Of a stretch of 64,000 bases of DNA, positions 1 through 64,000 are shown piece by piece. Both the position numbers and the translations under genes were made by a program. The notes below the pieces were generated by a model, which worked only from the letters and a program-made list of their open reading frames with translations, ran no database searches and was not told the DNA's origin. The first letter of the stretch is position 1, and the number at the start of each line of letters is the position of its first letter. The DNA is from Verrucomicrobiota bacterium (GTDB lineage: Bacteria > Verrucomicrobiota > Verrucomicrobiia > CAIQCK01), in NCBI GenBank assembly GCA_016222825.1, contig JACRQF010000006.1:1-64000 (forward strand). The letters run 5' to 3'.

Positions 1-774
1 GCCGCGCCGGAGGTGGACTGGTGGCGGCTTCACGTGGGAAGGTTCTCAACGGAGATCAGCTACACCAACCGTGTGCTGGGCGCGACCAACTTTGTGGCGC
101 AGTTCTACGGCGGCACGCTGCAGGCAGGGCAGGCGAGTTTCGATCTCGGCCAGACCCAGATGCACTACCAGGCGTCGCTGCGGTTCGACGACGTGAAGAA
201 CGGCGGCGAACTGCTAAAGGCAATGTTCGGTTATGCACAGGTCAGCGGCATGTTCCAAGGCAACGTGCGCGCGTCGGGCGTCTGGGGACAGGAAAACACG
301 ATCCATGCCGTCGGCGACCTCCACATCGTCGGCAGTCGCCTCTGGACCATCCCGATTTTTGGCGCGCTCTCGACGCGGCTCGGTTTGTTGTTCCCGAACC
401 GCTTCACCAATCCGCCGGCGACCGACATAGACACGACATTCCTGGTGGACAAAGGCTACGTTCACCTGCCCGATCCGAACAGCCGCGAGCCGGTCCTCAT
501 TCGGGCCTCGCCGCATCGCATGACCGGCCGCGGGCGGTGGAAGATTCATGGCAACCTCGAGTTCCGCGTGCTGGCGCACATCATGGGCGAGGGCGGAATC
601 CTGATGTTGCCTTTGTTGCCGGTGAAAGCGGTCGTGCTGGACCCGCTCACCAAGGCGTTCGAGATGGAGCTGACCGGTCCGCTCTCCAATCCCCAGTGGT
701 GGCCGCGCTGGCTGCCATCTCCCGGCAAGGGAGAGGAAAAGAAGCAACCCGCGCCGCCCGCCTCGCAACCATGA
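1..774 (+). CDS. AsmA/TamB-like C-terminal fragment (5' end outside window)
   Basis: The reading frame is open from base 1, so this is the last 257 residues of a longer protein. It is rich in alternating beta-strand patterns with WG, GN and GxG turns (GVWGQENTIHAVGDLHI, GRGRWKIHGNLEFRV), and ends in a Pro/Lys-rich tail. This resembles the C-terminal part of AsmA/DUF3971/TamB-type envelope proteins, which bridge inner and outer membranes and take part in lipid transport. The stop (TGA, 772-774) overlaps the ATG of the next gene in an ATGA arrangement, so the two are probably translationally coupled. The family call rests on strand pattern and composition only; the N-terminal anchor lies outside the window. 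Confidence 0.55.
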   Translation, partial: AAPEVDWWRLHVGRFSTEISYTNRVLGATNFVAQFYGGTLQAGQASFDLGQTQMHYQASLRFDDVKNGGELLKAMFGYAQVSGMFQGNVRASGVWGQENTIHAVGDLHIVGSRLWTIPIFGALSTRLGLLFPNRFTNPPATDIDTTFLVDKGYVHLPDPNSREPVLIRASPHRMTGRGRWKIHGNLEFRVLAHIMGEGGILMLPLLPVKAVVLDPLTKAFEMELTGPLSNPQWWPRWLPSPGKGEEKKQPAPPASQP

Positions 775-2210
775 CAACCACCGGACAAGTTCTCCTTCGC
801 CGCCTCGCCCTGTTCGCCGCTTTCGCTGCGACGTGGCCGGCATTGCTCGGCGCCGATGTTCTGCCGAAAATCCGTGTCGCTGCCGGCGGACGGACGTTCG
901 CCACCGACGCGGGCAAGCCGTTCGTGCCGCTTGGCATCAACTACTACCGGCCCGGCACCGGTTGGGCGCCGCAGGTATGGAAACAGTTCGACGCTGAGGC
1001 GACGCGGCGGGACTTCGCCCGGCTGCGCGAGATGGGCGGCAACTGCGTCCGAGTCTTCATCAGCTTCGGCTCGTTCTACTCAAAGCCGGGCGCGCTCGAT
1101 GACGACGGACTGAAGAAGTTCGACCAATTCCTCGCGCTCGCCGAGGAGGCTGGCCTCTACGTCCATCCGACGGGGCCGGACCATTGGGAGACATTGCCGG
1201 AGTGGGCGCGCACCGATCACTTCGCCAACGAAGCGTTCCTGTGCGCACTGGCGGATTTCTGGAAGCTCTTTGCGGCGCGCTATCGCGGGCGCAGCGTCAT
1301 CTTCGCCTACGACCTCAAGAACGAACCAGCGGTCGGCTGGGACAGCGCCGACATGCGCTCGCGCTGGAACGCGTGGCTGAAGCAGCACTACGGTTCGTCT
1401 GCCGACGCCGCGAAAACGTGGGGCGTGGACGCGGCGACTCTGAAGTGGGGCGAGGTTGCCGTGCCGCCGAGGAAAGACGCGCCGGGCAGCCGGCTGTTGC
1501 TCGATTATCAGCAGTTCCGCGACGAACGCGCCGACGACTGGACGCGGCGGCAGGCGGCGGCAATCAAGGCAGCCGATCCCCGGGCGTTGGTGACCGTCGG
1601 TCTGCTACAATCATCCGTGCCGGCATCGGGCGGCGGCTCGCATTGGCCAGCGTTCCGTCCGTCGCGGCAGGCGAAGTTCCTCGATTTCCTCGAAGTCCAT
1701 TTCTATCCGAACGCCGGCGGCCTCTACGACTACACGAAGCCGGAGGACGAGGCGCGCAACCTCGCCTATCTCGAAAGCGTCGTGCGCGAGGTGGCCGCGC
1801 CGGGCAAGCCGGTGGTGCTGGCGGAATTCGGCTGGTATGGCGGCGGCGCGATGCGGCTCCGGAACGGCAAGCTCTCCGCGCCTGCCACCGAGGAGCAGCA
1901 GGCGCGTTGGTGCCGCCGCGCAGTGGAAACGACCGCGGGCCTCGCGTGCGGTTGGTTGAACTGGGGTTTCCACGATCATCCGCAGGCCAACGATTGCAGC
2001 CAACTCACCGGTCTGCTGACTGTGGACGGCAAGCTCAAAGCCTGGGGCGCGGAGTTTCAGAAACTCGCCACGCGTTTCTGCGGACGCGAAATTCCACCGG
2101 CGAGGCTCGGTTCTCGGCCTGCGCTGGATTGGGACCGCTGCATCACGAGCGCCAAGGCCGCGCAGGAATTCCGCGAGGCGTATCTGAATGCGTTCACGGC
2201 CGGCAGGTGA
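771..2210 (+). CDS. Secreted GH5-like (cellulase superfamily) glycoside hydrolase
   Basis: A 479-residue protein starting at the ATG that overlaps the previous stop; the open frame further upstream is only a shadow of the first gene. The N-terminus (about residues 1-28) is a signal peptide with two Arg and a hydrophobic core. The body is a TIM-barrel glycosidase: FVPLGINYYRP opening strand, then DLKNEPAVGW with the NE acid/base pair, and LAEFGWYGGG carrying the likely nucleophile Glu. This is the usual clan GH-A layout, as in GH5 or beta-galactosidase-like enzymes. Substrate is not evident. It is followed after 10 bases by a second exported hydrolase, suggesting one transcript. Confidence 0.75.
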   Translation: MTTTGQVLLRRLALFAAFAATWPALLGADVLPKIRVAAGGRTFATDAGKPFVPLGINYYRPGTGWAPQVWKQFDAEATRRDFARLREMGGNCVRVFISFGSFYSKPGALDDDGLKKFDQFLALAEEAGLYVHPTGPDHWETLPEWARTDHFANEAFLCALADFWKLFAARYRGRSVIFAYDLKNEPAVGWDSADMRSRWNAWLKQHYGSSADAAKTWGVDAATLKWGEVAVPPRKDAPGSRLLLDYQQFRDERADDWTRRQAAAIKAADPRALVTVGLLQSSVPASGGGSHWPAFRPSRQAKFLDFLEVHFYPNAGGLYDYTKPEDEARNLAYLESVVREVAAPGKPVVLAEFGWYGGGAMRLRNGKLSAPATEEQQARWCRRAVETTAGLACGWLNWGFHDHPQANDCSQLTGLLTVDGKLKAWGAEFQKLATRFCGREIPPARLGSRPALDWDRCITSAKAAQEFREAYLNAFTAGR

Positions 2211-2220
2211 GGAAGATACT

Positions 2221-3084
2221 ATGAATATGACCCGACGAACTTTCATCGCCAGCGCGACCGCTGCGTGTGTCGCGCCGTGCCTGCGCGCGGAAGAAAAACC
2301 GGCGACGACAACGGGCCTCGACTTCCCGCTGATGGACTTTCACGTCCACCTCGACAAGAGCACGATTGACGCGGTGCTGGCGCTGCCGCAAGCGCGCGGC
2401 GTCAAGTTCGGCATCGTCGAGCACGCCGGCACAAAGGAGAACGACTACCCGGTCGTCCTCAGCAACGACGCGGAACTGAAGGGCTATCTCGACATGCTCG
2501 CCGGCAAGCCGGTTTTCCGCGGCGTGCAGGCGGAGTGGATTGACTGGACGAGCGGCTTCTCGACGCAGGCGCTGGCGAAGCTCGACTATGTGCTCACGGA
2601 CACGATGACGTTTCCCGGCAAGGACGGCCGGCGCACCAAGCTCTGGCTCAAGGACGTGGAATCGCTCGTGGATATGGCCGACAAACAGGTGTTCATGGAT
2701 CGTTTCGTGGACTGGCACGTGAAGATCATCTCGGAACAGCCGATTGACATCCTCGGCAACACCTCCTGGCTGCCCGCGCCGCTCGCCGCCGATTACGACG
2801 CATTCTGGACGCCCGCGCGCATTCGGAAGGTCGTGGACGCGGCGGTGAAGCATCGCGTCGCCTTGGAGATCAGCAGCAGCTACAAGCTGCCGAAACTGCC
2901 GTTCCTGAAGATCGCCAAGGCCACCGGCGTGAAGTTTTCTTTCGGCTCCAACGGCCGCTATCCGAAGATGGGCCTGCTGGATTACTCCATCGCGACGGCA
3001 AAGGAACTCGGCCTAAAGCGCAGCGATATGTTCGTGCCTGCCCCGGATGGTGAAAAGGCGGTGCAGCGTTGGAAGCGCGGCTGA
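2221..3084 (+). CDS. Tat-exported PHP-like metal-dependent hydrolase
   Basis: A 287-residue protein. The ATG at 2221 is preferred over an in-frame upstream codon because a GAGGAAG ribosome site lies just before it and because it places the twin-arginine signal (MTRRTFIASATAAC) at the N-terminus. After the signal comes LMDFHVHLD, the His-x-His metal motif typical of PHP and amidohydrolase barrels, and near the end KFSFGSNGRYPKMG, similar to the last strand of PHP enzymes. Probably a periplasmic phosphoesterase or amidohydrolase; the substrate is unknown. It lies ten bases after the GH5-like gene and is likely co-transcribed with it. Confidence 0.65.
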   Translation: MNMTRRTFIASATAACVAPCLRAEEKPATTTGLDFPLMDFHVHLDKSTIDAVLALPQARGVKFGIVEHAGTKENDYPVVLSNDAELKGYLDMLAGKPVFRGVQAEWIDWTSGFSTQALAKLDYVLTDTMTFPGKDGRRTKLWLKDVESLVDMADKQVFMDRFVDWHVKIISEQPIDILGNTSWLPAPLAADYDAFWTPARIRKVVDAAVKHRVALEISSSYKLPKLPFLKIAKATGVKFSFGSNGRYPKMGLLDYSIATAKELGLKRSDMFVPAPDGEKAVQRWKRG

Positions 3085-3108
3085 CCGCACCGGGCGCAGA
3101 ATTTTCTA

Positions 3109-3136
3109 GTGACAATGGCCCAGTTCCCGCTACTAT
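3109..3136 (+). promoter_or_regulatory. Candidate promoter of the corrinoid protein gene
   Basis: GTGACA (3109-3114), a 16-base spacer, then TACTAT (3131-3136), about 40 bases before the ATG at 3176. The boxes are reasonable but not perfect sigma-70-like matches, and a single site in GC-rich DNA can arise by chance. The start itself has a good GGAGA ribosome site at 3165-3171. Confidence 0.35.
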
Positions 3137-3175
3137 CCGCGCCAAGTTAAAACAGCATTTTACCCGGAGACAACC

Positions 3176-3808
3176 ATGAGCGAGATGCAAGAACTTACCC
3201 AAGCCATCATCAAAGGCGACCGCAACAAAGCCAAGCAACTCACACAAGCATTGCTCGACCAGAACGTCGTGCCGATGGACATCGTCGAAAAAGGACTCGT
3301 GCCCGGCATGGCCGAAGTCGGCGAGCGGTTCAAGCGCAACGAATATTTCGTCCCGGAGATGCTCATCGCCGCGCGCGCCATGAAAGAGGCGATGGCGATG
3401 CTGGAGCCGTTGCTCGCCAAGGCCGGCATCAAGCCGAAATACACCGCCATCCTCGGCACCGTCCAGGGCGACCTCCACGACATCGGTAAGAACCTCGTCG
3501 GCATGATGTGGAAGGGCGCCAACATCGGCGTCGTGGACCTCGGCTCCAACGTCACCCCCGACAAGTTCGTCAACGCCATCAAGCAGCACAACGCCCAGAT
3601 TTGCGGCCTCTCCGCGCTGCTGACCACGACCATGCCGGCGATGAAGGACACCGTCGCCGCCATCCGCAAGGCCGGACTCAATACCGTCAAGATCATCATC
3701 GGTGGCGCACCCATCACGCAGGAGTTTGCCAACGAGATTGGCGCCGACGCCTACGCCCCCGACGCCGCCAGCGGCGTGGATGTGGCGATGAAAGCGATGG
3801 CGGTCTGA
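3176..3808 (+). CDS. Corrinoid (B12-binding) methyl-carrier protein
   Basis: A 210-residue cytosolic protein with the two-domain layout of MtaC/MtbC/MtmC-type corrinoid proteins. Residues 1-88 are the helical cap (KGLVPGMAEVGERFKRNEYFVPEML), and the Rossmann-like B12 domain follows, with the cobalt-ligand motif D99-L-H101-D-I-G104 and later GLSALLTTTMPAM and IIIGGAPITQEFANEIGAD. Such proteins carry a methyl group between a substrate-specific methyltransferase and a second methyltransferase of the UroD fold. No methyltransferase is adjacent; one UroD-family gene lies 56 kb away at 59395-60636. It has its own promoter candidate and a strong terminator, so it is probably a single-gene unit. Confidence 0.9.
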   Translation: MSEMQELTQAIIKGDRNKAKQLTQALLDQNVVPMDIVEKGLVPGMAEVGERFKRNEYFVPEMLIAARAMKEAMAMLEPLLAKAGIKPKYTAILGTVQGDLHDIGKNLVGMMWKGANIGVVDLGSNVTPDKFVNAIKQHNAQICGLSALLTTTMPAMKDTVAAIRKAGLNTVKIIIGGAPITQEFANEIGADAYAPDAASGVDVAMKAMAV

Positions 3809-3828
3809 TCGCCAGCCTGTTCATTCCG

Positions 3829-3875
3829 AAAACCGAAGTTGACCGGGTGGTTCCAGCCGGCTCAACTTCGGTTTT
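3829..3875. terminator. Bidirectional hairpin terminator
   Basis: A perfect 14-bp inverted repeat: AAAACCGAAGTTGA at 3829-3842 and its complement at 3862-3875, with a 19-base loop that can pair further (CCGG/CCGG). A-rich and T-rich ends flank both sides. It lies between the convergent corrinoid gene (ends 3808) and BNR gene (ends 3881), where a two-way terminator is expected. Confidence 0.8.
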
Positions 3876-3880
3876 CGCTT

Positions 3881-6256
3881 TTATCGCAGGTCGTCTGACT
3901 GCGCCAGCTTCCATGTGTCGCCGCCGTCGGGGGACATCAGCAGCGTGCGGCGCCGGCCGAAATGGTCGTTCCGGTAGAACCAGAACGTGGACCAGTAGTC
4001 GTAGGAGAGGAACAGCCGGCCTTTCCGGTCCATCGTGAGCCGGTGGTAGAAGACGCTGTATTCCGAGAACGGCGGCATGATCAGGATGCGCGGCGGCTCC
4101 CACGGTTGGCCGGGACGCTTCCTCTGATAGGCCAGCGTCGCGTAGTGGCTCGCCGGAAAAGGCTCCATGCCCGTTTGCCAGAGCCGGAACGTCGCATGCA
4201 ACGTGTCGTCGGGGCCGCAGACCATCCCGATATAAGTCTGGTTCAGGTTCTCGACCATCGGCGCGGCCTCAGTCCATCCGCCGCCGGCGTCGTTTGGGTT
4301 CAGCGACCGAGCGTAAGGAAATGGCCGGCCGTGCGTGCCCGCGAGCGCGTGGAGAAAGCCCCGGCTGTCCATCGTGATGCTCGGCGTGTTGTGGATATCG
4401 TTGGGCGGCGCGCCGTAGCCAATGAGCGCGGGCCTGCCGAGTTTACCCGTCTCGCGGTCATACGTGGCGACAAACGCCGGCACGCCCGCGACCTTCACCT
4501 TCGGGTCGGTTGCCTCGCCCCAGATGACGTGGACTTTGCTGCCGCGCGAAACGACGGACGACGGAATGCCCGAATGCGCCGCCAACCCAATGCACTGCTT
4601 CGAAATCAGGAGTGGCTCACCCATCACGATTCCGTCGTCCACCTTCTTTGGCAGGAACAACTCCAAATCGTGAAGCGCACGCCAAAACAGTTTTGGGTCT
4701 TTGGCCGTGCGCCTGTAACGCAGAATCGGCGGCGGCCCGTCGGGAAGATTGTGGCCCGTGAACTCCTCAGTGTCGAACGAGCCGGCCCGGCCGGGAATCG
4801 CGCAGGCGGCGAACGTCTTGCCACCATCGGCCGAATGCAGCAACGACGCGCTGCCGCGAACCGTCGCGAGCGCATAGAGGTTGTTGTCCCGGTCGAACGC
4901 GATCTTCGAGCAGAGTGGGCTGGAAACATCCTTGGGCTTGAAAGCCGTCCACCGACCGTCGCGCCACGTCGCAATGCCGTTGCCAGTAATGATGAACGGC
5001 TGGTTTTTCAGATCGAAGTAAACCTGGCTCTCGGTCGGGAACTCCGGCAGGTGGCCGAATTGCTCATTCTCATGCTGGTAGGGCTTGAGCACGAGCGGCA
5101 TGACGAGCGGTTTCTTCGCCGGCGCTTCGCCCGCCTTCACCGTCAGCGTCGAGCAGGTCGAGAAGCCGGACTCGTCGAGCGGCGTCGCGCGCACGTGGCA
5201 CACGCGCGTTTCGCCAGTCGCAGGCGCCATGCAAGTCACTGTGATCGTCGTGACCTTCTTTCCGCCGAGTTTCACGCGCTCGGCAGACAACCGCGCGGGC
5301 CAATTGCCAGCGGGAACGTCCAGCGACAATTGAATCGTCCGCTCGCGCGCCGCGTCGTTGCGAACTTGCAGCGCAATCTCTTTCTGCTCGCCCGGCTGGC
5401 CATAGACCGTCCGGCTGCAAGGCGTCAACAGCCAGCGGTTTTCCAACAGCGGGAACCACGACGCGAGATCGGGCGTCCAGCAGGCGAGGTTCGGCTGGAG
5501 ATCGTGGTCATCCCATCGCGTCACGCCGTCCATATTCACAATCGCCTTCGCCGACTCGAAATGCAGCCGCCACGGCGTGGCCTCGCGCCGCTTGCTCGCG
5601 GCGAAGGAGCCGGACGCATTCCCGCTCTCACCAGGCTTCAATGCTGCGATGAGCGCACCCTTCGCGTCAAATACCTGCGGCGTAGCCGCGTCTTTCGGCA
5701 GTCCCGCCACCTCGATGTCGAATGCGCCCCGTCGCGGCATGAAGCACACGTCGCCAGCGCGCTCCGGACTCGCCAGCACGATCGGCTCCTCGTGCCGCGC
5801 GTCGCGGTGGCCGCGCGCCGTCTCGATCAGATACTTCGGGCAGTTCGAACGAAAACCCCAGACGGCGTGTTCGCCATAGCGGTCCTGCGAGAGCGTGACG
5901 TTCAGCACATAGACGCCCTTGTGCTCTACGCGCGTCGATAGCCGGCATCGCTGGGCCGGTTCCATGCCGCTGCCGCGCGGCCGGCCGTCGTCAGGAATCG
6001 TCGCCTCCTGCAACACGCGCCGATCCGGCCCGGCGAGAATCGCGCGCAACTCCACGCGCGTATCGCGCTGGTTCCGGTCGCGTTTCACGACCTCGACGGT
6101 GAGTTCGCCCGGCTCCGCCAGAAAATAGACACCGCCGCAGCCACCGAAGAGCAACTCGCCGGCTGGCGGGCTGGCTTCTGCGCGGGTGGCGGGAGGGTCC
6201 AACAACAATGCTGCCACAAACAACAGGGAGCGGAGGATGCGAAGTGTGGTTCTCAT
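3881..6256 (-). CDS. Exported BNR-4/sialidase-like beta-propeller protein
   Basis: A 791-residue protein whose start at 6256 gives a clear signal peptide (RILRSLLFVAALLL, likely cut after ATRAEA). The N-terminal half looks like strand-rich sandwich domains. The C-terminal half is a propeller with Asp-boxes: HSADGGKTF and, near the end, SPDGGDTW, plus phrases typical of BNR-4 proteins (NTPSITMDSRGFLHALAGTHG, DDTLHATFRLW). These proteins often accompany polysaccharide-degrading enzymes and may be lyases or binding proteins rather than true sialidases; no RIP or sialidase Tyr/Glu motif was recognised. It is transcribed divergently from the DUF1080 gene. Confidence 0.7.
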   Translation of the reverse strand: MRTTLRILRSLLFVAALLLDPPATRAEASPPAGELLFGGCGGVYFLAEPGELTVEVVKRDRNQRDTRVELRAILAGPDRRVLQEATIPDDGRPRGSGMEPAQRCRLSTRVEHKGVYVLNVTLSQDRYGEHAVWGFRSNCPKYLIETARGHRDARHEEPIVLASPERAGDVCFMPRRGAFDIEVAGLPKDAATPQVFDAKGALIAALKPGESGNASGSFAASKRREATPWRLHFESAKAIVNMDGVTRWDDHDLQPNLACWTPDLASWFPLLENRWLLTPCSRTVYGQPGEQKEIALQVRNDAARERTIQLSLDVPAGNWPARLSAERVKLGGKKVTTITVTCMAPATGETRVCHVRATPLDESGFSTCSTLTVKAGEAPAKKPLVMPLVLKPYQHENEQFGHLPEFPTESQVYFDLKNQPFIITGNGIATWRDGRWTAFKPKDVSSPLCSKIAFDRDNNLYALATVRGSASLLHSADGGKTFAACAIPGRAGSFDTEEFTGHNLPDGPPPILRYRRTAKDPKLFWRALHDLELFLPKKVDDGIVMGEPLLISKQCIGLAAHSGIPSSVVSRGSKVHVIWGEATDPKVKVAGVPAFVATYDRETGKLGRPALIGYGAPPNDIHNTPSITMDSRGFLHALAGTHGRPFPYARSLNPNDAGGGWTEAAPMVENLNQTYIGMVCGPDDTLHATFRLWQTGMEPFPASHYATLAYQRKRPGQPWEPPRILIMPPFSEYSVFYHRLTMDRKGRLFLSYDYWSTFWFYRNDHFGRRRTLLMSPDGGDTWKLAQSDDLR

Positions 6257-6263
6257 GATCGGA

Positions 6264-6292
6264 TTGCAAACGCCGCAACAGCGTAGCATTAT
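6264..6292 (+). promoter_or_regulatory. Candidate promoter of the DUF1080 gene
   Basis: TTGCAA (6264-6269), a 17-base spacer and CATTAT (6287-6292) in the short gap between divergent genes. The predicted transcript would start near 6299, giving a leader of about 25 bases that contains AAAGGAG before the ATG at 6324. Confidence 0.45.
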
Positions 6293-6323
6293 CACCAGCA
6301 TCTTGTGAAAGGAGAAAACTGAC

Positions 6324-6953
6324 ATGAAACATTCGATGACCGCCCGCGCCCTCTGTTGTCTCACCTTAACCGCATGTCTGCTCGCAGCCTTGCCAACAAT
6401 GGCTGCCCAGATGTGGAAACCCCTGATGGACGGCAAGACGCTCGCCGGCTGGCATCCTGTCGGCGACGGCAAGTGGACCGTCGAGGACGGCGCGTTCGTC
6501 GGCCGCGCCAAAAAGGAGAAGCTTTACGGCTTGTTGGTGAGCGACAGGCAGTTCAAGAACTTCACCGTGCGGTTCAAGTTCAAGAGCCAGACCGGCGACA
6601 GCGGCTTTTACATCCGCACGATCATCAAGGAGCCGGAGAAGGCGCACGGCCTGCAAGTCCAGGTCGGTCCGCCCAACACCGGCAGCGGTGGCATCTACGA
6701 GAGCTACGGCCGCAAGTGGATTCCCGCAAAGCCGGCTGCCGACTTCGAGAAGACGTATCTCAAGCCCGACGATTGGAACGAGATGATTATCACCGCCAAC
6801 GGCGGCCACGTCGTCGTGAAGGTCAACGGCATCACCGTTACCGAACTCAAGGACGATCCCGGCCGCCCCGAAGGCCACTTCGCCCTCCAGATGCACTCCG
6901 GCTGCGAGATGGAAGTGCGGTTCAAGGACATCGAAATCCAGGAAGCGCCGTAG
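6324..6953 (+). CDS. Exported DUF1080 (3-keto-disaccharide hydrolase-like) protein
   Basis: A 209-residue protein with a signal peptide (cut near LPTMAAQ) and a single concanavalin-like sandwich. Family landmarks are LMDGKTLAGWHPVGDGKWTV at the start, the DSGFYIRTI strand, NTGSGGIYESYGRKW, the DDWNEMIITANGGHVVVKVNG strand pair and the closing HFALQMHSGCEMEVRFKDIE. DUF1080 proteins are abundant in Verrucomicrobiota and Planctomycetota; some hydrolyse 3-keto-glycosides, others may just bind glycans. The start has a strong AAAGGAG ribosome site. It ends 5 bases before the convergent GH2 gene. Confidence 0.88.
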   Translation: MKHSMTARALCCLTLTACLLAALPTMAAQMWKPLMDGKTLAGWHPVGDGKWTVEDGAFVGRAKKEKLYGLLVSDRQFKNFTVRFKFKSQTGDSGFYIRTIIKEPEKAHGLQVQVGPPNTGSGGIYESYGRKWIPAKPAADFEKTYLKPDDWNEMIITANGGHVVVKVNGITVTELKDDPGRPEGHFALQMHSGCEMEVRFKDIEIQEAP

Positions 6954-6958
6954 TCGTC

Positions 6959-9900
6959 TTACTTCTCAACCATCACCTCAACCGTTCGGTTGGCCACGGC
7001 CAGCCGATGCGCTCCCGGCTCGCGCAGGGTCAGCTTGAAGATGAGTTCGGCGCACTTGGCGCCGCGCGCCCAGGTCCATTGGGCGTCGGCGGGTTGGCCG
7101 TCCACGAGCAACGGCACGCGGCTGCCGTCGAGGAAGGTGTCAGTAATGGCAGTAGTGACGGTGAACGTTTCGCCGGACTTGACGCAGGACTTTGAGGGTT
7201 GGAGTTTCGCGCACTTGAACGGACTCTCGACGTTCCAGCCGCCGATCTCCAGCGCCGGCTGGCCTCGGCCCGCGTCGGCGGTCGCGAAACGGGCGGTGAG
7301 TTCGCGGACTTCGCCGGGCGCGAGGCTGATGTAGTTGTCGCTCCAAAGCACGGGCACGATTTCCTCGCCGTCGGAGGCCCGCGTGATGGCGGCATGGACG
7401 AAGAAGGCGAGTTGCTTGCCGGGATTTTCCAGCTTGACGCGGGCTACCGTCTCGGCGCCTTCGGCCCGCGTCGTCATCGAGGCGCGCACGGTGACCGGCG
7501 GCAATTCCTCCAGCGCGATCAAGTCTTCCTGCCGCGGCAACTGAGTGATGTTGTATCGCGAGGGCAGCCAGTAGAAGTTGTTCGAGACGACGGCGCCCCG
7601 TCGGTCTTTGAGTTGCAGCCTGACGAAATGCACGGCCGGTCGCATGCCCGACTGGACAATGGGCGGCACGTCGAAGACTTCCTTGTAGGAGTTGGCCGGC
7701 ACGTCGGTGGTGATGCGTTTCTCCCAGCAGAGTTTTGAGGTGACGTCGTAGAGCTGCGCGGCAACCTCAAGGCCTTGTTGAACTTCGAGGCGGTGATTGA
7801 TGACGCTCACCATCGAGTCGAAGGGCGTCATCTGGACGTGCAACGGCTCGCACGCCTTTCGGATGAAGTAGAAGCTCGGCATCGGCTTGAGATACCAGTC
7901 GTAGATTTGCCATTCGACGCTGGGCCAACAGGCGGTGAGTTTCCACTCGGAGACACCGCTGGAGATGTCCCACATGCGGTGGTTGGCGGCCTCATACATG
8001 GCGCGGTGCTGGTCGGCGCTGAGCACGGCGGCACGGCGGACATAATCCACGATGCTTTTCGGCCGGCCGAAAATCCGCCGCACGGCATCGTCGAACGGCT
8101 TGAAGTAGTGGCAGGCGTCGTGATGCGCCCACGCGGCCGTCAGCGGAAAGCGGTCGCTGTCGGCGGGCGCGCTGTCGAGGTCGGGGATGAATTTGCTCAG
8201 GCTGTCCATCGGCGGCACCGAGGGCGCGCCGCTTTCCAAGATGAACATCCAGTTGCGGCTGTCGCGTATCCAACGGAAGAACTGCGCTGGCTCGACCCAA
8301 CTGTATGATTTCGGATTGTAGTCGTTCGCGCCCGTCGGCAGGTCGGCTTTGATCCACGCGGGGACGTTGGTGCGGTAGTCGGGGAACGAACCGGACGGGA
8401 TGAACAGTCGCGTGCCGTCGCGCTCGATGATTTCCTTGCGCCAGCGCAGATAGACATCCTCGCGGGTCTCGCCCTCGTTCATGGCCATGTAGAGCACGAG
8501 GCTGGGGTGGTTGCGGTAGCGTTTGATGATGTCCACCGTGCCGCGCGCGAGCAGGTCGAGGTCGGTCGGAAACCCGGAGCCGGGCTGCATCCAGTAACAA
8601 CCGTAGAAGCAGTTGCCGAACATCAGCCCGTAGCGGTCGCACAGGTCGAGGAACACGTCGGGCGGATTCGGGATGTCCTCGAAATAGATGAGGTTGATGT
8701 TGGCCTCGGTCAGGTAGCGAATCTCGGCCTCGATGCGTTTCGCGTCCCACTCGAACATGACCTCCGGCTGGATGTAGCCGCCCCGGCAAAAGATCTTCTG
8801 GCCGTTGATGAGCACGCGCAGCCCGTGCGCCCCGTCGAGCTTGTGCAGTTCCCGCGTCACCTGCCGGACGCCGAAGGTGACGGCCTTGGCGTCGGAGATT
8901 TGTTGCCCGCCACTCCGTGACGGGTTTCCCGCGACGGAGTCGCGGGCTGCGATTTCGAACTCCAGCTTGAACTCATACAAATGTTGCTCGCCGTAGTTCT
9001 TCGGCCACCAGAGTCGCGGCCTCTCCATCACCGGCTTCGGGTCCACGCGCACGAGCTTCGTCTCGTTCGGCGCAAGCTCCACCGGTTGCTCGAAACTCAC
9101 CTCCGTTCCCTCGACACGCCCCCGCAACACGCCCCGCACCGGCGACGCCATGGCGTTCGCGAGTTCCGCCGACACCTCCAGCGTGGCGCGGCTGGTGTCC
9201 GGCAGCGGCAGGCGCGTAACGACGAACGGATCGCGAATGGCAACGGGGCCGGTAAATTCCAGATACACGTCCTGCCACAACCCCGTCTGCCGGTCGGGCA
9301 CCGTCGGCGCGCAATCGTAGCCTATGGAGATCATGGGCAGCGTCACGTCCTTCATGATCTCCTTCCGATACTTCCGGTCTTTGCCGCACGGCTCGAGCTG
9401 CGTCTCCGGCACGCCCACGTGATCCACCGGATGCATCTTCACCGCGAGGCAATTCCGCCGGCCCGCACGCGCGTGCTCCGTGACATCGAAGCGATAACGC
9501 GAGAACGCGCCGACGGCCTGCTGCGCGTCGGCGATTTGTTTGCCGTTCAGCCAGATGTCGGCGCGGTAGTTCAGCCCGTTGAAGTTCAGCCAGACGCGCC
9601 GGCCAGCCACGTCCTTCGGCAGCGAGAACTCCGTGCGATACCAGTAAGGGTCCTTCCACGGGTTTCGCTTGTCGGGCAGATGACTGAACTTCGCCAGATC
9701 GTTCGTCCGGTTGAACTCGTCGGACGCATCCGGAATGCGAAAGCTGTTCAAGCCAATGCGAAAGTCCGGATAAACGCCGTTGCGGGTCAACGCACTGAGC
9801 ACCGTCGAGGGCACGCGCGTCTTCCACCAACGCTGCGGCTTGTAGTCCGTCGTCGAGACGCGCGCGCCGTCCTCCGGCACGAGCACGGACGATTGCAGCA

Positions 9901-9997
9901 GCCAACCGTCGCTGAGCGGCTGGCGTTGGCTGTCGGCCGCAACAACCGTGGCGGCGCAAGCGAACGCGAGCGCCGGGACAAGCAAAAACTTCTTCAT
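6959..9997 (-). CDS. Exported GH2 beta-glycosidase (mannosidase/glucosaminidase-like)
   Basis: A 1012-residue enzyme with signal peptide MKKFLLVPALAFACAATVVAA. It shows the GH2 order: sugar-binding sandwich (VWLNFNGLNYRADIWLNG), immunoglobulin-like domain, then the TIM barrel (FCRGGYIQPEVMFEWD, ANINLIYFED). The likely acid/base is the Glu of MNEGE near residue 508, and the likely nucleophile is the Glu of FILESGAPS near residue 586. The barrel resembles exo-beta-glucosaminidase or beta-mannosidase more than LacZ. Residues about 351-364 (RDSVAGNPSRSGG) are encoded by a palindromic repeat inserted in frame (8906-8946). It starts 4 bases after the upstream GH43-like fusion, so the two form an operon. 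Confidence 0.88.
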   Translation of the reverse strand: MKKFLLVPALAFACAATVVAADSQRQPLSDGWLLQSSVLVPEDGARVSTTDYKPQRWWKTRVPSTVLSALTRNGVYPDFRIGLNSFRIPDASDEFNRTNDLAKFSHLPDKRNPWKDPYWYRTEFSLPKDVAGRRVWLNFNGLNYRADIWLNGKQIADAQQAVGAFSRYRFDVTEHARAGRRNCLAVKMHPVDHVGVPETQLEPCGKDRKYRKEIMKDVTLPMISIGYDCAPTVPDRQTGLWQDVYLEFTGPVAIRDPFVVTRLPLPDTSRATLEVSAELANAMASPVRGVLRGRVEGTEVSFEQPVELAPNETKLVRVDPKPVMERPRLWWPKNYGEQHLYEFKLEFEIAARDSVAGNPSRSGGQQISDAKAVTFGVRQVTRELHKLDGAHGLRVLINGQKIFCRGGYIQPEVMFEWDAKRIEAEIRYLTEANINLIYFEDIPNPPDVFLDLCDRYGLMFGNCFYGCYWMQPGSGFPTDLDLLARGTVDIIKRYRNHPSLVLYMAMNEGETREDVYLRWRKEIIERDGTRLFIPSGSFPDYRTNVPAWIKADLPTGANDYNPKSYSWVEPAQFFRWIRDSRNWMFILESGAPSVPPMDSLSKFIPDLDSAPADSDRFPLTAAWAHHDACHYFKPFDDAVRRIFGRPKSIVDYVRRAAVLSADQHRAMYEAANHRMWDISSGVSEWKLTACWPSVEWQIYDWYLKPMPSFYFIRKACEPLHVQMTPFDSMVSVINHRLEVQQGLEVAAQLYDVTSKLCWEKRITTDVPANSYKEVFDVPPIVQSGMRPAVHFVRLQLKDRRGAVVSNNFYWLPSRYNITQLPRQEDLIALEELPPVTVRASMTTRAEGAETVARVKLENPGKQLAFFVHAAITRASDGEEIVPVLWSDNYISLAPGEVRELTARFATADAGRGQPALEIGGWNVESPFKCAKLQPSKSCVKSGETFTVTTAITDTFLDGSRVPLLVDGQPADAQWTWARGAKCAELIFKLTLREPGAHRLAVANRTVEVMVEK
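8906..8946. repeat. Twin-hairpin palindrome inside the GH2 gene
   Basis: Two small hairpins arranged as an inverted repeat. The right one is perfect: CCCGCGAC, loop GGA, GTCGCGGG (8928-8946). The left one (8906-8924) is CCCGCCAC, loop TCC, GTGACGGG with one mismatch. The core CACTCCGTGACG is shared with the intergenic element at 18720-18779. The DNA is read in frame as part of the GH2 protein. Confidence 0.7.
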
Positions 9998-10001
9998 GGT
10001 C

Positions 10002-12269
10002 TTACCTTTCGACAAACTCCGGCTCCGGCCGGCCCCAGAACATGCCCTTTGGCAAATGGCGGATCTGACCGCGGTGGACGATGAGGTGGTTGTTCTCGAT
10101 GCAATAGCGCGCGATGCGGTCGCTCTGTTCCGGCGTCGCGATGCCGGAGTAAACCGCAAACAGCGAACCCCACACCGACGACTGGCGCCATTTTTCGCTC
10201 GCGGCCACGAACAGGCCGAGTTTGTCGTTCCACAAGGTCACGAGGGACTTCTTCACGCGTTCCGCTTCGCGTCGCCACGGCGCTACGCGGTCGGATTGGC
10301 CGGCGGCGTTGAACATCTCGGCGAGCTTCATGCAGGCATCCCAAAACAGCACGGAGTCGAACTGCTGGTCGCCCACCAGCGGCACCGTGTCGAGGAAGCT
10401 GTAAGGGCGGGACAGCGCCGCATTGCTGATCGTGACGAGGCCGTTGGCTGGATTGCGCGGCGTGAAGCGCATCGCCTTCTCCAGCGCGTCGGCGGTGCGG
10501 CGGAACGGATCGAGGTCGCCGTGGAGCTTCCAGTATTGATGGCAGAGGATGACCATGAACGGCGACTGGTCCACCGAGCCGTTCTTGCTGAACGGCTTCG
10601 CTTCGCCACCGGGCGAATAGACGCCCTTGCCATCGGCGCGCACGCGGTCGGGCATACAGCCGTCCTCGCGCTGCGCCGCCGCGAGGAACAGGTAGCCGTC
10701 GCGGATATCCTCGCGCGTGAACGCCTCCGGGCAACCTTCAATCATGTAACTCCAGTCGCGCACCCAGAACGCGCCGTAGCCGCCCGTGGCGTCGGGCGTG
10801 AAGATGCGCACGCCGTTCTTGCCGACACGCGAGCTGCCGCGCAGGACGCGCTTCGCCTGCTCGCGCAGCCACTTCTCGGCCGCGTCGAACTTTTTCGCCA
10901 ACTCTGGCGGCAGCATCGGGTTCGGAGTCCCGGCTTTAGCCGGCTGTGTTGGGATGGGCGAAACGGCACCGGAACCGGCTAAAGCCGGGACTCCCAACCT
11001 AGCGCGCAGCCGCTTCGCGCCGGCCAGAGGCATCGCGGCGCTGGCGCAATAGTCGCGCACGCCCTGCTTCTTCGACGCGTGGTCGTTGACCCACTCGTTG
11101 ATGTCCTTGCGCGTCTGGAAATCCTCCACCACGTCCACGAACGCCGCCGCGGCGCGCGCGGGGTCGCTGCGCATGAGCGTCTCCATCAGCCACGGCAGGG
11201 GCGTCGCCCAGTAACCGCCGTTCTGGTAGGCGCCATCGTCGCGAGGCGGTTTCCACGGCGTCGCAGGCGACGGCGTCAGCGTCAGCGGCGGCACGAGTGG
11301 CACGGGTTGGTTCCACGTCCGTTCGCCATCATAGACCGCCGTGAAAAGATGCGTGAGCTTGCCGTCCTCGATCAGGAACCACGGGCGCTCGCGGCGGACC
11401 GGATGGAACTCGGTGCCGTCGGTCCAACGAATCGTGTGGTCGTAGGCAGCAGGTTGCGCCGTCGGCCGCCAGGCAGCGACGCCGTCGGGCGAGCAGAGAT
11501 GTGCGCCCCACCGTTCGTGGCCGGTGACGTTGCCGGCGTTGTCCTCGCAGACGACGTGATACGCGCCGGCCTGTTTGAAGAAGAAGAAATCCTCCAGCCG
11601 CGCCGCGGGCCAGACGCCGTCGTTGGCCACCGTGTATGGCCCCTCGAACGACCGCGCGACCGAGATGATCACGCGCAGGTTGACCGTGCGCCAGAACAGC
11701 CGCACGCTGCCGTCCGGTTCGAAGCACGCGGCGGGATTGTTCGCGTCGGCGGCGAGGCCGAGGTCGAGCGGCTTGTCGCGGCGCGTCCACGGGCCGGTGA
11801 CGCTCGGCGCGGTGGCGATGCCGATCTGCCGGTAGCGCGTGCCAATGGCGGAGGCGTTGTAATAGAGCACGAAGGTGTCTCCGACCTTGTAGATGGCGGG
11901 ATTGTGCGCCATGCCGCTATCCCACTTGTCCGGCTCGCGCTTGCCGATGATGACCTCCGCGAATTTGTAAGGCCCTTCCGGCCGCGAAGCGACAGCGCGG
12001 ACGATCTCGGAGTTCTGGCGGTAGCCTTCGGGGAACTTCGTCGTCACCGGCCAGCGTGACGCGAACATGTGGTGTTGGTCGCCGACCTTGATGACTGAGC
12101 CGCACCAGACGAACCAACCGTCCATCGCAAAGCCGGTTCCCTTGGCGACGGGACGGATGCGGTCGGCAATGGACAATTCACCAGCCGCCTGCGGCTCTGC
12201 AAAGTTTGGGAAGCTCGTCGCTGCTCCCAGCAGCAGCGCAAAGAAGCGAAGGATGCCGAACTTGTTCAT
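10002..12269 (-). CDS. GH43-like propeller fused to a six-hairpin glycosidase-like domain
   Basis: A 755-residue exported protein; the start at 12269 begins a signal peptide (FGILRFFALLLGAATSF). Residues about 35-330 look like a five-bladed GH43/GH117-type propeller (MDGWFVWCGSVIKVGDQHH, NPAIYKVGDTFVLYYNAS, LEDFFFFKQAGAYHVV). From about 330 on, helices with FWVRDWSYMIEGCPEAF, LAAAQREDGCMPD and SFLDTVPLVGDQQFDSVLFW match the alpha/alpha six-hairpin glycosidase superfamily. The GH43-like half begins in the middle of a blade-rich region and its catalytic triad could not be placed with certainty. A palindromic repeat encodes an insert near residues 425-450, in the C-terminal half between the two domains. 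It is translated just upstream of GH2. Confidence 0.7.
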   Translation of the reverse strand: MNKFGILRFFALLLGAATSFPNFAEPQAAGELSIADRIRPVAKGTGFAMDGWFVWCGSVIKVGDQHHMFASRWPVTTKFPEGYRQNSEIVRAVASRPEGPYKFAEVIIGKREPDKWDSGMAHNPAIYKVGDTFVLYYNASAIGTRYRQIGIATAPSVTGPWTRRDKPLDLGLAADANNPAACFEPDGSVRLFWRTVNLRVIISVARSFEGPYTVANDGVWPAARLEDFFFFKQAGAYHVVCEDNAGNVTGHERWGAHLCSPDGVAAWRPTAQPAAYDHTIRWTDGTEFHPVRRERPWFLIEDGKLTHLFTAVYDGERTWNQPVPLVPPLTLTPSPATPWKPPRDDGAYQNGGYWATPLPWLMETLMRSDPARAAAAFVDVVEDFQTRKDINEWVNDHASKKQGVRDYCASAAMPLAGAKRLRARLGVPALAGSGAVSPIPTQPAKAGTPNPMLPPELAKKFDAAEKWLREQAKRVLRGSSRVGKNGVRIFTPDATGGYGAFWVRDWSYMIEGCPEAFTREDIRDGYLFLAAAQREDGCMPDRVRADGKGVYSPGGEAKPFSKNGSVDQSPFMVILCHQYWKLHGDLDPFRRTADALEKAMRFTPRNPANGLVTISNAALSRPYSFLDTVPLVGDQQFDSVLFWDACMKLAEMFNAAGQSDRVAPWRREAERVKKSLVTLWNDKLGLFVAASEKWRQSSVWGSLFAVYSGIATPEQSDRIARYCIENNHLIVHRGQIRHLPKGMFWGRPEPEFVER
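10924..10994. repeat. Palindromic repeat inserted in frame in the GH43-like fusion gene
   Basis: A perfect 20-bp inverted repeat (10924-10943 and 10975-10994) around a 31-base centre. Each arm also folds alone: CCGGCT-TT-AGCCGG on the left and CCGGCT-AA-AGCCGG on the right. The arms begin GGAGTCCC. Translated, it gives GVPALAG near one end and PAKAGTPNP near the other, a low-complexity stretch unrelated to either neighbouring domain. Confidence 0.85.
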
Positions 12270-12481
12270 GGCAAGCGGCAGCCTGCCACCGCCCGCCGTC
12301 CGCGCGCCACAAGAAAATCCTTGGCCGTGCTTTCCGTTCAGGATCCAATCTTGTTCTGTTCCAAGTTCCGTGAGTCCGGAACGCTGCATTGGAGGCTAAA
12401 CACAAGCCCCCTCTTGCCACATGCTATCGTCGCGATGAAACCTATCTCGACCGACTCCACCTCATCCAAAACCGGCCGCCG

Positions 12482-13846
12482 TCAGTCCCGCGCGGTCATT
12501 TTCAACGCCACCGAGCCTTCAAACGCCGGCAATGCAACATGGATTCCGTCGCTCTTGCGCCAAGCCTTCCCCTCTCCAATCCGCCGGGCGGAACTGGTTT
12601 CAAAAAACTCCACCGTCCAATCGCGCGCCGCGCCGGGCACCGCGAGCATGACGCGCTGGGCCGCGACAGTGCGGATCGGCCAGTCCGGCGGTTCGCAGTG
12701 CGCGTCGCGGAACCACGCGATGACCGAGCGTTCGTTGCCAAGCGCCGCGCCTTTCACCTCGCGCGGCAGCGTGGTCGCCACGGGCCGGAAACCGGTAAAG
12801 TCCATGCGGCGGGCGAATGTCGCGACGGGTTTCGCCGCCAATGCGTGTTTCGCGCGCAGGTCGAGTTGCTGATAACGGTCGTAGCCGTCCTCCCACCAGA
12901 GCATCCGGCCGTTCATCGCTCCCGACACCAACGCGGCCCACAGCGCGTGCCCGATGCCGATGCTGGCGCGCGGCGCGTTCGCCAAGCCGTCGCGCGCGCC
13001 GCGTGAATCCAGCCCGCTCTCGCCGATGAACACCGGTTTGCCGTAGCGGCGCATCCGCTCGCGGACGCTGGTGAGGATCAGTTCGTCGAGGTTCCCACGC
13101 TGGCCGTCGGCGTAAGGATGCACTTGGACGCAATCCAGCGCCGGACTCGCGAACAGCCGCGGCCATTCGCCCACACCCGACAGCGACGCCATCACCGGCC
13201 TTCGCCGTGAGTCGGCGGCGCAGATGAATTTCGCGGCGCGTTCAATGAAAGGAGTCGCCGCCGCCTCTGTCGCGCCCGTGACCAGGTCGAGTTCCGAGAA
13301 GATTTCCCATCCGAGGATGTTGGGCCGCGCCTGCCAGCGTTTCACCAGCGACTCCAGCCAGCCGAGCCAGAGCCGCTGGCACTCCGTGTCGCCGAACAAC
13401 TCCGCCGGCGAGCGCGCTGGGCCGCGTTTGGTCGCGTTGAAGGGATTCCTGTGCCACTGGTGCCACGGCAGTCCGCTACTGCCGTCGTTCCAGTCGGCCC
13501 ACACGCCGAAGACCGGCAGGACGTGCAGACCTTTCGCATCGGCAAGATCGAACACGCGCTCCCATTGCCGCGCCCAAGCCTCGTCCACAGCGCCTGCTGC
13601 CGCGTGGGGTTGAAAACCGACCGTGAGATGAATCCTGAGAATCCGCTCGCCGGACCCGGCGGCCCACGTCAGCAGTTCATCGAAATGCTCGCACTCCGTC
13701 CCGGTGGGATTCCGGCCCAACAAAAAGGACGGGCGCCCATCCACGCGAAAACATAGTTCGCCGGGTTGAAGCGAGATTTCCGCCGCCACTGCCAGCCCCG
13801 ACCGCGCAACCGCAAGCATCAACAGGCTGAAGAGGACTTTGCTCAC
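12482..13846 (-). CDS. Exported GH5-like (clan GH-A) glycoside hydrolase
   Basis: A 454-residue protein. The start is a GTG at 13846 that overlaps the TGA of the upstream transporter gene (GTGA), and it opens a signal peptide (VLFSLLMLAVARSGLAVAA). The barrel shows RPSFLLGRNPTGTEC, RILRIHLTVGF, ILGWEIFSELD with the acid/base Glu, VQVHPYADG and KPVFIGESGLDS with the nucleophile Glu, ending in a small sandwich domain. The pattern is that of GH5/mannanase-like enzymes, but the acid/base is preceded by Ser rather than Asn, which departs from GH-A consensus. Tight coupling to the MFS gene suggests uptake of its product. Confidence 0.7.
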   Translation of the reverse strand: MSKVLFSLLMLAVARSGLAVAAEISLQPGELCFRVDGRPSFLLGRNPTGTECEHFDELLTWAAGSGERILRIHLTVGFQPHAAAGAVDEAWARQWERVFDLADAKGLHVLPVFGVWADWNDGSSGLPWHQWHRNPFNATKRGPARSPAELFGDTECQRLWLGWLESLVKRWQARPNILGWEIFSELDLVTGATEAAATPFIERAAKFICAADSRRRPVMASLSGVGEWPRLFASPALDCVQVHPYADGQRGNLDELILTSVRERMRRYGKPVFIGESGLDSRGARDGLANAPRASIGIGHALWAALVSGAMNGRMLWWEDGYDRYQQLDLRAKHALAAKPVATFARRMDFTGFRPVATTLPREVKGAALGNERSVIAWFRDAHCEPPDWPIRTVAAQRVMLAVPGAARDWTVEFFETSSARRIGEGKAWRKSDGIHVALPAFEGSVALKMTARD

Positions 13847-15060
13847 GGTGTTGCCATTTGTTCTGCTCGCCGGCCGACAAGCAGAATCGCCGCCGCCAAC
13901 GGATAGAGCACGCCGGTGCAGATGAAGATCGGCGTAAAACCGTAGGCGTCCACGACCGGGCCGGTGCTGAGGTTGGCGATGGTGGCCGCGATGCCGCCGA
14001 CCGTGCCGGAGAGGCCCACGACCGTCGCGATGACCGACGACGGGAACTGGTCGCTGATGTGGGCGAGGAAGTTGCAGATCCAGAGGCCGTGCGCCGCCAT
14101 GAGCACCGCCATCAGCCCGATGGCCCACGCCGCCGACGGCGCGAAGATGACACAGCCGGAAACCGGCGTCACCAGCGCGGCGATCACCAGCAGCCACGCG
14201 CGCGTTTTGCGCGGCGACCAACCGCGGCGCACCAGCAGGTCGGAAAGCTGCCCGCTGGCGATGTTGCTGATGCCGAGCGCGAGAAACGGGATCCACGTGT
14301 AATCACCAATCTCCTTCAGCGAGAAACCGCGTTCGTCCGAGAGATACTTCGGAATCCAGAACATGTAGAAGTAGAACACCGGGTCGAAGAAGAACCGCCC
14401 CGCCAGAATCCGCCAGACGCGGCGGTCGCTCAGCAGCGCGCGCCACGGCACTTTCGCGGCGGGCTGCGTTGGAGTCGCGCCGGTTGCTGGTGCTGACGTT
14501 GAACGCGCGACAAACAACCACGCCACCAGCCACGCCAGCCCCATCAAACCCGTTGCAAAAAACGCCCCGCGCCAGCCGAAGCGGATCGCCAGCCACGCCG
14601 TCAGCGGCGGCGCCAGCACCGCGCCGAACGCCGAGCCGCCGTTGGCGACGCCGATGGCCAGCGCGCGTTTGGCCGCTGGAAACCACTCGCACGCGCCCTT
14701 GGTGGACGCGGGGAAACAGCCGCCCTCGCCGAGGCCGAGGAAGAGCCGCGCCACGCCCAAACCGAGCGCGCTCATCGCGAACCCGTGCGCGCCGCTTGCC
14801 GCCGACCAGACGGCGATGCACAGTGCCAGTCCCCATCGCGTGCCGAGCCGGTCCACGAGCCAGCCGCCGGCAGTGAACATAATCATGTAGCTGAACGTGA
14901 ACGCCGCTACCACGCGCGCGTAGTCGGTGTTGTCCATCCCAAGTTCCTTCATCAGGCTCGGTGCGAGCACGGAAAGGACCTGGCGGTCGAGGAAGCTCAG
15001 CGCCGTGGCAAAAAACATCAGCCAGCACAGCGTCCACGCATTCTTGGGGTAATTGTTCAT
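13843..15060 (-). CDS. MFS transporter of the anion:cation symporter (hexuronate/galactonate) type
   Basis: A 405-residue inner-membrane protein with about 12 hydrophobic segments. It opens with WLMFFATALSFLDRQVLSVLAPSL and carries the MFS loop GGWLVDRLGTRWG and the ACS-family stretch RLFLGLGEGGCFPAS, matching ExuT/DgoT-type sugar-acid symporters. Its last bases overlap the GTG start of the GH5-like gene. With KDG kinase at 60781 and the lactonase-like gene at 16217, uptake of uronates or aldonates is plausible but not shown. Confidence 0.85.
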   Translation of the reverse strand: MNNYPKNAWTLCWLMFFATALSFLDRQVLSVLAPSLMKELGMDNTDYARVVAAFTFSYMIMFTAGGWLVDRLGTRWGLALCIAVWSAASGAHGFAMSALGLGVARLFLGLGEGGCFPASTKGACEWFPAAKRALAIGVANGGSAFGAVLAPPLTAWLAIRFGWRGAFFATGLMGLAWLVAWLFVARSTSAPATGATPTQPAAKVPWRALLSDRRVWRILAGRFFFDPVFYFYMFWIPKYLSDERGFSLKEIGDYTWIPFLALGISNIASGQLSDLLVRRGWSPRKTRAWLLVIAALVTPVSGCVIFAPSAAWAIGLMAVLMAAHGLWICNFLAHISDQFPSSVIATVVGLSGTVGGIAATIANLSTGPVVDAYGFTPIFICTGVLYPLAAAILLVGRRAEQMATP

Positions 15061-15072
15061 GTCATTCTAGCA

Positions 15073-15094
15073 GGCCAGACACTCTTATCTGGCC
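15073..15094. promoter_or_regulatory. Inverted repeat just upstream of the MFS gene
   Basis: GGCCAGA (15073-15079), 8 bases, TCTGGCC (15088-15094), ending 12 bases before the MFS start. The position near the ribosome site and the dyad shape would suit an operator or a leader hairpin. No regulator is encoded next to it. Confidence 0.3.
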
Positions 15095-15253
15095 GTCAGC
15101 ATTGCCGGAAAGTTCCTCGCAAGCGAGCCAAGAATTTGGACGGTTCGGCGTCAAAAGTTCTGGCTCGACAAGACACAGGTTGATTCCGATACTGCGCCCA
15201 CGGTTACCGAGGACAAGCAAGGATAGCTTGGTTGCAGAAGGAAAAGTCTGGCT

Positions 15254-16174
15254 ATGAAAACATCCTTCATGTCAGTTGCCGTGTCGCGAAAGACGCTGGT
15301 GGCGCTGACCATTGCGTTCGCGGCCATCGTCCCCAAAGGCGAGGCGGTGCTTTATGTGACAGACTACGGCAACGGCGCCGTTTACTCCTACACCGGCGGT
15401 GCCGGCTCCCGGACCACCTTTGCCAACACCACGGGTCCATACAGGCTCGCGGTTGATGCCTCCGGCAATGTGTTCGTGGGCGACTACAGCGACCAAGCCA
15501 TCTACAAATTCACTCCCGGCGGCGCCCAGTCCACGTTCGCAACCGGTTTCACCCCCTATGGAATGACCTTCGACTCGAACGGTGATTTGTTTGTGGTAAC
15601 CGGATCGACAGGTGCCATCCTGAAATTTACGCCGGGCGGGAGCCAATCCACTTTCGACAGTCCCGGCGGGTATCTGGACAGCGTGGCCTTTGACCCGAGT
15701 GGCAACATGTTCGTATCGGCCTACGATCCCACCGACACCTTCCCGTTGATCTACAAATACGCTTCCGGCGGCGGTCAGTCTGTTTTTTCAACCGACATGG
15801 ACAATATCGGCGGGCTGGAGACGGATGCAGCCGGCAACGTTTACATGTCCAACGGGCTCGGTGCCGGGAACGGCAAGGTCTATGAATACACTCCGACCGG
15901 AACCCGGTCCATTTACGCTAGTGGATTCCAAACGCCCACCGGGCTAGCGTTTGATGGCGGCGGAAACCTGTATGTGGCTGAGTATTTCAACCGGATCTCG
16001 GTGATTCCTTCCGGAGGTGGCAGTTTCTCCGTCTTCGACAACACAGGGCTGAGCCAGCCTCACGACCTGGCTTTCGGCCCCGTGCCCGAGCCCAACAGCT
16101 TGATACTCTTGGCGACCGGCTTGGCGGGTTTGTTATGCCGCCGGAAGCGGAATACTCCTCAACGGCCTTGCTAA
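15254..16174 (+). CDS. PEP-CTERM protein with NHL/SMP-30-like propeller
   Basis: A 306-residue exported protein: signal peptide at 1-35, then repeated blades such as GNVFVGDYSDQAIYKFTPGG and GDLFVVTGSTGAILKFTPGG, each about 40-45 residues. The C-terminus (277-306) is a sorting tail: VPEPNSLILLATGLAGLLC followed by RRKR, the PEP-CTERM signal recognised by exosortase. Six or so blades form a propeller; no enzymatic motif is seen. The gene stands alone, with its own gap of 193 bases upstream, and it implies an exosortase elsewhere in the genome. Confidence 0.85.
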   Translation: MKTSFMSVAVSRKTLVALTIAFAAIVPKGEAVLYVTDYGNGAVYSYTGGAGSRTTFANTTGPYRLAVDASGNVFVGDYSDQAIYKFTPGGAQSTFATGFTPYGMTFDSNGDLFVVTGSTGAILKFTPGGSQSTFDSPGGYLDSVAFDPSGNMFVSAYDPTDTFPLIYKYASGGGQSVFSTDMDNIGGLETDAAGNVYMSNGLGAGNGKVYEYTPTGTRSIYASGFQTPTGLAFDGGGNLYVAEYFNRISVIPSGGGSFSVFDNTGLSQPHDLAFGPVPEPNSLILLATGLAGLLCRRKRNTPQRPC

Positions 16175-16216
16175 GCGACCTGCGGCGAATGATCCGTCAT
16201 CCGGCGGAGTGATCTC

Positions 16217-17155
16217 TCAACATCGCCGCAACCCATACGCAGCCTGCGCGTTCTTCCAGAACACCTTGTCGAGAACTGTCTGGCCTTTCCCGGCAAAATA
16301 GGTCATCGCAATCTGCTGCACGCGGCCGAGCGGCGCGTAATGCTCGCTTACGGGCCAGTTGCTGCCGTAAACCAGCCGGTCGGCGCCGAAGAGCTTCCAC
16401 AGGATGTCGAGCACGGGCCGGTAGAAGTCCACCTCGGCGGGCGCGTCACCTTTGCGGCGCTTGGTGCCTTCGACGAGGCCGGAGACTTTCATGAACACCT
16501 GCGGATGCGCCGCCAGCTTCTCCATCATCCGCTGCCAGTCCGCCGACGGCGCTTTGCCCGTCACGTCGGCGTTGGCAACGTGGTTGATGATAAGCCGCAG
16601 CTTTGGCACGAGCTTGGCGAGCCGGTCTGCATGCGCCACCCATGACGGCGGCGAATGCATGTCGAAACTCAGCCCGCGCTCGGCTGCGTCGCGCAGGTCG
16701 GCGATAAACGCGCGGTCGTCGAGCGCCTTCTCGAACGAGCCGGCGCGCGTGCGCACGCCACGAAAGAGCGGGTTGGCCGCGAAGCGCTTCAGGTGGCCTG
16801 CGCACTCCGGCGTGCCGAGCGGCAGGTTGCCGACGAGGCCGACGATGAACGGGTCGCGCGCGGCGATGTCGAGAATCCACTGGTTGTCCTCGACCCACGT
16901 GCTCGCCTCAACAACAACCGTGCCGTCCACCCGCTGCGGCACGGGCAACGCGCGGTAGCGTTCCGGCAGCGTGGTCCGGTAAAGCACGGCGTCGTCCTTC
17001 GGCGGCCACGGCACGCCTTGCGGCCGTGTCGGGTCGTAGAAATGCGTGTGGGTATCAATGATCTTGGCCGGCTGCGGTGCAGCCGTCGCCGCACAGCAGG
17101 CGGTCGCGGCCATGCCGGCGGCGGCTTTGAGAAACTCACGTCGGTTGGTGTTCAT
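16217..17155 (-). CDS. Tat-exported amidohydrolase (L-fuconolactonase-like)
   Basis: A 312-residue protein that starts with a twin-arginine signal (MNTNRREFLKAAAGMAA). After it come the amidohydrolase-2 landmarks IIDTHTHFYDP (His36, His38), FRGVRTR, LSFDMHSPP, LRLIINHVANAD and RLVYGSNWPVS. This is the COG3618 group, which includes L-fuconolactonase and 2-pyrone-4,6-dicarboxylate lactonase; lactone hydrolysis in deoxysugar breakdown fits the surroundings. The gene begins two bases after the stop of the FAD oxidoreductase, so both are in one operon. Confidence 0.8.
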   Translation of the reverse strand: MNTNRREFLKAAAGMAATACCAATAAPQPAKIIDTHTHFYDPTRPQGVPWPPKDDAVLYRTTLPERYRALPVPQRVDGTVVVEASTWVEDNQWILDIAARDPFIVGLVGNLPLGTPECAGHLKRFAANPLFRGVRTRAGSFEKALDDRAFIADLRDAAERGLSFDMHSPPSWVAHADRLAKLVPKLRLIINHVANADVTGKAPSADWQRMMEKLAAHPQVFMKVSGLVEGTKRRKGDAPAEVDFYRPVLDILWKLFGADRLVYGSNWPVSEHYAPLGRVQQIAMTYFAGKGQTVLDKVFWKNAQAAYGLRRC

Positions 17156-17157
17156 GA

Positions 17158-18669
17158 TTACTCTTTCTCTACATGCGACCGCAGCATGTCCGGCATCGGG
17201 TGTTCGAGTTGGACGTGCTGCTGGCGCAAGGCTGCGCGCAGGCGGTCGGCGGGCACGGCGGGCAGGTCCATGTTCAACTCCTTGGCCAACGCGGCGGCCG
17301 TGCCGGCGGCCTGGCCGAGTTGCATCATCGTCCGCGAGAGCCGGCAACTCGACGCCGCCACTGAACTGAAACTCGCGGCGCGGCAAGCGACGAGCAGGTT
17401 GCGGAAGCCTTTCGGAATCAGGCAGCGGTAGGGAACGCCGTAAGGCTCGGTCAGTTCGCCGCGGTGCTTCGAGTGGCCGCCGTGGGTGTCCATCATGTGG
17501 TCGGCGAGGCAGATGATGTCGGCGTGCTTCTGGCCGCTCAAGCCGGCGAGGAGGTCGTTCTCAGTCAGGACGTATTCTCCGACGACGCGCCGCGACTCAC
17601 GCACGCCGAGCGCGGGCGCGATCCACGAGAGACGGTAGCCGCGGAACTCCTCGATGCGCGTCTGCCAGTCATGCCAGTGCGCGCGCACGCGGCGCCGGCA
17701 TTCGGCCAGCGCGGCGGTGTAGCCGAGCCGCATGAATTCCTCGCCCTCCATCGTCGGCAACATGTTGATGTTGAGGTCGCCGTTGGGATAGTGGTTCACG
17801 TGCGCGCCGACGAAGCTCTTCCGCCACCAACACTTCGCCGGAATGCCTTCGGGCAGCGGCTCGATGCACGGCTTCTTCACCGGCGTGGCGCGATAGATCA
17901 GCGTGACGCCGTTGACGCGCTGCGTCGCCGTCTCGGGCGCATCCGGCTCGTTGAACCGCTCGCGCGATTCCTGGCCGAACATCATCCGGCATCCCGCCGC
18001 GGCGCAGACCGCGCCGTCGCCGGTCGAGTCCACGAAATACCGCGCGCACAGCCGGGTGCCGTTGGACAACTGGATCGAGCGGATGCGGCCCTCGCTGGCG
18101 TCGGCAGCAACGAAGGCGGTGTTGAGCAGGACGCGGCAGCGTCCGGTCGCGTCGAGCATCGCGCGCATCGTCTTCGCCATCGCCTCCGGCTCGAACGGCA
18201 CGCCGTGCCAATGTTCGCCGCGATAGGCCCGCGTGGCCTTCTGTCCGGGCGGGACGTGACGTTCGAGCGTATCGAAATAGCGGCGGGTCGGGTCGCTGAC
18301 GGTTTCACCGCCAGGATAACGAAACGTCTCACGCTTGGGATCGAACGTGCCGCCGTGGCGTCCGAACGAGTAGATCGAGACGGCGTTCGGCTGTCGCTTC
18401 AATTCCTTGAAGAGATCGAACGGTATGCCAGTGCCACCGATGCCCGGTTCCCAGCAATTCACGCCGCCGCGCACCGACGAGCCGCCGAGACGGTCCGCTT
18501 TTTCCACCAACACCACGTCGAGACCGAGCCGCGCCGCCGCCAGCGCCGCGCCAAACCCGCCGCTGCCGCCGCCGATAACGGCCACGTCGCAGTCGTATTC
18601 GCCGGCCGGCGCAGGCGCGCCAGCGAGCAGAAACCCGGCAACAGTTGCGGCGGCAATTAGATGTTTCAT
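17158..18669 (-). CDS. Exported FAD-dependent oxidoreductase (FAD_oxidored family)
   Basis: A 503-residue protein with signal peptide (MKHLIAAATVAGFLLAGAPAPA) followed by the dinucleotide fold CDVAVIGGGSGGFGAALAAARLG (glycines from residue 33) and LVEKADRLGGSSVRGGVNCWEPG. The C-terminal FRNLLVACRAASFSSVAASSCR and MMQLGQAAGTAAALA are typical of the FAD-dependent dehydrogenases that accompany sulfatases and glycosidases in Planctomycetota and Verrucomicrobiota. Substrate unknown. A twin-hairpin repeat lies between it and the upstream sulfatase gene. Confidence 0.85.
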   Translation of the reverse strand: MKHLIAAATVAGFLLAGAPAPAGEYDCDVAVIGGGSGGFGAALAAARLGLDVVLVEKADRLGGSSVRGGVNCWEPGIGGTGIPFDLFKELKRQPNAVSIYSFGRHGGTFDPKRETFRYPGGETVSDPTRRYFDTLERHVPPGQKATRAYRGEHWHGVPFEPEAMAKTMRAMLDATGRCRVLLNTAFVAADASEGRIRSIQLSNGTRLCARYFVDSTGDGAVCAAAGCRMMFGQESRERFNEPDAPETATQRVNGVTLIYRATPVKKPCIEPLPEGIPAKCWWRKSFVGAHVNHYPNGDLNINMLPTMEGEEFMRLGYTAALAECRRRVRAHWHDWQTRIEEFRGYRLSWIAPALGVRESRRVVGEYVLTENDLLAGLSGQKHADIICLADHMMDTHGGHSKHRGELTEPYGVPYRCLIPKGFRNLLVACRAASFSSVAASSCRLSRTMMQLGQAAGTAAALAKELNMDLPAVPADRLRAALRQQHVQLEHPMPDMLRSHVEKE

Positions 18670-18719
18670 GACGAGGTGGCAGTTTACGCGGCTTCCCGCC
18701 AACGCGCAGCAAAAAGCGA

Positions 18720-18779
18720 CCGCGACACTCCGTGACGCGACCAATTAGTGATCAGTGATCGCGTGACGGAGTGTCGCGG
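18720..18779. repeat. Twin-hairpin palindrome between sulfatase and oxidoreductase genes
   Basis: Arms CCGCGACACTCCGTGACGCG (18720-18739) and its near complement (18760-18779) agree at all but one position. The left arm alone folds around a TCC loop, the right around GGA, the same layout as the element inside the GH2 gene at 8906, with which it shares CACTCCGTGACG. It fills most of the gap to the sulfatase stop at 18786. Confidence 0.75.
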
Positions 18780-18785
18780 CTACTT

Positions 18786-20267
18786 CTATTTCGGCAGCGC
18801 CGCCTTCCAGCCGGCGTGGAGCAACTCCGCCATTTCCTTGCGCGCGGAAGCGTAGGCGGGATCGTCGGCGAGGTTGACCGTCTCCCACGGGTCTTTCTGC
18901 AAATCGTAGAGCGCGCTGGGCTTGTCGGCTTTGCCGGAGGGGAACTCCAGATAGCTGAACTGGCGCGTGCGGACGACGTTGTCGCCGTTGCCGTCGGTCA
19001 TGAACACGGCCTTCTTCCACGGCCGCCCGGCGTCGGCCAGCAGCGGCGCGAAACTGATGCCTTCGAGAGCGTTCTTCGCGTCGAACTTCAGCAGGTCGGC
19101 CAGCGTCGGCACGATGTCCACAAACTCCACGAACTCGCGGCAGGCTTTGCCGTTGGCAGGCGCGCCGGGCACGCGCACGATGAACACCACGCGCCGCGTC
19201 GCCTCGAGCATCGAGTATTTCGACCAGAAGTTGTGGTCGCCAAGGTGGAAGCCGTGGTCGCCGAGAAAGATGACGATGGTGTTCTTGTCCAGGCCCTCCT
19301 TCTCCAGCGCGTCGAGGACCATGCCGACGTTGTCGTCCACGAAGCTGACGCAGGCGTAGTAGGCGGCGATGGCCTCGCGCACCTGCTGAGGGGTCGGCTG
19401 CTGCCGCGTGAAGATGTCCGGGTTGCCGCCTTTGGCGCGCTTCATGTAGGGGAAGTCCTTTAAGCTCTCCAACGGCGCGGGTGGCGCGGGAATCTTCGCC
19501 GGGTCATACATCTCGATGTATTTCTTCGGCGCGATGAGCGGCGTGTGCGGACGCGCCTGCGCGACGGCGAGGAAGAACTGCTTTTTGGTCTTCGCAAACT
19601 CCCTCAGCAGCGCGACGGCCACTTGCGCTTTGCGGTAATCTCCGTCCTGTTCCGCCGCGATGCCGGAATCGCCGTAGCGGTCGGACTGTTTGCGTCGCCA
19701 CTCGTTGAACTCCTTGCCCTTGCCTTTGGGTGGCGGCGGATTTCCAGCGGCGCGCGCGCGCTTCACCGGCGCAAACTCCAGGATCGGTCCCGGCCCGTTC
19801 CAACCCTTGGGTTTGTCATACAATTCGATGCGGTCGAACGTCGCCAGTTGGCGCTCGGCGTAGTCCACCGTATGGAAGAGCTTGCTGATGACCGCCGTGT
19901 AGAGGCCCTTGTTCTTCAGCATCTCCGGCAACGTCAGCACGCCGGCGGGCAAGTGCTCGTTCATGACGTGGCCGTTGGAAAGCACGCGCGTGCTTGGCGG
20001 CCGCAGACCGGTTAGGAACGACGTGCGCGTCGGGTTGCAGCAGAACGCCTGGCAGTAGGCCGAGTCGAACCGCACCGCCGTCGTGGCAAACCGGTCAATG
20101 TTCGGCGTCTTGCAGATTGGGTTGCCGTAGCAGCCCCACACGCCGGCGTTGCAGTCCTCGATGTCAATCAAGAGGACGTTCATCTTCGACGTGTCCGGCA
20201 GGCCGTCGGCGGCCGGCGTGCTCGCGGCCATCGCCAGCATGGCAAGAAAAAGAAGCGTGTAGCGCAT
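18786..20267 (-). CDS. Exported sulfatase (iduronate-2-sulfatase-like)
   Basis: A 493-residue type-I sulfatase with signal peptide (MRYTLLFLAMLAMAAS). The metal site is MNVLLIDIEDCN, and the modification motif C77-N-P-T-R81-TSFLTG marks Cys77 for conversion to formylglycine by a maturase encoded elsewhere. Further landmarks are ICKTPNIDRFA, TVIFLGDHGFHLGDHNFWSKYSM (iduronate-sulfatase style DHG/H motif) and SALYDLQKDPWETVNLADD. Starts with an AAAGGAG ribosome site 7 bases before the ATG. Presence next to deoxysugar enzymes points to sulfated polysaccharide. Confidence 0.93.
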   Translation of the reverse strand: MRYTLLFLAMLAMAASTPAADGLPDTSKMNVLLIDIEDCNAGVWGCYGNPICKTPNIDRFATTAVRFDSAYCQAFCCNPTRTSFLTGLRPPSTRVLSNGHVMNEHLPAGVLTLPEMLKNKGLYTAVISKLFHTVDYAERQLATFDRIELYDKPKGWNGPGPILEFAPVKRARAAGNPPPPKGKGKEFNEWRRKQSDRYGDSGIAAEQDGDYRKAQVAVALLREFAKTKKQFFLAVAQARPHTPLIAPKKYIEMYDPAKIPAPPAPLESLKDFPYMKRAKGGNPDIFTRQQPTPQQVREAIAAYYACVSFVDDNVGMVLDALEKEGLDKNTIVIFLGDHGFHLGDHNFWSKYSMLEATRRVVFIVRVPGAPANGKACREFVEFVDIVPTLADLLKFDAKNALEGISFAPLLADAGRPWKKAVFMTDGNGDNVVRTRQFSYLEFPSGKADKPSALYDLQKDPWETVNLADDPAYASARKEMAELLHAGWKAALPK

Positions 20268-20334
20268 GGGCAGACTCCTTTGTTGTTCGAGGCAGCAGTA
20301 TTGCCGCGCGACACCGGGCGTTCAAGCTTTCGCT

Positions 20335-22227
20335 CTACTCGATCACCAACAACCGGTCGCGAGCTTGGCCGCTGGCTTTGATCCGCAGGCCGGTGGCCGT
20401 CTTCTTCGCGGCGCAGGTCCAGCCCGACGCGGGAAACTGCTGCGCCACCTTGCTCGCGTTTGCAAACTCGTTGCGAATCTCCACGGTGCAGGGGCCGTCG
20501 TCCAGCAGATGCAGCACCCAACGGCGCTGCTTCTCTTGCCGCGTGAGGATGACGCGGATCTCCGGCGGTTGGACCGTGAGCGGCGCGGGGCCGGCCAGCA
20601 GGTCAATTGCTTCCTGCGTTGCGTTGGCGAGATAGGCCATCTTCCCTTTGCCGAACGGCCGGACGTGCAGCGAGGAGGGAGGCGCGTCGCCGTGCTGGAG
20701 GCCCAACTCCTGCGACAGCGCCATCTCGCTCAGTTCCTTTCCTCGCGCGTCGTGCCGCAGCGCGTCACCGCCGACCAAGAGGTTGCCGCCGGCGCGAGCG
20801 TAGCGCCGCAGATGGCCAAGCTCGGCAGCGGAAAGGCCGGAGGTGCGCGGCAGAATCAGCAGTTTGAAACGCGAGATTTGCTTCTGCGGGTTGCCGAGAT
20901 CGAGCACGTTGACGAACTCCACGGGCGCGCTGCGCTGGAGGCCGGCGTTGGCGATCGGCTCCATCGCGGCGACGTAGGGCGCGCGGTCGTAGCGGGGGAA
21001 ACGGAACCGCGTCGCCTCCGAGAACACGATGCCGACGTGTGACACCGGCGTGGCGTCCCGCAGCCACGGCTCGATCTGGCTGACCATCCCATAGAACGGT
21101 GCGAGTTGCTCGCGATGCCATGCCTGTATCGTGTCGTTCGGCAGCAGCGTCTTGTGGTCGGTCTGCTTGTGGCCGTAGTAGGAGTAGCAACGCCCGCCGA
21201 GCGCGAGGCAGGCGCGCCATTCCCGGTGGTCGAGCGGCGTCAACGGTGCTCCCGGAGCCGGGCTGGCTTTGTTCATCAGCCCGTTGATCGCCGAGGCCTT
21301 GCCGGTCGCACCGCGCAGCAGCATCAGGCGATATGAATCGGCAAACTCATTGTAGGCGATGTCCATCCGCCGCCCGACGTTCAGGTCGTTCTCGTGGTAA
21401 CTGCTCACGCAGTTCTGCCAGATGTCCACCGACGGCTTGATCCGCTTGCACAACGCGCGCAGCCGCTCCACCGCCCGCGTCGTGGTGGCGATGTAGAAAT
21501 CCATGTGTCGCCGCTCATCGAAATCTTGCCACCGCGTCAGCTCCTGTCCGTAGAGCTTGCGAAACAGCCGCCGGCATCCCTCGCACGTGCAATCCGACGA
21601 CCCATGCAGGCCGCCCTTCTTCGCCGAGATCAGGATGTCCCAGCGCATCCCGTCCACCGGATAGTTCTCCATCACCTCGCGCGTGTAGCCTTCGACGAGT
21701 TCGAGATAACCCGGCGCGTTCAGGCAGATCACGCATCGCGACGAGCAGACACCGTCGGCGTCCGGTTTGCCGTGGATGAAATCGCGCCCCTGGTTTTCGC
21801 GGATGAACTTCCAGTTCCAGTTCAGCGTGACGTAGCCGAACGCGGCGATTTTGCGCTTGTGCAGTTCTGCGATGGTCCGGCCGAACCAATCGCCCTTCAT
21901 GCCGGGGAACTTCGTGCCCACGCGCGTCTCGTGCGTGCAGTAGCCGTGATGCGGCACCGCCATGACCACCGTCCCGTCCACGTTCATCCGCCGGCAAAAC
22001 TCCGCCAGCGCCACCGGGTCCGCCTCGCTGAGAAACTCCGGCACTTGGTCCGGCCGCATCGCGATCCAGCTCCAGTCAATGTTGAACTGCCGGAAGCAAT
22101 GCGCCGGCCCCTTCGGCTTGTAGTCGCTCACCCGCTTGAACGGCGCGAACCACTCGTCAGCGACCGCCACGGACGCCGCCAACAAAACCGTCCAGCACAA
22201 CCACGTTCGTATCAGCTTCGTTTTCAT
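20335..22227 (-). CDS. Exported TIM-barrel glycosidase-like protein (GH29/GH42-like)
   Basis: A 630-residue protein with signal peptide (TWLCWTVLLAASVAVA). Residues 30-330 form a barrel of alpha-L-fucosidase-like or GH42-like style: FRQFNIDWSWIAMRPDQ, TVVMAVPHHGYCTHE, WDILISAKKGG. The segment CTCEGCRRLFRKLYG is a Cys-rich loop seen in such hypothetical hydrolases. From about 390 there is a flavodoxin-like trimerisation domain (FKLLILPRTSGLSAAELGHLRRYARAGGNLLVGG), as in GH42. Catalytic residues could not be assigned. It begins 15 bases after the stop of the upstream ATPase. Confidence 0.6.
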   Translation of the reverse strand: MKTKLIRTWLCWTVLLAASVAVADEWFAPFKRVSDYKPKGPAHCFRQFNIDWSWIAMRPDQVPEFLSEADPVALAEFCRRMNVDGTVVMAVPHHGYCTHETRVGTKFPGMKGDWFGRTIAELHKRKIAAFGYVTLNWNWKFIRENQGRDFIHGKPDADGVCSSRCVICLNAPGYLELVEGYTREVMENYPVDGMRWDILISAKKGGLHGSSDCTCEGCRRLFRKLYGQELTRWQDFDERRHMDFYIATTTRAVERLRALCKRIKPSVDIWQNCVSSYHENDLNVGRRMDIAYNEFADSYRLMLLRGATGKASAINGLMNKASPAPGAPLTPLDHREWRACLALGGRCYSYYGHKQTDHKTLLPNDTIQAWHREQLAPFYGMVSQIEPWLRDATPVSHVGIVFSEATRFRFPRYDRAPYVAAMEPIANAGLQRSAPVEFVNVLDLGNPQKQISRFKLLILPRTSGLSAAELGHLRRYARAGGNLLVGGDALRHDARGKELSEMALSQELGLQHGDAPPSSLHVRPFGKGKMAYLANATQEAIDLLAGPAPLTVQPPEIRVILTRQEKQRRWVLHLLDDGPCTVEIRNEFANASKVAQQFPASGWTCAAKKTATGLRIKASGQARDRLLVIE

Positions 22228-22242
22228 AGGGATTCAAACGCT

Positions 22243-23574
22243 TCAGAGCGCGCCCGTTCCGCCTTCCAGCATCCATTCCCAAGCCGGGCGCACCGCGACG
22301 CCTTTGGGCGCTTCAGATCGGGCGTGGCTGAGGCCGGTGGAATTGGCGGTGAGCAGCAACGCGGGTAGCTTCTGGTGCTCGGCCCTTGCCGCTTCCAAGG
22401 CGTGGAATTCGCGATGGCGCGTCGCGGCATCGCTGACATCAGCACAGACCTGAATCAAGGCAGGCTTGCCTGTCATAGGCGTGGCGAGGAAGTCCACCTC
22501 GAAGCCCTCCCGCGTCCGCACATAGGCGCGCTCGCAGCGGCGGCGCTCCAGTTCCACCAGCACAGCGGTCTCCAGTGCGTGGCCAGTGTTAGGCCTGCCG
22601 CAGCGATCGAAGGCAGTGATGAGACCGGGGTCCACCGGATAGGCTTTGCGCGGGTTGGACTGCCGTTGCCGTTCGCTGGCCGTGTGCAACGGCACAAGCC
22701 GGATAAGAAATGCGTCCTCCAGATGGCCAAGCATCGCGTGCAATGCGTCCTTCGAGACCGCCACGCCCTGCGACTTCTGGTCGTTGAAAAAGCGGTGCAC
22801 GCTGAACAGGCCGGCTGCCGCGCCGAGCAGTTGGCGCGTCAGGCGCCGCAACGCGACGACATTGGTCACACCGTGCCGCTCGATCACGTCGCGCAGGATG
22901 ACGGCGTCCACATAGCCTTGCAGCAATGGCAGACGGTCCAGCGCCACGAGACCTTGGGCTTCGGGAAAGCCGCCGCACAGCAGATAATCCGCGAACAGCT
23001 TCTCCACCGCCGACCGTTGCGCCTTGGGCAGGAACGTGGCGTCGCCTTTCGGCTCGGCGCCTTGGTGGCGCAGGAACTCACGAAAGCTGAACGGATGCAC
23101 CACTGTTTCCATGGCCCGTCCCCGCAGCGCCGTGGCGATTTCCCGGCTCAAGAGCTTTGCGGACGAGCCGCTCACGAAGAGATCCATCTTTTCCGTGTCC
23201 AAGGCTCGCCGCACGAACCCTTCCCAACCCCGCACCGACTGGATCTCATCCAGGAAGAAACCGACCCGCCGCTGGTCGCGATGCTGCGGAAACCGCAGAT
23301 AATACTCTTCCAGCACCCAGTGCAGTTGCGCGGCTTCCATGCCGGCCATCCGCTCGTCATCGAAGTTGAAATAGACCTGTGTCTCCCGCAGCGCGCCCTG
23401 CTCCACCCGGTCGCGTTGAAGCTGGCGCAGGAGGCAGGTCTTGCCCGACCGTCGCATCCCAACCACCGCGTGGACCTTTCCCGGCACCGTCGGCAACCGC
23501 ACATCCCGGCGGGTCCACACGGGCAGTTCGGAGCGTGTCTCGTCGGCAAGCTTTTGGCGAATGATGTCTCTCAT
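22243..23574 (-). CDS. DUF4143 P-loop ATPase
   Basis: A 443-residue protein with Walker A VVGMRRSGKTCLLRQL near residue 37 and FFLDEIQSVRGWEGFVRRAL as Walker B plus the family's DEIQ motif, then the DUF4143 C-terminal part with a nuclease-like stretch (CERAYVRTREGFEVDFLATP). These AAA ATPases are widespread, often mobile or duplicated, and their role is unclear. It is the one gene of this region without a glycan link and is probably an independent insertion into the cluster. Confidence 0.85.
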   Translation of the reverse strand: MRDIIRQKLADETRSELPVWTRRDVRLPTVPGKVHAVVGMRRSGKTCLLRQLQRDRVEQGALRETQVYFNFDDERMAGMEAAQLHWVLEEYYLRFPQHRDQRRVGFFLDEIQSVRGWEGFVRRALDTEKMDLFVSGSSAKLLSREIATALRGRAMETVVHPFSFREFLRHQGAEPKGDATFLPKAQRSAVEKLFADYLLCGGFPEAQGLVALDRLPLLQGYVDAVILRDVIERHGVTNVVALRRLTRQLLGAAAGLFSVHRFFNDQKSQGVAVSKDALHAMLGHLEDAFLIRLVPLHTASERQRQSNPRKAYPVDPGLITAFDRCGRPNTGHALETAVLVELERRRCERAYVRTREGFEVDFLATPMTGKPALIQVCADVSDAATRHREFHALEAARAEHQKLPALLLTANSTGLSHARSEAPKGVAVRPAWEWMLEGGTGAL

Positions 23575-23660
23575 GGTGTCCTGATGTCGAGGATACTATG
23601 CCGAACATCAGTCCTTCTGTAAAGGACACTCTTGCGAGGCGGTTTCTTGCTGCGACGAAA

Positions 23661-26258
23661 TCAGTGAAGCTTCGCCGGTTGGTGCGAGAACAACTGCCAG
23701 TAGCTCGCGTCAAGCTGGTAGGGATCGGCCGGGTCGTTGCGGTCGTCAAACGTGGGGGGCAGGACGCCGTAACGTTTCATCTCACGCAGGTATTCCGGAC
23801 GCGGCCTGAAGCCGGCCATGTCGAATCGCTTGATGCGGTTGAGTTCGCCGGACACCTTGCGGATTGCGCCAAGAAGTTTCTGGTAGTCCGCATCCTCGCT
23901 GTTGCGAAACGCTGGCGGGCAGGTCTTTGCTTGCGCGTCGCCGGCGGCAGTGGCGTAGCCGCCAGCTTCCTTGGCCAGTGGGGCGAGCAGCAGGAGCGAA
24001 TCCTGGGGCCGGCTCAGGTTGTAGAGCAGATGCCGAGAGAGCCGCAGCCGGACCATCATTTGCGGGTCTTTCCAGCGGGCCGCGTTGCGGTCGCCGCAGA
24101 TCCAATACGGGTCTTCGCCCGCGCGGTCGAAGCAGGGGCCGTCGGGCAGGACGAGGTTTCCGGTGTGACAACTGGCGCAGCGTTTTGCGACGACCTCGGC
24201 CGCGGCGCGCACTTCCGGCAACTGGTTGATCGGCCCGCCGTCGTTGGCGGTCTTGTAGTAGCCTCCGATCATTCCCGTGCCCAACGCGGCGTAGGTGCCC
24301 GGATAGGTGGCGCCCGCCTCGATCCAATAGCGGATGGCACGCGTCTCGGCCGGTGAGAGGTTTGTGCCGTAGTGCCCCTGGAGTTTCTTCATGAGCGGGC
24401 TGGCGACGGCGCCGATCTGGTAAGGTGGCAGGTTGCCGGTGGTGCGGTTGCGCCCGTCGGCAAACTGCTGCCGGATGGTGAGCATGTAGTAGCTGTGCGA
24501 GTAAAGCGGCCCGCGGTCGCCGGTGAGGAGCACGCCGCCTTCGCGCCTCTGCGGGTTGTGGCAGGAGACGCAATGACGGTCGAGGATAGGCTGGATGTCG
24601 CGGGGGAAATCGAACACCTGCGGAATGCCTTCGATGGGTCGAATCCGGCTTGGCTGTCGCAGCGTGGCGGCGCGCATTGTGGAATAACTCGCCGCCGTTT
24701 GCGTGCGCTCCTCGTGGCAGCCAACGCAGCCGGTCACCTCGCCCGGCATCACGGACACGAAACTCTGCATCCGTTTGACGGCGTTCTCGTCCTTGTCGAG
24801 GGCCACGAAGAAGAACGCGCGATTCGCCGGAAGCTCGAAATGCGCCGAGCCGTCGGACTCGACGGGCACGGTGCCCACGACGCGTTCCAGCGTGAACGAG
24901 CCGCCGAACGTCAGCGGTTCGGGAAACCCGCTGAAGTTCAGCGGTTTCGGCAGGGTCTCCATCACGAGCAGTTCCTTGACCGTGCCGCGCGCGACGCCCG
25001 CCATGTTGCGGCCCGCATACACGTCGGAGAGGATCAACGTGCCCGTCGGCGACGAATCATCGGTGCGCGTGTTGATGACCGGCTCGCGCTGCCGGGGCGC
25101 CAGCCAGCGCGGCTCATGCACCTCCATGCCCGCCGCCATCAGTTCGTCCGGCAAACGGTAGAGGACGTTCACGCGGCCCGCGTCGTTCATCATCGCCAGC
25201 CGGTCGCCGACCGCGACGAGGAAGCAATCCGCGGAAACCGGATAGGGATCGTGGAACCAGGGATGATCACTCAGCACCCGCTCCGATTCTTTAACGTCCG
25301 GTCCGTTCGCCGGCTCCAGGATCGAAACGCCGCCCTGATGCTCCGTCCGGCCGTGCCCCGGCGACCGGATCATGACGATCTTCGCGGTGCCGGGAATCGG
25401 CCGGGCGTCAATGAACACGCCGCCGGGATTCATGTTGCCGAAGAACGTCATTTGCGCGCTGCCGTCCGGGTAGATCGCCCAGAGGTGATGGAACTGCAAT
25501 TGGCTGCGATCAACGTATTCCCATCGCGTGTAGAGAATCCGGCCGTCGGGCAGCACCGCGGGCGTGTTGTCGTGCTCGATGTTGGCGGAGAGCGGCCGGA
25601 TGTCGCGTCCCTCGCCGTCGTAGCGATGAAGCGTCGCGACGGGCGTGCACCAGCAATTCACCCACCGCTTGCTCCGCGACGAGCAGAAGACGATGCCGCC
25701 GTCGGGCAGCCACGCCGGCTCGATGTCGTCGAACGGCCCGTCGGTGAGCTGCCGCAGGCCCTTCCCGTCGCTGTTGATCGTGTAGAGATGATAAGCGTCG
25801 GCGCCACCTTTGCGGTAGGAGAAGACGATCTTCCCGCCGTCGTAATGGACGCACGGGTCGCGAACGGCGCCCGACGGGTCGTCCAACAACACCGTAAGTT
25901 TCCCCGTCCGCAAATTCAGCCGGCAAAGCCTGCCCTGCGTGTTGCGGATCGGCGCTGACGATTGCTGCGCGTCGCCCTCGGCGAAGTAGCCGAAGTTGGC
26001 ATACCAATGTTCGCGAACCGTCGTGCGGCAGGCGAAGACAATCTCCGGCTCCGTCTTCATCGGTCCCGCCAAGGCCGCCTCCAGCAAATCCCGCCGGCTC
26101 CCATCAAACAAATCGCGCTGATACCAAGGGTATTTCTTGCGCAACGCCTGCTCTTCGGTTTGCTTCGTGGCCGGCGGTTTTGTTCCGGCGGGAGCCTGCG
26201 CGTGAATCGTCGCGGCGCACAGCGCGAAGGCGAGAAAGGCGGAACGGCAAACGTTCAT
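23661..26258 (-). CDS. Exported TolB-like protein with c-type heme sites (HzsA-related)
   Basis: An 865-residue protein with signal peptide (SAFLAFALCAATIHAQ). The N-terminal part is a WD40/TolB-like propeller (GGKIVFSYRKGG, DDIEPAWLPDGGIVFCSSRS, DNTPAVLPDGRILYTRWEY). Later come three CxxCH heme sites: CVGCH near residue 510, CVSCH near 562 and CASCH near 692. This order matches HzsA-related proteins common in Planctomycetota and Verrucomicrobiota outside anammox; hydrazine chemistry should not be assumed. The stop overlaps nothing, but its ATG overlaps the stop of the upstream aldo/keto reductase (ATGA, 26255-26258). Confidence 0.78.
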   Translation of the reverse strand: MNVCRSAFLAFALCAATIHAQAPAGTKPPATKQTEEQALRKKYPWYQRDLFDGSRRDLLEAALAGPMKTEPEIVFACRTTVREHWYANFGYFAEGDAQQSSAPIRNTQGRLCRLNLRTGKLTVLLDDPSGAVRDPCVHYDGGKIVFSYRKGGADAYHLYTINSDGKGLRQLTDGPFDDIEPAWLPDGGIVFCSSRSKRWVNCWCTPVATLHRYDGEGRDIRPLSANIEHDNTPAVLPDGRILYTRWEYVDRSQLQFHHLWAIYPDGSAQMTFFGNMNPGGVFIDARPIPGTAKIVMIRSPGHGRTEHQGGVSILEPANGPDVKESERVLSDHPWFHDPYPVSADCFLVAVGDRLAMMNDAGRVNVLYRLPDELMAAGMEVHEPRWLAPRQREPVINTRTDDSSPTGTLILSDVYAGRNMAGVARGTVKELLVMETLPKPLNFSGFPEPLTFGGSFTLERVVGTVPVESDGSAHFELPANRAFFFVALDKDENAVKRMQSFVSVMPGEVTGCVGCHEERTQTAASYSTMRAATLRQPSRIRPIEGIPQVFDFPRDIQPILDRHCVSCHNPQRREGGVLLTGDRGPLYSHSYYMLTIRQQFADGRNRTTGNLPPYQIGAVASPLMKKLQGHYGTNLSPAETRAIRYWIEAGATYPGTYAALGTGMIGGYYKTANDGGPINQLPEVRAAAEVVAKRCASCHTGNLVLPDGPCFDRAGEDPYWICGDRNAARWKDPQMMVRLRLSRHLLYNLSRPQDSLLLLAPLAKEAGGYATAAGDAQAKTCPPAFRNSEDADYQKLLGAIRKVSGELNRIKRFDMAGFRPRPEYLREMKRYGVLPPTFDDRNDPADPYQLDASYWQLFSHQPAKLH

Positions 26259-27253
26259 GGTTTCTCCATTCGCGAAACATGCTCCCACGGATCGGCGTTG
26301 CTGCCGAGCTTATGCTTCAACGGTTCGGTGATGGCTGAGAGCCGTGCAATCACGTCGGCGTCGAGCCGCAACTCCGCCGCTGCTGCGTTTTCGATGGCCT
26401 GAGCGGCGTTGCGCGCGCCGACGATGGCCGACGTCACGCCGGGCTGCGCCAGCAGCCACGCCAACGCGACACGGCCCATCGGCTGGCCAAGCTCATCGGA
26501 GACGCGCCGGATATCCGCCAGCGCCGCGAATGTTTCCTGTTCAAAGCCCGGCTCGCCGTGTCGCGTCATCTTGCGGCTCGCGGAGAACAACCGAGTCCGC
26601 GCCCGCTTCTCCGGAACCTCGCCGGCGGTTTGGAACTTGCCGGTGAGCAGACCCTGCGCGAGCGGGCTGTAGCAAAGGATGCCCATCTCGTTGGCCACGC
26701 AGAGCGGCTGGATGTCGAACTCCACCGCGCGCCAAATCAGGCTGTATGGCAACTGGTTGCTTTCCGCACGGCCAAGCTGCGACACCTCGCCGAGGAAACT
26801 CCTGCCGAAGTTCGACACGCCGATGTGCCGGATTTTCCCTTCGCGCCGCAGCGCCTCCAGCGTCCGCCAAGCCGGCTCCAGCGGCAGCGTCTTGCTTGGC
26901 CAATGAATCTGATAGAGGTCAATGTAGTCGCTCCGTAGCGCGCGCAGGCTGCGTTCGCAACTCTGGCGGAGCTTGTCCGGCTCCAAGTCGGTGGGCGCGA
27001 CCTTGGTGGCCACGATGACTTCGCCGCGATGCGACCCCAGCGCCTCGCCGAGAATCTCCTCCGACTCGCCATTGCCGTAAGCCGGGGCCGTGTCGAAGAA
27101 ATTCACGCCGGCATCCAACCCGGCCCGAATCGCCGCCAGCGAGTCACCGCGGTCTTGGCCGTCCCAAAAAGCGTCCTTGGTCGCGACGGACCACGTTCCC
27201 TGGCAAACGACCGAGACGTTGAGATCGGTTTGTCCTAGTTTCCGGTAGAGCAT
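26255..27253 (-). CDS. Aldo/keto reductase
   Basis: A 332-residue cytosolic NAD(P)H-dependent reductase of the AKR superfamily. The catalytic set is visible: Asp and Tyr in FFDTAPAYGNGESE, Lys in IVATKVAPT, His in DLYQIHWPS. The cofactor end is GRVALAWLLAQPGVTSAIVGARN. It likely reduces or oxidises a sugar or sugar lactone intermediate. It overlaps the downstream heme/TolB gene by 4 bases and lies 33 bases after the GH106 gene. Confidence 0.9.
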   Translation of the reverse strand: MLYRKLGQTDLNVSVVCQGTWSVATKDAFWDGQDRGDSLAAIRAGLDAGVNFFDTAPAYGNGESEEILGEALGSHRGEVIVATKVAPTDLEPDKLRQSCERSLRALRSDYIDLYQIHWPSKTLPLEPAWRTLEALRREGKIRHIGVSNFGRSFLGEVSQLGRAESNQLPYSLIWRAVEFDIQPLCVANEMGILCYSPLAQGLLTGKFQTAGEVPEKRARTRLFSASRKMTRHGEPGFEQETFAALADIRRVSDELGQPMGRVALAWLLAQPGVTSAIVGARNAAQAIENAAAAELRLDADVIARLSAITEPLKHKLGSNADPWEHVSRMEKP

Positions 27254-27286
27254 GGCGCGTGCTCTTTTTGGCGGCCGGTTTGTGGC

Positions 27287-30079
27287 TTAGGGCAAGGGGC
27301 GCTGACCGAACTCCAGCCGCACGGGTCCGATCAAGCCCGACGGCATCAGCGAATCTTTCGCCGAGAAGCCGAGGTAGCCGCGCTTCGGAGGCTCTGGCAG
27401 GAACCTCACGTTGGTCTTGGTGATGCGCTTGTTCTCCGGCTGGCCGGCGTCGCCAATGAGACGGTTGACCCACGTGTTGGTGACGGCGATCTCCAGTTCG
27501 TTCTTGCCGGGCTTCACCGCGCCGGTGAGGTCCACGCTCCACGGGTCGGTCCAGACGACGCCGAGATCCTGGCCGTTGACGCGGACTTCGGCGAGGCACT
27601 TGACCTCGCCGAGTTGGAGGCGGACGGATTTCTTCGCCTGCTCCTTCGTCAACTCAAACGTCTTCCGATAGGTCGCGGTGCCGGAGAAGAACTTGATGCC
27701 GTCGTCGGAATGCTTGTCCCAAGCGATGAGTTGCTCGAACTCCGCCGAAGCCGGCGCGCCACGGCCCGGCTCAAAGCTCACGCGCCACGCGCCGTCCAGC
27801 GCCATCCCCACCGGCGGCGGCGGCGGCGCGGCCTGGCGCGGCATGTCGGCGGAGCGGAAGACCACGAAGACCGAGCCGTTTTCGGGCAGCGTGAGCGTGA
27901 CGGCAGTGCGCTCGTCGTAGGTGAAGCGCCAGTTGGCGGCGGCGGTGATCCTGCCGGTGACGGGATCCCACAGTTCCGGTTTCTTGTCCATCACGCGGAA
28001 GGTGCATTCGGCGGTGCCTTTGCCGGCGACGAAGTAGATATCGGTGTTGCCGTCGCGGCGGTGCGTCCAATCAAACGGTCCCTCGAAATCCGGCAGCAGC
28101 CGCCTCGTATCCATCGCCTCCGCAAAGCTGGAAGGCTTGGCCCAGAGTGTGTCGGCGACGCTCTGCACGGTCTTGTCCGACTGCGGGAAGTTTGCGAGAC
28201 CGAGGGCGCGCTGCGGTTTGCGCGCGCCGAGCACCACTGAGACGCTGCCCCGGAAATTGGAGATCTTGCGGAGCGCCGCGGGCGAGATCACTTCCTCGTC
28301 GAGATCCACCACCATGATGCGGTTGGTGATGCCCGGGGCACAGTAGAGACCACCGCCCCCGCTGGGATACATCCGGTCCACCAACACCTCCGTTGTGACG
28401 AGGTCGTAGTTGAAGCCCTTCGGGAGCCGCAACGTCGCGCGCGTGCTCCAGTTGGTGCCGCGGCCCCAGTGTTGATACGGCTTGTCGCCGATATAGACGG
28501 CCACGTCCACCACCGGGTTACCCTGCCGCAGCATGAACTGACACCGCGCGAGATAGTCAAGGAACGCCCGCGCCTGCGGGAACCACGTCACGTTGGGGTT
28601 CAGGTGCGTGCCGGCGAAATACTCGATGCCCGGCTTGCCAAACTCCGCCGGCGACGCCGTGAACGTGTGCCAGATGAAGTGGTTGACGCCGTCGCAGAAC
28701 GCGATGTCGCCGAACGGCTTCAGCACCGCCGGGTAAGCCGACCAGTGCTGCACCATGTGCGTGAACGCCTCGGTCGCCGCGAGCCGCTTGCCGTAGATGT
28801 GCGCAGCCATCGCCTGCGGACGATTCATGTCGTGCGGATGCTTCGACGCGCCGGTGAACCAAAACTCACCCTGCGGCATGTCGGTGCGCCCCAGGAACGC
28901 GAGCTGGTCGGCCTCCGCGAACGACGCGAGCTTGCGGTTCCACGGGCCGCCCGACTCCGCGTGCCACTTCAGGCCCGCCTTGGCGCACAACGCTTGCAGC
29001 TTCCCGTAGAAGTTGTCGCGGAAACAATCGCCGAGCGTTTTGTAGTAGTCGCGCAGGAATCGTTCCGACTCATCGGCTTTCTTCACCGTGAAACCCGCCA
29101 GCGCCGGCAGCCATATCCGTAGCGGATAACCGCGACGCCTCGAAAACTCCTGCTCGAACGTGCGCGTCCACGTCGGAATCGCCCCTTCCCAACTGACGCT
29201 GTAAAAATGCGTCAACGTCTTGCCCGCCAACGGCCCCACGTCCTCCAGGATCGCCTTGCCCATGCGGTTGAAATGACGCTCCACCGCATCCGGGTCAAGC
29301 ACGTCCACGTCATGCGCGGTGACAAGCTGCCCGGCGTGAGCGGGATCGCCGTCCATCGTCATGTAGCCGAACCGCAACAGCGTCCAGCGGCCTTTCGCGA
29401 ACTCCACCGTCAGCTTCGCCTGTTTGTCCACCTTCGACGTCAGGTCCACAACCTCCGTCACAACCGGCTGCGAGCCAAGCTTGGCGATCTCCTGCCATTG
29501 ATCGGAAGGTTTGGCCGGGGCATCATCATGGCGCACCGCGAAGACGCCGATGTCCCAGAGCTTCCTCCCGGCCGGCTGTTTCAGTTCATAGGTGAACTTG
29601 GGCGTCTTGATCTCCGTCGCCGTCCAGACGAGCTTCTTCGGCACGTCGTTGGTCGGTGAGGCAAAGTTGGCGCCGCCGACTTCCCACGGCCCCTTCAATG
29701 CACCCGCGCAACTGCTGAGATTGACGCTGACCTCCAACCCGAGCGTGCCGGCCTTCTCGATGGCGAACTTCAACATCTTCCGCCATTCCGCGCTCATGAA
29801 CTCCATCTTGACCGGCACCGGACCGATGTGGTCGTCGTGATACCCGCGCGCGTCGAACATCAGCAGCCCGCCGATGCCCGCCTGCTTCATCGCTTCGAGG
29901 TCGCGCGCGATCGTCTTCTCGTCCACGTTGCCGTTGACCCACCACCAATAAACCCACGGCCTCTCCGTGTCGGGGACATTGCGGAAATTCTGGTCGAGAC
30001 TGACCGGCTCGGCGGCGCGCACCCATGCGGCGGCGCACAAAACAAGAACAACAGCCAGCTTCAATGCGGTCATCTTCAT
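27287..30079 (-). CDS. Exported GH106-like alpha-L-rhamnosidase
   Basis: A 930-residue protein with signal peptide (TALKLAVVLVLCAAAWVRA). It opens with ERPWVYWWWVNGNVDEKTI and GIGGLLMFDARG, the start of GH106 and related alpha-L-rhamnosidases, followed by FTHFYSVSWEGAIPTW-type barrel strands and LKWHAESGGPWN. The C-terminus (about 790-920) is a galactose-binding-like sandwich (ATYRKTFELTKEQAKKSV, VNGQDLGVVWTDPWSVD). A rhamnose-containing polymer is the inferred substrate. The start has a GAGG ribosome site. A 113-base gap without other features separates it from the isomerase gene upstream. Confidence 0.8.
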   Translation of the reverse strand: MKMTALKLAVVLVLCAAAWVRAAEPVSLDQNFRNVPDTERPWVYWWWVNGNVDEKTIARDLEAMKQAGIGGLLMFDARGYHDDHIGPVPVKMEFMSAEWRKMLKFAIEKAGTLGLEVSVNLSSCAGALKGPWEVGGANFASPTNDVPKKLVWTATEIKTPKFTYELKQPAGRKLWDIGVFAVRHDDAPAKPSDQWQEIAKLGSQPVVTEVVDLTSKVDKQAKLTVEFAKGRWTLLRFGYMTMDGDPAHAGQLVTAHDVDVLDPDAVERHFNRMGKAILEDVGPLAGKTLTHFYSVSWEGAIPTWTRTFEQEFSRRRGYPLRIWLPALAGFTVKKADESERFLRDYYKTLGDCFRDNFYGKLQALCAKAGLKWHAESGGPWNRKLASFAEADQLAFLGRTDMPQGEFWFTGASKHPHDMNRPQAMAAHIYGKRLAATEAFTHMVQHWSAYPAVLKPFGDIAFCDGVNHFIWHTFTASPAEFGKPGIEYFAGTHLNPNVTWFPQARAFLDYLARCQFMLRQGNPVVDVAVYIGDKPYQHWGRGTNWSTRATLRLPKGFNYDLVTTEVLVDRMYPSGGGGLYCAPGITNRIMVVDLDEEVISPAALRKISNFRGSVSVVLGARKPQRALGLANFPQSDKTVQSVADTLWAKPSSFAEAMDTRRLLPDFEGPFDWTHRRDGNTDIYFVAGKGTAECTFRVMDKKPELWDPVTGRITAAANWRFTYDERTAVTLTLPENGSVFVVFRSADMPRQAAPPPPPVGMALDGAWRVSFEPGRGAPASAEFEQLIAWDKHSDDGIKFFSGTATYRKTFELTKEQAKKSVRLQLGEVKCLAEVRVNGQDLGVVWTDPWSVDLTGAVKPGKNELEIAVTNTWVNRLIGDAGQPENKRITKTNVRFLPEPPKRGYLGFSAKDSLMPSGLIGPVRLEFGQRPLP

Positions 30080-30192
30080 TATTCGACTCCTCTAGAGATT
30101 TCGGTCGCGTCCGGCACTACTTGTCACACTACCTTGTAACGCCAGTTGACCGCTGATTGTCAATGATACTTCCGTTGGATTGCCTGAAGCGG

Positions 30193-31644
30193 CTACCGCT
30201 CAATCACTGCGCACTCGATGCCGAGCACGTCGGCGAGTTTCGCGATGGTCGCGGCTTTGTGACCGATGCCGAGCGCGAAGTGATGTGTCGGGCCTTCAGC
30301 GACCCATCGTTTCAGGAACGTCCGCACGTCGGGCTTGAAGACGCCGTGCGTGTTCGTATTGCCCGTCGGCGGGATCGGCCCGCGCACGCTCTCGCCTTCC
30401 GCGACGACAAACTTGAACTTCCCGTCGGCTTTCACGCCGATACTTAGCATCGTGATTGGGCCTTCCTTGATGTTGAACTCCACGCTCGCGCCGCTGCCCG
30501 GCTTGCCGTGGTATTTCAGCAGGCTGCGCAACACAGGCTTCTTGTCGGCGATGTTGACGTGGTGTGGCCCGTCGTGGCCCACCAGCACCGAGCCGCGCTG
30601 GAAATCCACCGGATGGAACTCTGCAAAGCTGCCGCCGATGTCGAGCCGGTCCATGATGAGCATCGCAATGCACGTCTTGATGTCGAACTCGCCGCACATC
30701 GGGAAGCCCGCGCCGGTCAGTAGCGAATTGCCAACGATGAGGTTTGTCACCACCTCGCGCATCGGCGTGCCGGCCTCGGCCTCGTAGTAGTAGGCCAGCC
30801 CATCGAGCTTCTTGTCGGCGATGAACTTCTCCAGCGCCACCGCCGCCTTCGCAGCGACGTGCAGGTCCTTGTCGGTAAGCTTCGTGGTGATTGGATCCGA
30901 CTTCGGGTCGGGCGTGTCGAAGAAGGCGAGAATCTCGCGCTTCTTCGCCTCAATCTCCGCTGCGTGCTCATCACGGTAATGGCGCAGGATGTCGTCCGGT
31001 TCGCACTGCACGACATGGCTGCCAAACGCCGCCGTCACCGCAGTCGGGTCGGTGTGCATGTCCAGCATCGCCTCCAACACGTGGCCCATGTGGCCAATCC
31101 GCGCGCGCCGCAGGTCGTGGAGCGCCTTGGCGATGCTGCACCAGTCTGCCAGTTCCGCGTCCGCCACTGGATCATCGTCGAGCGTGCCGAGAATCACATC
31201 TGGCGCCTTGCGGCCAAGCCGAATCGCCACGCCTTGAAACTCCGGCACCGAGCAGAAGTCGTCGTTGCAGAGCTGCATGTAAGTCGAGGCGCGCTCGTAG
31301 TCCATCGCCTTGAGCGGCTGGAGCGCCACGAGCACCAGCGGCACGTCCAGCCCGCGCAGGATCGCGCCGACGGTGGACGAGGTGGCGTAGGTCACCATGT
31401 CCACGAACACGAGATCGAGATCGGCGGCTTTGAGCTTCGGCAGCAGTTCGCTCGAGCCGAGCGCGTTGTCCACCATGCCGAAGTTGGTGACAGTGACGCC
31501 GTTGGCCTCGACCTTCTTGACGAGATGATCGAGCTTGCGGTGCATCTCATCGAGCAGTCCGGGGAACTGCGGCCAGTAGTTGTAGTGGCCGACACCGAAG
31601 ATGCCGACCTTTGCGGTGAGTGGTTTTCGTCGCGGGATTTTCAT
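30193..31644 (-). CDS. L-arabinose/L-fucose isomerase-like protein
   Basis: A 483-residue cytosolic enzyme of the AraA/FucI superfamily. N-terminal region: KVGIFGVGHYNYWPQFPGL, then VFVDMVTYATSS and GLDVPLVLVALQP. Candidate metal ligands follow AraA spacing: Glu in YYEAEAGTP, Glu in PMCGEFDIKT, His in VGHDGPHHV and His in GPTHHFALGIG. It would convert an aldose to a ketose for phosphorylation. It lies 11 bases after the WbsX-like gene and is the third gene of an IclR-headed operon. The exact sugar (arabinose, fucose, rhamnose) cannot be read from the sequence. Confidence 0.78.
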   Translation of the reverse strand: MKIPRRKPLTAKVGIFGVGHYNYWPQFPGLLDEMHRKLDHLVKKVEANGVTVTNFGMVDNALGSSELLPKLKAADLDLVFVDMVTYATSSTVGAILRGLDVPLVLVALQPLKAMDYERASTYMQLCNDDFCSVPEFQGVAIRLGRKAPDVILGTLDDDPVADAELADWCSIAKALHDLRRARIGHMGHVLEAMLDMHTDPTAVTAAFGSHVVQCEPDDILRHYRDEHAAEIEAKKREILAFFDTPDPKSDPITTKLTDKDLHVAAKAAVALEKFIADKKLDGLAYYYEAEAGTPMREVVTNLIVGNSLLTGAGFPMCGEFDIKTCIAMLIMDRLDIGGSFAEFHPVDFQRGSVLVGHDGPHHVNIADKKPVLRSLLKYHGKPGSGASVEFNIKEGPITMLSIGVKADGKFKFVVAEGESVRGPIPPTGNTNTHGVFKPDVRTFLKRWVAEGPTHHFALGIGHKAATIAKLADVLGIECAVIER

Positions 31645-31655
31645 TTGGATAAATG

Positions 31656-32843
31656 TTAGCGGTTGGACTTGCCGAATACGCGTTTGATTGCTTCGAGATA
31701 CGCCGTGCCGGTTCGTTCCTCAGGCAACAGGTAGCCGCCTTCCGTCCATTCGTTCCATGCGTTGATGAGAACGCCGAACGGCTTGCGTGGGTCGCGTTCG
31801 ATGTGCCGGGCAGCATCGCACAACAACTGTTCAAAGCGGTCCGGCGTATTGCCGACGACGACATGGCCGTAGGGATACTCCCACTTCTTGAATGGCCACG
31901 GCACGTCCGGACGGCATCGAGGTGTGGAATCCCATCCCATCGTCACCACCGGAAGGTCCACCAGCGGCGAGGCCACCATCTTCTCCCAATGCTCCCGGTG
32001 GGCGTCCATGACATCCTCGTAACGCTCGGTGAAGTCAGGCCGGACTTTCCGGGCGGTGTTGACGTTGTATCGGCTGGTGCTAAGGAACCCGGCTTGTTCC
32101 ATCACGGCGGCGCTGGCCGGACTCGACACCATCGCATTCCAGTGCATCGGCGGCAGTCCGGCTTTGCGCAAGCGGGCATCCATCTGCTTCAGCAACGCGC
32201 GGGTTTCCACAGGACCGCCGAGTTGCTTCACAAACTTGTCCGCTTCAAAGACGCTGTAGAAAAGGCGGCCGTCAACCCGCCAGTAGTTCGGCTGCCGGAA
32301 GTAGTGCGCAATGCAGTAATCAACCATCCGCGTCAGGTCGCCCGGCGAGTGTCGCGACGGGAGCCAGACCGTGCGCGGCGTGCCAAGCTCCGGGCAGAAC
32401 TGGTCGCGCCGGTCGTGGTTGGCCCACATCAGCGCGAACTTCATGCGCTTGCGGTTCGACGCGCGCAGAAAGCCCTTCTCCAACGCCTCCTCCATGTTCT
32501 TCACGCCGCTATACCAATACCAGTCGTAGAGAAACACCGTGATCCCATGGTCGGCAGCGAGGTCTATCTCGCGCGCAACCCATTTCGGATCGCTCTCATC
32601 GAAGCAGCCCCACGATGACTTCTTTGGCTGCTCGTGTCCCGGAAAACGAGGGATCGCCGCTTTCATTCCCTCCCATTCCGTCCAGCCATTGCCTTTCCAC
32701 GCGCTGCCGTGGTCGTAGCTGTGCCAATGCGGGTAGTAAACCGCCATGACCTCCGGGCGCTTTGCGCGCGTCTCCTGCGCCGGCGCGGCAGTCACCGCCA
32801 AGCAGGCGAGTGCCGACATGATGATAGGACGGGGAATCTTCAT
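31656..32843 (-). CDS. Exported WbsX/GH99-like glycan protein
   Basis: A 395-residue protein with signal peptide (IIMSALACLAVTAAPAQ). It shows the WbsX-family opening AVYYPHWHSYDHGSAWKGNG, GITVFLYDWYWYSG and the closing GVLINAWNEWTEGGYLLP, a GH99-like barrel (endo-mannanase-type). In the family the two conserved Glu of NAWNEWTEG are strong candidates for function. Its ATG overlaps the stop of the IclR gene (32840-32843), which shows translational coupling. Confidence 0.82.
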   Translation of the reverse strand: MKIPRPIIMSALACLAVTAAPAQETRAKRPEVMAVYYPHWHSYDHGSAWKGNGWTEWEGMKAAIPRFPGHEQPKKSSWGCFDESDPKWVAREIDLAADHGITVFLYDWYWYSGVKNMEEALEKGFLRASNRKRMKFALMWANHDRRDQFCPELGTPRTVWLPSRHSPGDLTRMVDYCIAHYFRQPNYWRVDGRLFYSVFEADKFVKQLGGPVETRALLKQMDARLRKAGLPPMHWNAMVSSPASAAVMEQAGFLSTSRYNVNTARKVRPDFTERYEDVMDAHREHWEKMVASPLVDLPVVTMGWDSTPRCRPDVPWPFKKWEYPYGHVVVGNTPDRFEQLLCDAARHIERDPRKPFGVLINAWNEWTEGGYLLPEERTGTAYLEAIKRVFGKSNR

Positions 32844-33604
32844 TTGTTTCCTTTCTGGCTCCACCAGGCACGCGCGATCAGCGCGGCGGTCTTCCGCAGT
32901 TCGTTCAACACATGTTCGCATCGCTTCCGGCCAAACCGCACCGTCGGCGCGCCAACGCCCAGCGCCGCCGAGATGCTGCGCCACGGATCGGACACCGGCA
33001 AAGCGAGGCCGCTCACCCCTTCGCATAACTCGTCGGTCGTCGTGGCGAAACCCTGGTGACGCACGCACGCCAGCTCGGCGCGAAGTTTCACTGACGACGA
33101 CAGCGTGCGCGGCGTGTAGCGCACCAGGGGCGTCTCCTTCATGTAAGCCTCCAGCGTGTGCGCCGACATGGCCGCCAACAGCACTTTTCCCGTCGCCGTG
33201 CAATACGCCCCGGAGCCGACATCTTCCGGCTCCTGCACCGCGAGCGCCTGTGGCGAAACCATGTAGATGAGCCGCACGATCCGGCCGTCCACCAGCGCCG
33301 CGAGCAACACCGACTCGCCCACGTGCTTCGCCAGCGCGCGCACATGCGGCAGCGCGCTCTCCGTCATCACATTCAGGAAATCGGCGTGGCGGGCCAGGAA
33401 CATCAGCCGCGGGCCGAGCAGGAACCGCTTGCCCGCGTCCTGCCGCAGATAGCCGCGCCGCTTCAGCGTCGCGGCGATGTTGTGGACGCTCGTGAGGTTG
33501 ATGCGGATCTGTTTGGCGAGCGCGCGAGTGCCAATCCCATCGGGATGGCCGGCGACGGCTTCGAGGACGTCGAGGCTTTTGTCAAGACTGAGCACGAGCG
33601 GCAT
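32840..33604 (-). CDS. IclR-family transcriptional regulator
   Basis: A 254-residue DNA-binding protein. The N-terminal winged helix is GIGTRALAKQIRINLTSVHN and RRGYLRQ, and the C-terminal IclR effector domain carries YCTATGKVLLAAM and GFATTTDELCEGVSGLALPV. A TTG at 33610 could also start it, but AAGGA sits 7 bases before the ATG at 33604 and only 2 from the TTG, so ATG is chosen. It heads an operon with the WbsX-like and isomerase genes and probably senses a sugar-derived ligand to control them. Confidence 0.9.
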   Translation of the reverse strand: MPLVLSLDKSLDVLEAVAGHPDGIGTRALAKQIRINLTSVHNIAATLKRRGYLRQDAGKRFLLGPRLMFLARHADFLNVMTESALPHVRALAKHVGESVLLAALVDGRIVRLIYMVSPQALAVQEPEDVGSGAYCTATGKVLLAAMSAHTLEAYMKETPLVRYTPRTLSSSVKLRAELACVRHQGFATTTDELCEGVSGLALPVSDPWRSISAALGVGAPTVRFGRKRCEHVLNELRKTAALIARAWWSQKGNK

Positions 33605-33611
33605 GGGCAAT

Positions 33612-33616
33612 TCCTT
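33612..33616 (-). promoter_or_regulatory. Ribosome binding site of the IclR gene
   Basis: AAGGA on the minus strand, 7 bases before the ATG at 33604. It decides the start against the TTG at 33610. Confidence 0.65.
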
Positions 33617-33617
33617 G

Positions 33618-33649
33618 AACGGACGTTCCGATTAAGAAAACGGCGTTCC
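33618..33649 (-). promoter_or_regulatory. Candidate IclR operator: two direct half-sites
   Basis: GGAACGTCCGTT and GGAACGCCGTT on the minus strand (plus positions 33618-33629 and 33639-33649), starting 21 bases apart, i.e. about two helical turns, directly before the iclR-type gene. Each has AACG and CGTT around a 1-2 base centre. Autoregulation by the IclR protein is inferred from position only. Confidence 0.35.
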
Positions 33650-33787
33650 TTTTATCGAAACGTCAAACAACTGTCAACGGCGATTCTCGCCGCGGCGGCG
33701 CCAGCACCAATCCCCGGCACTTCGCACTTGTAACTCTTGTGCTAATTTCCAACAGTGAGAGCAGCGGTGGCGGCATACCGAACGAAC

Positions 33788-34939
33788 ATGTCATCTGAAA
33801 CTCGAATCTTTTCGGGGCTCGCGAAGCTGGCAGGCGCTCTCTTCGCCTTCCTGGTTCTTGCCGGCGCCAGCGTGCTCTTTGGCGCGCCGGCACGGACGGG
33901 CGTCGGCCCGGACACCGGGGAGCCGCCGGACGATTTGGTATGCGAACAGGGGGCGGAGCCGGGCGCGGAATCGGTGGATCCGAGCCGCTGGGCTGGACGG
34001 TTCGGCGGCATCGGCATCCAGATCGGTTTTAACGGAGACGCCGTCACTGTCGAGGAAACGATGAAGGACGGGCCGGCGGAAAAGGCCGGCATGCTCAAAG
34101 GCGACCTGATCACGCGCATCAACGACGAGAGCGCCGCCGGCTTGAACGTGAACGACGTGGTCCGCCGCCTGCGCGGCGAACCCGGCTCGGCGTTGAAGCT
34201 GACGGTTGCCCGCCCCGCCACGGGCAAGACCCACGAGTGCCGGTTGCAGCGCGGACTGGTCAAGGTGGAATCCGTCCGCGACGCGCAACTTGTCGGCGGC
34301 AAGGTTGGCTATGCGCGGCTGACTTCGTTTAACCGTCACACCGGCGGCGACCTGCGCGCCGCGCTCGCGCCGCTCGAACGCGCCGGGGCGCGCGCCTGGG
34401 TGCTGGACCTCCGGCACAACCGCGGCGGGCTGCTGCGGGCCGTGCGCGACGTGGCAAGCCAGTTCCTGGAGCCGGCCCAGTCGGCGCTCATCCTGCGGCC
34501 GGCACAGGCGGAAGCGCAGCAGCAGTTTTTCGCCAGCCGTTACGGCCAGCGCCTCGGCGGACCGCTGTGCGTGCTCGTCAACCTCAACACCGCCGGCGCG
34601 GCGGAGGCGCTCGCGGGCGTGCTGCGCTGGCACCGACACGCCCTTCTCATCGGGGCCAAGACCTGCGGGCACAGCGATGTCGTCCGCGTCGTTGCTGCGC
34701 CCAACGGCACCGCGTCGCTGGCGCTGCACGGCGACATCGTTTCCATGGACGAAAAGAAGTTCGGCGGTGGCGAGGGACTCGCGCCTGACATCGAGTTGCC
34801 GGCGGGTTTGGGGGAAGACACGGCTGCCCTGTTACGCGTTCTGCCGGGCCGGCGCGAAGCCGCCGATCTCGCCAACGACCGCACCGTCCAGCGCGCCGTC
34901 ACAGTCTGCGTCGAGCAACTCGAACGGCGGAACCAGTGA
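33788..34939 (+). CDS. S41 (C-terminal processing) peptidase-like protein lacking catalytic Ser and Lys
   Basis: A 383-residue exported protein: signal/anchor at 8-33, PDZ domain at about 75-157 (TMKDGPAEKAGMLKGDLITRI), then the S41 core (GYARLTSFNRHTGGDLRAAL, AWVLDLRHNRGG, CVLVNLNTAGAAEALAGVL, GGEGLAPDIEL). In active CtpA-type enzymes the strand-turn reads G(S/T)ASASE with the first Ser after A as nucleophile and FGKG with Lys as base. Here the matching places are Gly270 (TAGAAE) and His295 (KTCGHS), so the protein is probably catalytically inactive and may be a binding partner or regulator. A GTG start at 33755 is possible but lacks support. Confidence 0.75.
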   Translation: MSSETRIFSGLAKLAGALFAFLVLAGASVLFGAPARTGVGPDTGEPPDDLVCEQGAEPGAESVDPSRWAGRFGGIGIQIGFNGDAVTVEETMKDGPAEKAGMLKGDLITRINDESAAGLNVNDVVRRLRGEPGSALKLTVARPATGKTHECRLQRGLVKVESVRDAQLVGGKVGYARLTSFNRHTGGDLRAALAPLERAGARAWVLDLRHNRGGLLRAVRDVASQFLEPAQSALILRPAQAEAQQQFFASRYGQRLGGPLCVLVNLNTAGAAEALAGVLRWHRHALLIGAKTCGHSDVVRVVAAPNGTASLALHGDIVSMDEKKFGGGEGLAPDIELPAGLGEDTAALLRVLPGRREAADLANDRTVQRAVTVCVEQLERRNQ

Positions 34940-34947
34940 TCCCCGAA

Positions 34948-35014
34948 GTGGCGCAAGCTTCCAGCTTGCGATGAGTGATGACGAACAGATTCGCAAGCTG
35001 GAAGCTTGCGCCAC
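34948..35014. repeat. Twin-hairpin palindrome between S41-like and manC genes
   Basis: A perfect 24-bp inverted repeat (34948-34971 and 34991-35014, beginning GTGGCGCAAGCTTCC). Each arm folds by itself: GCAAGCT with loop TCC on the left and with loop GGA on the right, 7-bp stems. Between convergent genes it may also stop transcription, but there is no T-tract. Confidence 0.88.
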
Positions 35015-35029
35015 CTCGGCAACGCCGCC

Positions 35030-36178
35030 TCAGAGATACTCGCTGCCGAACTGCTCGCCGACGAGCTTGTGCATTTCCTTGATCGCCTCGGCCTGGTCGG
35101 CGCGGCAGACGAGCGTGGCGTCGGGCGTGTGGATGATGATGAGGTCCTCGCAGCCGATGGTGGCGATGAGATGCTTCGGGTCGTTGGAGGCGACGAGCGT
35201 GTTCTTCGTCCGGCGCAACAGGTGGCGCGCAGCGATGGCGTTGCCGTCGGCGTCGCGCGGGCAGGTCTGCGCGAAGAACGGCCACGAGCCGACATCGAGC
35301 CACTTCAACGGCATCGGCACCGCCGCCACGCGCACCTTCGGGTCGCGCGAGGCCGGCTCCATCACGGCGAAGTCCACGCTGATCTTCTTCAGCGTCGGAT
35401 AAATTCCCGCAACCACGGCGTCACGCTGCGGCGTGTCCCACGCATCGGCGATGCGCATGATGCCGGCGTGGTTCTCCGGCGAGTAACGGCGGATGCAGTC
35501 GAGCAACGTGTCCGCGCGCCAGATGAACATGCCGCTGTTCCAGAGGTAACGGCTCGCCCCGGCGGCGAAGTAGCTCTGCGCGGTAGCCGCGTCCGGCTTC
35601 TCCTTGAACTGCTCGACGACTCGGGCTGTAGGCCGCGTCCCCGACGCGGCGTCTTTCGCTTGCTGCGGCGCCCGGTCGGGGACCGGGCCTACAAGCGGCG
35701 CGCCGAGCTGGAGATAACCGTAGCCGGTGGCCGGGCCAGTTGGCGCGATGCCGAAGGTGACGAGCGCGTTCGGGAACTTCTCCGCAACCTCGTAGCCGCT
35801 GGCGACGATGCGCTGGAATTCGTCCACCGGCTCGATGATGTGGTCGGCGGTGAAAACGGCGATGACGGCGTCCGGGTCGCGCCGGGCGATGACGGCGGCG
35901 CTAAAGCCGACGGCGTTGAGCGTGTCACGGCCGCACGGCTCGCCGAGGAAATGGTCGCCTCCGAACGCGGGCAGCGACTGCTGGATGACGGCGCGGTGTT
36001 TGTTGGCGGCGCAGACGAACCGCTGCGCCGGCGGCACGAGACCGTCGAGCCGCTCGGCGGCGATCTGCAGCAGGCTCTTGCCGCCGATGAAGGGGATGAG
36101 CTGTTTGGGCAACGCCTCGCGGCTCATCGGCCATAACCGCGTGCCTGAGCCGCCCGCCATGATCATTGCGTGTCGCAT
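35030..36178 (-). CDS. manC: Mannose-1-phosphate guanylyltransferase
   Basis: A 382-residue cytosolic enzyme that makes GDP-mannose from GTP and mannose 1-phosphate for exopolysaccharide or O-antigen. The nucleotide signature is MIMAGGSGTRLWPMSREALPKQ at 6-26; further landmarks are GEPCGRDTLNA, FTADHII, GPATGYGYLQLG, FKEKPD and YLWNSGMFIW. Residues about 162-187 are an insert absent from typical ManC, encoded by a palindromic repeat. Usual length without it is about 355-360. It may supply GDP-sugar for the glycosyltransferase at 46243. Confidence 0.92.
   Translation of the reverse strand: MRHAMIMAGGSGTRLWPMSREALPKQLIPFIGGKSLLQIAAERLDGLVPPAQRFVCAANKHRAVIQQSLPAFGGDHFLGEPCGRDTLNAVGFSAAVIARRDPDAVIAVFTADHIIEPVDEFQRIVASGYEVAEKFPNALVTFGIAPTGPATGYGYLQLGAPLVGPVPDRAPQQAKDAASGTRPTARVVEQFKEKPDAATAQSYFAAGASRYLWNSGMFIWRADTLLDCIRRYSPENHAGIMRIADAWDTPQRDAVVAGIYPTLKKISVDFAVMEPASRDPKVRVAAVPMPLKWLDVGSWPFFAQTCPRDADGNAIAARHLLRRTKNTLVASNDPKHLIATIGCEDLIIIHTPDATLVCRADQAEAIKEMHKLVGEQFGSEYL
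35628..35692. repeat. Twin-hairpin palindrome in frame inside manC
   Basis: On the plus strand: GTAGG, hairpin CCGCGTC-CCC-GACGCGG (35633-35649), 21 bases, hairpin CCCGGTC-GGG-GACCGGG (35671-35687), CCTAC. Both stems are perfect 7 bp with 3-base loops. A GTAG flank next to such a hairpin is the hallmark of REP elements. The insert adds about 25 residues to ManC between two barrel strands. Confidence 0.85.
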
Positions 36179-36252
36179 GGCCGCATCTTGTAGCCGACCG
36201 CTGGAAGCCGCGCAAGTTCCGGTTCAACCAAGGCGTCATTTAACGATAAGTC

Positions 36253-36283
36253 TCAGCGAATGGCGCGAAGCGCCGTTCGCTGA
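36253..36283. repeat. Perfect-looking hairpin downstream of a small hypothetical gene
   Basis: TCAGCGAA-T-GGCGC, loop GAA, GCGCC-G-TTCGCTGA: 13 Watson-Crick pairs plus one T/G position. It lies 15 bases beyond the stop of the gene at 36299-36628 and could terminate it, though no U-run follows on either strand. Confidence 0.5.
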
Positions 36284-36298
36284 AGCTCGTGGTTCGGC

Positions 36299-36628
36299 TT
36301 ACTTCGTGAACTCTGCGTGCAGCAACCGCCCGGTCTCCAAATCAATATGGCAATCAAAACTAGCAAAGTTGCAGGCACGCAATGGCTCTTCGGAAACGAT
36401 CTTCACATACGTATCGGAAGTCTGGTTGGTCGGATGCTCCGCTGTCCATAGATGCTTCTTCTGCAAATCAAAGGCCATCAAATTCCGCGCTTGCGCGTTC
36501 CGTGGAAACGCCATGTAGTCGAAAACCACAACGATTCGGTCACCAATCCGACGCGCGTCGAGTATGGGACGCTCAAAGTCCCAGTATTCGCCATCAATAA
36601 GAATCCTGTGCTGAATGGGAAGTTTCAT
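36299..36628 (-). CDS. Hypothetical protein, 109 residues
   Basis: A small cytosolic protein with no signal or membrane segment: alternating strands (GDRIVVVFDYMAFPRNAQ, HLWTAEHPTNQTSD, HIDLETGRLLHAEFTK) suggest a small all-beta fold with a C-terminal strand. GC content is visibly lower than its neighbours (AT-rich codons such as AAA and AAT), which hints at foreign origin. I do not recognise the family. The 198-base gap upstream holds a 10-bp inverted repeat TTCGCCATGA (36659-36668, partner 36703-36712) and nothing else I can support. Confidence 0.55.
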   Translation of the reverse strand: MKLPIQHRILIDGEYWDFERPILDARRIGDRIVVVFDYMAFPRNAQARNLMAFDLQKKHLWTAEHPTNQTSDTYVKIVSEEPLRACNFASFDCHIDLETGRLLHAEFTK

Positions 36629-36826
36629 ATTTTCACCGAATAGAATAGTTCACCTAAATTCGCCATGAGAAGACAAAAGGCCATGAACTTGGCGATAGCG
36701 ATTCATGGCGAACGACGATTACTCAAAATCCCCGCAAGTTCGTGCTGGTGCGGCGGGTTAGTCCTTCCTTCGGAACGCGCTTGAGGACAAGGCATTGAAT
36801 GCGGCTCTTTTCACAGAACTCACGCT

Positions 36827-37633
36827 TCATTTGCCCGGCGTGTTCGTTAGCGTCGCGCCGTTCGCCGTCGTCGTCTGCGTCTCTCCATCATCATAGATAT
36901 AAACGACGCCCCAGCGGGCGCACTTGGCGCGGCGGCTGGAGGCGTCGGGGTCTTTGCGGTGGAAGAACTCCACCGTGTCGCAGATGTCCACGGCGAGGGC
37001 GTGGGCTTCGGGATAGAGGCGGGTGACGTCTTCGCGTTCGAGGTCGGTCTTGGTCTGGGCGCTCTGGCTCTTGTTCTGGAGGTCGGCGAGCACGGTGAGG
37101 AGGGCGGCGACTTCGGCGGCGGTGGGGTGGGACATGGGGACGTGAGGGATGGTGCCGCCGTCGGGGTTGCCGTCCCAACGCGGCACGCCGGCGCTCTCGG
37201 CGGCGGCGCGGGCGGCCTCGCCGCTGACGACTTTCTCGGCGGCTTCGATGACGGCGTCCTGTGTGGAAAGGTCGGGGATGGCGGTGGCGGCGATGTCGCG
37301 GCCGTAGTAGCTGCGCGCGCCGGGGGCGAAGAGGCCGCGCACAATGCCGAGGTCGAGGACTTGGTGGAAATGGCTGACGAACATCGCCAGCCGCGCGCTG
37401 GTCTGGGAGAGGGCGGCGGTGACCGGGGCTTGGGCGGCGAGGGCGAGGCTCACGTCGGTGGACTCCTTGATGAGGCGGCTGAGGAGACTATCGGGGTTTT
37501 CGTCGTCGAGCTTGGCCCATTGGTCGTTGGTGATGGCGCGGTCGGCGGGGCGGCTGTTCTTCCAAGTGTCGCGTGCGGCCTTGAGGGCGCGGAGGACGGT
37601 GGCGGCGGTGTTGGGGAGTCGGCGGTGAGGCAT
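36827..37633 (-). CDS. Hypothetical protein, 268 residues
   Basis: A mainly helical cytosolic protein: Ala-rich helices in the first half (LALAAQAPVTAALSQTSARL), a helix pair around SHFHQVLDLGIVRG, and near the C-terminus AKCARWGVVYIYDDGE, a strand turn. No signal peptide, metal motif or known catalytic signature. AAAGG precedes the start at 37633. Similar proteins probably occur as paralogues in related genomes, but I cannot name the family and give no function. Confidence 0.6.
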   Translation of the reverse strand: MPHRRLPNTAATVLRALKAARDTWKNSRPADRAITNDQWAKLDDENPDSLLSRLIKESTDVSLALAAQAPVTAALSQTSARLAMFVSHFHQVLDLGIVRGLFAPGARSYYGRDIAATAIPDLSTQDAVIEAAEKVVSGEAARAAAESAGVPRWDGNPDGGTIPHVPMSHPTAAEVAALLTVLADLQNKSQSAQTKTDLEREDVTRLYPEAHALAVDICDTVEFFHRKDPDASSRRAKCARWGVVYIYDDGETQTTTANGATLTNTPGK

Positions 37634-37763
37634 GGGGGCCTTTCAATTGACGGTTTCTAGACGCGAAACGCGGAATTCGTTGTGTTTCTGGCGGTTATGG
37701 CATGGAAAGAGAGGCTGTCCGAAAGTTTGTGTATCGGGGTAGGAAGCCTACAGGATTTTGCAG

Positions 37764-37839
37764 GTAGGGCGAGGCGTCCCTGCCGAGCCGGCGGCGTCAG
37801 ATAGCGCGGCACGCGGCTCATCGGGACGATTCGCCCTAC
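37764..37839. repeat. Imperfect GTAG-flanked palindrome in the gap 37634-37908
   Basis: GTAGGGCGAGGCGTCCCTG at the left edge and its imperfect complement ending CGCCCTAC at 37839. Just outside, GTAGG-AAG-CCTAC (37739-37751) is a minimal hairpin of the same flavour. The remaining part of the 275-base gap holds nothing else I can support. Confidence 0.65.
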
Positions 37840-37908
37840 CAACGACTCGCATCACTCGCCCTGCCTGTTGTTTCCCGCACACACAAATACTCGGTCACGC
37901 CCCTCAAA

Positions 37909-38715
37909 TCAACGGCTGAGCCTCCGCCCGCGCTGATAGGCGGGGGGCGGAGTTTGCAGGCGAGGCGCTGTTTCAGCGGCGGCCTCCGCGTCCTGCGGAC
38001 CCGCCGTTTGCGGAACCGGCGCGGGGGCGGAAGCAACGGCAGGGCTGGCCGGCGAAGGCACTGCGCCGGCGGCGGTCGCGGGTTGCACCGGGGCCGGTTG
38101 CTCGTTTTGCAGGGCGTTGAGCATTTGTTGGGCGAAGGCTTTTCGTTCGGGCGACATGTCGTCGGCGAGGCGGCTGTTGAGCCGTTCGATGGCTTGTGCC
38201 GCGCCTCCGTGGCGCGCCGCGTAATCCTGCGCGCTGAGGAACTGCCCGTCGCTGAGATGGATGCCCCAGCGCCCGCTGGCGTCCTGGCCGGCCTTCGCCG
38301 CCACTTGCGGTTGTTCCGGCTGCTCCGGCTGCGGGACCGGTGGCTCGAACGGCTGCGCAAACGGTTGGTGCGGGGTTGGCGCGGCCAGCGGACTGGATTT
38401 GACGACGACCGGCGACGAACCGGAACGGATGGTGGCGATGAGGTTGCCCCGGCGCACGGTGACGGAGCGGGCGGCGGCGTCAATTTTCTCGACGCGCGCG
38501 CCGGGAACGAGTTCGCCGCCCACGGCGACGTATCGCGGCGTGTGCGCGGGGTGTTCCATGCTGGCCTGAAGCCTGCCGCCTTGTTTGAGGATGCCGCTCA
38601 ACCGCCAGCCGTCGGCGAACGCAGGGGTGTCGGCGTCCTTGTCCGCCGCTGACGCGACCATGACCGCCAGCGCGGCGAACATGACAGCACCGAGTGTGTT
38701 CACGTTCCTTTTCAT
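37909..38715 (-). CDS. Exported Pro/Ala-rich protein with PilP/GspC-like domain
   Basis: A 268-residue protein with signal peptide (LGAVMFAALAVMVASA). Residues 35-100 read WRLSGILKQGGRLQASMEH, VGGELVPGARVEKID and VTVRRGN, a pattern like the HR domain of PilP or GspC, periplasmic pieces of pilus and type II secretion machines. A Pro-rich linker follows, then HLSDGQFLSAQDYAARHGGAAQ, a peptidoglycan-like helical piece, then a long Ala/Pro tail. No other secretion gene is near, so the role is uncertain. GGAGG lies before the start. Confidence 0.55.
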   Translation of the reverse strand: MKRNVNTLGAVMFAALAVMVASAADKDADTPAFADGWRLSGILKQGGRLQASMEHPAHTPRYVAVGGELVPGARVEKIDAAARSVTVRRGNLIATIRSGSSPVVVKSSPLAAPTPHQPFAQPFEPPVPQPEQPEQPQVAAKAGQDASGRWGIHLSDGQFLSAQDYAARHGGAAQAIERLNSRLADDMSPERKAFAQQMLNALQNEQPAPVQPATAAGAVPSPASPAVASAPAPVPQTAGPQDAEAAAETAPRLQTPPPAYQRGRRLSR

Positions 38716-38796
38716 ACTGCCGCCTCCTGGAGACAGCCACTTACCGGGAAGCCGCTTCCGGCGCATTCCGCCCGGAAGCCCGGCAACCGGCGGAAA

Positions 38797-40206
38797 CTAG
38801 GCCCCTTTCAAATACCCGTCAATCGCCTGCGCGGCGCGCTTGCCGTCGCCCATGGCGAGGATGACGGTGGCGGCGCCGCGGACGATGTCGCCGCCGGCGA
38901 AGACGCCGGGGAGGCTGGTCATGCCGTTGGGGCCGGCGGCGATGTTGCCGTTGCGGTTGAGTTTCAGCTCCGGGCAGGTGGAGGTGAGCAGCGGGTTGGC
39001 GCGCGAGCCGATGGCGACCACGACGACGTCGCATTCGATGACGAACTCGGAGCCGGGGATCGGCACCGGGCTGCGGCGGCCGGAGGCGTCAGGCTCGCCA
39101 AGCTCCATGCGGCGGCACTTCAGGCCGGTGACCCATCGCTGGTCGTTGCCCTGGACTTCCACCGGCGCGACAAGGAACTCGAAGCGGATGCCTTCCTGCT
39201 CGGCGTGGTGGACCTCCTCGGCGCGCGCGGGCATTTCCTTCTTCGTGCGGCGATAGACGATCATGGCGGAGCTGGCGCCGAGCCGGCGCGCGGTGCGGAC
39301 GGCGTCCATGGCGACGTTGCCGCCGCCGACGACGGCGACGCGCTTGCCGGCGATGACGGGCGTGTCGGCGCTGGGGAACTGGTAGGCGGCCATGAGGTTG
39401 ACGCGCGTGAGGTATTCGTTGGCGGAATAGACGCCCTTGAGATTCTCGCCGGGCACGTTCATGAACATCGGCAGCCCCGCGCCATTGGCGATGAAGATGG
39501 CGTCGAAGCGCGCGCGCAACTCCTGCAGCGTGTAGGTGCGGCCGATGACGACGTTGCACTCGATCTTCACGCCGGCACGCTGGAGCCGCTCGACTTCCTC
39601 CTGGACGATCTTTTTCGGCAGGCGAAACTCCGGGATGCCATAGACCAGCACGCCGCCGGGCTTGTGAAGCGCCTCATAGACCGTCACCTCGTGCCCCAGC
39701 TTCACCAGTTCGCCCGCGGCGGTGAGGCCGGCCGGGCCGGAGCCGATGACGGCGACTTTCTTGCCGGTCGGCTGCGGGGGCGTGGCAACAATCTGGTTCG
39801 CATGGCGGCTGGCCCAATCGGCCACGAACCGCTCCAGATGGCCGATGGCGACCGACATGCCTTTCAACCCGCGGATGCACTCGATCTCGCACTGCGTCTC
39901 CTGCGGACAAACGCGGCCGGTGATGGCGGGCAGGGCGTTGTCGCCGAGCAGGTTCTGCGCGGCGGCGGCGAGATCGCCGTCGGCGATGAACTGGATGAAG
40001 CGCGGGATGTTCACCATCACCGGGCAGCCGGCAACGCACCGGGGTTCTTTGCACTGGATGCAACGCTGTGCCTCCAGCATCGCGAGCTTCTCGGTGAAGC
40101 CGAGGTTGACCTCGCTGAAGCCGGCGGCGCGCGCCGTGGCGTCCCGCTCCGGCATGGCCTGCCGGTCAATCTTGAGCCGTTCCCTGGTGGTGATCTTGGC
40201 GCTCAC
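38797..40206 (-). CDS. gltA: NfnB/GltA-type NAD(P)-dependent oxidoreductase, large subunit
   Basis: A 469-residue flavoprotein of the GltD/NfnL type. Two iron-sulfur clusters are marked by C49-x2-C52-x4-C57-x3-C61 (QRCIQCKEPRCVAGCPV) and CPQETQCEIEC at 100-110; the FAD site is KKVAVIGSGPAGLTAAGE and the NADP site VAVVGGGNVAMDA. Such proteins are annotated homotetrameric glutamate synthase, but next to the partner at 40228 they form the NADH-dependent ferredoxin:NADP reductase Nfn, which couples electron bifurcation. It lies 21 bases downstream of that partner. Confidence 0.88.
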   Translation of the reverse strand: MSAKITTRERLKIDRQAMPERDATARAAGFSEVNLGFTEKLAMLEAQRCIQCKEPRCVAGCPVMVNIPRFIQFIADGDLAAAAQNLLGDNALPAITGRVCPQETQCEIECIRGLKGMSVAIGHLERFVADWASRHANQIVATPPQPTGKKVAVIGSGPAGLTAAGELVKLGHEVTVYEALHKPGGVLVYGIPEFRLPKKIVQEEVERLQRAGVKIECNVVIGRTYTLQELRARFDAIFIANGAGLPMFMNVPGENLKGVYSANEYLTRVNLMAAYQFPSADTPVIAGKRVAVVGGGNVAMDAVRTARRLGASSAMIVYRRTKKEMPARAEEVHHAEQEGIRFEFLVAPVEVQGNDQRWVTGLKCRRMELGEPDASGRRSPVPIPGSEFVIECDVVVVAIGSRANPLLTSTCPELKLNRNGNIAAGPNGMTSLPGVFAGGDIVRGAATVILAMGDGKRAAQAIDGYLKGA

Positions 40207-40227
40207 GCTGGATGTCGTCCCGTCGTG

Positions 40228-41079
40228 TCAGCCGGCATTCGGTTTCTCCAGGCCGATCCGGCACGATCCCTCATGTCGCACCAAGGATTCCTGCTCCTGC
40301 GTCCGGTAGGTGCCGAGCCGGTCCCAGAGCAGATCAAAGTCCACCAGATGCCCGTCAAACTCCGGCCCGTCCACGCAGGCGAACTTCGTCTCGTTGCCGA
40401 CACTCACGCGGCAGCCGCCGCACATGCCGGTGCCGTCCACCATCACCGGATTCAACGAGACAATCGTCTCCACGCCGAGCGGTTTGGTGACGGCCACGAC
40501 CGCGCGCATCATCGGCACGGGGCCGACCGCATAGACGCAATCCACGCCGCCCGCCGCCAGCACGTCCTTCGCCGCGTCGGTGACAAAACCTTTCCGCCCG
40601 TAGCTCCCGTCGTCCGTGCAGACGATCACCTCGCCGAGCTTGCGCAGGTCGTCCTCAAAGATGACCCACTCCTTCGACCGCCCGCCGATGATGCTCACGA
40701 CGGCGACGCCGCGCTGGCGCAGCCCCTGCGCGATGGGATGAATCACCGCCGTGCCGACGCCGCCGCCGACGCACAACGCGCGGCCGCTGGCGATCAAATC
40801 CGTCGGCCGGCCGAGCGGACCGGAGATGTCCTGGATCGCGTCGCCGGGATTGAGGGCCACCAGGTCGCGCGTGGTCTTGCCGACGGCCTGGATGACCAGC
40901 GCGATGGAGCCGGCAGCCGGGTCGGCGTCGGCGATGGTCAGCGGAATCCGCTCCGCGCCTTCGCCGCGCCGGACGATGACAAACTGGCCGGGCTGGCGGA
41001 TTTCCGCAATGCGCCGCGCCATCACGTCCAATCGCGTGACGTTCGGGCTTAACTGTTTTTTGGACAACACTTCGTGCAT
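40228..41079 (-). CDS. NfnA-like ferredoxin:NADP reductase small subunit
   Basis: A 283-residue flavoprotein (start at 41079; the longer frame upstream covers the divergent promoter). FAD domain: QPGQFVIVRRGEGAERIPLTI; NAD site: ALCVGGGVGTAVIHPIAQGL; YAVGPVPMMRAV; then the [2Fe-2S] loop GTGMCGGCRVSV with FACVDGPEFDGH. This matches the sulfide dehydrogenase/dihydroorotate-dehydrogenase electron-transfer group and NfnS. With the large subunit it would move electrons between NADH, NADPH and ferredoxin. It is transcribed divergently from udk. Confidence 0.87.
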   Translation of the reverse strand: MHEVLSKKQLSPNVTRLDVMARRIAEIRQPGQFVIVRRGEGAERIPLTIADADPAAGSIALVIQAVGKTTRDLVALNPGDAIQDISGPLGRPTDLIASGRALCVGGGVGTAVIHPIAQGLRQRGVAVVSIIGGRSKEWVIFEDDLRKLGEVIVCTDDGSYGRKGFVTDAAKDVLAAGGVDCVYAVGPVPMMRAVVAVTKPLGVETIVSLNPVMVDGTGMCGGCRVSVGNETKFACVDGPEFDGHLVDFDLLWDRLGTYRTQEQESLVRHEGSCRIGLEKPNAG

Positions 41080-41203
41080 GGCAATCACATCCGCGCCAGT
41101 TTCCAGAACCGGCGGCGGAACCTTCGCACAAGTCCCCGGCTTCCTCCACAAGGTTTTTTTGCGCCTCGCGCCGCCGCGGGTTTGGCGCAATCAAACAGGC
41201 CGC

Positions 41204-41231
41204 TTGAGATTGGGTTGCGTGCTGCTATAGT
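41204..41231 (+). promoter_or_regulatory. Candidate promoter of the udk operon
   Basis: TTGAGA (41204-41209), 16-base spacer, TATAGT (41226-41231), 40 bases before the ATG at 41272, in the gap between divergent genes. Confidence 0.5.
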
Positions 41232-41271
41232 CGGGCGCGTCACCGCGGAGCAGAAGGCCACCCACATTCCA

Positions 41272-41898
41272 ATGACCGTTCATCTCGTAGCCATTGTTGG
41301 AGGCAGCGGCTCGGGCAAGACGTGGCTCGCCCGGCGGCTGAAGCGCCGGCTCGGCCGCCACGCGGGACTGGTTTCGCTGGATGATTTTTACCGCGACCTC
41401 TCCGCGCTGCCGAAGCGCGAGCGCGACCGGCGGAATTTCGACGATCCCGCCGCCATCGAGTGGGGCTTGTTCCTGGAAACGCTCGCGCGCATCAAGCGCG
41501 GCGAGCCGGCGGCGATTCCGCGTTACGATTTCGCTTCGCACACGCGCCAGCGGCGGGCGCGCGCGTGGAAGCCGAAGCCCATCGTGTTGCTGGACGGGTT
41601 GTGGCTGCTGCGCGAAACCCAGGCGCGCCGGCTCTACTCGCTGAGCGTGTATCTGGACGCTCCCGGCGAGACGCGTTTGCAGTGGCGCATCGCGCGGGAC
41701 CGGAAGGAACGGGGCCGCAGCCGCGCCTCGGTGCTTCGGCAGTTCCGGGAGCAGGTTGAGCCGATGCACGCGCGGTTTGTGGCGCCGCAGGCGCGGCACG
41801 CGGACATCGTCCTGGATTCGCCGGCCGGCGACAAGGTGCTTGGCAGACTGGCGGCGATGGTGACAGGATTGGCCACACCTCCGAGGATGAACCGATGA
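41272..41898 (+). CDS. udk: Uridine kinase-like P-loop kinase
   Basis: A 208-residue cytosolic kinase with P-loop VGGSGSGKTWLARRL at about 8-22, LVSLDDFYRDL as the nucleoside-site Asp motif, FDDPAAIEWGLFLETL, and PKPIVLLDGLWLL, closing with RIARDRKERGRSR (lid). The pattern is that of Udk-type uridine/cytidine or phosphoribulokinase-like kinases. Its stop overlaps the ATG of the next gene (ATGA, 41895-41898), linking it to sugar-nucleotide chemistry. Substrate choice among uridine and related compounds is not certain. Confidence 0.8.
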   Translation: MTVHLVAIVGGSGSGKTWLARRLKRRLGRHAGLVSLDDFYRDLSALPKRERDRRNFDDPAAIEWGLFLETLARIKRGEPAAIPRYDFASHTRQRRARAWKPKPIVLLDGLWLLRETQARRLYSLSVYLDAPGETRLQWRIARDRKERGRSRASVLRQFREQVEPMHARFVAPQARHADIVLDSPAGDKVLGRLAAMVTGLATPPRMNR

Positions 41899-43160
41899 AA
41901 GCCTTGATCATCTGCCCCGCGGATCGGGCGAAAACGGCCTTTCTGGCAAGGCACTCGCCGCTGGCCCTGGCCCCCGTGTTGGGCCGGAGCCTGCTCGACC
42001 TGACGCTGACGCATCTGGCGAGCGTCGGCGCAAAGCAGATTCTCGTGCTGGCGGCCGACCGGCCGGAGAAAGTGCGCGCCGCCGTCTCGAACGGCGAAGC
42101 GTGGGGCGCGCGCGTGGAGGTGCATCCGGAGCAGCGCGAGTTGACCGTGGCCGAGGCGCGCGCCAAGTATCAGGGCCGGGGACCGGAAGGCTGGCTGCCT
42201 GTGCCGAACGACATCGTGCTGCTGGACCGGCTGCCGGGAGGCGGGCGAAGCTTGTTCGACAATTACGGCGATTGGTTCAACACGCTGCTCGGCGGGATGG
42301 CGGATGCCGCCGGGGATCGCATCGGGATGCGCGAGTTTGCGCCGGACGTCTTTGTGGGCTTGCGCAGCCAGATTTCACAGGACGCGCGGCTCGAACCGCC
42401 GTGCTGGATCGGCAACCACACCTGGATCGGCGCAGGCGCCAGGATCGGCCCCAACGCCATCGTGGAGTCCGGCTGTTACGTGGACGCGAACGCCGAGATT
42501 GCCGATAGTTTCATTGGCCCCGACACCTATGTGGGTGCGCTGACGGACGTGCGGGAATCGTTTGCGTGGGGCCACAGCCTGATGAAGTGGAAAACCGGCG
42601 TGTTCAGCGAGGTGGCGGACGATTTCCTCCTGTGCGATCTCACCAGCCGCGCCAGGTCGCAGCGCCGGCGCGCCAGCCTTGTGGGGAAGGCCGCGGCGGT
42701 GCTGGCGTTGTCGCTGACGTGGCCGGCGCCGCTTGTCGCCTGGCTGCGCAACCGTTCCTCCGGCAAACCGCTGCTCACGCCGCGCCTCGCCGTGCGCGCG
42801 CCGATGTTCGGCGCGGGCAGACCGATGGAAACCTACTGTTACTACGAGATGGCGGGCTGCGGCGGACTCTGGAAGCGGTGGCCGGAATTATTCTGCATCG
42901 CCCGCGGCGACGCCGCGTGGGTGGGCAACCGGCCCCTGACGCCGGCCCAAGCCGGGACGTTGAAGGACGAGCACGAACAACTCTGGCTCTCGGCGCCTCC
43001 GGGCTTGTTCTCCCTGGCGGACGCGATGGGCTGCGCGGACTCTTTCAGCGAGGACGCCAAGGTGCATGCCTCCTTCTACGCCGTGCAACGCAGTTGGCGG
43101 AAGGACTTCGAGATCGCCGCCCGCATCCTGAAGCGGTTCCTCAAGCGGGAAACCACATAG
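41895..43160 (+). CDS. Nucleotidyltransferase-like/left-handed beta-helix protein with sugar-transferase-like C-terminus
   Basis: A 421-residue three-part protein. Residues 1-130 resemble a sugar-nucleotidyltransferase fold, but the Gly-rich GxGTRL loop is missing (ICPADRAKTAFLAR instead). Residues about 165-215 are hexapeptide repeats (PPCWIGNHTWIGAGARIGPN, SGCYVDANAEIADSFIG). From about 310 there is a piece like the C-terminal end of bacterial sugar (polyprenyl-phosphate) transferases (AWVGNRPLTPAQAG, SAPPGLFSLADAMGCAD). Probably a regulatory or assembly protein of polysaccharide synthesis; an enzyme activity is not predicted with confidence. Confidence 0.55.
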   Translation: MKALIICPADRAKTAFLARHSPLALAPVLGRSLLDLTLTHLASVGAKQILVLAADRPEKVRAAVSNGEAWGARVEVHPEQRELTVAEARAKYQGRGPEGWLPVPNDIVLLDRLPGGGRSLFDNYGDWFNTLLGGMADAAGDRIGMREFAPDVFVGLRSQISQDARLEPPCWIGNHTWIGAGARIGPNAIVESGCYVDANAEIADSFIGPDTYVGALTDVRESFAWGHSLMKWKTGVFSEVADDFLLCDLTSRARSQRRRASLVGKAAAVLALSLTWPAPLVAWLRNRSSGKPLLTPRLAVRAPMFGAGRPMETYCYYEMAGCGGLWKRWPELFCIARGDAAWVGNRPLTPAQAGTLKDEHEQLWLSAPPGLFSLADAMGCADSFSEDAKVHASFYAVQRSWRKDFEIAARILKRFLKRETT

Positions 43161-43297
43161 CCAGACCGGCGGTTTGCTCGCCGCAGCCGGATGATTTGCT
43201 GGACGGCGGGCCGGGGATGGATACAATCGCGGCGGTTCTGAGGAGAACCGCGCGCGGTTGGATGGACCGGGCGCAAGCAAGACAGGTTTCGTCTGGC

Positions 43298-45811
43298 ATG
43301 AAAGAACTGCGCATGAAGCCAACGACTGCGGCCCACAAACTCAACGGCGACATCACGGCTGACGCCCTTCTGGCGCGGTTCCAGGACCACATCAAATACT
43401 CGCGCGGCAAACATTTCGCCGGCGCCACCGATTTTGACAAACTCGCCAGCCTCAGCCGCGCCATCCGCGACCTCGCCGTGGAACGAATGCTCGCGACGCA
43501 GCAGACCTACTACGACCGCGATGCGAAGCGGGTCTATTACCTCTCGATGGAATTCCTGATGGGCCGGCTGCTGTCGAACAACGTCATTTCGCTCGGCCTT
43601 CGCCCGGTGGTGGAAAAGGCGCTCGGCAAGCTCGGCCTGAGTTTTGAGCAGCTCTGCAATTACGAGCCGGACGCGGGTCTCGGCAACGGCGGCCTCGGCC
43701 GGCTCGCCGCGTGTTATCTCGACTCGCTGGCGACGCTGGAGTATCCGGGCTACGGCTACGGCATCCGTTACCGGCACGGGATGTTCCGGCAGGAGTTCGA
43801 CAACGGCTGGCAGATGGAGCGGCCCGACGATTGGCTGAAGTTCGGCAACCCGTGGGAAATCATCCGCCCCGAAGACGCCGTGCCGGTGCTGGTCTATGGC
43901 CGCATCGAAAACCTGCCCGCCATCGGCGATGGCCCGCCGCGGTCGGTGTGGGTGGACTGGCAGATGATTGACGGCGTGCCCTACGACATCCCGATCATCG
44001 GCTGCGGCGTGAACACCGTGAACATCCTGCGGCTCTGGAGCGCGCGCGCGGCGGAAGGCTTCCGGCTTGACGTGTTCAACCAGGGCGATTACGTGCGCGC
44101 CATCCAGGAGAAGAACTGGGCGGAAACCATCAGCAAGGTGCTTTATCCCTCCGAGAACACGCACGCAGGCAAGGAGCTGCGGCTCATCCAGGAGTATTTC
44201 CTCGTTGCCTGCTCCGTGCGCGACGCCGTGCGCCGGCATCTGAAGAAACACGAGTCGCTCGATAACTTCGCTGAGAAAAACGCGCTTCAGCTCAACGACA
44301 CCCATCCCGCGCTCGCCGTCGCGGAGCTGATGCGCCACCTGCTCGACGAGCAGGACGTGCCGTGGGAGCGCTCGTGGGAGATCACCGTTGCGGCGCTCGG
44401 CTACACCAACCACACGCTGTTGCCGGAGGCGCTGGAGAAGTGGCCCGTGCCGCTGATGGAGCGGGTGCTCCCGCGCCACTTGCAGATCATCTACGAGATC
44501 AACGACCGTTTTCTCGACAGTGTGCGGCTGCGTTACCCGAACGACGACGAACGTATCCGGCGCGTGTCGCTGGTCGAGGAAGGCGAGGTCAAGCAGGTCC
44601 GCATGGCCAACCTCGCCATCGTCGGCAGTCACGCCGTCAACGGCGTCGCCCAGCTTCACAGCGACCTGCTGAAGGCCAACCTCGTGCCGGAGTTCGCGCA
44701 GATGTGGCCGGAGCGGTTCAGCAACAAGACCAACGGCATCACGCAGCGCCGCTGGCTGCTGGCGTGCAACCCCGGCCTCGCCGCGCTCATCACCGAGTGC
44801 ATCGGCGACAAGTGGGTGCGCGACCTCGATGCGTTGCGCAAGCTGGAACCGTTTGCGGAAAAACCAGAGTTCCTCCAGCGGTTCCTCGCCGTGAAACAGG
44901 CGAACAAGCAGCGACTCGCGGCGCTCATCGGCGAGCGCCACGGCATCGCGGTGGACCCGCAATCGCTCTTCGACGTTCACGTGAAGCGCCTCCACGAATA
45001 CAAGCGCCAGCTCCTGAACGCACTGCACATCATCGCGCTCTACCACCGCATCAAAGACAACCCCGCGGGCGACTTCGTGCCGCGCACGTTTCTCTTTGGC
45101 GCGAAGGCCGCGCCCGGCTATCACATGGCCAAGCGGATCATCAAGTTCGTCAATTCCATCGGCGAAGTTCTCGCGCGCGACCCCGACGTGCGCGGCCGGG
45201 TGCGCGTGGTGTTCCTGCCGGACTACTGCGTCTCGCTGGCGGAAATGATCGTGCCGGCGGCCGACCTCTCCGAGCAGATCTCGACCGCCGGCAAGGAAGC
45301 CTCCGGCACCGGCAACATGAAACTCGCCCTCAACGGCGCGCTCACGATGGGCACGTGGGACGGCGCGAACATCGAGATCGCCGAGGCGGTAGGTCTCGAC
45401 AACATCTTCATCTTTGGCCACCGCGCCGGGCAGATCGAGGCCATGTCGCGCGACGGTTACCGGCCACACGAATGGGCGGAGCGCGACGCCGAATTGCGCC
45501 GCGTCCTGGCGAGCATCCGGCAGGGCGAGTTCAGCCCCGGCGCGCCCGGCCTCTTCGACGACATCCACCGCGCGCTGGTCGAGTGGGGCGACACCTATTT
45601 CCATCTGGCGGATTTTCGCAGTTACGCCGACTCCCAGCAGCGCGCGTCGGACCTGTTCCGCGACCGGACGACGTGGGCGCGCAAGGCGGCGCTCAACGTC
45701 GCCCGCATGGGCAGGTTCTCCAGCGACCGTTCGATCCGCGAATACGCGCGCGAGATTTGGAACCTGCGGCCGGTGCCGGTGAAAGTTGCGGCAGCGAAAC
45801 CCACAATGTGA
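43298..45811 (+). CDS. glgP: Glycogen/maltodextrin phosphorylase
   Basis: An 837-residue cytosolic PLP enzyme that releases glucose 1-phosphate from alpha-1,4-glucans; length is typical. Landmarks: VYYLSMEFLMGRLLSNN, PDAGLGNGGLGRLAACYLDS, YGIRYRHGMFRQ, the LQLNDTHPALAVAELMR motif, FSNKTNGITQRRWL, and the PLP site EASGTGNMKLALNGALT, whose Lys forms the Schiff base. An in-frame ATG five codons on (43313) is an alternative start. It follows the LbH gene after 137 bases and precedes STAS by 24. Confidence 0.96.
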   Translation: MKELRMKPTTAAHKLNGDITADALLARFQDHIKYSRGKHFAGATDFDKLASLSRAIRDLAVERMLATQQTYYDRDAKRVYYLSMEFLMGRLLSNNVISLGLRPVVEKALGKLGLSFEQLCNYEPDAGLGNGGLGRLAACYLDSLATLEYPGYGYGIRYRHGMFRQEFDNGWQMERPDDWLKFGNPWEIIRPEDAVPVLVYGRIENLPAIGDGPPRSVWVDWQMIDGVPYDIPIIGCGVNTVNILRLWSARAAEGFRLDVFNQGDYVRAIQEKNWAETISKVLYPSENTHAGKELRLIQEYFLVACSVRDAVRRHLKKHESLDNFAEKNALQLNDTHPALAVAELMRHLLDEQDVPWERSWEITVAALGYTNHTLLPEALEKWPVPLMERVLPRHLQIIYEINDRFLDSVRLRYPNDDERIRRVSLVEEGEVKQVRMANLAIVGSHAVNGVAQLHSDLLKANLVPEFAQMWPERFSNKTNGITQRRWLLACNPGLAALITECIGDKWVRDLDALRKLEPFAEKPEFLQRFLAVKQANKQRLAALIGERHGIAVDPQSLFDVHVKRLHEYKRQLLNALHIIALYHRIKDNPAGDFVPRTFLFGAKAAPGYHMAKRIIKFVNSIGEVLARDPDVRGRVRVVFLPDYCVSLAEMIVPAADLSEQISTAGKEASGTGNMKLALNGALTMGTWDGANIEIAEAVGLDNIFIFGHRAGQIEAMSRDGYRPHEWAERDAELRRVLASIRQGEFSPGAPGLFDDIHRALVEWGDTYFHLADFRSYADSQQRASDLFRDRTTWARKAALNVARMGRFSSDRSIREYAREIWNLRPVPVKVAAAKPTM

Positions 45812-45835
45812 TACAAACCCGCGGCGAAACAACCT

Positions 45836-46180
45836 ATGGCAATCCAATGTGAAACCAAAAACGGCGTCGGCGTGGTGACAGTGACCGGCGCGCTGAACGC
45901 GCCGGTGGCAGAATCGTTCCACACCCAGTTCGTTGCGTGGTTCGACAACCAGCCCGGCCTTCTACAGGTGGCGGTGGACCTTGGTGGCGTCGGTTTTATA
46001 GACAGCCTCGGCTTGGGCGCACTCATCAGCGTTTTCAAACACGTCGCGGAGCGCGGCGGCGACATGAGGCTCGTGCGCCCACAGCAGGCGGTGAAACTGG
46101 TGCTGGAGATTACGCGCACCAGCCGCATCCTGCGCATGTTCGGCACGCTGGAAGAGGCGTTGCGGGACGCCGCCCGCTGA
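45836..46180 (+). CDS. STAS-domain anti-anti-sigma-type protein
   Basis: A 114-residue single STAS domain, like SpoIIAA/RsbV. The helix-cap motif GFIDSLGLGALI carries Ser57, the residue normally phosphorylated by an anti-sigma kinase. Such proteins bind or release an anti-sigma factor depending on phosphorylation. No kinase or phosphatase is adjacent. It lies 62 bases before a glycosyltransferase that itself carries two STAS domains, so it probably takes part in the same control. Confidence 0.92.
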   Translation: MAIQCETKNGVGVVTVTGALNAPVAESFHTQFVAWFDNQPGLLQVAVDLGGVGFIDSLGLGALISVFKHVAERGGDMRLVRPQQAVKLVLEITRTSRILRMFGTLEEALRDAAR

Positions 46181-46242
46181 GCGGCACGGCGCCGGCGCGG
46201 CTGATGGCGCGGTCCCGGATTTCTGGTAATAGAATCCAAGTC

Positions 46243-47745
46243 ATGAACAGCACGGAATCGCCATCGCAGACCGTCAAGCTGGCGGCCCCTATCGTCATGC
46301 TCGGCGTGCCGTTCGACGTGGTCACGGCCGGCCAGACCATCGCCATCATCGGCCAGATGATCGAATCGCGCCGGCCTTATTATTTGGCAACGGCCAACGC
46401 CGGCTTGGTGGCGCTGGCAGCCCGCGACGTGGAACTGCGCCGCATCCTGCTCGATGCACACCTGATTCTGTGCGACGACACTCCGCTGGTCTGGGCTTCG
46501 CGCTGGCTGGGCAATCCGCTGCCGGACCGCGTCGCCAGTTTCGACCTCGCGCTGCTGCTGATAAGCTCCGCCGCTGAGAAGGGCTGGCGCGTATTCCTGC
46601 TCGGCGCGAAGGAGGATATCCTCCAGCGCGCCGCGGCCAAGCTCCGCACGCAACATCCCCGCCTGCAAATCGTCGGCTCCTTTTCGCCGCCGTCCGCGCC
46701 GCTGCTGGAGATGGACCACGAGAGCATCCGCTGCGCGATCAAGGAAGCGAAGCCGGACCTCCTCCTCGTGGGCCTCGGATGCCCCAAGCAGGAGAAGTGG
46801 ATCAACATGCACTACCGCACGCTCGGCGTGCCCGTCTCCATCGGCGTCGGCGCCACGATTGACTTTCTAGCGGGCGAGATTCCGCAAGCGCCGATGTGGA
46901 TGGGAAACGCGAGGCTGGAATGGCTCCACCGACTGAGCCACGAGCCGCGGCGGTTGGCGCGGCATTGCGTGGCCGACTTCTGGGTGCTGGCCACCGGCCT
47001 GCTGGCGCAATGGTGGCAGTTGCAGTTGCGCCGGCGGCAGCGCGCGGCACGCTATCGCCAGTCGCTGGTGGTGGCCGAAAAGACTGGGGCGGGATTCGAG
47101 TTGGTGAGGATTCCGCCGCGCTTCGACGCGGCCGTGGTGAAGGACCACGACGGGCTCTGGAAATGCTTCACAACATCGCCCACCCACCTGTTGGTGGACC
47201 TGATGAACGTGGAGTTCATTGACAGCACCGGCGTCGGCTTGCTGATCTGGCTGCACAAGAGCCTGACGGCATCGAATTGCCACTTCGTGCTGGTGGCCCC
47301 CTCGACCGCTGCGAAAAAGGGGCTGGAACGGATGCGCATCCCGGAGATGCTGGCCATCGCGCCCAATCTCGACGCGGCGAAGAACATGATCGCCGAGCGC
47401 ACACGCGGCATCCACGCCATCGCGACGCTGGACCTCTCCCCGTCGCCCAAGCCGCTGACGTGGCACGGCGAGATTGTGACCTCGAACATCGAGGCGGTGA
47501 AGCACCTCACCGAGAGCTACATGGATTGCTGCGTCGCGCATCCGAAACGCATCGCCATTGACCTCGCCGAGGTCCGGTTCGTGGACAGCGCCGGCGTCGG
47601 CTTCATGCTCCGCATCAAGAAACAGGGCCGCCTGCGCGGCATGGAGGTCACTTTCCTCAATCCGCAGCTGAACGTGCTCAATGTTGTCCGCGCGCTGCAT
47701 CTGGACCAATACCTGTTTGGCGGGGACCCGCAAGGGTCTCCCTAG
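46243..47745 (+). CDS. GT26 (WecG/TagA/CpsF) glycosyltransferase fused to two STAS domains
   Basis: A 500-residue protein. Residues about 15-250 are a complete GT26 domain: YYLATANAGLVALAARDVEL, the catalytic-Asp region ILCDDTPLVWAS (Asp78/79), LLLVGLGCPKQEKW and GVGATIDFLAGE. GT26 enzymes add ManNAcA, ManNAc or glucose-type residues to lipid-linked sugars. Two STAS domains follow, with FIDSTGVGLLI (Ser328) and FVDSAGVGFML (Ser449). The gene directly follows the free STAS protein. The fusion suggests that polysaccharide assembly is controlled by a partner-switching module. Confidence 0.9.
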   Translation: MNSTESPSQTVKLAAPIVMLGVPFDVVTAGQTIAIIGQMIESRRPYYLATANAGLVALAARDVELRRILLDAHLILCDDTPLVWASRWLGNPLPDRVASFDLALLLISSAAEKGWRVFLLGAKEDILQRAAAKLRTQHPRLQIVGSFSPPSAPLLEMDHESIRCAIKEAKPDLLLVGLGCPKQEKWINMHYRTLGVPVSIGVGATIDFLAGEIPQAPMWMGNARLEWLHRLSHEPRRLARHCVADFWVLATGLLAQWWQLQLRRRQRAARYRQSLVVAEKTGAGFELVRIPPRFDAAVVKDHDGLWKCFTTSPTHLLVDLMNVEFIDSTGVGLLIWLHKSLTASNCHFVLVAPSTAAKKGLERMRIPEMLAIAPNLDAAKNMIAERTRGIHAIATLDLSPSPKPLTWHGEIVTSNIEAVKHLTESYMDCCVAHPKRIAIDLAEVRFVDSAGVGFMLRIKKQGRLRGMEVTFLNPQLNVLNVVRALHLDQYLFGGDPQGSP

Positions 47746-47860
47746 CCGCGATCCATCCGGCGGCGGCGCGCGTCTGTCTTCTCCATGTCCGCGCAATGTG
47801 CGTTTCCCCGCTTGACGTTTTGGGAAGGCCGCGTAAGCTGCCGCACAGGTTTGGTCGAGC

Positions 47861-47952
47861 GGAGAGGTGCCTGAGTGGCCGAAAGGGGCGGTTTGCTAAA
47901 CCGTTGTAGCTGTAAAAAGCTACCCAGGGTTCGAATCCCTGCCTCTCCGCCA
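47861..47952 (+). tRNA. tRNA-Ser (anticodon GCT)
   Basis: A 92-base cloverleaf including an encoded CCA. The 7-bp acceptor stem is GGAGAGG/CCTCTCC; the anticodon loop TTGCTAA carries GCT at 47895-47897, reading AGC/AGU. The long variable arm (GTAGCTG...AGCTAC) is diagnostic for tRNA-Ser. The T-arm is CAGGG-TTCGAAT-CCCTG. Confidence 0.97.
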
Positions 47953-48034
47953 TCTCCCCCTTTCCGCAGGGCCGGACTCGTGCGTGGCATGCCGCTGTAA
48001 ACAGAACCGGGCGCCAGGCGTCCCACAAACCCCG

Positions 48035-48139
48035 ATGAAGAGACTGAAATACGCGACAGCCGTCGGATCGTTTCTCGTGGGCGCTTTGACAACGGCGCTG
48101 CGCGCAACGGTCACGCTGGCCAGCAGCGACATCGGCTGA
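48035..48139 (+). pseudogene. Short signal-peptide-like remnant of an exported protein
   Basis: A 34-residue open frame, MKRLKYATAVGSFLVGALT then TALRATVTLASSDIG and a stop. It is a complete signal peptide followed by a strand of the kind that opens autotransporter-repeat or PEP-CTERM proteins, and it then ends. It looks like the truncated start of a lost gene. Apart from it, the stretch 47953-48350 holds nothing I can support. Confidence 0.3.
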
Positions 48140-48350
48140 ATGTCAAAAGCCGGCATCAACTCGCGTTCACGGAAAAGTTTCGCTGGCCGGTTGCTCCGCG
48201 CCCCGCTAAACTGCCCGGCTGTTGCTCCGGATCGCTGACGGAGAACACGCCGCGCGCGACGCCAGGATTCCGACGCCAGACGAAGGGCCGAACGGGTTGA
48301 GAACCTGTTTGGCTTTGGTTCCGGCATGCGTGAGGTTTAACTAAGAACTC

Positions 48351-49118
48351 ATGGAATTTGTTTTTAACTGCCCGCACTGCAACCGGGAACTGGCCGCCGC
48401 CGACAATGCGCACGGCCAGACGGTGGTGTGCCCTGCCTGCAAACAATCGCTGATTGTTCCTCATTCCGCCCCGGCCGCGCCGCCGGGGCTGGGACACGAC
48501 GAAGAGATCGTCGAGGTGCTGGAGGAGTTCAGACCACCGCAGCCGGCCGAGCCGCCTCCGCTCGCGAGCCGCGGCGCCGGCGGAGCGGCGTCACTGCTGC
48601 CGCCTGTCAAGCAACGTCCGGTGTTTCCATCCGACCTGACCGAGCCAACGCCGATGATGCGCGCCCAATTGGAGCGCGAACAGCGCCGCCAGAGTCTTCC
48701 GATCCAACGGAGGGCGCACCTGCTCGTCTTCGGCGCCACAATCATCTTCTGCCTGCTGCTGGCCACCATCATCGTCCTCGTCACCCAACTGCCCGGCGGC
48801 AACCCGGCGGCGACGGCGTCGGCCAAGGCGCTCGCCGCGACTGCGCCCAGCGCCACTCCGGACCTGAGCCGGCTCTCGCCTGAGGAAACGCAGGAACTGG
48901 CCCTGTTGATTAAGCGCGCGTTCGACACCCTGCCGCCGGAGGAAGGCCGCGAAGCCAACATCATCTACTCGCGGATCAACCAGCGGCAGCCGACGACGCA
49001 GGAACAGGTGGCCCGGTTCAACTCGCTGTTTCAGAAGGGCGCCAATCTGTTGACCGCCGAGCAGCAACAGCGACTGACGATGCTCTTTGCCAAGACCATC
49101 CAGTCGCCGGGAACATGA
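48351..49118 (+). CDS. Zinc-ribbon membrane protein, 255 residues
   Basis: The N-terminus is a zinc ribbon: C7-P-H-C10 and C27-P-A-C30 (NCPHCNRELAAADNAHG). A Pro-rich cytosolic linker follows, then one membrane helix at about 126-146 (LLVFGATIIFCLLLATIIVLV) and a periplasmic helical tail with LSRLSPEETQELALLIKRAF. The layout (ribbon in, tail out) is seen in many small Verrucomicrobiota and Planctomycetota proteins. No function is recognised; sensing or scaffold roles are possible. It is the first gene after tRNA-Ser. Confidence 0.7.
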   Translation: MEFVFNCPHCNRELAAADNAHGQTVVCPACKQSLIVPHSAPAAPPGLGHDEEIVEVLEEFRPPQPAEPPPLASRGAGGAASLLPPVKQRPVFPSDLTEPTPMMRAQLEREQRRQSLPIQRRAHLLVFGATIIFCLLLATIIVLVTQLPGGNPAATASAKALAATAPSATPDLSRLSPEETQELALLIKRAFDTLPPEEGREANIIYSRINQRQPTTQEQVARFNSLFQKGANLLTAEQQQRLTMLFAKTIQSPGT

Positions 49119-49233
49119 TGGTGTTGCTGCCGGATGCCGGGGCAGAAGGACGACCCCGCAGGTTGGCTGTCCGGCCGAACGCAGCAAGGAGTTGCACAAC
49201 GAAGTCATTGGAGCCACTTTCTAGTCCGCTAAA

Positions 49234-50034
49234 ATGACACTGGTTCTTCTAGCAGCAGCGGCCGCGGGCATGACAGCGGCGACGACGATCTTGCCGCCGT
49301 CGTTGCCGGTGCTGCCCTACAGCTTCCGCCAGACGACCATCGTGGAAACCCTCGACAAGGCACACAAGTCCACCGAGCGCGACACGAAGGTGCAGGAAGT
49401 GTTTCCCGTCGAGGGCAAGATGCTCTTCCACCGGCTGATCAGCCGCAATGGCAAACCACTCTCGCTCAAGGAAGAGGAAGAGGAAGCCAAACGGCTGGAA
49501 GCGTTCCGCCAGGCGATCCGCGACGGCAAAAAACCCAAGGACGCCGAGCAGGTGACCGACCTGACCGCGCGGTTCAGCGGCGAGGAATTGGAGCGGGCGT
49601 TCATCAGCGAGGAAATCGGCCGCGAAGAACTGCGCGGGCGACGGTGCATCCTTTACAAGTTCCGTGGCCGGCCGGGCCGCTCGATCAAGATCGGCGGACA
49701 GTATCAGAAGTTCTTCGACGTTGTCGTGGACGGCGTCGTCGGGCAGCTTTGGATTGACGAGGAGGACCGCAAGCCCGCGCGCGGCGAGGTCCGGCTGAAG
49801 AAACCGGTGAGCATCGCCTTCGGGCTGCTGGTCTATATCAAACAGTTCGATCTCGACGTGGATTTCGAGCGGCTGGAGCCGGGCGTCTGGTGGCCCTGCA
49901 AGGCCGCGGGAACGGCAGACGCGCGCTTTCTCATTTTCCAGCCGTGCGTCAAACGCGGACAAGTGCTGAACGAAAACTTTAAGCGGATGCCATCGCAGGA
50001 ACCGCCGACTGCCAAGGCCGCCTTCGCTCGTTAG
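49234..50034 (+). CDS. Exported hypothetical protein (LolA/MucB-like fold possible)
   Basis: A 266-residue protein with a short hydrophobic leader (MTLVLLAAAAAGMTAATTI). Strands and a charged helix (LSLKEEEEEAKRLEAFRQAI) precede a mixed half with RRCILYKFRGRPGRSIKIG, VVDGVVGQLWIDEEDRKPARGEVRL and DLDVDFERLEPGVWWP, reminiscent of LolA/MucB-like half-barrels, which bind lipids or lipoproteins. It lies 115 bases after the zinc-ribbon gene; that gap holds no supported feature. No strong ribosome site precedes the ATG. Confidence 0.55.
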   Translation: MTLVLLAAAAAGMTAATTILPPSLPVLPYSFRQTTIVETLDKAHKSTERDTKVQEVFPVEGKMLFHRLISRNGKPLSLKEEEEEAKRLEAFRQAIRDGKKPKDAEQVTDLTARFSGEELERAFISEEIGREELRGRRCILYKFRGRPGRSIKIGGQYQKFFDVVVDGVVGQLWIDEEDRKPARGEVRLKKPVSIAFGLLVYIKQFDLDVDFERLEPGVWWPCKAAGTADARFLIFQPCVKRGQVLNENFKRMPSQEPPTAKAAFAR

Positions 50035-50089
50035 CCTGAAACCGAAAACGCGCTGGCAAGGATGGCATCGCCAGGACCGGTCCCAACCG

Positions 50090-51784
50090 TCACTTCAACA
50101 GCGATTCGGCGTGCTTGCGCGCGGCGTCGGATTGGCCGCCGAGCATGCGGGTCAGTTCCGTGACGCGGCCAAGGCGGTCGAGGAGGGCAAAGTCGGAGAT
50201 CGTGCGGCCGGCCTTGAGTTCCTTGCTCACCACGAAGTGCGCGGTGGCTTGCGCGGCGACGGGCGCGAGATGGGTGATGCAGAGCACCTGATGCCGGTCT
50301 GCAATCTGTCGCATTTTCTCGCCGACGGCGTGCGCGGTCTCGCCACCGACGTTGGCGTCCACCTCGTCGAACACCAGCACGGGAATCTCATCCTCGGCCG
50401 CCAGCACGGTCTTCAGCGCAAGCATCACGCGCGCCATTTCGCCCGAGGACGCGATGGCGCGCAACGGGCGGGCTGGCTCGCCGGGGTTCGGCGCGAACTG
50501 GAACTCGATGGTGTCGAGGCCGGAGGACTGCGGACTGCGGACTGCGGATTGCGGATTGGAGAACAGATCGCCGGGCTGGATGGATTCGAGGGCGACATCG
50601 AAGCGGCATTGGCGGAAGCCGAGCGCGGACAGCTCCTTCATGACGGCTTTGCTGAGCTTCGGGATGATCTGCCGGCGCTGGGCGGAAAGCTGCCGGCCGA
50701 TGCGCCAAAGTTCGGCGTCAAGCTTTTGAAGTTCGGCGTTGAACCGGGAGAGTTCGGCGTCGCGCTGTTCGAGGCTGTGGAGTCTTTTCTTCGCTTCCTC
50801 GCCGAAGGTGATGACATCGCTGAGCGTCGCGCCATATTTGCGCCGCAGTGATTGGATGAGGTTCAGCCGCTCTTCGAGTTCCTTCAGCCGCGCCGGGTCG
50901 AGTTCAATCCGTTCGAGGTAATGCGCCAGTTCGCCTTGCAACTCGCGCAGCGCCGTCACCACCTGTTCCTGGCCGGCGACGAGCGGCGCAGCGGCCGGAT
51001 CAAGCCGTTGCAACTCGCGCAACATGCGTCCGATCTCGCCGACGCGCGTCAGCACGGCGTCGTCGGCTTCGCCGAGCAGCGCCAGCGCGGTCTGGCCGAA
51101 CTCGATGAGCTTGGCGGCGTTGCTGGCGCGGCGGTAATCCTGCTCGACGCGCGCCTCCTCATCCGGCTGGAGCTTGGCGTCGGAAACCTCACGGACTTGG
51201 AACCGCAGCAGGTCGAGTTGTTGCGCGTAGGTTTTCTCATCCACGATGAGCGCGGCCTTCTCCGCCTCGACGGTCGCGCGGCAGCCAACAAGTTCAGCGA
51301 AGGCGGCGCGCAGCCCGCCGAGGTTGCCGAAGGCGTCGAGGATGTCGAGCTGGCGCGCGGGATGGAGCAGCGACTGGTGGTCGTGCGGGCCGTGGATGTC
51401 CACGAGCCATTCGCCGAGGGCGGAAAGGATGTTCAGCGTCGTGGGCGAACCGTTGACGAACTGGCGGTTGGAGCCGGCGGCGGTGAAGACGCGTTTGACG
51501 ACAAGCTGGCCGTCCTCGCACGGCTCCAAGCCGTTTTCGTCGAGGAACGGCCGGAGCGGCGCGCGCAACTGCGACACGTCGAACGCCGCCTCCACGGAGC
51601 AGCTTTCCTCGCCGCTGCGGATGAGCGTGCGATCGGCGCGTTCGCCGAGCAGGAGGTTGAGCGCGCCGATGAGGATGGACTTGCCCGCGCCGGTTTCGCC
51701 GGTGATGACGTTGTAACCCGGCTGGAGTTCCAGCGTCAGGTCGGCCACGAGGGCCAAGTTTTTGATGCGCAGCGTCGTCAGCAT
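50090..51784 (-). CDS. recN: DNA repair protein RecN
   Basis: A 564-residue SMC-like ATPase acting at double-strand breaks. Walker A is G29-E-T-G-A-G-K35-S36 (NVITGETGAGKSILIGAL); the signature and Walker B are GEMARVMLALKTVL and IPVLVFDEVDANVGG near the C-terminus; a coiled coil lies between. A 7-base tandem repeat (50525-50558) adds a short non-conserved stretch (NPQSAVRSPQSS) in front of the C-terminal strand. The start overlaps a possible 26-codon leader frame. It is on the minus strand, downstream of the large Cys-repeat gene. Confidence 0.95.
   Translation of the reverse strand: MLTTLRIKNLALVADLTLELQPGYNVITGETGAGKSILIGALNLLLGERADRTLIRSGEESCSVEAAFDVSQLRAPLRPFLDENGLEPCEDGQLVVKRVFTAAGSNRQFVNGSPTTLNILSALGEWLVDIHGPHDHQSLLHPARQLDILDAFGNLGGLRAAFAELVGCRATVEAEKAALIVDEKTYAQQLDLLRFQVREVSDAKLQPDEEARVEQDYRRASNAAKLIEFGQTALALLGEADDAVLTRVGEIGRMLRELQRLDPAAAPLVAGQEQVVTALRELQGELAHYLERIELDPARLKELEERLNLIQSLRRKYGATLSDVITFGEEAKKRLHSLEQRDAELSRFNAELQKLDAELWRIGRQLSAQRRQIIPKLSKAVMKELSALGFRQCRFDVALESIQPGDLFSNPQSAVRSPQSSGLDTIEFQFAPNPGEPARPLRAIASSGEMARVMLALKTVLAAEDEIPVLVFDEVDANVGGETAHAVGEKMRQIADRHQVLCITHLAPVAAQATAHFVVSKELKAGRTISDFALLDRLGRVTELTRMLGGQSDAARKHAESLLK
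50525..50558. repeat. Heptanucleotide tandem repeat inside recN
   Basis: GGACTGC three times, then GGATTGC and a partial GGATTG. Because 7 is not a multiple of 3, each added unit shifts the reading frame, so the number of copies decides whether RecN is intact; in this sequence the frame is open. Confidence 0.85.
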
Positions 51785-51858
51785 GGCGTTTGGCTCGCAC
51801 GAGTCTGCAACGCGCCGCCGGTTTCGGCAAAGGATTTTTTGCGCGGTTCTTTCGCCAT
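51778..51858 (-). CDS. Possible 26-residue leader peptide overlapping recN
   Basis: A short frame MAKEPRKKSFAETGGALQTR and six more residues, ending in TGA inside the first codons of recN (overlap of 7 bases). The position would allow translational coupling. Lys/Arg-rich start, no known family. It may be noise, since nothing else proves translation. Confidence 0.25.
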   Translation of the reverse strand: MAKEPRKKSFAETGGALQTRASQTPC

Positions 51859-51910
51859 TTCTGAAGACGGCTTGGACACCTTGTATCGGGGCGGATTCGG
51901 CCGGATGGGT

Positions 51911-54900
51911 TTATTGCCCGAACACACCGGAGTCGTCCTTGTCGGCGAAGCAACGCAGCCTCGGGTAGCTTTCGCCTTCCTTGATTTGCCAGACGCTTTG
52001 AAAATCCCAGTCAACAAAAGTCGCCCGCTGTTTCATCTCGAACGACGTTCTGCCTTCGCCGTTGCCGCGGGAGTCCTGCTGGCCCGTGGTTTCGGTGTCC
52101 CAATACGAATCGGTGACGGTGGCTTTGTCAAACCCCACCAGGCCGCCGACCAATCTGTTGCCCGTCACCTTGCCGGAAGCGTGGCATCGGGCAATGTCGT
52201 CCTCGTTGCATCCCACCAAACCGCCGACATGCCCGTTGCCCAACACCTCCCCGGAGGCTTGAGAATCAGCGATGTCGCCTCTGGACAGACCCGCCAACCC
52301 GCCTGCAAATCGGTCATGGCCCAGCACCCTGCCGCGGGCCTGGCATTCCGTGATACTGCCGTCGTTGCATCCCACCAAACCGCCGACGGCATGTTTGCCC
52401 GACACTTCGCCGGAGGCCTGGCATTGGGTGATGCTGCCGGAGTTTGACCCAGCCAGACCGCCGACGAATTTTTCGGCGCCCGAGACCTCGTTGGAAGCCC
52501 GGCACTCCCTGATGCTGCCAAGGTTCAACCCCACCAAGCCACCCACGGATCTTTCGTTGCCCGACACTTCGCCGGAGGTTCCGCAACCAGAGATGCTGCC
52601 TCTGGATGCTCCCGACAGGCTGCCGACGAACTTGTTGCCCGATACTTTTGCGTCCACCAGCGTCAGGTTGCGAACCTTCCCCGATCTGCCCAGAACCCTC
52701 AAGAGACCGACGTCGTCTTCCCAACCGCGATTGATATGGAGATTGCGGATAGCGTGGCCGCCGCCGTCGAGAACGCCCGCAAAAGGTTCGGACACTGAAC
52801 CGATGGGCGCAAAACCTTTGCCTCCGTCCCAATTCTTCGTTTCCGAGGCGTCAATGTCCGCCACCAGACAATAGTGCCCGCGCAAGTCGGTATTGATCGC
52901 CTGGAGATCCGCCAAGGTGGCGATCTCGATCACCCCCCGCAGCCGCAACACCCGGGTTTCGTAGTCCTTGCTCCGGCCGGGTCCTTGGCTCCGCGTTACG
53001 CCACACTTCAAGCACTTCGTGCCCTCCTCGGACCAGTCGTGGCCTTGATCCCGCGTCACACCACACTTCGAGCACCTCTCGCAGTTCTTGCTCCAATCGT
53101 GCCCTTCATCCCGGGTCTTCCTGCACACAGTGCATTGACAGCCGCTCCATCGGTGCGCCGCTTGTCGTTCCAATCCGCAGCGCAAGCACTTCTCGCAGTC
53201 CTCTAACCAGTCGTGACCTTTCTCTCGTGCTGCACCACACTTGGAACACTTCTCGCAGTCCTTGCTCCAGTCGTGGCCTTCGTCGTGCGTCTTGCCGCAG
53301 ACGGAGCATTCGCAACCGCTCCAGCGGTGCGCATTCTCTCGTTCGGAGCCGCAGCGTGAGCATCGCTCGCAGTCCTTGCCCCAATCATGCGCGCCTTCCC
53401 TTATTGCGTCGCATTTCGAGCATTTCTCACAGTCCCGGCTCCAATCGTGACCTTTGTCTCGTGCTGCACCACACTTGGAACACTTCTCGCAGTCCTTGCT
53501 CCAATCGTGGCCTTCGTCGTGCGTCTTGCCGCAGACAGAGCATTCGCAGCCGCTCCAACGGTGCGCATTCTCTCGTTCGGAGCCGCAGCGTGAGCAACGC
53601 TCGCAGTCCTTGCCCCAATTATGCGCGTCTTCCCTTATTGCGCCGCATTTCGAGCATTTCTCACAGTCCCGGCTCCAATCGTGACCTTTGTCGTGCGTCT
53701 TACCGCAGACAGAACATTCGCAGCCGATCCACTGGTGCGCCGCTTGCCGTTCGGAGCCGCAACGCGAGCATCGCTCGCAATCCTTGCTCCAATCGTGCGC
53801 GTGATCTCGTGTTGCGTCACACTTCGAGCACTTCTCACAGTCCCGGCTCCAGTCGTGACCTTTCTCTCGTGCTGCACCACACTTGGAACACTTCTCGCAG
53901 TCCTTGCTCCAATCGTGGCCTTCGTCGTGCGTTTTGCCGCAGACGGCGCACTGGCAACCGCTCCACTGGTGCGCAGACTGGCGTTCCAACCCACACTTTG
54001 AGCAACGCTCGCAATCTTTGTTCCAGTCGTGCGCGTCTTCCCTTGTTGCGCCGCACTTGGAGCATTTTTGACAGTCCTTGTTCCAGTCGTGGCCTTCATC
54101 GCGGGTCTTGCGACAGACAGAGCATTGGCAGCCGCTCCACTGGTGCGCCGGCTGTCGTTCGGACCCGCAGCGTGAGCAACGCTCGCAATCTTTGCTCCAG
54201 TCGTGGGCGTCTTGCCTTGTTGTGCCGCACTTGGAGCATTTCTCACAGTCCTTGCTCCAGTCGTGGCCTTCGTCGCGCGCCTTGCCGCATCGGGCGCATT
54301 GGCAACCGCTCCACTGGTGCGCCGCTTGCTGTTCGGCCCCGCAGCGTGAGCAACGCTCACAGTCCTTGCTCCAGTCGTGGGCGTCTTGCCTTGTTGTGCC
54401 GCACTTGGAGCATTTCTCGCAGTCCTTGCTCCAGTCGTGGCCTTCGTCGCGGGTCTTGCGACAAGCAGAGCATTGGCAACCGCTCCATCGGTGCGCAGAC
54501 TGGCGTTCCAACCCACACTTTGAGCAACGCCCGCAATCTTTGCTCCAATCATGCGCGTGATCTCGCGTCGCGCCACACTTCGAGCACTTCTCACAGTCCT
54601 TGCTCCAGTCGTGGCCTTCGTCGCGCGTCTTGCGACAGGCAGAGCATTGGCAGCCGCTCCATCGGTGCGCAGACTGCCGTTCGGACCCGCACCGTGGGCA
54701 TTGCTCGCAATCCTTGCTCCAATCATGCGCGTCTTCCCTTGTTGCGCCGCACTTGGAGCATTTCTCACAGTCCTTGCTCCAGTCGTGGCCTTCGTCGCGC
54801 GCCTTGCCGCAGACGGCGCACTGGCAACCGCTCCACAGGTGCTCAGCCTGTCGTTCAAATCCGCACCGCGAACATCGCTGGCAGTCCTTGCTCCAATCGT

Positions 54901-55390
54901 GCGCGCGATCTCGTGTTGCGCCGCACTTCGAGCACTTCTCGCAGTCCTTGATCCAGTCGTGCCCCTCTTCGCGCGTCACACCGCATGTCGCGCACTTGTT
55001 GCAGTCTTTGGACCAGTCGTGCCCTTCACTCCGGGTCCCACCACAAGTTGAGCATTTCTGACAGTCCCGACTCCAGTCATGTCCCTCTTCGCGGGTCTTG
55101 CCGCACACGGAGCATTGGCAGCCGCTCCATTGGTGCGCCGCCTTTCGTTCAAGCCCGCAGCGCGAACACTTCTCGCAGTCCTGGCTCCAGTCGTGTTCTT
55201 GATTCCGCCTTTGGCTGCATTTCTGGCATTTGCAGCCGCGCCACTCGTGGCTGACTCGTCGAGTGGTTCCGCAAATGGAGCATCTAGTGCAATCGGCACT
55301 CCAATCGTGTTGTTCGTCGCGAACCTTCCCGCATTTGACGCAACCGCAACCTTCCCAAGTATGTATGCCCAAGGCGCAGCCGATGCTCAT
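51911..55390 (-). CDS. Giant Cys/His/Trp-repeat protein with C-terminal GLUG repeats
   Basis: An 1159-residue protein. Residues 10-803 are 41 uninterrupted small modules of two kinds. Type A (20 residues, 28 copies) reads HDWSKDCEKCSKCGATRE plus two; type B (18 residues, 13 copies) reads HRWSGCQCSACRKTRDEG. Most are arranged A-A-B, a 58-residue (174-bp) super-repeat. Nearly every module keeps His, Trp and three Cys, as in small zinc-ribbon units. Residues 804-1159 contain a strand-rich domain and about six GLUG repeats (VGGLVGLNLGSIRECRASN, VTDSYWDTETTGQ). No signal peptide is seen at MSIGCALGIHTWEG. GGAG precedes the start. Function unknown; metal binding and surface or scaffold roles are inferred only. 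Confidence 0.85.
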   Translation of the reverse strand: MSIGCALGIHTWEGCGCVKCGKVRDEQHDWSADCTRCSICGTTRRVSHEWRGCKCQKCSQRRNQEHDWSQDCEKCSRCGLERKAAHQWSGCQCSVCGKTREEGHDWSRDCQKCSTCGGTRSEGHDWSKDCNKCATCGVTREEGHDWIKDCEKCSKCGATRDRAHDWSKDCQRCSRCGFERQAEHLWSGCQCAVCGKARDEGHDWSKDCEKCSKCGATREDAHDWSKDCEQCPRCGSERQSAHRWSGCQCSACRKTRDEGHDWSKDCEKCSKCGATRDHAHDWSKDCGRCSKCGLERQSAHRWSGCQCSACRKTRDEGHDWSKDCEKCSKCGTTRQDAHDWSKDCERCSRCGAEQQAAHQWSGCQCARCGKARDEGHDWSKDCEKCSKCGTTRQDAHDWSKDCERCSRCGSERQPAHQWSGCQCSVCRKTRDEGHDWNKDCQKCSKCGATREDAHDWNKDCERCSKCGLERQSAHQWSGCQCAVCGKTHDEGHDWSKDCEKCSKCGAAREKGHDWSRDCEKCSKCDATRDHAHDWSKDCERCSRCGSERQAAHQWIGCECSVCGKTHDKGHDWSRDCEKCSKCGAIREDAHNWGKDCERCSRCGSERENAHRWSGCECSVCGKTHDEGHDWSKDCEKCSKCGAARDKGHDWSRDCEKCSKCDAIREGAHDWGKDCERCSRCGSERENAHRWSGCECSVCGKTHDEGHDWSKDCEKCSKCGAAREKGHDWLEDCEKCLRCGLERQAAHRWSGCQCTVCRKTRDEGHDWSKNCERCSKCGVTRDQGHDWSEEGTKCLKCGVTRSQGPGRSKDYETRVLRLRGVIEIATLADLQAINTDLRGHYCLVADIDASETKNWDGGKGFAPIGSVSEPFAGVLDGGGHAIRNLHINRGWEDDVGLLRVLGRSGKVRNLTLVDAKVSGNKFVGSLSGASRGSISGCGTSGEVSGNERSVGGLVGLNLGSIRECRASNEVSGAEKFVGGLAGSNSGSITQCQASGEVSGKHAVGGLVGCNDGSITECQARGRVLGHDRFAGGLAGLSRGDIADSQASGEVLGNGHVGGLVGCNEDDIARCHASGKVTGNRLVGGLVGFDKATVTDSYWDTETTGQQDSRGNGEGRTSFEMKQRATFVDWDFQSVWQIKEGESYPRLRCFADKDDSGVFGQ
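52982..55363. repeat. Coding tandem repeat array (60/54-bp modules, 174-bp super-repeat)
   Basis: The DNA behind residues 10-803 of the Cys-repeat protein. Many adjacent 174-bp blocks are almost identical at the base level (for example around 53230-53460 and 53460-53690), which indicates recent expansion by recombination or slippage. Length may vary between strains. Confidence 0.9.
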
Positions 55391-55509
55391 GGTTCTTCTC
55401 CGACTTCTTCTTCTTGTTGTTTACTTGGTCAAACAAATCACCTGCTTCGTCTGCCATGCTCTTCGTTTTCACGCAGCCACTGGTGCGCATCCTACGCCGA
55501 TGCGTTGGC

Positions 55510-55869
55510 ATGTCAAAAACGAATCTCGGATTGATTGAAGCGGCTCCCGGTTTCGTGGAACTCGTGGAGGCAAGAAAACGGTTGAAGGAATCCGGCATTT
55601 CAGTTCCCGCCGCCGTTACTGAATACACCGAAGCAAAACAATGACAGCAGGTCAATCGTTGATCGAAACCTCTGCCGCGCGACCGCCCGACCGCAGCGGA
55701 ATTGGCAGCTCGACCCAAAGTAGTTGATAGCGAAATTGAGATTTACAGCCCGCAAGAAATGACGGCACTGCTGAAGGCGGCAGACAGAACCGTGATTCCA
55801 TATCTGGTTCCAGCAATACCCTCTTCCAGCCCCCGGAACCCCGCCCTGCCCATTCCCAACCATGCATGA
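55510..55869 (+). pseudogene. Degenerate tyrosine-recombinase (integrase) remnant
   Basis: Two broken frames. The first (55510-55644) gives GLIEAAPGFVELVEARKRLK and ISVPAAVTEYTEAK, like the N-terminal core-binding region of phage-type integrases. The second (55663-55869) gives VVDSEIEIYSPQEMTALLK and AADRTVIPYLV, matching the start of the catalytic domain (EIEIYTPEE-like, then LL..AA). The middle hundred residues and all catalytic Arg/His/Tyr are gone. It lies directly beside the Cys-repeat gene. The rest of the gap 55391-56086 has no feature I can support. Confidence 0.45.
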
Positions 55870-56086
55870 AAACCATTTGATCCGGTGCCGGGTGCGGCGG
55901 AACGATAAGAGCAGCCGCCGGGCGCCCCCCAGCCATCAGCTTGAGCCGGGCGGCCCCGACCGCAGCTTTGCGGTCTGGCACGAGATTCCTCCCTCCCCCG
56001 ATCCGGCGGGACCATGCGCGGGGCGGGCGGTTGGGCGCAGGAATTCGCTTCCGACGCGACGGAGATTGTGGTTAGAGTTCGCGACC

Positions 56087-58750
56087 ATGACGGAGCACGA
56101 ACAATTTCATTTCCACTCGCCGGACGAGGTGCGCCGGCGGATCGCGGAGCTGGGCTTGGACTTGGAGTTGAGCGACGACTTGCGGCCGCTGCTGGAGCCG
56201 GTGAAGGCCGGCAACTTCACGCTGCCCAACCGGATGGTGGTGTTGCCGATGGAAGGCTGCGACGGCACGGCGGACGGCTCGCCGGACAAGCTCACGCTGC
56301 GGCGCTACCGGCGGTTCGCCGCGGGCGGCGCGGGGCTGCTCTGGGTGGAGGCGACGGCGGTGGTGCCGGAGGGGCGCGCGAATCCGCGACAGTTGTGGCT
56401 GCACGAGAAGACGGTGGCCGCGTTCACGCAGCTCGTGGGCGAGGCGCGCAAGGCCGCGCGCGAGGCTTGCGGCGCGAAGCACCGGCCGATGCTGGTGGTG
56501 CAGTTGACGCACTCGGGCCGTTACAGCCGGCCGATTCGCCAGCCGCAGCCGATCATCGCGCATCACTCGCGCTTCCTCGACCCGACGCACAATCTGCCGC
56601 CGGCCTATCCGCTCATCACGGACGAGGAACTGGCGCGGCTGGAGGATTGTTACGTGGAGGCCGCGCTCTGCGCGCAACGCGCCGGGTTCGACGGCGTGGA
56701 CGTGAAGGCGTGCCACCGCTATCTGGTGTCGGAACTGCTCGCGTCGCACACGCGGCAGGACAGCCGTTACGGCGGCTCGTTCGAGAACCGCTCGCGGTTC
56801 CTGCGCAACGTGGTGGCGAAGATTCGCGCCGCCGCGCCGGACCTGATGGTGACCTCGCGCCTGAACGCCTACGACGCGATGGCGTATCCCTATGGTTTCG
56901 GCGTGGACCAGACCGACCCGGCCAAGCCCGACCTCACCGAGCCGATCAAGATCGTCCGCTTCCTCCAAAGCCAGGGCGCGCCACTGGTGAACATCACCAT
57001 CGGCAATCCGTATTTCAATCCCTACGTGAACCGCCCGTTCGACCTGCCGACGGCGGGCGCGCCGTTGCCGCCGGAGCCGCCGCTCGCGGGCGTCGAGCGC
57101 TTCGTCCGCATCGTGCGCGACGTGCAGGCGGCGGTGCCGAAGATGCTGGTGATTGGCGGCGGCAACTCGTGGCTGCGGCAGTTCTTCCCGCACCTCGGCG
57201 CGGCCAACGTCCGCAAAGGCTGGGTCTCGCTCGTCGGCGTCGGCCGGATGGCGTTCGCGTATCCCGACTTCGCGCGCGAGTTGAAGAAACATGGCCAGCT
57301 CGATCCGCTGAAGGTGTGCGTCACCTGCTCGGCCTGCACGCAGATCATGCGCGACGGCGGCCGGACCGGTTGCGTGCCGCGCGACGGCGAGGTTTACGAG
57401 CCGATCTACAAACAAGGCCGCGCCGAGGCGCTCGACACCATCATCCAGATGGCGAAGACCTGCCGCCAGTGCAACGACCCGACGTGCGTGGGCGGTTGCC
57501 CGGCGCGCGTGAACATCCCGAAGTTCGTCGGCCTTGTCGCGGAGGGGAAGTTCCGCGAGGCTTACGAGGCATTGCGCGAGGCCAACGCGCTCGCCGCCGT
57601 CTGCGGCTACGTCTGCCCGGCGGAGACGCAGTGCGAAGCCCACTGCAACAACCGGCGCTACTCTTTCCCCGTGCCGATCCGCCACCTGCAACGCTGGGTC
57701 GCCCGCAAGGCCGTCGAGGAAGGCTGGGTCGCCGAGGCGGTCCAGACGTCCGCGCCCACCGACAAGAAGATCGCCATCATCGGCGCAGGCCCCGCCGGTG
57801 TCGCCGCCGCCGCCAAGCTCGCGTCGCTCGGCCACGCGGTGACGTTGTTCGATCGCAGCAACGCGCCCGGCGGCGCCGCGCAGGACACGATTCCCGCCGA
57901 CCGCCTGCCCGACCCAATTCTGCGGCGCGAAATCCAGGACGTGCTCGCCTCCAGCGGCAACGTCGTCCGCCGCTACAACGCCTCGCTCGACAAGAGCTTC
58001 AACCTCGACCGCGTGATGGCCGAAGGTTTCCACGCCGCGCTGCTCGCCATCGGTCTCGGCAAGTCCACGCCGCTGCCCGGCGCCAAACGGCCGAAGACCG
58101 GCGTCGTCAGCGCGCTGGAGTTCCTGGCGCGCGCAAAGAAAGGCGTGACCGTTTCCGGCTCCGTGCTCGTCCTCGGCGGCGGCAACACGGCGATTGACGC
58201 CGCGGTCACCGCCAAGCGCGCGGGCGCGGACCAGGTCTCGCTCGTTTATCGGCGGTCGTTTGCCGAGATGCCCGCGTGGCCGCACGAGCGCGACGAAGCC
58301 GTCGAGGCTGGCGTCAACCTGTTGACGCTCACCGCGCCGCTGGATTACGTCGTCAGCGCGAAAGGCAAGCTCACCGGCCTCAAGGTCGTTCGCACCAAGC
58401 TCGGCCGGCCCGATGCCAGCGGCCGTCGCACGCCGGAGCCGATCCGCGGCTCGGAGCATGTGCTGCCCGCCGACCTCGTCATCGAGGCGCTCGGCCAGCA
58501 ACTTGACGACGCGCTCAAGCCCGCGTTGCCCGGCGTGCGCTTCACCAAGGACGGATTGGTCTGGGTCCGCGAGGACACGCTGGAAACCTCTCGCCCCGGC
58601 GTCTTCGCCGCAGGCGACATCGTCAACGGCGGCACCACGGTTGTCCAGGCCGTCGCCGAAGGCGCGCGCGCCGCGCGGCAGATTGATGAGTTCCTCTCGG
58701 CCGAGCCGGTGGCCGTGCGTGTGCAGGGCGGCACGAAACCGCGAGCCTGA
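56087..58750 (+). CDS. Old Yellow Enzyme-type FMN barrel fused to an NfnB-like reductase
   Basis: An 887-residue protein with start at 56087. Residues 30-405 are an FMN/TIM barrel of the dienoyl-CoA reductase type (LTHSGRYSRP, GFDGVDVKACHRYLVSELL, YGGSFENRSRFL). A [4Fe-4S] site follows: C411-x2-C414-x2-C417-x11-C429. Then two more cluster sites, C459-x2-C462-x4-C467-x3-C471 and C506/C510/C516/C520, and an FAD/NAD part (IAIIGAGPAGVAAAAKLAS, VLVLGGGNTAIDAA). It therefore carries a whole electron chain in one chain. Substrate unknown. It is convergent with the Gph-like gene, with no gap. Confidence 0.88.
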   Translation: MTEHEQFHFHSPDEVRRRIAELGLDLELSDDLRPLLEPVKAGNFTLPNRMVVLPMEGCDGTADGSPDKLTLRRYRRFAAGGAGLLWVEATAVVPEGRANPRQLWLHEKTVAAFTQLVGEARKAAREACGAKHRPMLVVQLTHSGRYSRPIRQPQPIIAHHSRFLDPTHNLPPAYPLITDEELARLEDCYVEAALCAQRAGFDGVDVKACHRYLVSELLASHTRQDSRYGGSFENRSRFLRNVVAKIRAAAPDLMVTSRLNAYDAMAYPYGFGVDQTDPAKPDLTEPIKIVRFLQSQGAPLVNITIGNPYFNPYVNRPFDLPTAGAPLPPEPPLAGVERFVRIVRDVQAAVPKMLVIGGGNSWLRQFFPHLGAANVRKGWVSLVGVGRMAFAYPDFARELKKHGQLDPLKVCVTCSACTQIMRDGGRTGCVPRDGEVYEPIYKQGRAEALDTIIQMAKTCRQCNDPTCVGGCPARVNIPKFVGLVAEGKFREAYEALREANALAAVCGYVCPAETQCEAHCNNRRYSFPVPIRHLQRWVARKAVEEGWVAEAVQTSAPTDKKIAIIGAGPAGVAAAAKLASLGHAVTLFDRSNAPGGAAQDTIPADRLPDPILRREIQDVLASSGNVVRRYNASLDKSFNLDRVMAEGFHAALLAIGLGKSTPLPGAKRPKTGVVSALEFLARAKKGVTVSGSVLVLGGGNTAIDAAVTAKRAGADQVSLVYRRSFAEMPAWPHERDEAVEAGVNLLTLTAPLDYVVSAKGKLTGLKVVRTKLGRPDASGRRTPEPIRGSEHVLPADLVIEALGQQLDDALKPALPGVRFTKDGLVWVREDTLETSRPGVFAAGDIVNGGTTVVQAVAEGARAARQIDEFLSAEPVAVRVQGGTKPRA

Positions 58751-59398
58751 TCAGAGCGCCAGCAAATCCATCGGCTTCGCGATCAGCACCTTCGCGCCGT
58801 TGGCGGTGAGTTCATCCGCCGTGCGGAATCCCCAGAGCGCGCCGACGGGATACATCCCGGCGGCAACGGCGGTCTTCATGTCGGTGTTGGTGTCGCCGAG
58901 ATAGAGGAAGTCGGCAGGCGCGAGCTTCAGCCGCCGCGCGACTGACAGCGCGCCGGAAGGGTCGGGCTTCTTGTGGATCGTTTCGTCCAAGCCCTGCACC
59001 GCGTCGAACTTCCAGCGGCCAAGCAGTTTCTCCACGCAGAGCTTGGTGAAGTCGTTGTTCTTGTTGGAGAGCACGGCCATCGCGACGCCGCGCCCGGTCA
59101 GCGCATCGAGCAGTTCCGGGATGCCGGGATACGGCCGTGTCTTGGCCGCCCATCGCGCGCCGTATTCGTCGCGCATCGCCGCGGCGGTGGCCTTGATCGT
59201 CGCCTCGTCGCGGCGGTCGGTCGGCAGCACACGGTGGCAGAGCGTGAGCACGCCGTCGCCGACGAAGTAACGGTAGTCCGCCACCGGATGCGGTGGCGCG
59301 CCGACGCGGGTCAGCGCGGCGTTCATGGAATCCGCGAGGTCGTCGAGCGTGTCGAGCAACGTTCCATCAAGATCGAAAAGGACGGCTTTGTATTTCAT
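58751..59398 (-). CDS. gph: HAD phosphatase, phosphoglycolate phosphatase-like
   Basis: A 215-residue HAD hydrolase of cap type C1: motif I KAVLFDLDGTLLDTLDDLA (Asp9 and Asp11), motif II MAVLSNKNND, motif III with KKPDPSGALSVARRL and motif IV DFLYLGDTNTDMKTAVAAG. Gph-type enzymes clear 2-phosphoglycolate, but close relatives act on other phosphosugars, so the name is provisional. Its start overlaps the stop of the UroD-family gene (ATGA, 59395-59398), and the two are one operon. Confidence 0.85.
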   Translation of the reverse strand: MKYKAVLFDLDGTLLDTLDDLADSMNAALTRVGAPPHPVADYRYFVGDGVLTLCHRVLPTDRRDEATIKATAAAMRDEYGARWAAKTRPYPGIPELLDALTGRGVAMAVLSNKNNDFTKLCVEKLLGRWKFDAVQGLDETIHKKPDPSGALSVARRLKLAPADFLYLGDTNTDMKTAVAAGMYPVGALWGFRTADELTANGAKVLIAKPMDLLAL

Positions 59399-60636
59399 GA
59401 ATGATTGAATGCAGCGACGGCTTCGAGCATGGCGGCGATGTTTTGCGGCGGGACATTCGCGAGGGCGTTGTGGACCTGCTGGAACACGAAGCCGCCGCCG
59501 GGCGCGAGGATGCGAAGTTGTTCGAGGACGTGCCGGCGCACCTGCTCCGGCGAAGCGAGCGGCAGCACGTCGCGCGTGTCGCAGCCGCCGCCCCAGAACG
59601 TAAGGTCCTTGCCGAAATCACGCTTCAGCCCGGCGGCGTCCATGCCGCGGCAGGAAATCTGGACCGGGTTGATCGCATCGAGGCCGGCTTCGATCAGGTC
59701 CGGCAGCAACTCGCGCACACCGCCGCAGCAGTGCAGCATCACCTTCACCGGCGCAAGCTGTTTGGCGCGGTTCCAGAGGAGTTGGTGACGCGGCTTGAAG
59801 AACTCCCGATACATCGCCGGCGAAACCTGCGGCCCGGTCTGCATGCCGAGGTCGTCGCCAAAGAGGATGACGTCAATGCTGTCGCCCACCGCGCCGAGGA
59901 ACTTCTCCAGATTCCCCAGATACATCTCGGTGATCCGGTCGAGGAAATCGTGCGCCCGCTCCGGCTCGCCGGCGAGCAACATGAAGAAGTTATCGTTGCG
60001 ATAGAGAAACTGGCCCATCTCCAGTTGATTGCCGCCGAAGAGGCCGATGATGGCGCGGTCGGTCTGTTGCCGGAGTTTCCGTGCGCCGTCGCGGAGGAGC
60101 TTCATTCCATCCGGCCCGGCCACCAGCGGTCCCGGCGGCGAGGCGATGGCGGTCCACATGCACTCCGTCAGGACGTCGCCGATGCGGTTGTGGTCCGGCG
60201 TTTCTTCCGCAAACGGCCAGTAGGTCTGCTCGAAATACAGTGCGCCGTCGGGCATCTGCGCGATGACGCGGCCGGTCTTAGTGGACCGAATCACCCAGCG
60301 GTTCCCGTCGCGCTCCGGCAGCGCCCAGCGCGGCATCTGGCACGGCGTGCCGTCGGGAAGTTCCCAATCCGCCCAGCAATCATCCGTCAGCGCGAACGCC
60401 CGCCCCAGTTCGATCGTGTCCACGCGGAAGCGTTGCAGCACGTCCTCGTCCACGATGGCCAGTTGCTGCACCGGGTCATAGACGCGGATCGGTTTCTTCG
60501 GCAGGCCGAGGAAGTCGCGGAGTTTCGCGTAGGCGATGGCGGCGATACCCGACGAGCGGTGGCCCGACAGGTCGAGCGGCACGCGGTCCGGCTCGCGATG
60601 ATTCAACGCCGACAGAACTCGTTCTCTGGAGGTCAT
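59395..60636 (-). CDS. Uroporphyrinogen decarboxylase-family protein (corrinoid methyltransferase type)
   Basis: A 413-residue cytosolic protein with the UroD fold but lacking the HemE signature. Landmarks: REPDRVPLDLSGHRSSGIAA, FGDDLGMQTGPQVSPAMYRE, the zinc-site-like MLHCCGGVRELLPDLIEAG, and GGGCDTRDVLPLASPEQV. This is the MtaA/MtbA-like group, which moves methyl groups between corrinoid proteins and a thiol or other acceptor. A candidate partner is the corrinoid protein at 3176-3808. It is in an operon with the Gph-like gene. The 144-base gap to kdgK, divergent, has no clear promoter. Confidence 0.8.
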   Translation of the reverse strand: MTSRERVLSALNHREPDRVPLDLSGHRSSGIAAIAYAKLRDFLGLPKKPIRVYDPVQQLAIVDEDVLQRFRVDTIELGRAFALTDDCWADWELPDGTPCQMPRWALPERDGNRWVIRSTKTGRVIAQMPDGALYFEQTYWPFAEETPDHNRIGDVLTECMWTAIASPPGPLVAGPDGMKLLRDGARKLRQQTDRAIIGLFGGNQLEMGQFLYRNDNFFMLLAGEPERAHDFLDRITEMYLGNLEKFLGAVGDSIDVILFGDDLGMQTGPQVSPAMYREFFKPRHQLLWNRAKQLAPVKVMLHCCGGVRELLPDLIEAGLDAINPVQISCRGMDAAGLKRDFGKDLTFWGGGCDTRDVLPLASPEQVRRHVLEQLRILAPGGGFVFQQVHNALANVPPQNIAAMLEAVAAFNHS

Positions 60637-60780
60637 GGCGGGCGCGACTCTACCGCCGCGCCGCGCCGCTGACAATGCTGCAACGCTCGCCGCGCGATAA
60701 GTCTTGAGTTGGCGCGGCATTTTCCGCAATTTCTGTTTCGCGAACTCGCGACACACAACAACTCAACAACACTTTCAGCC

Positions 60781-61881
60781 ATGACAGCGCTCAATCTCAA
60801 ACCCGCTTCCGCCTGCAAATACGACGAAGTCTCCCTCGGCGAGGTCATGCTCCGGCTCGACCCCGGCGAAGGGCGCATCCGGTGCGCGCGCGAGTTCCGC
60901 GTCTGGGAAGGCGGCGGCGAATACAACGTCGCCCGCGGCCTGCGGCGCTGCTTCGGACTGAAGACCGCCGTCTGCACCGCGTTCGCCGACAACGACGTCG
61001 GCCGGCTCGTCGAGGACTTCATCCTCCAGGGCGGCGTGGACACCGGGTTCATCAAGTGGGTGTCCTACGACGGCGTGGGCCGCACGGTGCGCAACGGGCT
61101 GAACTTCACCGAGCGCGGCTTCGGCGTGCGCGGCGCGGTGGGCGTCTCCGACCGCGGCGGCACCGCGGCTTCGCAGCTCAAGCCGGGCGATTTCGACTGG
61201 GACACCCTCTTCGGCAAACTCGGCGTGCGCTGGCTGCACACGGGCGGCATCTTCGCGGCGTTGAGCGACACCACGCCGAAGGTCGTCATCGAAGCCGTCC
61301 AGAAGGCCAAGCAATACGGCACGATGGTCTCCTACGACCTCAACTACCGCCCGTCGCTTTGGAAGAGCATCGGCGGCCAGAAGCGCGCGCAGGAGGTGAA
61401 CAAGGAGATCGCGAAATACGTGGACGTGATGATCGGCAACGAGGAGGACTTCACCGCCTGCCTCGGCTTCCAGGTCGAGGGCGCGGACGAGAACCTGCTG
61501 CACATTGATGTGACGGCGTTCAAGCGGATGATCGAAGCCGCCGTCAAGACCTACCCGAACTTCAAGGTCGTCGCGACGACGCTGCGCGCCGCCAAGACCG
61601 CCACGCGCAACGATTGGGGCGCGATCTGCTGGATGGACGGCCAGTTCCACGAGTCGCGCGCCTATCCCGACCTCGAAATCCTCGACCGCGTCGGCGGTGG
61701 CGACAGCTTCGCCAGCGGCCTCATCTACGGCCTGATGACCACGGGCGACCCGCAGAAGGCGGTGGACTACGGCGCGGCCCACGGCGCGCTGGCAATGACC
61801 ACCCCCGGCGACACCTCGATGGCGACAAAGGCCGAGGTGGAGAAGCTCATGAAGGGCGGCGGCGCGCGGGTGCAGAGGTGA
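60781..61881 (+). CDS. kdgK: PfkB-family sugar kinase, 2-keto-3-deoxygluconate kinase-like
   Basis: A 366-residue cytosolic kinase of the ribokinase family. Landmarks: EVSLGEVMLRLDPGEG, WEGGGEYNVARGLRRCFGL, TAFADNDVGRLVEDFI, MVSYDLNYRPSLW and the catalytic GGGDSFASGLIYGLM (Asp as base). The pattern fits KDG kinase, which yields KDPG in uronate breakdown, consistent with the sugar-acid symporter at 13843. The last 30 codons are partly duplicated, in damaged form, at 63620-63706. Confidence 0.85.
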   Translation: MTALNLKPASACKYDEVSLGEVMLRLDPGEGRIRCAREFRVWEGGGEYNVARGLRRCFGLKTAVCTAFADNDVGRLVEDFILQGGVDTGFIKWVSYDGVGRTVRNGLNFTERGFGVRGAVGVSDRGGTAASQLKPGDFDWDTLFGKLGVRWLHTGGIFAALSDTTPKVVIEAVQKAKQYGTMVSYDLNYRPSLWKSIGGQKRAQEVNKEIAKYVDVMIGNEEDFTACLGFQVEGADENLLHIDVTAFKRMIEAAVKTYPNFKVVATTLRAAKTATRNDWGAICWMDGQFHESRAYPDLEILDRVGGGDSFASGLIYGLMTTGDPQKAVDYGAAHGALAMTTPGDTSMATKAEVEKLMKGGGARVQR

Positions 61882-61928
61882 AACTCTCGTCTCGATCGTT
61901 CAATTGATTTGTTAGCCCTCTAAACACC

Positions 61929-62690
61929 ATGCCAATAAGCCCGAAAGACGAATACGAGAAGCTCATTCGATGGGCGGACAAATACATCCGTCATCCGAAC
62001 ACTTCTCCGGGCAGCGCTGTTGCGCGATGGCGTAACAAATCGGTTCTGTGGCTTCGGAAGCACACCCCCGATTCAAGATTGGCCGAAGAGTTTCTTACAA
62101 TTCCAGCGCCCAACCATGAAGGACGCGGGCTTAGTCATGGAAACGTGAAGAACATCCAGCGGGCACTTCGCGTCTTCCTACGTGCGCGCGACCTTCTTCC
62201 GTTTTTAGCTGCCGATAGGCAGGCTCGGATACCTCGTCCGGAGAACGCAAAAAAGGTATTTGTTGTTCACGGCCACAACGACGCATTGAAGACAGCCGCC
62301 GCACGGCTACTTACAAAGCTACAACTTGAACCAATCATTCTGCATGAGCAGCCAAACAAGAGCAGAACGATTATCGAGAAGTTCCTCGATTACAGCGATG
62401 TTGCGTTCGCGTTGGTGCTTCTAACGGCGGATGATTGGGGTGGACTCGTTAACGGGCCGCCTGAAAGCTACAATCGTCGCGCACGACAAAACGTAATTTT
62501 AGAGTTGGGCTTCTTCATTGGCCGCCTTGGTCGCGAGCGAGTCGTTGCGATCTACGAAGCGGGAGTTGAAATTCCTTCTGATTATAGTGGAGTTCTATTC
62601 ATTCCTTTCGATTCCGGCGGTATTTGGCAATACCAAGCCGCTAAGGAGATGAAGGCAGCCGGAATTAAGATAGATATGAGCCACATTTGA
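61929..62690 (+). CDS. TIR-like nucleotide-binding protein (PF10137 type)
   Basis: A 253-residue protein. Residues 1-100 are a helical region without a known motif. Residues 107-250 are a TIR-like fold: AKKVFVVHGHNDALKTAAAR, EPIILHEQPNKSRTIIEKF, DVAFALVLLTADDWGG and QNVILELGFFIGRLGRERVV, where Glu192 is the likely NAD-hydrolysis residue. Such domains act as NADase effectors in several anti-phage systems (CBASS, Pycsar and others). No cyclase or other sensor is adjacent, so an incomplete or self-contained system is possible. GC content is clearly lower than in the neighbouring genes, which suggests transfer. Confidence 0.85.
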   Translation: MPISPKDEYEKLIRWADKYIRHPNTSPGSAVARWRNKSVLWLRKHTPDSRLAEEFLTIPAPNHEGRGLSHGNVKNIQRALRVFLRARDLLPFLAADRQARIPRPENAKKVFVVHGHNDALKTAAARLLTKLQLEPIILHEQPNKSRTIIEKFLDYSDVAFALVLLTADDWGGLVNGPPESYNRRARQNVILELGFFIGRLGRERVVAIYEAGVEIPSDYSGVLFIPFDSGGIWQYQAAKEMKAAGIKIDMSHI

Positions 62691-62766
62691 CGAGTGATTG
62701 ACACGCAGTGGCAATCGCCCGCCATTGGAGCAGTCCTTACGCGTAGAGTGTTCAGTAGCCTGAGTT

Positions 62767-63087
62767 TCACTTCGCATCGAGCCGGTCGAGCCGTAGCAGG
62801 ACGGCGCCGAAGTCGAGGGCGCGCTGGCCGGGGACGAGGTAGCAGGCGGGGATGCTGTAGCAGTTGCCGTAGCCACGCCGCAGGAGGCCGAACGCCACGA
62901 GGAGGGCGAGGTGTTTGGAGATGTTGGAGCGTGGGACACCGATGCGCTTGGCCAGTTCGCTGGCCGGGAGTGGCTCACCCTTGAGCAGTTCGTCGAACAT
63001 GCGCCAGCGTGTCATGTCGGAAGCGGCCCGGATGGCGATTTTCAATGGGATGACAGGCATCTGTGAGGCTGTGGTGGGTGTGTTCAT
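62767..63087 (-). CDS. ArsR-type winged-helix regulator
   Basis: A 106-residue DNA-binding protein: ASDMTRWRMFDELLKGEPLP, ASELAKRIGVPRSNISKHLA, the helix-turn-helix, and LLVAFGLLRRGYGNCYSIPA, the wing. No Cys pair of the usual ArsR metal site is seen; the Cys in the wing-side part could bind a ligand. It is upstream-flanked by 21-bp tandem repeats (63141-63392) that could be its regulatory region. It converges on the TIR gene. Confidence 0.85.
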   Translation of the reverse strand: MNTPTTASQMPVIPLKIAIRAASDMTRWRMFDELLKGEPLPASELAKRIGVPRSNISKHLALLVAFGLLRRGYGNCYSIPACYLVPGQRALDFGAVLLRLDRLDAK

Positions 63088-63140
63088 GGGATTTGGTCTG
63101 GTTTTCTGATGGTTTTAGCAAGTTCTCAGGCGATTGACAA

Positions 63141-63392
63141 GGGTCATCGGGGAATAGAGGTTCTTCATCGGTGACTGTAGCTTAACCATGAGTGATTGTA
63201 GCATATTCATCGGTAACTATACATTCTTTGCAGGTGAATAGAGTTTCTTAGTCTGGGAATAGAGTATATCCATCGGTTGCTGGAGTTTCGTAATCGGTGA
63301 GTAGAGTATAGTCGTCGGTGAACAGAGTTTCTTCGTCAGGAATTGGAGATTGTCTTCCGGGAGTCTGAGTTTCGGGCTCGGTGGGGTGAGGA
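63141..63392. repeat. Twelve 21-bp tandem repeats upstream of the ArsR-type gene
   Basis: Twelve diverged copies without gaps; consensus is about TCTTCATCGGTGAATAGAGT plus one base. The period is exactly 21. Read on the minus strand, several units give LYSPxxK-like heptapeptides (LYSPITK, LYSQTKK, LYSPAKN), but no convincing start covers them. It lies 54 bases before the ArsR-type start (63087). The remainder of the gap 63088-63730 holds only this array and the kdgK remnant below. Confidence 0.85.
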
Positions 63393-63613
63393 CGTCGCTC
63401 TGCCGTGTGACATCCGCCTTCAGTGAAGCGCGCTCTTTGTTGCGGGAGTGGACGACGTGAGTTTCCTGGCTGGGATCCGATCGCGCGGTGCCGCGAAGGC
63501 CGAACGCCTCTGCTCCATTCATGATGCGTGTCATCGGCGCGGCGGTGGCGGCGCGAAATGACGTTGCCGGGAGACGGGGGGGCTTGCTAGGTTGGCGGCA
63601 TGATGAAGAGATG

Positions 63614-63706
63614 GTTCTCGCGCTGGCGATGAAGGCCGGGGTGGAGACGCTCATGAAAGGCGGCGGCGCGCGCGCAGCGGTGATCGGCGGTTGTGGATGG
63701 CCTTGA
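63614..63706 (+). pseudogene. Damaged copy of the kdgK 3' end
   Basis: Bases 63620-63632 and 63633-63674 match the end of kdgK (61786-61798 and 61829-61870) with a 30-base internal deletion; over the last 42 bases 38 are identical. The translated remnant reads ALAMKAGVETLMKGGGARA against kdgK's AEVEKLMKGGGARV. It flanks, with kdgK itself, the segment that holds the TIR and ArsR-type genes. Confidence 0.75.
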
Positions 63707-63730
63707 CGTTGGTGAACCAGGATTAGGACT

Positions 63731-64000
63731 ATGAAACTGTCAGCATTGCGAAAGAAGCTCAATTTCTTCGGCGACTCCTCCGAGTGGAAGGACGGGATCA
63801 CGCCATCCATCGGCGGCGGTGACGCCAAGATGCTCATCCGGCTGCTGAACAAGGTCAAACGCGAGAACATGGCGGCCCTCGAAGTCGGGAGTTGGGTGGG
63901 CAACGGCAGCACGCGCGTCATCACGAACCACATCCGGGACCTCCACGCCGTTTTCTACTGCGTGGACACCTGGGCGGGCAGCGAGAACGTCCCGTTCCAC
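63731..64000 (+). CDS. Class I SAM methyltransferase, N-terminal part (continues beyond window)
   Basis: Ninety codons run to the edge of the window. After KKLNFFGDSSEWKDGITPSI the SAM motif I is NMAALEVGSWVGNGSTRV, followed by a strand with FYCVDTWAGSENV, as in Methyltransf_24-type enzymes often found with glycosyltransferases in polysaccharide loci. The substrate cannot be judged from this part. It starts 25 bases after the kdgK remnant. Confidence 0.8.
   Translation, partial: MKLSALRKKLNFFGDSSEWKDGITPSIGGGDAKMLIRLLNKVKRENMAALEVGSWVGNGSTRVITNHIRDLHAVFYCVDTWAGSENVPFH

Follow-up and report, generated by a model that had tools for sequence, protein, structure and literature searches.

The window, a stretch of 64,000 nucleotides from a Verrucomicrobiota contig, contains an intact open reading frame of 1159 codons that lies on the minus strand and spans 51911-55390 exactly; in that frame the plus strand of this interval contains stops. 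The strand is a detail missing from an earlier note on this DNA, whose counts (41 modules, 28 of type A and 13 of type B, gapless over residues 10-803) were confirmed by recount. The features are as follows.

51911..55390, minus strand: whole gene, 1159 aa, with ATG at 55390..55388 and stop at 51913..51911; an orthologue occurs in the same-genus genome G001.
55398..55401, minus strand: GGAG, Shine-Dalgarno-like on reading the sequence, 7 nt 5' of the ATG.
55376..55378, minus strand: codon of Cys5, the N-terminal cap cysteine and proposed donor to the first site; a leading Cys is common in relatives.
52982..55363, minus strand: array of 41 modules, residues 10-803, delimited by the A/B module patterns.
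52982..53041, minus strand: last module, residues 784-803, HDWSEEGTKCLKCG, the C-terminal cap, which lacks the first Cys; G001 shows the same loss, as do 33 of 67 terminal modules.
51914..52909, minus strand: GLUG domain and C-terminal tail, residues 828-1159, a predicted right-handed beta-helix (Pfam PF07581, AF2).

All 41 modules start with H-x-W, and they succeed one another without gaps from residue 10 to residue 803. The type A module is a 20-residue unit, H-x-W-x3-C-x2-C-x2-C-G..., and the type B module an 18-residue unit, H-x-W-x-G-C-x-C-x2-C-G...; their order runs BABABAAAABAABAAB.... The A-A-B super-repeat of 58 residues described earlier holds for most of the array, and its 174-bp period is found by TRF. 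Residues 1-803 contain 123 Cys, 47 His and 41 Trp, so that the cysteine content, first put at about 120, is exactly 3 x 41. The His, the Trp and the three Cys are invariant in 27 of 27 A and 13 of 13 B modules compared, while the ligand codons differ synonymously (TGC/TGT, CAC/CAT) from module to module. Conservation of the array exceeds chance.

GLUG repeats do follow the array, as had been noticed: PF07581 matches five stretches with an E value of 3.7e-21 and a score of 74.5 bits, above the Pfam cut-off of 20.5. The AF2 model of residues 704-1159 contains a beta-helix with pLDDT >90 across about 200 residues, and its best match in the PDB is 3n6z (BACOVA_03286), with IgA1 proteases next. The window protein has the GLUG repeat and the predicted fold in common with these proteins but differs in having no M26 catalytic part and no signal peptide, and in joining its GLUG domain to an array of metal modules. 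Identity as an M26 IgA1 protease was ruled out, since HExxH is not found in the window protein and the M26_N match falls under the Pfam cut-off.

GLUG domains are found in surface proteins. It is conceivable that the modules are disulphide-bonded repeats of a secreted adhesin which leaves the cell by an unrecognized export route and displays GLUG outside. An adhesin role has been proposed for GLUG proteins of Methanimicrococcus blatticola (PMC9723798). Invariant His and Trp residues are unlike a disulphide pattern, however, and neither a signal peptide nor a strong hydrophobic stretch is seen in the window protein; we regard such an adhesin as very unlikely. Because the relatives of the module family that were read also lack signal peptides, the GLUG domain of the window protein is most likely cytoplasmic, and the extracellular role implied by its GLUG repeats is left unsupported.

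The orthologue in G001 is about 1337 aa long, counted from the matching start, and contains 50-51 modules followed by GLUG. Its N-terminus (MSIGC) and GLUG end are as in the window protein, and its last module, HQWSGGKCSVCG, also lacks the first Cys. Comparison of the two genes gives a dN/dS of about 0.19 (0.175/0.90, approximately) for the GLUG part and about 0.11 (0.19/1.65) for the first 85 residues, where dS is near saturation. The window gene is under purifying selection, and the conservation at the protein level that the earlier note had made a condition of its proposal is thus present in a relative. In sequence, modules mostly resemble others of the same gene most closely: the nearest neighbor lies in the same gene for 21 of 25 and 24 of 26 A modules and for 10 of 10 and 16 of 17 B modules. 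Since the A/B order also differs between the two proteins, the array must have been homogenized and resized in each lineage by concerted evolution, and the expectation of a fast-evolving array, with 41 versus 50-51 modules, is borne out. G003, a third species, carries a short form split by another domain; no version of the gene was found in a fourth (G002). In the G001 orthologue (L021) a module-length stretch at about 6650-6720, GRTTPTPPWPTRWLTAHSGS, lacks the module pattern and breaks an otherwise regular array. The reading frame remains open through it, and it may represent a module that was shifted out of frame and back again.

A scan of GTDB genomes yielded 53 loci with a module array. 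Carriers include Verrucomicrobia, Armatimonadota, Bacteroidota, Clostridia and other Firmicutes, Actinobacteria, Chloroflexi, Desulfamplus and other Proteobacteria, Omnitrophota, Planctomycetes and the archaeon Methanimicrococcus, a sparse spread over about ten phyla and one archaeon. The module is rare within each group (6/388, 3/147, 5/151, 11/391 and 3/396 genomes, counts that include the genomes serving as search centers). It has no model in Pfam, NCBIfam or PHROGs, gave no profile match to the known zinc ribbon families of Pfam and NCBIfam, had no match in plasmids or phages at E 1e-3, and its array is absent from viral contigs. Sequence searches of the PDB returned LIM, TiaS and ribosomal protein matches, all non-significant, and no description of the module was found in open-licence papers. 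The module is therefore a widespread family that is undescribed in the open-licence literature and absent from the domain databases searched. The statement that no described system has this combination holds for the module with GLUG but not for the module alone, which belongs to that family.

In the relatives the array lies mostly at the very N-terminus, typically comprises 2-9 modules and is not preceded by a signal peptide. The C-terminal partners are varied and include ankyrin repeats (in 7 of 51), HEAT, Lcl_C, DUF6273, FGE-sulfatase, Fib_succ_major and GLUG. The window's own genome also encodes a Sel1 protein with modules, in which a hydrophobic, membrane-helix-like stretch lies ahead of them. 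Two Verrucomicrobia proteins, L148 of G003 (residues 118-227) and L107, share a domain, xGTIRFVLLV..HP..PS..QM.AFLMDILPEF.., that lies inside or after the array and has no Pfam match. The C-termini of L086, L119 and L133 have a conserved C-x4-H-x-W-...-CxxC end (CKKGDHLWKVS...YTCVLCGK), which amounts to an extra stand-alone C-H-C-C site C-terminal to the arrays.

The distribution of cysteines at the ends of arrays suggests how the modules may be connected. In the notation used here, H, Ca, Cb and Cc are the His and the first, second and third Cys of a module. Among about 70 relatives, Ca is present in 331 internal modules and absent from 1, whereas in terminal modules the figures are 34 and 33 (Fisher P 2e-28); with a looser parser the figures become 343/3 and 30/36. 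In each of the 32 arrays where exactly one module lacks Ca, that module is the last, against 7.2 arrays expected, an outcome with a probability of about 1e-22 under random placement. At the other end, 58 of 61 first arrays have a Cys within the 8 residues that precede the first His. Since the first count used the very proteins that had prompted the cap hypothesis, a held-out set provides a cleaner, though small, test: Ca is present/absent in 25/1 internal and 6/7 terminal modules, the single Ca-less module is last in 6 of 6 cases, and 11 of 13 arrays have the leading Cys.

Internal exceptions are few. The sole one in the main set, in L110, has a linker Cys directly before the next His, a feature found in 8 of the 331 other links; in the held-out locus L289 an internal module lacks Ca and no donor is visible. 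Of 30 doubly capped arrays, 24 contain exactly 3n Cys and the remaining 6 have one extra. Two arrays split by an inserted domain agree with the cap rule. In L028 Ca is missing at the end of the first part and the restart brings a Cys of its own, whereas in L148 Ca is kept at the end of the first part and the restart has no such Cys. About half of the parsed terminal modules retain Ca, in a count by a parser that demands His and CxxC and so underestimates losses of those. Many of the Ca-retaining modules precede a further long-loop site that the parser overlooked, but some, in L144, L142, L056 and L061, look like genuine ends.

Given a surplus ligand at the start of an array and a deficit of one at its end, as would be seen in repeats that share ligands, a single register provides four ligands at every site: His, Cb and Cc of module i would be joined by Ca of module i-1, so that each site has three Cys and one His. 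This register uses every array Cys of the window protein, as 1 + 40 x 3 + 2 = 123; it would group C5 with H10, C17 and C20, and C15 with H28, C37 and C40. The N-cap Cys stands 4-5 residues before its own His and the internal donor about 13 before, and the geometry of the first site must therefore differ.

The module can be compared with DUF1660 (PF07874), a family of small proteins from phages and prophages. The pattern C-x4-H-x-W...CxxC is found in 54 of 57 of them, and 45 of those 54 have no other Cys ahead of CxxC; the proteins were retrieved with the pattern CKLFGHKW, which inflates the resemblance, but the CxxC lies outside that pattern. Their N-terminal motif is a minimal C-H-C-C site like that of the first module, and the ligand set C-x(3-5)-H-x-W...CxxC is likewise present in the module family. 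Profile comparison aligned DUF1660 with first modules at 97.5% probability (E 4.9e-12), placing Ca in the variable loop of DUF1660; with the whole N-terminal alignment only the knuckle was aligned. One relative matches DUF1660 at E 0.0023, the window protein has no Pfam match to it even at E 10, and DUF1660 was not found in 19 close genomes. Unlike the window protein, DUF1660 proteins have a single site, mostly lack Ca, and have neither array nor fused domains. To judge from these motifs, they look like a single-site version of the module.

It is possible that each module is self-contained, its His, Ca and CxxC sharing one zinc in the manner of beads on a string, with the caps reflecting incidental degeneration. 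The four ligands do fall within 11-13 residues and are co-conserved, and duplication proceeds by whole module units. This explanation seems unlikely, though not negligibly so: it leaves unaccounted for the Cys that is conserved ahead of the first His, the fact that arrays lose Ca specifically at their ends, and the lack of Ca in most single-site DUF1660 proteins.

An interlocked array would account for these points. Each 18-20 residue module would give its His and CxxC knuckle to one zinc, and the fourth ligand would be Ca of the preceding module, locking neighbors together through the metal into a continuous chain. The extra N-terminal Cys would fill the first site, and the last module may drop its Ca because no module comes after it. 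The 123 Cys and 41 module His of the window protein would thus form 41 sites, and the protein would be among the longest examples, with 41 interlocked ions. That this is an undescribed prokaryotic repeat fold, in which each zinc site borrows a Cys from the previous module, seems to us an evenly poised proposition. What is new here is the module family and, we infer, its interlocking register.

Known folds offer partial parallels. CxxCG knuckles are typical of zinc ribbons, and the modules have them in common with these and with the double zinc ribbon (DZR, PF12773); the window protein has no match to DZR, and the best among relatives, E 0.03, is under the cut-off. Cross-brace zinc folds, for example RING and LIM, share with the arrangement proposed here an alternation of successive ligands between metal sites, but each of their domains has two sites rather than an open-ended chain. 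LIM appeared in sequence and fold searches only as non-significant matches. An AF2 model of seven modules, based on 36 aligned rows, has a pLDDT of 91.9 and a pTM of 0.62; in the second run (10 rows, residues 704-1159) the array part has a pLDDT of about 50. Foldseek found no match to the array model at E 0.001 in the PDB or the viral library.

Our preferred reading of the whole protein, to which we assign a probability of roughly 0.55, is a cytoplasmic, zinc-laced, interlocked rod that presents a GLUG beta-helix as a recognition domain. The location and the metal are suggested by the conserved Cys/His ligands and the missing signal peptide, and the metal scaffold proposed in the earlier note fits in part: the ligand pattern points to a metal that is probably zinc, and the confident model of seven modules to an elongated scaffold, with metal binding a prediction. 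The rod may serve as an adjustable stalk whose length shifts by unequal crossing-over, and the C-terminal domain would do the binding, through GLUG here and through ankyrin, HEAT or lectin-like domains in relatives. Given the company of domains, stalk, adaptor or scaffold is probably the best single description.

Other roles for the array appear less satisfactory. Its very high ligand content (123 Cys and 47 His per 803 residues) might suggest a metallothionein-like store or buffer, a sink for about 41 ions. This is improbable, since most relatives have 2-9 modules, many joined to interaction domains, no metal-homeostasis genes were recognized adjoining the window gene, and the invariant Trp and near-fixed spacing indicate a fold. 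A decidedly improbable alternative is that CxxCxxC and His hold iron-sulphur clusters, the rod conducting electrons or sensing redox state. The type A motif is partly as in ferredoxins, and redox sensitivity had been suggested from the sequence, but the Ca-Cb distance of 2, 3 or 4 (type B has CxCxxC and some relatives Cx3CxxC) is loose for a cluster, the knuckles are those of zinc ribbons, and no redox partner recurs among the neighbors of related loci; nothing in the tests run points to redox sensitivity. Binding of DNA or RNA is common among long arrays of zinc fingers, but the net charge of about +5 over 803 residues and the want of any significant match to known nucleic-acid-binding fingers make that function extremely unlikely.

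If the interlocked rod is correct, a metal-stapled solenoid would join the known designs of repeat proteins, with a simple cap rule that serves arrays of any length. The family would then probably be intracellular in many phyla, one N-terminal rod carrying varied binding domains, and finding the partners of these proteins could uncover a common adaptor or sensing system.

Gene order was considered as a clue to function and set aside. In three same-genus genomes the recN and DPD-like neighbors of the window gene are placed on different contigs, and the G001 orthologue has other surroundings, which makes the neighbors uninformative; the window gene has no fixed genomic place. No constant partner was found near 51 related loci, at a few of which genes for protein kinases, LRR and HEAT-like proteins recur. 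Ser/Thr protein kinase genes lie near module genes in different phyla (L061, L089), LRR genes lie near those of L051, L061 and L070, and TDQ-type HEAT-like repeats occur within the module protein itself in L060, L065, L066 and L079.

A link to defense was likewise rejected: a TIR gene lies 6.5 kb off, yet the window protein has no PADLOC match. That gene, at 61929-62690 on the plus strand in a lower-GC stretch, encodes a TIR protein of the CAP12/Pycsar effector type (PF10137, E 5e-35; PADLOC PDC-S35, E 7.6e-67) and is itself a candidate anti-phage defense gene. Beyond it, a low-GC tract at 63120-63340 carries degenerate repeats, each about 21 bp long (gaatagagttt...). It is overlain by a minus-strand open reading frame (63217-63933) that matches nothing in Pfam or PADLOC and could be spurious. 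A small minus-strand open reading frame (62767-63087), situated between the repeats and the TIR gene, by eye resembles an ArsR-type winged-helix regulator.
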